Positions 1-21,617 of a stretch of 21,617 bases of DNA are shown here, piece after piece. Made by a program: the position numbers and the translations under genes. Source of the stretch: a virus. How positions within the stretch are numbered: the first letter of the stretch is position 1; every line of letters starts with the position of its first letter. The notes under the pieces are model-generated. The model ran no database searches. It saw nothing but the letters and a program-made list of their open reading frames with translations, and was not told the DNA's origin. The stretch spans positions 1 through 21,617 of the IMG/VR virus record IMGVR_UViG_3300032298_000257. The stretch is one strand, 5' to 3'.

Positions 1-2
1 CG

Positions 3-164
3 TCTATAGACGATATTATGAATATTACTGGAGATAGAGGTAGAGGCAACGTACACCGTACCATGAAGAAGCTAGTCGCCCTTGGACATTGCAAGATGGT
101 TCCCCGCATGGCAAGAAGCATACGCCCCTCCTATATCAGAGTACATAAGCTGGAAGTCGAATAA
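3..164 (+). CDS. C-terminal part of a winged-helix DNA-binding protein (truncated by window edge)
   Basis: An open frame runs in from the left edge and ends with TAA at 162-164, giving 53 visible residues; the start lies outside the window. The visible part reads SIDDIMNITGDRGRGNVHRT, then a helix rich in Lys/Leu and a wing-like stretch with VPRMARSIRP. This order (recognition helix with GNVHRTMKKL, then a basic wing ending in ARSIRP) resembles the LexA N-terminal DNA-binding fold, where the matching parts are a KSxxHRLV helix and a RxxRARAI wing. No peptidase domain follows, so it is not LexA itself. It directly precedes the terminase large subunit, so it could be a small regulator or could occupy the place of a small terminase, whose DNA-binding domain is also helix-turn-helix. 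Which of these it is cannot be told from the fragment. Confidence 0.6.
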   Translation, partial: SIDDIMNITGDRGRGNVHRTMKKLVALGHCKMVPRMARSIRPSYIRVHKLEVE

Positions 165-1652
165 TTGGATATTGAAAAAATCGTTGGGCAGTTACCAGTA
201 GGGGAGCGGGAAGAGTTCTTCCGGATGGCTGCCGACTACATGGAGTCTCTTAAGAGAGAGAAAGCTCAAGTAGACTTTATGGACTTTGTTCATCAGATGT
301 GGCCCGGATTTGTAGATGGACCACACCATAAGATTATGGCAAAGAAGTTCCAAGAGATTGCCGATGGTAAATGTAAACGTCTTATCATCAATATGCCACC
401 ACGACATACCAAGAGTGAGTTTGCCTCCTATCTGTTGCCCGCTTGGTTTCTTGGAAAGTACCCTGGCAAGAAGATTATTCAGTGTTCTAATACGGCAGAA
501 CTTGCTGTCGGTTTTGGTAGGAAAGTGAGGAACCTAGTTGGTAGCGAAGCATACTCAAAGATATTTCCGAATGTCGCTCTTAGATCTGACTCTAAGGCTG
601 CTGGTCGTTGGGCTACTAATGCCAATGGCGATTATTTTGCTATTGGTGTTGGCGGTACTGTTACAGGTAAAGGAGCTGATCTGCTCATTATTGACGATCC
701 TCACTCGGAGCAAGAGGCGGCGATAGCAGCCACTAACCCTGAAGTCTACGATAAGGTCTATGAATGGTATTCATCAGGTCCTCGTCAACGTCTTCAACCA
801 GGCGGCGCAATTGTGGTGGTTATGACCCGCTGGAGTCTGAGGGACTTAACGGGCAAAATTTTAAAGTCTTCTATTGAGCGGGACGGGGATATGTGGGATG
901 TGATTAACTTCCCTGCAATATTGCCAGATGACAAACCATTATGGCCTGCGTTCTGGCCGTTAACTGAACTCCTTGCCTTAAAGGAAGAACTTCCTGTTTC
1001 CAAGTGGAATGCGCAGTATCAGCAAAGTCCGACTTCTGAAGAAGGCGCCCTTGTAAAGCGTGAATGGTGGAAGCTTTGGGAAGGTGATCGCCCTCCTTCA
1101 TGCCAATTTGTTATTCAATCTTGGGATACTGCCTTTACAAAAAATGAGCGGAGCGACTACTCTGCTTGCACAACTTGGGGAGTTTTTTACAAGGACGAAG
1201 ATGAAAGAGACCCCCATATCATTCTTTTGGATGCCTTTAAAGAACGTATGGAGTTTCCTGAACTGAAGGCGAAAGCCATCAGAATGTATAAAGAATGGGA
1301 ACCCGATGCGTTTATCGTAGAGGCTAAGGCGTCTGGCGCCCCGCTAATTTTTGAATTGAGACGCATGGGTATACCCGTATCAGAGTTTACACCTACTCGT
1401 GGCAATGATAAGATAGCTCGACTGAATTCTGTAACAGATTTATTTGCCTCCGGCAAAGTGTGGGCGCCGGGGACAAGATGGGCTGATGAAGTGATGGAAG
1501 AGATGGCGGCGTTCCCAAACTCGGATCACGATGACTTAGTGGACTCCTCTACTCAAGCATTGATTCGCTTTCGGAAAGGCGGATTTGTTTCCCTACCCTC
1601 AGACGACCAAGACGAACCACAATTTTATAGACGCAAAGCTGCGTATTACTAG
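165..1652 (+). CDS. terL: Terminase large subunit (DNA-packaging ATPase and nuclease)
   Basis: This is the phage packaging motor: it pumps DNA into the prohead through the portal and cuts the concatemer. The ATPase domain (about residues 60-260) carries a Walker A-like loop NMPPRHTKS (76-84), Walker B LLIIDD (173-178) and a coupling motif VVMTRW (218-223). The RNase H-like nuclease domain follows with acidic residues D321 (in SWDTAF), E386 (in IVEAKASG) and D456/D457 (in HDDLVD). At 495 residues it has the usual full length. The start is a TTG placed immediately after the TAA of the preceding gene. The first in-frame ATG (225) would remove a conserved-looking N-terminal helix with the IVGQLPVGEREEFF pattern, so the TTG is preferred, although its ribosome binding site is weak. 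The Walker A departs from the GxxxxGKS consensus, as is usual in this terminase branch. Confidence 0.96.
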   Translation: MDIEKIVGQLPVGEREEFFRMAADYMESLKREKAQVDFMDFVHQMWPGFVDGPHHKIMAKKFQEIADGKCKRLIINMPPRHTKSEFASYLLPAWFLGKYPGKKIIQCSNTAELAVGFGRKVRNLVGSEAYSKIFPNVALRSDSKAAGRWATNANGDYFAIGVGGTVTGKGADLLIIDDPHSEQEAAIAATNPEVYDKVYEWYSSGPRQRLQPGGAIVVVMTRWSLRDLTGKILKSSIERDGDMWDVINFPAILPDDKPLWPAFWPLTELLALKEELPVSKWNAQYQQSPTSEEGALVKREWWKLWEGDRPPSCQFVIQSWDTAFTKNERSDYSACTTWGVFYKDEDERDPHIILLDAFKERMEFPELKAKAIRMYKEWEPDAFIVEAKASGAPLIFELRRMGIPVSEFTPTRGNDKIARLNSVTDLFASGKVWAPGTRWADEVMEEMAAFPNSDHDDLVDSSTQALIRFRKGGFVSLPSDDQDEPQFYRRKAAYY

Positions 1653-1660
1653 GAACCAAT

Positions 1661-4132
1661 ATGGCCATTGATAAAGCACTATACCAAACCCCAGTCGGCA
1701 TCGACGCACTGGCAGAACAAGAACCTGAGATGGAGATCGAGATTGTAGATCCTGAATCAGTAACAATCGGTATAGATGGACTTGAGATTGAAATCGAGCC
1801 AATGGAAGAAGGCGAAGATGACTTTGATGCCAACTTAGCTGAATTCATGAATGAAGGTGAATTGGCTACTATTGCTGGTGATTTGATCGGCGACTATGAC
1901 AATGACATCGCATCTCGTAAAGACTGGATCCAAACCTATGTAGACGGATTAGAACTTCTTGGTCTGAAGATCGAAGAAAGAACTGAACCATGGGAAGGTG
2001 CTTGCGGAGTCTACCATCCGCTCCTATCCGAAGCAGTAGTCAAGTTCCAAGCAGAAACCATGATGTCTACTTTCCCAGCTTCTGGTCCTGTAAAGACTCA
2101 GATCATTGGTAAGGAAACACCAGATAAAAAAGATGCTGCTGAACGTGTAACGGCTGACATGAACTATCAGTTGACAGATGTAATGCAAGAATATCGCCCT
2201 GAACATGAAAGAATGTTATGGAGTTTAGGTATCGCTGGTAATGCATTTAAGAAGGTGTACTTTGATCCTTCCTTAAATCGCCAAGTATCTATGTTTGTTC
2301 CTGCAGAGGACATCGTTGTTCCTTATGGAGCTTCAAACCTTGAGTCGGCAGAGCGTGTAACCCATGTCATGCGTAAGACTGAAAACGATTTACTGCGTTT
2401 ACAGCATTCGGGTTTCTACCGAGATATCGACTTAGGTACACCAGATAATGTATTAGATGAAGTAGAGAAGAAGATTGCAGAAAAGCTTGGCTTTAGAGCA
2501 ACTTCTGATGACCGTTACAAAGTCTTGGAAATGCACGTTAACTTAGATTTATCTGGTTACGAGCATACCGATGACGAAGGTGAACCTACTGGCATTGCTC
2601 TTCCTTATGTAGTAACAATCGAAAAAGGATCAAATACTGTATTAGCGATCCGCAGAAATTGGAACCCAGATGATGAGACTAATAAAAAGCGTCAGCACTT
2701 TGTTCACTACGGGTATATTCCCGGCTTTGGTTTTTATTGTTTTGGCCTTATCCATCTTATCGGCGCTTTTGCTAAATCTGGTACTTCCATTTTGCGCCAG
2801 CTTGTCGATGCAGGATCACTCTCGAATTTGCCAGGTGGCTTTAAGACCCGTGGCTTGCGAGTCAAAGGTGATGACACACCGATAGCTCCAGGTGAGTTCC
2901 GTGATGTAGACGTTCCATCAGGCACGATGAAAGATAACATCATGCCGTTGCCATACAAAGAACCTTCAATGGTTCTGGCTGGCTTGTTAGATAAGATCGT
3001 TGATGAAGGTCGTCGCTTTGCTTCTGCTGCCGATATGAAGGTTGCAGATATGTCAGGGAATACCCCAGTAGGGACAACCCTTGCAATCTTGGAAAGAACT
3101 TTAAAAGTAATGTCTGCGGTACAAGCCCGTATTCATTATTCAATGAAACAAGAGTTCAAGCTATTAAAGAAAATTATCGCTGACTACACTCCTGAAGATT
3201 ATAGCTATGAGCCAAGCGAAGGACGCCGCTCTGCTAAGAAGTCTGACTACGATGATGTAGATGTCATTCCAGTAAGCGATCCAAATGCAGCAACAATGAG
3301 TCAAAAGATTATGCAGTATCAAGCGGCTCTTCAGCTAGCTCAGTCTGCACCTCAGCTTTACAACATGCCATTACTGCATCGTCAGATGCTAGATGTTCTT
3401 GGGTTAAAGGATGCTAATAAATTAGTACCAATGCCAGACGACCAAAAACCAAGAGATCCAATCTCTGAGAATATGGCTGCATTTAAGATGGAACCACTCA
3501 AGGCATTTATTTATCAAGACCATGAAGCCCATATTACTGTTCATATGGCTGCAATGCAAGACCCAAAGATCATGCAATTGATGGGTCAAAACCCTAATGC
3601 TCAGATGATTCTAGGCGCAATGATGTCTCATATCCAAGAACACGTTGGCTATGAATACCGTCGTCAAATGGAAGAGATGATTGGCGTTCCAATCCCTTAC
3701 TCAGAAGAAGACGACTACGAAGTACCAGAAGAAGTCGAATTGCAAATTGCCCGTTTGGCGGCGCCCGCAGCACAAAAACTGTTGCAACAAAGCCAATCAC
3801 AAGTTGCACAGCAACAAGCACAACAGCAAGCTCAAGATCCAATATTACAGATCCAGCAAGCTGAATTGCAAATCAAGCAGCAAGAAGCTGCAACATCTCA
3901 ACAAAAAGTTCAGATTGATGCACAGGCAAAAGCAGAACAAATGCAAATTGAACGGGAGCGTATCGCTTCTCAAGAACGCATTGCTTCTATGCAGAATCAA
4001 ACTAAAGTTGAAAAAGATCGTACTCAACTCTCCATCCAAAGTGAGATTGAACATGCGAAGCTTGCGGTGGACATCGGCAAGCACAGTCAACAGATGTCCA
4101 AGCAGAAGGAGAAACCCACGAAAGGTGATTAA
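1661..4132 (+). CDS. Portal protein, P22-like
   Basis: An 823-residue protein directly after TerL, in the position and size of a P22-type portal, the dodecameric ring at the capsid vertex through which DNA passes. The N-terminus (about 20-60) is very acidic, with EMEIEIVDPESVTIGIDG followed by LEIEIEP. The core contains typical portal segments such as RKDWIQTYVDGLELLGLK, EPWEGACGVYHPLLSEAVVKF and an AGNAFKKVYFDP strand. The last roughly 120 residues are an alanine/glutamine-rich coiled coil (QQSQSQVAQQQAQQQAQ, then charged heptads), which matches the long helical barrel of P22-like portals. The start ATG at 1661 has AGGA at 1651-1654. The stop overlaps the next ATG (TAATG). A 161-residue overlapping frame in the Gln-rich part is a by-product of CAR-rich codons. 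Confidence 0.93.
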   Translation: MAIDKALYQTPVGIDALAEQEPEMEIEIVDPESVTIGIDGLEIEIEPMEEGEDDFDANLAEFMNEGELATIAGDLIGDYDNDIASRKDWIQTYVDGLELLGLKIEERTEPWEGACGVYHPLLSEAVVKFQAETMMSTFPASGPVKTQIIGKETPDKKDAAERVTADMNYQLTDVMQEYRPEHERMLWSLGIAGNAFKKVYFDPSLNRQVSMFVPAEDIVVPYGASNLESAERVTHVMRKTENDLLRLQHSGFYRDIDLGTPDNVLDEVEKKIAEKLGFRATSDDRYKVLEMHVNLDLSGYEHTDDEGEPTGIALPYVVTIEKGSNTVLAIRRNWNPDDETNKKRQHFVHYGYIPGFGFYCFGLIHLIGAFAKSGTSILRQLVDAGSLSNLPGGFKTRGLRVKGDDTPIAPGEFRDVDVPSGTMKDNIMPLPYKEPSMVLAGLLDKIVDEGRRFASAADMKVADMSGNTPVGTTLAILERTLKVMSAVQARIHYSMKQEFKLLKKIIADYTPEDYSYEPSEGRRSAKKSDYDDVDVIPVSDPNAATMSQKIMQYQAALQLAQSAPQLYNMPLLHRQMLDVLGLKDANKLVPMPDDQKPRDPISENMAAFKMEPLKAFIYQDHEAHITVHMAAMQDPKIMQLMGQNPNAQMILGAMMSHIQEHVGYEYRRQMEEMIGVPIPYSEEDDYEVPEEVELQIARLAAPAAQKLLQQSQSQVAQQQAQQQAQDPILQIQQAELQIKQQEAATSQQKVQIDAQAKAEQMQIERERIASQERIASMQNQTKVEKDRTQLSIQSEIEHAKLAVDIGKHSQQMSKQKEKPTKGD

Positions 4133-4320
4133 TGGATCCTTTAGATGTAGTACTCAAAGAAGCTAGAGACCGAATTGAGATGCTCAGTGAGGCATTAAAA
4201 AGAGGTAGCTGCACGAGTTTTGAGGAATATAAGTACACATGCGGTCAGATTCGAGGTCTAGAGTCCGCCTGTGCAATAACCCTAGACCTTCAGAAAAATA
4301 TGGAGAACTCCGATGAGTGA
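4132..4320 (+). CDS. Small helical protein of unknown function downstream of portal
   Basis: A 62-residue protein with a predicted amphipathic helical pattern: DVVLKEARDRIEMLSEAL, then a short turn around GSCTSFEEYKYTCGQIRGLE and a final helix. Small proteins with an EALxxGSCxSFEEYxxxCGxIRGLE pattern sit after the portal gene in many phages, and this one matches from memory; no function is known to me. Its ATG overlaps the portal stop (TAATG at 4130-4134), and its own end overlaps the next start (ATG at 4313), so translation of portal, this protein and the GroES-like protein is probably coupled. Two cysteines (about residues 27 and 37) are too few to claim a metal site. It may assist head assembly, but this is only inferred from position. 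Confidence 0.8.
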   Translation: MDPLDVVLKEARDRIEMLSEALKRGSCTSFEEYKYTCGQIRGLESACAITLDLQKNMENSDE

Positions 4321-4717
4321 CCAATTAGCATTAGATCGAGCAGTAGATTTATCAGCATTACTGGATAAAGCTCCAGAAGAAAAAGCACAACAACTCCCTA
4401 CTCCTTCAGGCTATCGCATCCTTTGCGCTATCCCAGAAGTAGAAAATGAGTATGACAATGGTCTATTAAAAGCAGATGAAACCATTAACTATGAAGAAAA
4501 ACTGGCAACAGTACTATTTGTGGTCGAAATGGGGCCTGATTGCTATAAAGATGAGAAAAGATTCCCCAACGGTGCATGGTGTCAAAAGGGTGATTTCGTA
4601 ATTGTCAGACCAAACGCTGGAACACGCCTGTTAATTCATGGTCGTGAGTTCAGAATGATCAATGATGACGTTGTGGAAGCCGTAGTACAGGATCCACGTG
4701 GCATCACACGTGCTTAA
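4313..4717 (+). CDS. GroES/Cpn10-like co-chaperonin
   Basis: A 134-residue protein with the GroES pattern: TPSGYRILCAIPEVE (the PxxxRVLV-like first strand), a glycine-containing loop around NEYDNGLLKADETINYEEK that matches the mobile loop region, then a VVEMGPDCYKD strand, a GDFVIVRPNAGTRLLIHG barrel segment and a REFRMINDDVVEAVVQDP ending. In GroES these form the beta-barrel subunit of the heptameric lid on GroEL. Phages encode such lids (T4 gp31 is the known case) to fold their capsid protein in the host GroEL chamber, and the location between portal and scaffold/capsid fits that role. The N-terminal 25 residues are extra relative to host GroES. The start ATG overlaps the preceding gene by 8 bases. 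Confidence 0.88.
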   Translation: MSDQLALDRAVDLSALLDKAPEEKAQQLPTPSGYRILCAIPEVENEYDNGLLKADETINYEEKLATVLFVVEMGPDCYKDEKRFPNGAWCQKGDFVIVRPNAGTRLLIHGREFRMINDDVVEAVVQDPRGITRA

Positions 4718-4727
4718 GGAGCTATAA

Positions 4728-5696
4728 ATGGCTGAAAACAAGATGGAATTAGAAGAATTCGAGTTTCCTGATGAAGTTAAAGAGAAATCTGAGACTGAAT
4801 CTGGCGATGAGTTCGAGATTGAGATTGAAAATGATGTACCTCCCCAGGATCGCAACCGTAAGGCTGTCAATCCAGAGGTAGTTGAAGCTCTAGAAGAAGA
4901 AGATCTAGAGAAATTCAACAATGATCAGAATACCGCTTTGAAAGAAGCGAAAAAGGTCTACCATCAAGAGCGTCGTGAGAAGGAAGCTGCCCAAAGGGAA
5001 CAGCAAGAAGCGATTAACCTAGCTAAAAAAGCGTTGGCTGAGAACAAAATGCTTAAAGAACGCCTTCATAACGGTGAAACTGCGTATGTTGATACAGTAA
5101 AACATGCAGCATTGTCAGAATTAGAGTCGGCAAAGCAAGATTTCAAGTCCGCCTATGAGTCTGGTGACGCTGATAAGCTATTAGAAGCCCAAGAACGCAT
5201 GACAAATGCGAAGTTTCGGATGGATAAAGCAGAAAATTATCAACCACAGTTTAAAAAAGCTTCTCAAGAAGAACAATTTGATGTACAAATACCACAACCG
5301 CAAGTAAATGCGCCGGATCGTAAAGCTGTTGCATGGCAAAAGCAGAACGATTGGTTTGGTTCAGATGAAGAAATGACCAGCTTGGCGCTTGGTTTGCACG
5401 AAAAATTAGTACGTAATGGGATCCCGGCTGGATCTGATGACTACTACGAAAGCATTGATAAAACGATGCGAAAACGTTTTCCTGAGAATTTTGAAGGTGA
5501 ACAAGAAGTAGAGACTGATGAACCCGCTAAGGTTAATCGGCCTAAAGCTAGTACGGTCGTCGCTCCGGCAACCAGAAGTACGTCTCCGAAAAAGATTCGT
5601 ATTAGTAAAACCCAAGTCGCATTAGCGAAGAAACTGGGTTTAACCCCAGAGCAGTATGCCCGTGAACTAACTAAATTGGAGGCCCAAAATGGCTGA
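4728..5696 (+). CDS. Putative capsid scaffolding protein
   Basis: A 322-residue, highly charged and mostly helical protein, upstream of the capsid gene where scaffolds lie. The first 45 residues are acidic (LEEFEFPDEV, DEFEIEIENDVPPQDRNRK). Residues about 60-180 read as a long coiled coil rich in Lys, Glu, Ala and Gln (ALKEAKKVYHQERREKEAAQ and following). A linker with Pro/Asp follows, then a WFGSDEEMTSLALGLHEKLV segment and a basic C-terminal helix KIRISKTQVALAKKLGLTPE. An acidic head, coiled-coil middle and basic helix-turn-helix tail is the general design of scaffolds that bind the inside of the shell through the C-terminal helix. No protease domain is seen. The start has AAGGAG at 4716-4721 upstream of ATG 4728. 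The identification rests on composition and gene order. Confidence 0.75.
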   Translation: MAENKMELEEFEFPDEVKEKSETESGDEFEIEIENDVPPQDRNRKAVNPEVVEALEEEDLEKFNNDQNTALKEAKKVYHQERREKEAAQREQQEAINLAKKALAENKMLKERLHNGETAYVDTVKHAALSELESAKQDFKSAYESGDADKLLEAQERMTNAKFRMDKAENYQPQFKKASQEEQFDVQIPQPQVNAPDRKAVAWQKQNDWFGSDEEMTSLALGLHEKLVRNGIPAGSDDYYESIDKTMRKRFPENFEGEQEVETDEPAKVNRPKASTVVAPATRSTSPKKIRISKTQVALAKKLGLTPEQYARELTKLEAQNG

Positions 5697-6141
5697 AGCA
5701 AGAATAAAACGTGATGTAGATACTAGAGCAACTTTTGAACGTCCTCAACAGTGGGCGCAACCTGAGTTACTTCCTGAGCCTGATAAAGAGGCTGGGTATT
5801 CATATCGCTGGGTACGTGTTGCAAACTTGAACACTGCTGATCCACGCAATCTTTCCGCTAAATTACGGGAAGGTTGGGAGCCAGTGCGCATAGAAGAACA
5901 ACCCAAATTTCAACTGTTAGTTGATCCTCAAAGTCGTTTTAAAGACAACATTGAGATCGGCGGCTTGTTGTTGTGTAAGACACCAACTGAGTTCGTGGAG
6001 CAGCGTAACGCTTATTACGCCAAGCAAAGCGCATCACAGACGGATGCAGTAGACAATAACTTGATGCGTCAAAGCGACCCAAGGATGCCACTCTTTAAAG
6101 AGAACAAATCCACGACTAGCTTTGGCAAAGGTAACAATTAA
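5689..6141 (+). CDS. Conserved-looking head-module protein of unknown function
   Basis: A 150-residue soluble protein between scaffold and capsid genes. Its start overlaps the scaffold end by 8 bases and has GGAGG at about 5678. The recognisable core is YSYRWVRVANLNTADPRNLS followed by AKLREGWEPVR, a pattern I remember from many phage structural regions without an assigned function. A FKDNIEIGGLLLCKTPTEFVEQR segment follows, and the C-terminus is polar and probably disordered (TTSFGKGNN). No catalytic motif, signal peptide or membrane segment is visible. Its position suggests a role in head assembly or a minor head protein. It could also act with the scaffold, since the two genes are translationally coupled. 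Confidence 0.8.
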   Translation: MAEARIKRDVDTRATFERPQQWAQPELLPEPDKEAGYSYRWVRVANLNTADPRNLSAKLREGWEPVRIEEQPKFQLLVDPQSRFKDNIEIGGLLLCKTPTEFVEQRNAYYAKQSASQTDAVDNNLMRQSDPRMPLFKENKSTTSFGKGNN

Positions 6142-6166
6142 CTTTTTAACTTATTAGGAGAATTAA

Positions 6167-6793
6167 ATGGCTTATCCAACCATTTCTGCTCCCTATGGTC
6201 TAGAAGCGATTAACCGTGTTGACTTTATGCCCTATGCTGGGGCTACACGTCAACTGCCGATTGCAAGTACTTATAATACTGCGATCTACAACGGCGACAT
6301 CGTTATGGTCAAAGGTGGCAATATCATCAAGTCAACTGTAACTGTTGACTCTACAACTGACAACACAGCAAACCTCACCTATGGTGTGTTTGTAGGTGTT
6401 CAGTACGTTAACTCACAGCAACAGACTGTACAAGCTCAGTATTACCCAGGTAATGCTGCCGCTAGTTCTGCTGTAGCTTATGTTGTTGACGATTCACAAG
6501 CAGCATTTAAAGTTGCTATTACTTTCTCTGGTAACACTACTGTAACTACAGCAAATTCATCTGTTGTTGGTACAAACCTGTCTATCCGTCAAGGTACCGG
6601 CTCTTCTACTACAGGTAATTCCGGTTTATCCGTTATTGCTCCAGTAATTGGTAGTGGCAATGCAGCAGCTCTGCCTGTTCGTGTAGTAGCAGTAGTTCCA
6701 GAAACCGCAACTGGCACAAACGCCTTCACAGAAGTAATTGTGAAGTTGAATAACCCACAAATTCTGTTGGCTGCGGCCCAGAATTATGTCTAA
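6167..6793 (+). CDS. Probable head decoration or minor capsid protein
   Basis: A 208-residue protein rich in Thr, Ser, Val, Ala and Asn with alternating beta-strand patterns, 13 bases before the capsid gene. It begins AYPTISAPYGLEAINRVDF and then GATRQLPIASTYNTAIYNGD, a pattern shared by phage proteins encoded next to the capsid gene (APYGLxPxxx...IxxxYxTxIxxGDxV). These are thought to be decoration or head-fibre-like proteins. A strong ribosome binding site (AGGAG at 6156-6160) suggests high expression, as for a stoichiometric virion component. There is no cysteine. An alternative reading, that this is a second coat protein, cannot be excluded. The specific role is inferred from gene order and composition. 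Confidence 0.8.
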   Translation: MAYPTISAPYGLEAINRVDFMPYAGATRQLPIASTYNTAIYNGDIVMVKGGNIIKSTVTVDSTTDNTANLTYGVFVGVQYVNSQQQTVQAQYYPGNAAASSAVAYVVDDSQAAFKVAITFSGNTTVTTANSSVVGTNLSIRQGTGSSTTGNSGLSVIAPVIGSGNAAALPVRVVAVVPETATGTNAFTEVIVKLNNPQILLAAAQNYV

Positions 6794-6806
6794 AGGAGCT
6801 ACTTAA

Positions 6807-7715
6807 ATGGCTATTTCTCGTGCACAGCTCCTAAAAGAGCTACTCCCAGGACTCAATGCCTTGTTTGGACTTGAGTACGCTCGCTACGGCGAAGAACACA
6901 AAGAGATCTATGAAACAGAGACCTCTGAGCGTTCATTTGAAGAAGAAACAAAACTGTCAGGTTTCTCTGCAGCTCCTGTCAAAAACGAAGGCTCAGCCAT
7001 CGCTTATGACAATGCTCAAGAAGCATGGACAGCTCGCTACAACCACGAAACTATCGCTCTTGGCTTTAGCTTGACTGAAGAAGCAATCGAAGACAACCTC
7101 TACGATTCTTTGTCAGCTCGCTACACTAAGTCTTTAGCTCGTGCTATGGCTTATACCAAGCAAGTTAAAGCTGCTGCTGTATTGAATAACGGCTTCACTA
7201 CCGGTTACAACGGTGGCGATGGCGTTCCACTCTTCAGCGCATCACACCCATTGGTATCTGGCGGTACAAACAGCAACGTTCCATCTACTCCTGCTGACTT
7301 GAATGAGACTTCTTTGGAAGCCGCTGTAATTCAAATCGCTGCTTGGACTGATGAGCGTGGCCTATTGATCGCTGCTAAGCCTAAGAAGTTGGTTGTTCCT
7401 CCTGCATTACAGTTCGTGTCAACTCGTTTGCTCGAAACTGAATTGCGTGTTGGTACAAACGACAACGATATCAACGCTATCAAGAACAACGGTTCTGTCT
7501 CTGAAGGTTACACTGTTAACCACTTCTTGACCGACACCAATGCTTGGTTCCTGACTACTGATGTTCCAAACGGTATGAAGCATTTCGTTCGTACTCCTTT
7601 GAGCAACAGCATGGACGGTGATTTCGATACTGGTAACGTTCGTTACAAGTCTCGTGAGCGTTACAGCTTCGGCTGGTCTGATCCACTCGGAATGTATGGT
7701 TCAGCAGGTGCTTAA
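6807..7715 (+). CDS. Major capsid protein (HK97-fold, Mu gpT-like type)
   Basis: A 302-residue protein in the capsid position, followed at once by a strong terminator. The sequence starts ISRAQLLKELLPGLNALFGLEY, then an YETETSERSFEEETKLSGFS segment corresponding to the N-arm/E-loop region. A GFSLTEEAIEDNLYDSL helix, SARYTKSLARAMAYTKQVKAA and GVPLFSASHPL follow, then a P-domain-like KPKKLVVPPALQFVSTRLLE. This pattern is that of Mu gpT-like major capsid proteins. Codon use differs from neighbours: C-ending codons (AAC, TAC, TTC, ATC) are frequent, as expected for the most highly expressed phage gene. An AAGGAG lies at 6792-6797 ahead of ATG 6807. Confidence 0.92.
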   Translation: MAISRAQLLKELLPGLNALFGLEYARYGEEHKEIYETETSERSFEEETKLSGFSAAPVKNEGSAIAYDNAQEAWTARYNHETIALGFSLTEEAIEDNLYDSLSARYTKSLARAMAYTKQVKAAAVLNNGFTTGYNGGDGVPLFSASHPLVSGGTNSNVPSTPADLNETSLEAAVIQIAAWTDERGLLIAAKPKKLVVPPALQFVSTRLLETELRVGTNDNDINAIKNNGSVSEGYTVNHFLTDTNAWFLTTDVPNGMKHFVRTPLSNSMDGDFDTGNVRYKSRERYSFGWSDPLGMYGSAGA

Positions 7716-7746
7716 TTAAGCCCTATTCAAACGTAAATCAGTTTGG

Positions 7747-7775
7747 ACCCCGCTCACGAGGCGGGGTTTTTCTTT
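7747..7775 (+). terminator. Rho-independent terminator after the capsid gene
   Basis: CCCCGC (7748-7753) and GCGGGG (7761-7766) form a perfect six-pair GC stem, extended by A7747-T7767, with a seven-base loop and a T-rich tail TTTTTCTTTTC on the + strand. It lies 32 bases after the capsid stop and should end the head operon transcript. On the minus strand there is no T run after the hairpin, so it acts in the + direction only. The minus-strand HNH gene stops inside its loop (7754-7756). Confidence 0.9.
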
Positions 7776-8107
7776 TCTTCCCAATGATGTTTTCTATGGC
7801 AGTTTGCACATAGCACTACGCACTTTACGGCTTCTTCTACAGCCCGTGTAAATTGAGAATTTTTGATAAACCAACTAACGGCTTGATTTTTAGCGGCGGG
7901 ATCTTTATGGTGAAAGTCTAATGTTGCTGGGTGGTTCTCCCCGCAAATAGTGCATTTAAGGGTGGCTTTAAAAGTAGCCCAATCTAGCCTAGATTTTTTT
8001 TTATTTTCTTTGGTTCGTTGCTTAGTTTCTTCTTGGTTTTTTAAATAGTGTTCGTGGCTACGTACTTTGTGATACGCTTTTCTTACTTCCAGATCTTTGT
8101 AGGGCAT
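7754..8107 (-). CDS. HNH endonuclease-like protein
   Basis: A 117-residue protein on the strand opposite to all the virion genes. The N-terminal 45 residues are basic (PYKDLEVRKAYHKVRSHEHY, then a Lys-rich helix) and probably bind DNA. The HNH domain shows KCTICGENHPATLDFHHKDP (C52, C55, H66, H67, D69) and LCANCHRKHHW (C100, C103, H104, H107), the two CxxC pairs holding zinc and the HH/H residues for catalysis. It starts immediately after the TAA of the upstream peptidase gene (TAA-ATG) and stops inside the loop of the capsid terminator. HNH genes of this size in phages are often free-standing homing endonucleases or packaging-associated nucleases. The isolated opposite-strand position favours a mobile or accessory role rather than a packaging role, but both remain possible. 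Confidence 0.85.
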   Translation of the reverse strand: MPYKDLEVRKAYHKVRSHEHYLKNQEETKQRTKENKKKSRLDWATFKATLKCTICGENHPATLDFHHKDPAAKNQAVSWFIKNSQFTRAVEEAVKCVVLCANCHRKHHWEEKKNPAS

Positions 8108-8776
8108 TTAAACTCGCTTGTTATAACACTTCGCCAGCATTAAGTTTTTGATTTTAGTAGGTATTTTTGTGTAATCCCGATCAAAGTCAGTAGGCATCTT
8201 AGTCCAAACATCTGCTAAGTAAAATGGGGATTTACCCTTAGGGTACCAAAGGCGGGTAGTGCCGAGTATGTGGTAAAGATAAGCGTAGGCGTTGGCTTTT
8301 TGTACGTACTCTTTATGATTAATTGGAAGGTAAAACTCGTCAATCTTTTTAGCTGCCCGGATTTCACAATCTAGCTCAATGTTCATACAAGCCATTAAAA
8401 CTTCTTTTAGTTTCCTAGGCTTAAGCTCAATTTCATGTTCTAGCCAAGAATGCATTAGTTCTAAAGGGTCCCGTTTTTCTTCGTCTAGCTCAATCTTTTT
8501 ATTCCAAATAGTTGTTTTTTCTATAAACTGATCCCTATGGCAGCTTTCATGGACCATAGTTTGAACCCACTCATTTTCTTCCATATAACAAGCCACCACT
8601 AATTCTGGGGTAGTGCTACAAAAATACCCATGGCACCTAACGCGGTCAATCCACACGTGTTTTTTAGAAAGTAACTTGACCGGAATGTCATAAGAATTAC
8701 TAACCGCAATTTCGTAATCAACCCAACCAAGTACGTCTTTAGGAAGCTTTTTTAATTCAATGTCTATTGTGTTCAT
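8108..8776 (-). CDS. Zinc metallopeptidase-like protein with HExxH motif
   Basis: A 222-residue protein, middle gene of a minus-strand cassette. The segment EWVQTMVHESCHRDQFIE contains HExxH (H76-E77-S78-C79-H80), the zinc and catalytic signature of zincins. The later stretch MNIELDCEIRAAKKIDEF supplies acidic candidates for the third zinc ligand (E134 or E138), in the gluzincin arrangement. The spacing of nearly 60 residues, the DCExRAxK pattern and the total size resemble small phage-encoded peptidase-like proteins, which I remember as uncharacterised. There is no signal peptide or membrane segment, so it would act in the cytoplasm. Its ATG overlaps the stop of the upstream small membrane protein (ATGA). 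Substrate is unknown; proposals range from a host defence or regulator protein to a virion protein. Activity has not been shown and the motif could be structural only. Confidence 0.75.
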   Translation of the reverse strand: MNTIDIELKKLPKDVLGWVDYEIAVSNSYDIPVKLLSKKHVWIDRVRCHGYFCSTTPELVVACYMEENEWVQTMVHESCHRDQFIEKTTIWNKKIELDEEKRDPLELMHSWLEHEIELKPRKLKEVLMACMNIELDCEIRAAKKIDEFYLPINHKEYVQKANAYAYLYHILGTTRLWYPKGKSPFYLADVWTKMPTDFDRDYTKIPTKIKNLMLAKCYNKRV

Positions 8777-8919
8777 TTTGTTGCCATCAAGTAAAGACCT
8801 ACGTTAGAAAATGCGTACCCGCTATACACAACAGCCATAGCAAAGTTGCCTTTAAATCCCTGCTCTACAGCAATATAACCGTAAATAAGTCCTGTAACTA
8901 TGATAAGCCATGCACTCAT
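8773..8919 (-). CDS. Small membrane protein (48 residues, two predicted membrane helices)
   Basis: This short gene reads MSAWLIIVTGLIYGYIAVEQ at its start, then a Gly/Phe/Lys/Asn turn, and FAMAVVYSGYAFSNVGLYLM near its end. Two hydrophobic segments (about 2-20 and 27-45) separated by a polar GFKGN turn indicate a hairpin membrane protein. The evidence for a real gene is a good ribosome binding site (AGGAGAT just before the ATG, minus strand, at 8921-8928) and an ATGA overlap with the peptidase start at 8776, giving translational coupling. It is the first or second gene of the cassette. Size and topology would suit a small holin-like or superinfection-type membrane protein, but there is nothing specific to choose a function. 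Confidence 0.7.
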   Translation of the reverse strand: MSAWLIIVTGLIYGYIAVEQGFKGNFAMAVVYSGYAFSNVGLYLMATK

Positions 8920-9011
8920 GCTATCTCCTGTTGGTGGGTAGGTTGTTCAACTAAGCAATGTCTAAAATACCCCATCCCGGCAAATCCAACCCCCCAAACT
9001 ATTTTACTCAA
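8916..9011 (-). CDS. Possible leader peptide gene upstream of the small membrane protein (31 residues, TTG start)
   Basis: A minus-strand frame from TTG at 9011 to TGA at 8916 encodes a hydrophobic N-terminus SKIVWGVGFAGMGYF followed by a polar tail RHCLVEQPTHQQEIA. Its TGA overlaps the ATG of the next gene as ATGA, the same coupling as between the next pair, which is the main reason to list it. The start is uncertain: the TTG has only a distant GGGAAG upstream, and an internal ATG (at 8975) would leave 19 residues. The hydrophobic part is short for a full membrane helix. It may be a chance frame. Confidence 0.35.
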   Translation of the reverse strand: MSKIVWGVGFAGMGYFRHCLVEQPTHQQEIA

Positions 9012-9017
9012 AAAAGC

Positions 9018-9045
9018 TTGCACTTCCCTGTAAATGTAGTAATAT
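9018..9045 (+). promoter_or_regulatory. Candidate sigma70-like promoter for the post-capsid operon
   Basis: TTGCAC (9018-9023) and TAATAT (9040-9045) are separated by 16 bases. They match the TTGACA/TATAAT consensus at three and four of six positions, so the site is weak on sequence alone. Its support is position: the previous transcript is terminated at 7747-7775, the intervening genes are on the other strand, and the + strand genes from 9136 on therefore need a promoter in this gap. Confidence 0.35.
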
Positions 9046-9053
9046 TCAATGAA

Positions 9054-9113
9054 CCGGGAAAACCGGCTTATCAAACTGTCCCGGCAGACAGCATATTGAT
9101 TGATAAGCTTATC
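9054..9113 (+). other. Leader with three dyad symmetries, including a perfect 12-bp palindrome
   Basis: Between the candidate promoter and the first gene of the next operon lie CCGG-GAAAA-CCGG (9054-9066), CTGTC-CCGGCA-GACAG (9076-9091) and the perfect palindrome GATAAGCTTATC (9102-9113). The palindrome could bind a dimeric regulator; the other two could fold in the mRNA. None is followed by a T run, so they are not standard terminators. Function is unknown, but the clustering within 60 bases is noticeable. Confidence 0.4.
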
Positions 9114-9135
9114 TTATATGCAAGGACAATTTATT

Positions 9136-9645
9136 ATGACTTTAGCTACTACCTCGTCTTTATGGCGTTCTACAGGTGGCGATTCAACTCGCACCGCTTA
9201 TGCTGGTTCCATGGACATGGTTGCCCAGTTTTATATCGCTAACACATCAGCTACAACCGCAAACGTAGTGGTTTCCTCTACTAACTCTGCTCCAATCATT
9301 TTGCCAGCAGGCGCTGTTGTATTGACTGTTAATATCACTAATCCATCTACAGGCGCTAACTCTACCTGTAACGTAGGGTTTACCCCAATAATTGGCGTAG
9401 GTCCTGGCCAAACTGGTACTCTAGGCACTAACGTTCCTAACGCATTTGTTAACAACGCTAACGTAACTGCTCGTACAGCTATCCAAATCGGCGGCACAGG
9501 CGGGGGTACTCAGTTAGGTAACGTTGCTAACACAACTAACTTAATTGTTGTTACTTCTGCTATTGGTACTGCTGGTGCAGTTGGCGGTCCAGTTACTGGG
9601 TCTATTCGTTATTACGTAGCAGACGACGGTCAGCAAAACGTTTAA
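9136..9645 (+). CDS. Beta-rich virion-type protein of unknown function
   Basis: The start is placed at ATG 9136 (MTLATTSSLWRSTGG), because AAGGA at 9122-9126 sits nine bases upstream; a longer frame from 9100 would run back through the ribosome binding site and palindrome and is less likely. The 169-residue product is rich in Thr, Val, Asn, Gly and Ala. Alternating hydrophobic patterns point to an all-beta fold (ANVVVSSTNSAPIILPAGAV, IRYYVADDGQ at the end), and there is no cysteine apart from one in a SSTCNVGF-like stretch. No catalytic motif or membrane segment is visible. As the first gene of the operon that contains the adaptors and fibres, it is probably a structural protein such as a decoration or tail component. 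I do not recognise a named family. Confidence 0.75.
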   Translation: MTLATTSSLWRSTGGDSTRTAYAGSMDMVAQFYIANTSATTANVVVSSTNSAPIILPAGAVVLTVNITNPSTGANSTCNVGFTPIIGVGPGQTGTLGTNVPNAFVNNANVTARTAIQIGGTGGGTQLGNVANTTNLIVVTSAIGTAGAVGGPVTGSIRYYVADDGQQNV

Positions 9646-9653
9646 TTAATCTA

Positions 9654-9669
9654 GGGGGATTCGTCCCCC
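9654..9669 (+). other. mRNA hairpin with TTCG loop in the gap between two genes
   Basis: GGGGGATTCGTCCCCC forms a perfect six-pair stem closed by a TTCG tetraloop, nine bases after a stop codon and ahead of the next ribosome binding site. There is no T run after it, so it is not a standard terminator. UUCG loops are very stable, and the likely effect is to protect the upstream message from 3' exonucleases or to mark a processing point. Confidence 0.6.
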
Positions 9670-9693
9670 ACTTAAATCTTTAGGAGATTAATT

Positions 9694-9984
9694 ATGGGTA
9701 TGCAATATGACGTTAAAGCAGCGCATTTAGATGGAAATGCTACGGTATTTTCTGGTCCAACACGAGTAAAAGGCTATCAAGTAGCTCCCGGCGGTACTGC
9801 TGGTGAGATTCAGTTTTATGATACAACTTCTAATTCTGCTACTGGAACAAACCGATTAACACTTCACGTTACCACTAATACGGCTGTTATTGCTACATTG
9901 ATACCGGGCGAAGGTGTTCGTTTTGATAATGGCGTTTATGTGTCATTGCCAGCTAACTCAAGCATTACTGTATTTTATGGCTAA
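9694..9984 (+). CDS. Small beta-rich virion-type protein
   Basis: A 96-residue protein starting MGMQYDVKAAHLDGNATVFS, followed by GPTRVKGYQVAPGGTAGEIQ and strands such as RLTLHVTTNTAVIATLIPGE, ending in NSSITVFYG. The pattern (short strands separated by Gly/Asn turns, PGEGVRFDNGVYVSLPANSS near the end) resembles small phage proteins that build beta-sandwich decoration or tail proteins. I recall the MGxQYDVKxAxL start from such proteins, of unknown function. A strong site (AGGAG at 9681-9685) precedes the ATG. The stop lies inside the next gene (the following ATG is at 9977), so translation is coupled. No cysteine or catalytic residues are seen. Confidence 0.78.
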   Translation: MGMQYDVKAAHLDGNATVFSGPTRVKGYQVAPGGTAGEIQFYDTTSNSATGTNRLTLHVTTNTAVIATLIPGEGVRFDNGVYVSLPANSSITVFYG

Positions 9985-10234
9985 GAAAAAAGGTCCCTCT
10001 CTTGCGATTGGTCGTGGTGAAAAGTTGCCTGTATCTAAGGGCGCTGGGCTTACCGCCAAAGGTCGTGCTAAATATAATGCAGCTACTGGCTCGAATCTAA
10101 AGGCTCCACAGCCCGAAGGTGGTCCACGTAAGAAGTCATTCTGCGCACGTATGTCAGGCATGCCTGGACCGATGAAAGACGAGAAGGGTAAACCTACTCG
10201 TAAAGCGGCTTCACTAGCTCGATGGAAGTGTTAA
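9977..10234 (+). CDS. Small basic protein with GRG and GLTAKGRAKYN motifs (possible DUF6321 type)
   Basis: The gene is read from ATG 9977, overlapping the end of the preceding gene by eight bases; a longer frame from 9914 would lie entirely within that gene and is not used. The 85-residue product is very basic: AKKKGPSLAIGRGEKLPVSK, GAGLTAKGRAKYNAATGSN, RKKSFCARMSGMPGPMKDEK, and a C-terminal RKAASLARWKC. The combination of GLTAKGRxKYN, ATGSNLKxP and KSFCARMSGMxGP matches a phage protein group I remember as DUF6321. It is found in virion regions, with no known role. Basic charge suggests nucleic-acid contact or an internal head protein. The stop TAA overlaps the next ATG at 10234. Confidence 0.75.
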   Translation: MAKKKGPSLAIGRGEKLPVSKGAGLTAKGRAKYNAATGSNLKAPQPEGGPRKKSFCARMSGMPGPMKDEKGKPTRKAASLARWKC

Positions 10235-10482
10235 TGAACGAAATGGATCCAATAAAGACTGCTAGGGAACTAGCTACCCATGCCAACGACATAGAACATT
10301 TGCAGGAAGACATGGATAAGATGGTCAAAGAAATGCAAGAAATTAAACTTGCCATACAATCAATTAATAAAACCCTGTCCGAAGCTAAGGGTGGTTGGAA
10401 AACTTTGATGGCTATTGGTGGTTTTGTAAGCGTTTTAACTGGGGTAGCCGGATTTATTGCTGGGTACTGGGGTAATAAATAA
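10234..10482 (+). CDS. Holin-like (XhlA-type) membrane protein
   Basis: An 82-residue protein with the layout of the XhlA/hemolysin family. Residues 1-50 are a charged helix with heptad-like pattern (ANDIEHLQEDMDKMVKEMQE, IKLAIQSINKTLSEAKGG). One membrane helix follows (WKTLMAIGGFVSVLTGVAGF, about 55-78), and a short tail ends it. In XhlA-like proteins a cytoplasmic coiled coil joined to one membrane helix assists phage lysis, though similar proteins also occur in phage structural regions. The start chosen is ATG 10234 in a TAATG overlap with GGAAG at 10224; an in-frame ATG at 10222 is possible and would add four residues. The stop again overlaps the next ATG (10482). No endolysin lies next to it, so a lysis role is not certain. 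Confidence 0.72.
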   Translation: MNEMDPIKTARELATHANDIEHLQEDMDKMVKEMQEIKLAIQSINKTLSEAKGGWKTLMAIGGFVSVLTGVAGFIAGYWGNK

Positions 10483-10820
10483 TGCCAAGTAAGTCAGCAA
10501 AGCAAGCAAGAACAATGGCAGCCGCAGCCCACAACCCTGCGTTTGCTAAGAAAGTTGGTATCCCAACGGGCGTTGCAAAAGAATTTAACAAAGCCGATAA
10601 AGGCAAAACTTTTAAAGAAGGTGGACTTATGAAACACGACGACATAAAAAAAGATATGCCAATGATGAAAAAAGTGGCCAAGCAAGAAGTTAAAGCCCAC
10701 GAAAAATCAATGCATAAAATGGCTAAGGGCGGCTCCGCTTCTTCTCGTGCTGATGGTTGCGCTACACAAGGCAAAACTAAAGGCACAATGATTTCAATGA
10801 AAAACGGTGGAAGCTGTTAA
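10482..10820 (+). CDS. Small basic protein with SRADG...GKTKG C-terminus
   Basis: A 112-residue, Lys/Met-rich protein. The N-terminal part PSKSAKQARTMAAAAHNPAF followed by AKKVGIPTGVAKEFNKADKG matches a pattern I remember from many phage and metagenomic proteins (SKSAKQxRxMAAAAHNPxFAKKVGIP), function unknown. The middle is a charged helical stretch with many Met, Lys and His. The C-terminal end is KGGSASSRADGCATQGKTKG and then a short TMISMKNGGSC tail. The SRADG-GKTKG part recurs in the next genes. The protein contains no catalytic motif or membrane segment. It starts in a TAATG overlap with the holin-like gene and ends two bases before the next gene. A role as a small internal virion protein or nucleic-acid-binding protein is inferred from charge only. 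Confidence 0.72.
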   Translation: MPSKSAKQARTMAAAAHNPAFAKKVGIPTGVAKEFNKADKGKTFKEGGLMKHDDIKKDMPMMKKVAKQEVKAHEKSMHKMAKGGSASSRADGCATQGKTKGTMISMKNGGSC

Positions 10821-10822
10821 TC

Positions 10823-11092
10823 ATGGCTACTAAAGCTGACAAGCTTATGGCTACTCTAAGTGAAAAGACCGTCGGTACCGGCGAAGAGCAGGGCGCTGTT
10901 TTAGAGAAGCTTAAAAGTAAGGCTGCCGATAAAAAGTATCAACGCGGTTTAAGTGCTGTATTAGCTGGTTCACCAGAGTATCCTAAAGCTCCACCCCCAA
11001 CCTCGACTACAACTAGCATGAGAAAAGGCGGTTACGTACGTGCTGCCGACGGCATTGCTAAAAAAGGTAAAACTAAAGGAAAGATTGTTTAA
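10823..11092 (+). CDS. Small protein with RAADGIAKKGKTKGKIV C-terminus (copy 2)
   Basis: An 89-residue protein with a helical, charged N-terminus (ATKADKLMATLSEKTVGTGE, EQGAVLEKLKSKAADKKYQR), a Pro/Thr-rich linker (PPPTSTTTS), and the C-terminus KGGYVRAADGIAKKGKTKGK followed by IV. The C-terminal stretch from 11021 to 11089 matches that of the gene at 11394-11708 in protein and largely in DNA. A run of 24 identical bases (11039-11062 and 11655-11678) lies in it. The N-terminal parts of the tag-bearing proteins differ from each other, so the tag looks like an exchangeable module. The gene starts two bases after the previous stop. No function is known. Confidence 0.72.
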   Translation: MATKADKLMATLSEKTVGTGEEQGAVLEKLKSKAADKKYQRGLSAVLAGSPEYPKAPPPTSTTTSMRKGGYVRAADGIAKKGKTKGKIV

Positions 11093-11094
11093 TC

Positions 11095-11394
11095 ATGGCT
11101 AAACCACTACAGCAAGACGACGAAGGTCGCATTATTAACGACGTAGAAACCCAAAAGAATCAAAAAGGTTACGAAAACTACGAGGCTGATCTTAAAAAGC
11201 GCCAAAGCGAAATGGAAGCTAAAGATAAAGAGTCTACGCTTAAAAGTAGGGGCCTTAACCTTATGAAACTTGGTTCTGATTTGCTTAGCCGTCCCATGGA
11301 GAAAAAAGCTAAGGGCGGTTCAATTAAGTCTTCAGCTTCTTCTCGTGCCGACGGCATTGCTAAAAAGGGTAAGACTCGTGGGAAGATTTGCTAA
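11095..11394 (+). CDS. Small protein with SRADGIAKKGKTRGKIC C-terminus (copy 3)
   Basis: A 99-residue, very hydrophilic protein. Residues 1-60 are charged and probably a long helix (EGRIINDVETQKNQKGYENY, EADLKKRQSEMEAKDKESTL). A short GLNLMKLGSDLLSRP segment follows, and the C-terminus is KKAKGGSIKSSASSRADGIA with KKGKTRGKIC. The C-terminal tag shares about 18 to 21 identical bases with copies 2 and 4 (for example around 11344-11364). The Ser-rich lead-in SSASSRADG is shared with the gene at 10482. The start lies two bases after the preceding stop, and the end overlaps the next ATG (TAATG at 11392-11396). It may be a minor virion component; the family is not recognised. Confidence 0.72.
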   Translation: MAKPLQQDDEGRIINDVETQKNQKGYENYEADLKKRQSEMEAKDKESTLKSRGLNLMKLGSDLLSRPMEKKAKGGSIKSSASSRADGIAKKGKTRGKIC

Positions 11395-11708
11395 TGAAGC
11401 AAATGGAAATGAACCTTGGCTTGCCAGAAACGGCAGAAAAAGATACTAGCAAACAGGACAAGGCTCGCGCCCGTGCAGTTGAGAATGAAGAATTTAAAGA
11501 TAAGCGCCAACCAAAAAGTGATTTGATTCGTCAAGCTGAGTTAGATAAGATGAAAGAAACACTTAATATGCCAAGAAGTGGCGGTGGTGGTGGCGGTGGG
11601 ATACCTAAAGTAGGACCTAAAAAACCTACTGATATGAAAAAAGGCGGTTATGTTCGTGCTGCCGACGGCATTGCTAAACGCGGTAGAACTAAAGGGCGGA
11701 TGGTATGA
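11394..11708 (+). CDS. Small protein with RAADGIAKRGRTKGRMV C-terminus (copy 4)
   Basis: The start is taken at ATG 11394, in TAATG overlap with the previous gene; an ATG two codons upstream is less likely. The 104-residue protein has a charged helical N-terminal half (EMNLGLPETAEKDTSKQDKA, RARAVENEEFKDKRQPKSDL), a short polyglycine stretch (SGGGGGGGIPKVG), and the C-terminal KKGGYVRAADGIAKRGRTKG and RMV. In this copy several Lys of the tag are replaced by Arg, keeping the charge. The polyglycine looks like a flexible linker between the helical part and the tag. The last ATGA overlaps the start of the following gene at 11705. No function can be assigned. Confidence 0.72.
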   Translation: MKQMEMNLGLPETAEKDTSKQDKARARAVENEEFKDKRQPKSDLIRQAELDKMKETLNMPRSGGGGGGGIPKVGPKKPTDMKKGGYVRAADGIAKRGRTKGRMV

Positions 11709-11962
11709 GATCAAGTCGTGGAATGGGAGATATTGCTCCATCTAAAATGGGTAAACCTAAAGTAAAAGCTCGTCGGGACAATACTGACTTTACTCAATAT
11801 AAAGAAGGTGGCAAAGTTAAACCCGGTTTATATGCAAATATTCATGCAAAGCAAAAGCGTATTGCGGCTGGCTCTGGTGAAAAGATGCGTTCTGTTGGAG
11901 CTAAGGGTGCGCCTAGCAAAGCGGACTTTATTAAGTCTGCTAAAACGGCAAAGAAAAAATAA
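11705..11962 (+). CDS. Small basic protein with IHAKQKRIAAGSGEKMR motif
   Basis: An 85-residue basic protein without predicted hydrophobic segments. The core YKEGGKVKPGLYANIHAKQK followed by RIAAGSGEKMRSVGAKGAPS and KADFIKSAKTAKKK matches a pattern I remember in many phage proteins (ANIHxKRxRIxAGSGEKMRxPGxxGAP), whose function is unknown to me. The high Lys/Arg content and the conserved GSGEKMR suggest binding of DNA, RNA or an acidic partner. Its start overlaps the end of the previous gene (ATGA) and its stop overlaps the next gene (TAATG), so it is in the middle of a tightly coupled run of tiny genes that lies ahead of the gp4-like adaptor. Confidence 0.75.
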   Translation: MRSSRGMGDIAPSKMGKPKVKARRDNTDFTQYKEGGKVKPGLYANIHAKQKRIAAGSGEKMRSVGAKGAPSKADFIKSAKTAKKK

Positions 11963-12159
11963 TGTTTAAAAAACATATTGTAAAAGCCTTAAGATGGGCA
12001 CTTGATAAGCTAGATCCTCCTCGTGTGGGCTGGCCTTTTACTGCTGTGTCTGAGGATTTTGAGCCACGACCAAAGGCTAAGCCGAGGGTTAGGAAAGCTA
12101 CTACTCGCCCTGTTGCTAAAAAAGCAACGACTGTTGCTAAAAAGGCTATTAAAAAATGA
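11962..12159 (+). CDS. Small protein with Lys/Ala/Arg-rich histone H1-like tail
   Basis: A 65-residue protein. Residues 1-33 read FKKHIVKALRWALDKLDPPRV with an amphipathic helix, followed by an aromatic/proline segment (GWPFTAVSEDFEPRP). Residues 34-65 form a basic repeat, KAKPRVRKATTRPVAKKATT and VAKKAIKK, resembling the AKKA repeats of eukaryotic histone H1 and bacterial H1-like proteins. The tail may bind DNA or condense it, perhaps in the head, but this is inference from composition. The gene starts in a TAATG overlap and its end overlaps the adaptor gene (ATG at 12156) by four bases. Confidence 0.65.
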   Translation: MFKKHIVKALRWALDKLDPPRVGWPFTAVSEDFEPRPKAKPRVRKATTRPVAKKATTVAKKAIKK

Positions 12160-13082
12160 CCACATCTGGTTTATCCGACTTTAACCTTGACCTTAATGAG
12201 CTTGTAGAAGAAGCCTTTGAGCGTTGTGGTCTTGAGCTACGCACTGGCTATGACCTGCGTACAGCGCGTCGTTCTTTAAATTTGCTTACTGTTGAGTGGG
12301 CTAATCGTGGTATTAACCTGTGGACAATCGACCAAGGTCAGATTTTAATGAACACTGGGCAGGCGATTTATCCGTTGCCTGTAGACACAGTTGATTTGCT
12401 GGACACCGTTGTACGTAATAATAACGCCCAAGGCAACAATCAGATTGACATTAATATCAGCCGTATTTCTGAGTCTACCTACATTACAATCCCAAACAAG
12501 CTAGCTAATGGCCGACCAATTCAAGTATGGGTAAACCGCCAATCAGGCAATATTCCCGCAACAGCCTCAGCGGCGCTAGCTGCAGGTATTAGCTCTACTG
12601 ACACTACCATTACCGTGGTTTCGGCGGCTAATCTGCCGACCAGTGGGTTTGTTAATATTGATTCTGAGACTATTGTTTATCAAAACATCGTAGGTAACCA
12701 GCTTTTAAACTGTTTCCGTGGTCAGAACAATACTACTGCAGTAGCACATATTACAGGCGCAAGTCTCTATGTAAACTACTTACCTTGTATTAACGTGTGG
12801 CCGACACCAAACTCACCGGGTAACCAGTACACATTTGTGTATTACAGATTGCGGCGTATCCAAGATGCTGGTGGTGGAATAAGGACACAAGACATCCCGT
12901 TCCGGTTTATTACTTGCATGGTTGCTGGCCTTGCTTATAATTTAAGCGTAAAATTACCAGGCGTTGATCCAAATAGGATTGGAATGCTTAAATCCGACTA
13001 TGAACAACAGTTTCAACTAGCCGCAGATGAGGATAGGGAAAAAGCCCCAATTCGGTTTGTTCCACGCCAGATGTTTTATTGA
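12156..13082 (+). CDS. Head-tail adaptor (P22 gp4-like) with inserted beta domain
   Basis: A 308-residue protein with an N-terminal helical domain (LNELVEEAFERCGLELRTGY, then DLRTARRSLNLLTVEWANRG, residues 1-60) typical of the adaptor that closes the portal. In P22 this is gp4, the tail accessory factor. Residues about 137-206 are an extra domain: ISSTDTTITVVSAANLPTSG, FVNIDSETIVYQNI and FRGQNNTTAVAHITGASLY, a small beta module known from many phage structural proteins. After it come VWPTPNSPGNQYTFVYYRLR and a helical C-terminal part (RFITCMVAGLAYNLSVKLPG) that complete the adaptor. It overlaps the preceding gene by four bases. The insertion makes it longer than P22 gp4 (166 residues). The exact adaptor class could differ. 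Confidence 0.82.
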   Translation: MTTSGLSDFNLDLNELVEEAFERCGLELRTGYDLRTARRSLNLLTVEWANRGINLWTIDQGQILMNTGQAIYPLPVDTVDLLDTVVRNNNAQGNNQIDINISRISESTYITIPNKLANGRPIQVWVNRQSGNIPATASAALAAGISSTDTTITVVSAANLPTSGFVNIDSETIVYQNIVGNQLLNCFRGQNNTTAVAHITGASLYVNYLPCINVWPTPNSPGNQYTFVYYRLRRIQDAGGGIRTQDIPFRFITCMVAGLAYNLSVKLPGVDPNRIGMLKSDYEQQFQLAADEDREKAPIRFVPRQMFY

Positions 13083-13090
13083 GGTTATGA

Positions 13091-13516
13091 ATGCCATCAA
13101 AATATGCGTCAGGGAAGTATGCAATTGCGGAATGCGACCGCTGTGGTCAACGGTATAAGCTAAAGGAACTTAAAAAAGAAATAATTAAGACCAAGCTGTA
13201 TCAGATTAAGGTTTGCCCTACTTGTTGGGACCCCGATCAACCGCAGTTGTCTCTTGGTCTTTACCCGGTCAATGACCCACAAGCAGTGCGTGAGCCAAGA
13301 CCTGATGTAAGTTATTATCAATCTGGTAATAGCGGCTTGCAAATTAATTTATCTGGAATTGGCCCAGAAGGGTTTGGAGCACCAGAATTAGGTAGTAGGG
13401 TTTTTCAGTGGGGGTGGAACCCCGTTGGAGGGGCAAGACTATTTGACAATGTTTTAACGCCAAATGACTTGATAGGTAACACACAACTTGGTACAGTAAC
13501 AGTAGATATAACTTAG
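13091..13516 (+). CDS. Zinc-ribbon protein, probable minor virion protein
   Basis: A 141-residue protein that begins SKYASGKYAIAECDRCGQRY and continues KLKELKKEIIKTKLYQIKVC-PTCWD. It contains CxxC (C15, C18) and CxxC (C42, C45), a likely zinc-binding pair. A PDQPQLSLGLYPVNDPQAVR segment follows and then Gly/Asn/Leu-rich beta sequence with GWNPVGGARLFDN and LTPNDLIGNTQLGTVTVDIT at the end. Similar CxxC proteins followed by a QAVxEPRPD segment are encoded after adaptor genes in many phages (family memory). A GAGG site precedes the ATG. It is encoded just after the adaptor and may be a joining component, but its role is unknown. Confidence 0.75.
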   Translation: MPSKYASGKYAIAECDRCGQRYKLKELKKEIIKTKLYQIKVCPTCWDPDQPQLSLGLYPVNDPQAVREPRPDVSYYQSGNSGLQINLSGIGPEGFGAPELGSRVFQWGWNPVGGARLFDNVLTPNDLIGNTQLGTVTVDIT

Positions 13517-13524
13517 GAGTAATT

Positions 13525-13707
13525 ATGGGATTCAGAAAATCAGCAGACGGCGTTACCAAGACTGGTAAAACCGACGCAAAAATTTATCCAAATGACGGCC
13601 CAAAGGTCATTCTTGGTGGGCCTAAAGCTAACAAAAGTTCTTTAAACAAGAATATGAAAGCTATGGGACGTAACATGGCCCGTTGCGCTAACCAAAGAGG
13701 TAGTTAA
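13525..13707 (+). CDS. Small basic protein with N-terminal SADGVTKTGKT motif
   Basis: A 60-residue protein: GFRKSADGVTKTGKTDAKIY, PNDGPKVILGGPKANKSSLN, KNMKAMGRNMARCANQRGS. The first part resembles the C-terminal tag of the genes at 10482-11708 (ADGIAKKGKT), here placed at the N-terminus. The C-terminal GRNMARCANQRGS is a pattern seen in other small phage proteins from memory. AGGAG lies at 13515-13519. It ends two bases before the next gene. Basic charge suggests a nucleic-acid or acidic protein partner; the function is unknown. Confidence 0.7.
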   Translation: MGFRKSADGVTKTGKTDAKIYPNDGPKVILGGPKANKSSLNKNMKAMGRNMARCANQRGS

Positions 13708-13709
13708 TT

Positions 13710-13973
13710 ATGGCTAAATATTCAATGAAAAAAGATGGTAAAGAAGTAGGTTCTGCTGCTGTATACGCTGAGCCACATACTATGTCTGGCGAAAAAATGA
13801 CTTCTGCCAAAGATGCGGTTACTAAAACTGGTAGCTGGATTGACAGCGTAAATATTTCTATCGCTCCTGGTAGTAAAGGCAACTATGCTCCAGAGAACAA
13901 GAATGGCGAAATCACTATGCGTGGCCACGGTGCGGCTACTAAAGGCATTAAATGTAGAGGGCCGATGGCTTAA
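13710..13973 (+). CDS. Small phage protein with C-terminal RGHGAATKGIKCRGPMA motif
   Basis: An 87-residue protein, AKYSMKKDGKEVGSAAVYAE, PHTMSGEKMTSAKDAVTKTG, and a C-terminus GEITMRGHGAATKGIKCRGP with MA. The ending RGxGAATKGxKxRGPMA is a pattern I remember from many phage virion-region proteins, with unknown function. No hydrophobic segment or enzyme motif is seen. The stop overlaps the next ATG (TTAATG at 13970-13975). It belongs to the same set of tiny positively charged proteins as the 10-12 kb genes. Confidence 0.72.
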   Translation: MAKYSMKKDGKEVGSAAVYAEPHTMSGEKMTSAKDAVTKTGSWIDSVNISIAPGSKGNYAPENKNGEITMRGHGAATKGIKCRGPMA

Positions 13974-14659
13974 TGAATTACCAAGAACATTTTTCGCAAA
14001 TACAAAGTTATACGGAAAACCAATTCCCAGACTTTTATCTTGCTAATGGTAGCTCGATCAACGTAACAACGCAGATCAACACTTTCATTCAGCAGGCGGA
14101 GGAACGCATCTACAATACGGTGCAGATTCCTTCTTTGCGGAAAAACGTTACAGGTAACTGCTCACCAAACAGTGTGTATTTAGGTTGTCCAAACGATTAC
14201 TTATCCACCTATTCAATGGCAGTAATTGATGCTACTGGGAATTACGAATTTTTGCTAAATAAAGACGTTAACTTTATACGGCAGGCTTACCCTAACCCTA
14301 GTGATACTGGACTTCCTCGCTATTATGGTTTATTTGGCTCCCGTTTAAATGACCCAAATGAGTTAAGTTTTATTCTTGGCCCAACGCCAGACGCTGCTTA
14401 TACGGCAGAACTACATTATTTTTATTATCCAGAGTCAATTGTGGTTGTTGGCTCGTCATGGCTCGGAGATAATTACCCCCCGGCTTTGCTTTACGGAAGC
14501 TTGGTTGAAGCGTATACTTATATGAAGGGTGAACCAGACATGCTAGCCGCCTATAATGTTAAGTATAATGAGGCTTTGGCACAATTAAAACGTCTTGGAG
14601 ATGGACTCGAACGCCAAGATGCATACAGAAGTGGTCAGGTTCGGGTTCAGGTTACTTAA
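13973..14659 (+). CDS. Second head-tail adaptor / connector-type protein
   Basis: A 228-residue protein with a pattern that I recognise from many phages: INTFIQQAEERIYNTVQIPS and LRKNVTGNCSPNSVYLGCPN near the start, then DATGNYEFLLNKDVNFIRQA, FILGPTPDAAYTAELHYFYY in the middle, and LLYGSLVEAYTYMKGEPDML with a helical C-terminus. These proteins are often labelled phage adaptor or connector-type proteins, and the position after the gp4-like adaptor fits. The helix-strand-helix layout agrees with a ring-forming connector, but I cannot model it here. The start overlaps the previous gene by one base. It ends 15 bases before the next gene, which has its own GGAGG site. Confidence 0.78.
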   Translation: MNYQEHFSQIQSYTENQFPDFYLANGSSINVTTQINTFIQQAEERIYNTVQIPSLRKNVTGNCSPNSVYLGCPNDYLSTYSMAVIDATGNYEFLLNKDVNFIRQAYPNPSDTGLPRYYGLFGSRLNDPNELSFILGPTPDAAYTAELHYFYYPESIVVVGSSWLGDNYPPALLYGSLVEAYTYMKGEPDMLAAYNVKYNEALAQLKRLGDGLERQDAYRSGQVRVQVT

Positions 14660-14674
14660 TTTTTTGGAGGTTTT

Positions 14675-15100
14675 ATGGCAATTACTCAAGCAATGTGTGA
14701 CTCATTTAAGGTGCAACTCCTTAATGGTCAGCAAAACTTTTTATCACAGACGTACAAAATAGCACTATATAGCAGCTCTGCTAACCTAAGTAATGCAACT
14801 ACTGCATATACTAGCTCTGGTGAAGTAGCTAACGGTTCTGGATATACTACTGGCGGAAACACACTATCAGTTAGCGTAAACCCAACTAGTACAGGCAACG
14901 TAGCTTATTTATCGTTTGCTAATAGTTCTTGGACTGCAGCGACTATTACTGCCGCTGGCGCTTTGATTTATAACAGCTCAGTTGCAAACGCTGCTGTTGC
15001 TTCGTTAAGCTTTGGTGGTGATAAGACCAGTACTTCTGGTACATTTACAGTGATTTTCCCAACTCCAGACGCAACAAGCGCTATTATCCGTATTGCTTAA
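14675..15100 (+). CDS. Small beta-rich tail or fibre-associated protein
   Basis: A 141-residue protein starting AITQAMCDSFKVQLLNGQQN, then FLSQTYKIALYSSSANLSNA, TTAYTSSGEVANGSGYTTGG, and later LSFANSSWTAATITAAGALI. This series (FKxxLLNGxHxF, YKxALYxxxAxLxxxTTAY, GEVxGxGYTxGG, WxxAxxxAxGALIYN) is widespread in phages and in proteins near tail fibres. It is annotated as a structural protein without a detailed function, as far as I remember. The fold is all beta by pattern. The ribosome binding site is strong (GGAGG at 14664-14668), so the product is probably abundant in the virion or in the tail tip. One cysteine lies near the N-terminus. It ends 13 bases before the large fibre gene. Confidence 0.78.
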   Translation: MAITQAMCDSFKVQLLNGQQNFLSQTYKIALYSSSANLSNATTAYTSSGEVANGSGYTTGGNTLSVSVNPTSTGNVAYLSFANSSWTAATITAAGALIYNSSVANAAVASLSFGGDKTSTSGTFTVIFPTPDATSAIIRIA

Positions 15101-15113
15101 ATAGGAGCTAAAC

Positions 15114-17306
15114 ATGGCTCTTGTTCTAAAAGATCGGGTTAAAGAGACTACCGACGTTGCCGGTACGGGTAGTGCTACGCTCTTAGGGGCGCCAGCAACT
15201 TACCAAACGTTTACTACTGCCGTTGCTAATGCATCGACAGTTTGGTATACCATTGCTGCGCAAACGGGGTCTCAATGGGAAGTCGGGTACGGAACATTTA
15301 ACGCTTCCTCCAACGCTATTGTCCGTAACGGCGCCCAAATCTTTGCATCTTCTAGCGCAGGAGCAATTGTTGACTTTTCTGCTGGTACTAAGGATATCTT
15401 CTTAACCTATCCAGCAGAAGGCGCTGTATATACATTTGGCGGTGCTGTCTATGCCAACGGTAATGCTAACGTAGCTTTTGATAGTTTAAACGTATCGAAT
15501 ATCGCTAGTTTTAATAATGTAACTATTACAAACGGTACTGTTGCAAACGTCTCAAATGCTTCTACTTCGCTTGTAAATAAACAATATGTAGATAGCCTTG
15601 TCGCTTCTGGAATACACTTCCACACCCCCGTTCGTTTAGAAGTTCCAGATACAACTGGTAGCTTGACGGTTACTTACAACCAGCCAAATGGTGCTGGTAA
15701 CGGCATAGGGGCGACTCTTACTAATGCTGGTGCTAACGTAGCTTTTGTTGCTGATGGTATTACTGCAAACACTGCCGACCGTATTTTGATTTACAACCAA
15801 GCTAATGCGGTTCAAAACGGCGTTTATGTTGTAAGCAATACTGGCTCTGCAAGCTACCAATGGATTTTGACTCGCTCTAGCGACACCGACACTTATGGTT
15901 TTGATAGCCCAAGCGCTTTAAGCGAAGGTTCAACCTTTTTTGTTCAAGACGGAAATACAGGTGCTGGTGAGACTTATACTTGTAATACACCAGGCACAAT
16001 TACGTTTGGCACAACAAATATTAATTTTGTACAAATTAGTTCCGCGCAGATTTACAGCGCGGGTACAGGTTTAACTCTTAGCAACACTACTTTCTTCTTA
16101 TCCAATACCGCTGTAGTTGCTACCACTTACGGTAATGCTTCTGCTGTTCCTGTAGTTACAGTTAATGCGCAAGGCCAGCTAACCAATGTAACAAATACCC
16201 CAATCGTTATTGCAAATAGCTCTGTTACTGGACTTGGCACTATGTCAATCCAAAACGCTACAGGCGTAGCTATTACTGGTGGTTCTGTTAATGGCACTTT
16301 GATTGGTAATGCGACTGCAAGTTCTGGCGCATTTACTACGTTGTCTGCAAGCTCAACAGTTTCTGGCGCAGGTTTTTCTAATTACTTAAATTCACCCCCT
16401 CCAATCGGCGGGGTAGCTCCAAGTACAGGCGCTTTTACTACATTAGGTGCGTCTCAGACAGCAACCCTTTCTGCAAACGTAGTTACTTCTAATTTAACTG
16501 GTTTCTTGTTTGGTAACAATTCTTCTCCAGTAACCGCTAGCACAACCATTCCAAGCACAAGTATTACTGGTTTGGGTACTATGGCTGCGCAAAACGCTAC
16601 TTCAGTAACTATTACTGGCGGAACAATTAATAGCACTGCTTTAACTGGTGGTTCTATTAACAACATGACTATTGGCGCAACAACGGCTAATACAGTTGTT
16701 GGAACTACGATTACAGCCAATACTGGGTTTGTTGGTAGCGGCGCATCACTTAGCGCTTTAAACGGCTCGAACATTTCATCTGGTACTGTGGCTACTTCAT
16801 ACGGCGGTACTGGCGCGGCTTCTTTAGCGTTAGCAAACATTGCGACTTATAACTCTACTGGCACATTTAGTGCGACTCAAATATTTAATGGGTCGTCTTC
16901 TACAGAAGCAATGCAAACCACAAACATTGTGGAACTTGTTAGAGTCTCTGCTACTGCAATATCAGCGAATACTAGCTTCTTTTTAAGTAATGGCGCGGTT
17001 CAGTATTACACAGCAAATGCTACAGCTAACACAACGGTAAACTTTGCGTTTTCTTCTGGGACATCACTAAATACGGCATTGGCAAACAATGATTCTGCTT
17101 CTTGTACATTGTTAATCACTAATGGCGCAACTGCTTTTTACCCAACAACTTATCAAATTGACGGCAATGCTATTACTCCTAGATGGCAATCTAACTCATC
17201 GCCAACAAGCGGTAACATTAACTCAATTGATTCGTATAGCTTTGTAATTCTTAAAACGGCCCCTTCTACTTATATTCTGTTGGCGTCACAAACCCAGTTT
17301 AAATAA
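15114..17306 (+). CDS. Large tail fibre protein
   Basis: A 730-residue protein, mostly Thr/Ser/Asn/Gly/Ala with regular alternation. Residues 1-105 form an attachment-type N-terminal domain: ALVLKDRVKETTDVAGTGSA, QWEVGYGTFNASSNAIVRNG, FSAGTKDIFLTYPAEGAVY. A module at about 211-300 contains ADGITANTADRILIYNQANA, VQNGVYVVSNTGS and WILTRSSDTDTYG, known from many phage fibres. Later come two similar blocks, SVTGLGTMSIQNATGVAITG and SITGLGTMAAQNATSVTITG (about 369 and 482), and GAFTTLSAS/GAFTTLGAS repeats, which suggest a repeated trimeric shaft. The C-terminus has an independent beta-rich domain. There is no chaperone or peptidase motif at its end. It likely attaches the phage to the host surface, though which receptor is unknown. 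Confidence 0.88.
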   Translation: MALVLKDRVKETTDVAGTGSATLLGAPATYQTFTTAVANASTVWYTIAAQTGSQWEVGYGTFNASSNAIVRNGAQIFASSSAGAIVDFSAGTKDIFLTYPAEGAVYTFGGAVYANGNANVAFDSLNVSNIASFNNVTITNGTVANVSNASTSLVNKQYVDSLVASGIHFHTPVRLEVPDTTGSLTVTYNQPNGAGNGIGATLTNAGANVAFVADGITANTADRILIYNQANAVQNGVYVVSNTGSASYQWILTRSSDTDTYGFDSPSALSEGSTFFVQDGNTGAGETYTCNTPGTITFGTTNINFVQISSAQIYSAGTGLTLSNTTFFLSNTAVVATTYGNASAVPVVTVNAQGQLTNVTNTPIVIANSSVTGLGTMSIQNATGVAITGGSVNGTLIGNATASSGAFTTLSASSTVSGAGFSNYLNSPPPIGGVAPSTGAFTTLGASQTATLSANVVTSNLTGFLFGNNSSPVTASTTIPSTSITGLGTMAAQNATSVTITGGTINSTALTGGSINNMTIGATTANTVVGTTITANTGFVGSGASLSALNGSNISSGTVATSYGGTGAASLALANIATYNSTGTFSATQIFNGSSSTEAMQTTNIVELVRVSATAISANTSFFLSNGAVQYYTANATANTTVNFAFSSGTSLNTALANNDSASCTLLITNGATAFYPTTYQIDGNAITPRWQSNSSPTSGNINSIDSYSFVILKTAPSTYILLASQTQFK

Positions 17307-17315
17307 GGGTAGCTG

Positions 17316-18746
17316 ATGCCAAGACTATCGTTAATTGGAGCAGCGGCAACCAGATCGTTTGGTCTTGCTGGAGGGGGGCCGCCTACAAATATAGCCGTGC
17401 CGACTATTTCTGGTTCAACTGTTGTTGGTAATACACTAACGTCTTCTACTGGATCTTGGACGCAAAACCCAACTAGCTACTCTTATCAATGGAAACGCAA
17501 TGGCTCTACTAATATTGGTACTAACGCAAACACTTATGTAACTGTAACTGCTGATATTGGCGCTACTATTACTTGTACGGTGACGGCTGTTAATGCCAAT
17601 GGCAGTGCTTCAGCAACATCTGCAGCTACTGCGGCAATTGGTTCTCCTCCTGTAAATACGGTTGCTCCTGTTGTATCTGGTACAGCTATGCAAGGTCAAA
17701 CTCTATCTTGTACTACTGGTACATGGAGCTACACACCGACTAGCTATGCATATCAATGGAAGCGCGGTGCTACTGACGTTGGCACAAACGCTAGTACTTA
17801 TGTTATTCAGGCGGGTGATGTAGGAAGTACAATGAGCTGCGTAGTTACAGCTACCAACGCTTCAGGCAGCGCAAACGCTACCTCTAACTCAACTGGCACT
17901 GTAATCTCTAACACCTACACTATTACTTATATGATTCTTGCTGGTGGCGGTGGTGGCGGATCCCCTGCTGGTGGAAACAATGCTGGAGGTGCTGGCGGCG
18001 GGGCTGGCGGTGTTATAGCAAGTACGTTTACAGCTACTGTAGGCACAGCTTATACAGTCACCAATGGCGGCGGCGGCGGCGGTGGCGGTTCTGGCGCAGT
18101 TGGCAATAATGGTGGAAATGCGACTATTTCAGGTGTAGCAACAGCTACAGGTGGTGGTGGTGGGGGAAGTGCTGGTGGCGCTAACGCTGGTGGATCTGGT
18201 GGCGGGGCTGGCTGTTTTGGGGGGAGTGGTTCAGGCGCAGGAACATCGGGACAAGGGAATCGTGGCAGTAATATGTTTAACACTGGGGGTTTTGATGAAG
18301 GCTCTGGAGGTTACCCTAATGGTGGTGGCGGAGGGTTGGGAAGCACTGGTACTGATAGGTATGACAAAAGTCAAAATGGTGGTAATGGTGGTTTTGGTTA
18401 CGGCACTACTATTACTGGTACCTATCAAGTTGTAGCCGGAGGCGGTGGCGGTAGTAGGTATTGGTATAGCGGTAATGGCGGGGGCAATGGTGGTGGTGGC
18501 TATGGAGGAACTTGGGATTTTGGTCCAAGCGGCGGTGGCTATGCTACTGGCGGTGGTGGCGGTGGTGGTTCTTCAGGCGGCAACCCTGGTGTTTTAAAAT
18601 ATGGCGCTGCTGGTGGACAAGGACAAATTGTGATGCGTATTCCAAGTGCTAGGTGGACTGGAGTTCAATCTGGCGCGGCAGCTGCCTTTGCAAACGGCGC
18701 TGATGTTGTGGTAATTTGGTATGGTTCTGGTAGTTATACAGCTTAA
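17316..18746 (+). CDS. Tail adhesin with Ig-like repeats and a polyglycine domain
   Basis: A 476-residue protein. A short N-terminal segment with PRLSLIGAAATRSFGLAGGG is followed by two similar Ig-like repeats (22-108 and 111-196). Each contains YQWKR, a TNAxTYV strand, a DxGxTxxCxVTAxNAxGSA ending, and a VxGxTLTxxTGxW start. Then comes a glycine-rich domain (about 208-435) with AGGGGGGSPAGG and many GGxGGG stretches, as in phage adhesins that fold as a polyglycine-II sandwich (known from T4-like gp38). The C-terminus (about 436-476) ends WYGSGSYTA and resembles that of the gene ending at 21403. Such glycine-rich domains hold variable loops that contact host receptors. The start ATG 17316 has AGGGTAG upstream. 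The minus-strand frame in the Gly region is a shadow. Confidence 0.85.
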   Translation: MPRLSLIGAAATRSFGLAGGGPPTNIAVPTISGSTVVGNTLTSSTGSWTQNPTSYSYQWKRNGSTNIGTNANTYVTVTADIGATITCTVTAVNANGSASATSAATAAIGSPPVNTVAPVVSGTAMQGQTLSCTTGTWSYTPTSYAYQWKRGATDVGTNASTYVIQAGDVGSTMSCVVTATNASGSANATSNSTGTVISNTYTITYMILAGGGGGGSPAGGNNAGGAGGGAGGVIASTFTATVGTAYTVTNGGGGGGGGSGAVGNNGGNATISGVATATGGGGGGSAGGANAGGSGGGAGCFGGSGSGAGTSGQGNRGSNMFNTGGFDEGSGGYPNGGGGGLGSTGTDRYDKSQNGGNGGFGYGTTITGTYQVVAGGGGGSRYWYSGNGGGNGGGGYGGTWDFGPSGGGYATGGGGGGGSSGGNPGVLKYGAAGGQGQIVMRIPSARWTGVQSGAAAAFANGADVVVIWYGSGSYTA

Positions 18747-18757
18747 AGGAAAAAGAA

Positions 18758-19165
18758 ATGGCTCATTATGCAAAAGTTCAAGCAACTGCTAACTCAGCAG
18801 TTTTTATAGTGACAGAAGTAATTGTTGCTGACCGAGATTTTATTTATTCTGGCGCCGTTGGGTCTCCAGAAGCATGGGTTCAAACTAGCTATAACACTCG
18901 CGGAAATGTGCATTACGCACCAAGCCCTCCCGCTGAGCCAAATACTCCAGATGAGGGTGTTCCTCTTCGTGCAAACTATGCTGTCATTAACGGCATCTAT
19001 AACAAGTTTGCTGATGTATTTTATAGTCCTCAACCATATCCAAGTTGGCTTTTAAACGAAGATACTTGGCTTTGGTACGCTCCAGTCGCAGTGCCAACAG
19101 AAGGCGGTCCTTATGATTGGGACGAAAAAACGCGGTCTTGGATTGATTTATCTAAACAAGGATAA
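18758..19165 (+). CDS. Fibre-associated protein with TSYNTRG and YDWDExxxSWI motifs
   Basis: A 135-residue protein: AHYAKVQATANSAVFIVTEV, SPEAWVQTSYNTRGNVHYAP, LRANYAVINGIYNKFADVFY, SPQPYPSWLLNEDTWLWYAP, and YDWDEKTRSWIDL at the end. This order matches a well-known family of phage proteins (MAHFAxxDxxNxVxxVIVV start, WVQTSYNTxGGVHY, RxNYAxIGxxYDxxxDxFxxPxPxxSWxLNE, then YxWDExxxxW), which occurs in cyanophages and many other phages near fibres. Its function is unknown to me. It is small and aromatic-rich at the C-terminal half. The start has AAAGGAAAA at 18745-18753. It lies between two fibre genes, consistent with a tail-fibre accessory or assembly role. Confidence 0.8.
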   Translation: MAHYAKVQATANSAVFIVTEVIVADRDFIYSGAVGSPEAWVQTSYNTRGNVHYAPSPPAEPNTPDEGVPLRANYAVINGIYNKFADVFYSPQPYPSWLLNEDTWLWYAPVAVPTEGGPYDWDEKTRSWIDLSKQG

Positions 19166-19168
19166 TAC

Positions 19169-19996
19169 GTGCTTGGTTTTTCACCACTAGCTGGCGCCCC
19201 CTTTGCCGATACAGGTTCAGCGGCTAGCAACATTGTTGCTAACGGAGTAGTTGCGCCCGGGCAATTAGGGTCTGTAGCTGTTACAGCAGCGGCAAATGCA
19301 AACGTTAGCGGTGTAAATGCGGTTACTCAATTAAGTTCTGTAACTACTACGGCAACCGCAAATATTACTTTAGATAGCGTAATAGCTCTTGGTTTAGTAG
19401 GAACCCTTGATGTTTCTGGCGATGGGTTTGTTTCATTGAGCGCGGTAACGGGTGTTGGTCAGATAGGGGATGAAACTGTAGATGCTGGTGCTGATGCCGT
19501 TGTAGACGGACTACAAACCGTTGGTTATGTAGAAAGCGTGGGCGTTACAGGAACGGCGGACATTTTGGTAACATCGGCTACAGGCATAGGTCAAATAGGT
19601 GATGAGACTGTTGATGCACCAGCAAATGTCAATCTTACTGGTGTTCAGGCCGTAGGCAGAGCTGGTACTCTAACTGCAAATGGTATAGCTAATATTTACC
19701 TAGTAGGCGTTACAGGCTATACTGAGCTTGGTTTTGTCAGCGTTGGTGGTGATAACAATATACAAGTTGGCGGTGTTGTAGCTTCTGGTCAAATTGGTAA
19801 TGCTACAGTAATTGGCACAGGAAATATAAGCCTATCTGGTGTTCAGGCCATTGGATATGTAGGAGATTTAGACGCCAATGGTATAGCCAATGTTTATTTA
19901 ACAGGCGTACAAGGAGTTTGCAGTGCGCAAAAAGTATTAGTGTGGGGTCAAATATATGACAATCAAACCCCAAATTGGACAGACGTAGCAGCTTAA
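19169..19996 (+). CDS. Tandem 22-residue repeat protein, probable fibre or solenoid shaft
   Basis: The start is a GTG at 19169 with AAGGA six bases upstream (19158-19162); it lies three bases after the previous stop. The 275-residue product has a short head (residues 1-22, LGFSPLAGAPFADTGSAASN) and then exact 22-residue tandem repeats: ten complete units at 23-44, 45-66 and so on to 221-242, and a shortened last unit at 243-275 ending VWGQIYDNQTPNWTDVAA. The repeat pattern is roughly vxxxGVxxxGxxGxxxVxxxAn, with hydrophobic positions and Gly at regular places, as in beta-solenoid or beta-spiral fibre shafts. Units 4 and 6 share GQIGDETVDA, and units 7-8 resemble 10-11. The head and the VWGxIxxxQxPnWxxI-like end occur in phage fibre proteins from memory. 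Confidence 0.8.
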   Translation: MLGFSPLAGAPFADTGSAASNIVANGVVAPGQLGSVAVTAAANANVSGVNAVTQLSSVTTTATANITLDSVIALGLVGTLDVSGDGFVSLSAVTGVGQIGDETVDAGADAVVDGLQTVGYVESVGVTGTADILVTSATGIGQIGDETVDAPANVNLTGVQAVGRAGTLTANGIANIYLVGVTGYTELGFVSVGGDNNIQVGGVVASGQIGNATVIGTGNISLSGVQAIGYVGDLDANGIANVYLTGVQGVCSAQKVLVWGQIYDNQTPNWTDVAA

Positions 19997-20005
19997 AGGA
20001 AAGAT

Positions 20006-21403
20006 ATGCCATCAACCTATTCACCCTCGCTTAAAATACAGTTAATTGGTACTGGAGAACAGGCCGGAACTTGGGGGTCTACAACCAATTACAACTTAGG
20101 CACTCTGATTGAGCAAGCGATTACCGGCGTAGCAACGCTTTCTATGGGTAATGCAAATTACACCATGACTAACTTTAACGGTTTATCAGACGAAGCCCGT
20201 AACGCTGTGTTGGTTTTAAATGGCCCAATTACTGCGCCGCAATATCTTATTGCTCCACCACAACAAAAAACATATATTGTTAAAAACGTTACAGGTAACA
20301 CCGTAACCATTACAACTTCAACCGGAAACGGCATTGCTATTGCTAACTCGGTAACTGCAATTGTTTACTGCGACAGTGTTAACTTTTACCCCGCATCGAC
20401 TTTAAATTACATTGATGGCAACCTTACTGTTACTGGGTATAGCTTCTTACAAAACAGCGTTGCTATGGCAACTAAAGCAAATGCAACTGTATCTGTCTAT
20501 GGCAACATATATGGCAACGTCAATACAGGACAATGGTATTTACCAGTAGGAACTACTTCACAACGCGCTGCCGCTGGGCAAGTTGGTATATTCCGTTACA
20601 ACAGCGAATTAGCAATTTATGAAGGCTATACAGGTGGCACTTGGGTTCGATTCCAAACCTATCCTCAAGGCGTATATACCATCAACTTTTTAATTGTTGC
20701 TGGTGGCGGCGGCGGAAGTAGTGGTGGCGGTGGTGGTGGCGGATTTATTTCTAGTTCTCTTTCAGTAACACCGGGGTCCACTTACACTATGGTTGTTGGT
20801 GGAGGTGGCGGAGCGGTTACTGGCGCAGTTGCCCAAAACGGAACAAACTCATCAATTACAAACGTTTCTACAGCTACTGGTGGTGGTGGTGGAGGACAAG
20901 TAAATGGTGCTTCAGGCGGTTCAGGTGGTGGTGGTGGAGCTCAGCCGGATTCTGCTGGTGGCGGAGGCATAGTAGGTCAAGGTTTTAATGGTGGCAACGG
21001 AGGGAACTTTACAGCCGGTGGTGGTGGTGGTGGTGGTGGTGTTGGTCAAAATCGTCAAGGCGACGAAGTAGCAGGTGTTGGTGGTATTGGTGTTTTAAAT
21101 ACTATTACCGGTAACGCCGTTTATTACGCTGGTGGTGGTGGCGGTGGCGGTGGCGGTAGTCCAGCTGCAGGAGGGCTTGGTGGTGGTGGCACTGCTGGCG
21201 CCAATAATGGCGGCACAAATACCGGTGGTGGCGGCGGCGGCTTTTATAATGGATTAGGTGTTGGTAATGGTGGCTCAGGTGTAATTATTATTTCCGTACC
21301 CACTGCAAGCTATAGCGGTGTAACAACTGGTGGACCCCAAGTATCTATTTCTGGTGCAAATACAATTCTTCGTTACGTTAACTCAGGAACCTATACAGCA
21401 TGA
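20006..21403 (+). CDS. Tail fibre / adhesin with N-terminal fibre domain and polyglycine domain
   Basis: A 465-residue protein. The N-terminal domain has STYSPSLKIQLIGTGEQAGT followed by WGSTTNYNLGTLIEQAITGV, and DEARNAVLVLNGPITAPQYL, a common phage fibre beginning. It extends to about residue 130 (IVYCDSVNFY). A linker (about 135-180) leads to LPVGTTSQRAAAGQVGIFRY and YEGYTGGTWVRF, the usual collar-like motif of such fibres. A polyglycine domain (about 233-428) follows, and then a 33-residue end, whose last part reads YVNSGTYTA, related to that of the gene ending at 18746. A run of eight GGT codons lies at 21017-21040. AAGGA at 19996-20000 precedes ATG 20006. It is probably a receptor-binding protein. 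Its stop overlaps the next ATG (ATGA). Confidence 0.87.
   Translation: MPSTYSPSLKIQLIGTGEQAGTWGSTTNYNLGTLIEQAITGVATLSMGNANYTMTNFNGLSDEARNAVLVLNGPITAPQYLIAPPQQKTYIVKNVTGNTVTITTSTGNGIAIANSVTAIVYCDSVNFYPASTLNYIDGNLTVTGYSFLQNSVAMATKANATVSVYGNIYGNVNTGQWYLPVGTTSQRAAAGQVGIFRYNSELAIYEGYTGGTWVRFQTYPQGVYTINFLIVAGGGGGSSGGGGGGGFISSSLSVTPGSTYTMVVGGGGGAVTGAVAQNGTNSSITNVSTATGGGGGGQVNGASGGSGGGGGAQPDSAGGGGIVGQGFNGGNGGNFTAGGGGGGGGVGQNRQGDEVAGVGGIGVLNTITGNAVYYAGGGGGGGGGSPAAGGLGGGGTAGANNGGTNTGGGGGGFYNGLGVGNGGSGVIIISVPTASYSGVTTGGPQVSISGANTILRYVNSGTYTA
21017..21040 (+). repeat. GGT trinucleotide run (eight units) inside the adhesin gene
   Basis: Eight consecutive GGT triplets, in frame and coding for Gly, lie in the polyglycine region of the adhesin. 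Replication slippage here would add or remove glycines without breaking the frame. Other GGN runs are nearby, but they mix GGT, GGC and GGA. Confidence 0.85.
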
Positions 21404-21582
21404 TCCATACTCAAGAATGCGCAACTAAAGTTGAAAGCGTATGCCCTAAATGTAAAGTGGAAATCGGCGCTATTGAAATTGCAAGCAATGAATGCGATAA
21501 ATGTGGCAGTAGCTTAGAGGGGCGTATAGAAAACGTAGCGGTTACGGCTAACCCGTTGCCTATTTTTGCAACAATGTTTTAA
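21400..21582 (+). CDS. Zinc-ribbon mini-protein
   Basis: A 60-residue protein with two CxxC pairs: VESVCPKCKVEIGAIEIASN (C15, C18) and ECDKCGSSLEGRIEN (C32, C35), a rubredoxin-type zinc knuckle pair 13 residues apart. A further cysteine lies at residue 7. The C-terminus is a mildly hydrophobic TANPLPIFATMF, too short for a membrane helix. Its start overlaps the fibre gene stop as ATGA, so it is translated with the adhesin. Possible roles include nucleic-acid or protein binding and regulation; nothing in the sequence decides. Confidence 0.7.
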   Translation: MIHTQECATKVESVCPKCKVEIGAIEIASNECDKCGSSLEGRIENVAVTANPLPIFATMF

Positions 21583-21584
21583 AA

Positions 21585-21617
21585 ATGATAAAGCGCAAAA
21601 CTGTGGGTGCTATGCAC
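21585..21617 (+). CDS. Possible start of the next gene (cut by window edge)
   Basis: An ATG two bases after the previous stop opens a frame of 11 codons (MIKRKTVGAMH) without a stop before the window ends. The close spacing fits the packing of the operon, but no clear ribosome binding site precedes it, and 11 codons are too few to identify anything. Confidence 0.35.
   Translation, partial: MIKRKTVGAMH

Follow-up and report, generated by a model that had tools for sequence, protein, structure and literature searches.

A modular HNH nuclease cassette with interchangeable cargo at two sites in Pam1/HTVC023P-like podophages

RESULTS

Three coupled genes lie on the minus strand between the capsid and cement genes

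On its plus strand, the window (the whole stretch of DNA analyzed here, a 21.6-kb virus record) encodes terL, portal, GroES-like, scaffold, capsid, cement, and tail genes. Their order matches that of phage HTVC023P and of phage DSL-LC04, the latter with annotated GroES, capsid, cement, and Pam1-type adaptor proteins. Between its capsid and cement genes lie three genes on the opposite strand, encoding a two-helix membrane peptide (TM48), a predicted metallopeptidase (PEP), and an HNH endonuclease (Table 1). Their coordinates agree with the initial annotation, which had described a minus-strand cassette of a membrane peptide, an HExxH protein, and an HNH nuclease at this position.

Table 1. Features of the capsid-cement region of the window, with positions in the window
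Feature	Position	Strand	Evidence and remarks
Major capsid protein gene	6807..7715	+	Pfam Phage_capsid_4, E 4e-15; PHROG major head protein; left neighbor of the slot
Intrinsic terminator stem-loop of the capsid operon	7745..7769	+	Terminator scan and alignment of carriers; overlaps the 3' end of HNH
HNH endonuclease	7754..8107	-	117 aa; PHROG 3106, E 2e-22; constant 3' gene of the cassette
PEP, predicted gluzincin-type metallopeptidase	8108..8776	-	222 aa; 24-row alignment, AlphaFold2 model
TM48, two-helix membrane peptide (hairpin)	8773..8919	-	48 aa; hydropathy, conservation, codon-position test
Possible fourth gene (rejected)	8916..9074	-	Initially annotated with a start at ~9011
Cement-gene promoter, TTGCAC-16-TAATAT	9018..9045	+	Read directly in the sequence; kept in carriers L002, L022, and L023; right edge of the slot
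Structured RNA leader of the cement gene	9052..9128	+	Four helices, two pseudoknots; outside the cassette
Cement/decoration protein gene	9136..9645	+	Same position as the cement protein of phage DSL-LC04; right neighbor of the slot

When the window is compared with carrier L002, substitutions at codon positions 1/2/3 number 20/11/36 in HNH, 3/2/24 in PEP, and 5/7/21 in TM48, and 22 of the 48 TM48 columns are invariant across 13 sequences. The tight coupling reported initially is likewise seen as described: TM48 and PEP overlap by ATGA, as in all TM48 carriers checked, and the PEP stop codon TAA of the window directly abuts the HNH ATG. Across carriers, the PEP/HNH junction reads TAAATG, TAGATG, TAATG, or TGATG, or consists of a few-base spacer or overlap, at either of the two sites described below (gap of -2 to +11 bp in the set of 94 dereplicated HNH loci), and the gene order and junctions of the cassette recur in many distinct genomes. 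Altogether, the codon-like substitution patterns and the conserved tight junctions indicate that HNH, PEP, and TM48 are real genes and not chance open reading frames.

The possible fourth gene of the initial annotation did not withstand the same comparison. Its substitutions (12/5/5) have no third-position excess, its frame is not preserved in L003 or L018, and it runs into both the cement-gene promoter and the RNA leader. A promoter scan upstream of TM48 found no minus-strand promoter above chance for the cassette, which lies on the strand opposite to the virion genes.

The cassette occupies a slot that is empty in most close relatives

In the alignments, the cassette is placed precisely where the capsid terminator meets the cement promoter, such that neither transcription unit is broken, and in empty genomes these two elements directly adjoin. 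Given the extent of the terminator stem, the final HNH codons (KKNPAS) lie within or beside it. The capsid-to-cement gap measures 133-157 bp in ten relatives, and in most other relatives a diverged plus-strand gene begins shortly after the capsid gene.

Among the 80 best capsid relatives, which were chosen by capsid similarity, HNH is found in the slot in seven and PEP in none, and the cassette is absent from most relatives with an 88-94% identical capsid protein and intact head genes. Across 19 whole records, 8 have HNH and 7 have PEP, always as a single gene (the PEP gene of G015 is split across the contig ends); HTVC023P and Pag-Yong1 lack the cassette. The nearest whole record, G004 (TerL 85% identical), has an empty slot and no HNH, and its PEP gene sits elsewhere, after a metallophosphoesterase and far from the head genes. 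In G001, the slot holds an unrelated minus-strand gene without HNH (L161, 6640-7250). The cassette is an accessory element, as first proposed: among capsid relatives the slot is filled in some and empty in most, and the trio stays together in many distinct genomes without being core in all relatives. Its carriers include some freshwater phages.

Two observations concern the neighborhoods of these sites. The protein encoded in the G001 slot (minus strand) resembles, by eye, that encoded at L005 4939-5355, between HNH and terS; the two share a C-Y-D-W-H motif, are perhaps oxygenase-like, and both occupy accessory sites used by HNH cassettes. In addition, in L026-L101 the gene following the capsid gene is often highly diverged (cement/decoration-like) despite ~90% identity of the capsid protein, with the leader structure kept.

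PEP is probably a gluzincin of no known family

The 24-row alignment of PEP contains the motif H76-E-S-C-H80-R-D-Q83 and the invariant stretch E134-L-D-C-E138, and residues H76, E77, H80, Q83, E134, and E138 are invariant along with many others. In the AlphaFold2 model (pLDDT 92.8), HExxH lies on helix 67-86 and E134/E138 on helix 120-147. An HExxH helix followed by a later Glu helix is also characteristic of IrrE, the minigluzincins selecase and abylysin, and phage SprT- and IrrE-like proteins, from which PEP differs in its extra C-terminal helical part, its conserved VWTKMPTDF stretch, and its HExxHRDQ motif. The fold search gave no match at E ≤ 0.001 (best E 0.33, PDB), and its top weak matches are mostly zincins, including IrrE and minigluzincins; against the viral structure library, phage IrrE- and SprT-like proteins are among the top weak matches. 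From the invariant HExxH and Glu residues and the confident model, together with these weak zincin-type fold matches, we read PEP as a probable active gluzincin that falls into no known family.

PEP was not assigned to Pfam DUF6782 (PF20573, putative metallopeptidase), since it scores 23.0 bits over the HExxH region (residues 44-88 only), below the gathering score of 27 bits; a literature search found no paper on DUF6782. Sequence searches of NCBIfam and PDB returned nothing useful for PEP. Comparison with PADLOC gave weak scores for both enzymes of the cassette (HEC-01B, 16.6 bits, for PEP; LmuB, 17.8 bits, for HNH), and neither was assigned to a defense family.

A host origin of PEP was also considered and rejected, since no close relative was found on plasmids or in the bacterial and archaeal genome collection searched (18 pattern hits, none confirmed). 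Distant phage homologues, which belong to jumbo phages, are limited to XacN1, CM1, RAS14, and a 642-kb phage, and in XacN1 the homologue adjoins a phosphoesterase. We also observed that at L017, L019, L020, and L134, where PEP stands beside a metallophosphoesterase and without HNH, it is coupled to, or a neighbor of, metallophosphoesterase/exonuclease-like genes where a virion operon ends.

Cleavage of host proteins has been proposed as the function of patchily distributed phage zincins (PMC7824862), and polyvalent phage proteins commonly contain zincin domains (PMC5512222). A role of PEP in conflict may be suggested by analogy with these proteins only. With superinfection exclusion, one of the host-directed functions raised initially, TM48 and PEP are only compatible.

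The HNH gene occurs at two sites in fixed orientation with interchangeable cargo

HNH contains the motif Asp64-Phe-His66-His67, and its catalytic and zinc residues Cys52, Cys55, Asp64, His66, His67, Cys100, Asn102, and His104 are invariant across 19 sequences. The structural model has a pLDDT of 89, and the fold search returned weak HNH-core matches only.

Scans for PEP, HNH, and the HslV-like gene yielded 161 HNH loci, or 94 after dereplication, a sample biased toward nucleases similar to that of the window, so that the counts given here are not population frequencies. Sixty-seven of the 94 loci lie in the capsid slot, all of them opposite to the capsid gene, and 18 lie at a terminase site upstream of terS/terL, all co-directional with it; the remaining nine are cut by contig ends or unassigned. 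The gene coupled just upstream of HNH, to which we refer as cargo, encodes one of three unrelated enzymes or is missing. GNAT acetyltransferases are found at 20 slot and 3 terminase-site loci, HslV-family peptidases (PHROG 1040, E 5e-26) at 25 and 3, and PEP at 9 and 10, and no cargo is recognized at 13 and 2 (15 of the 85 placed loci). The full TM48-PEP-HNH trio occupies the slot at nine distinct loci, and the trio or PEP-HNH precedes terS at ten further loci. The peptidase cargoes are often preceded by TM48 or, in L022-like loci, by an 88-aa membrane protein (Pfam DUF6552). In DSL-LC04, HNH overlaps an annotated ATP-dependent protease of the HslV type on the opposite strand, ~1 kb beyond the annotated terS. 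Locus L006 keeps TM48-PEP and lacks HNH.

Altogether, the locus is modular, with a constant HNH and an interchangeable upstream cargo at two sites in Pam1/HTVC023P-like podophages. A strict dependence of the two on each other is made less likely by the HNH loci that lack recognized cargo and by the PEP loci that lack HNH (L006, L017, L019, L020, and L134). Since HNH is the constant element, accompanied by three unrelated enzymes at two fixed sites, we hold with moderate confidence that it is more likely a mobility or selfish module; the initial annotation had offered it as either the effector or the mobility agent of the cassette, and it is the latter role that these data favor.

PEP and HNH share much of their history, and capsid silent sites suggest homing

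Pairwise distances of PEP and HNH are correlated (Mantel r 0.78; as high in 0 of 2,000 shuffles), which indicates that the two mostly travel together. Individual placements cross both sites and cargo types. The slot PEP of L006 nests within the clade of terminase-site PEP (support 100/99), and the HNH of L027, in the slot with an HslV cargo, is sister to the HNH of L014, at the terminase site with a PEP cargo (support 100/97). The best HNH tree implies at least 19 changes of cargo and at least 13 changes of site; these counts are rough, since they come from a short tree with weak support. Between the window and L002, the cassette is a mosaic, with nucleotide identities of 78% in TM48, 96% in PEP, and 81% in HNH.

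If a cassette is copied by break repair, the capsids of carriers are predicted to be more alike near the slot. We therefore compared third-position identity between the 3' and 5' halves of the capsid gene (3' minus 5'). The mean difference is +0.050 for pairs of carriers, -0.024 for pairs of non-carriers, and +0.015 for mixed pairs (label permutation, p 4e-4). When genomes were matched for base composition, p was 0.005 with GC3 up to 0.50 and 0.11 with GC3 up to 0.45, where few genomes are left. This rise in silent-site identity toward the slot may be read as a signal of homing with co-conversion, and is suggestive only. Homing nucleases are found near capsid and terminase genes in many phages (PMC10448857), and co-conversion has been described for the free-standing nucleases of T4 (PMC2988022).

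DISCUSSION

When a phage nuclease gene lies near the capsid or terminase genes, the usual interpretation is either a selfish homing gene or a packaging factor. The arrangement reported here is a natural experiment, in which one HNH family is combined with three unrelated cargo enzymes at two fixed-orientation sites, with many empty relatives. It opens to testing the idea that accessory genes of benefit to the phage are carried by a homing nuclease. PEP, in turn, represents a further family of phage peptidases, whose fold is predicted with confidence and has no close counterpart among solved structures.

We consider it fairly probable that the cassette is a moron using two sites, composed of a homing-type HNH mobility module and interchangeable host-directed cargo. 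The cassette resides in one of two fixed places, either inverted in the neutral gap between capsid and cement genes or co-directional upstream of terS-terL. During mixed infections, HNH would act in the manner of a free-standing homing nuclease and cut alleles that lack the cassette or belong to a rival, and break repair would then copy the cassette and its flanks into the cut allele; we have moderate confidence in both of these steps. A cytoplasmic PEP would be made together with the TM48 membrane hairpin. More tentatively, PEP might be active and cleave a protein of the host or of a rival phage, perhaps together with TM48 at the membrane, and the resulting advantage to the carrier might pay for the passenger. 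Against this reading, the homing signal is modest, and no minus-strand promoter was detected above chance. At L006 and at the four loci where PEP stands beside a metallophosphoesterase, moreover, PEP occurs without HNH, which shows that HNH is not needed for PEP to spread.

Several known systems resemble this arrangement in part. Like the T4-type free-standing homing endonucleases (mob/seg; PMC2988022) and IPA-HNH/T5orf172 (PMC10448857), HNH is a small nuclease gene that lies between conserved genes, near those for capsid or terminase, and that differs in presence among close relatives. The likeness extends to the suggestive silent-site homogenization of the flank and, for mobE and segF, to a terminator overlapping the nuclease gene, as in the HNH of the window. 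Unlike all of these, HNH closes a coupled operon whose enzyme cargo is non-essential, and its site-specific cleavage is putative. The HEG-islands of ICP1-like phages (PMC10448857) likewise exchange nuclease and cargo as a unit with interchangeable members, but they have at least two flanking nucleases and an essential cargo, whereas here there is a single HNH and the cargo is absent from most relatives. As in phage morons, an extra block missing in relatives lies between the terminator and the promoter of core genes; unlike them, the cassette has its own linked nuclease and swaps its cargo class at two fixed sites.

The last comparison bears on the foremost alternative, namely plain moron exchange, in which the two sites are merely tolerated gaps where any properly oriented gene survives and HNH is a frequent passenger with no role in moving the rest. 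The unrelated minus-strand gene without HNH in the G001 slot means that the slot may be merely a tolerated site, and TM48-PEP without HNH at L006, as well as the gene-by-gene mosaic between the window and L002, where PEP is far more similar than the genes on either side, would follow naturally. We nevertheless regard this alternative as rather unlikely, because it does not account for the association of one HNH with three unrelated cargoes in fixed order and coupling, for the correlation of PEP and HNH distances, or for the silent-site gradient toward the slot among carriers.

The recurrence of three unrelated protein-modifying enzymes in the same coupled position upstream of HNH also invites a bolder reading, in which the upstream enzyme controls the nuclease. 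The cassette would then be a new phage-borne conflict module, directed at rival phages or host defense, in which proteolysis or acetylation restrains HNH or switches it on and the membrane peptide serves as a sensor or an anchor. We give this reading a low probability.

A further alternative assigns HNH a packaging role of the HK97 gp74 kind and takes the cassette for a displaced packaging module. In its favor, the same HNH lies directly upstream of terS-terL in several relatives, the place at which HK97-type HNH proteins assist terminase (discussed in PMC10448857). However, HNH and terL of the window are 6 kb apart on opposite strands, and most close relatives do without HNH (11 of the 19 records, G004 included), such that we find a packaging role quite improbable. 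Least credible, and in our judgment very improbable, is a role of PEP in virion maturation, with capsid or scaffold proteins as its substrates. Such a role would account for the position of PEP in the head operon beside the capsid gene and has been proposed for uncharacterized zincins of other phages (PMC7824862), but PEP is missing from most relatives with nearly the same capsid protein and intact head genes and, in G004, lies far from those genes.

Additional features of the window

The RNA leader just upstream of the cement-gene Shine-Dalgarno covaries strongly and occurs with and without the cassette. Its helices follow the order A C B A' B' D C' D', which corresponds to two interlocking pseudoknots. 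Across 30 sequences, standard pairs fill 88.0% of pair cells (68.8% in shuffles) and double changes number 161 (53 in shuffles), and helix C, with 53 different 5' arms, pairs at 7.80 of 8 positions within a sequence versus 4.27 of 8 between sequences. Rfam gave no match for the window at the gathering threshold, and a permissive search with the leader gave chance-level hits only. The leader model matches 15 of the 19 records (once in 14 and twice in G007), and in HTVC023P and DSL-LC04 the leader lies upstream of the gene after the capsid gene. The leader could serve to control the cement protein, which is made at a high level, or it could act as a ribozyme or bind a protein.

Further downstream, positions 10482-11708 of the window hold a series of short genes on the plus strand, in whose products C-terminal tails of the 'ADGIAKKGKTKGK' type recur, which looks like the repeated duplication of a small Lys/Gly-rich protein.
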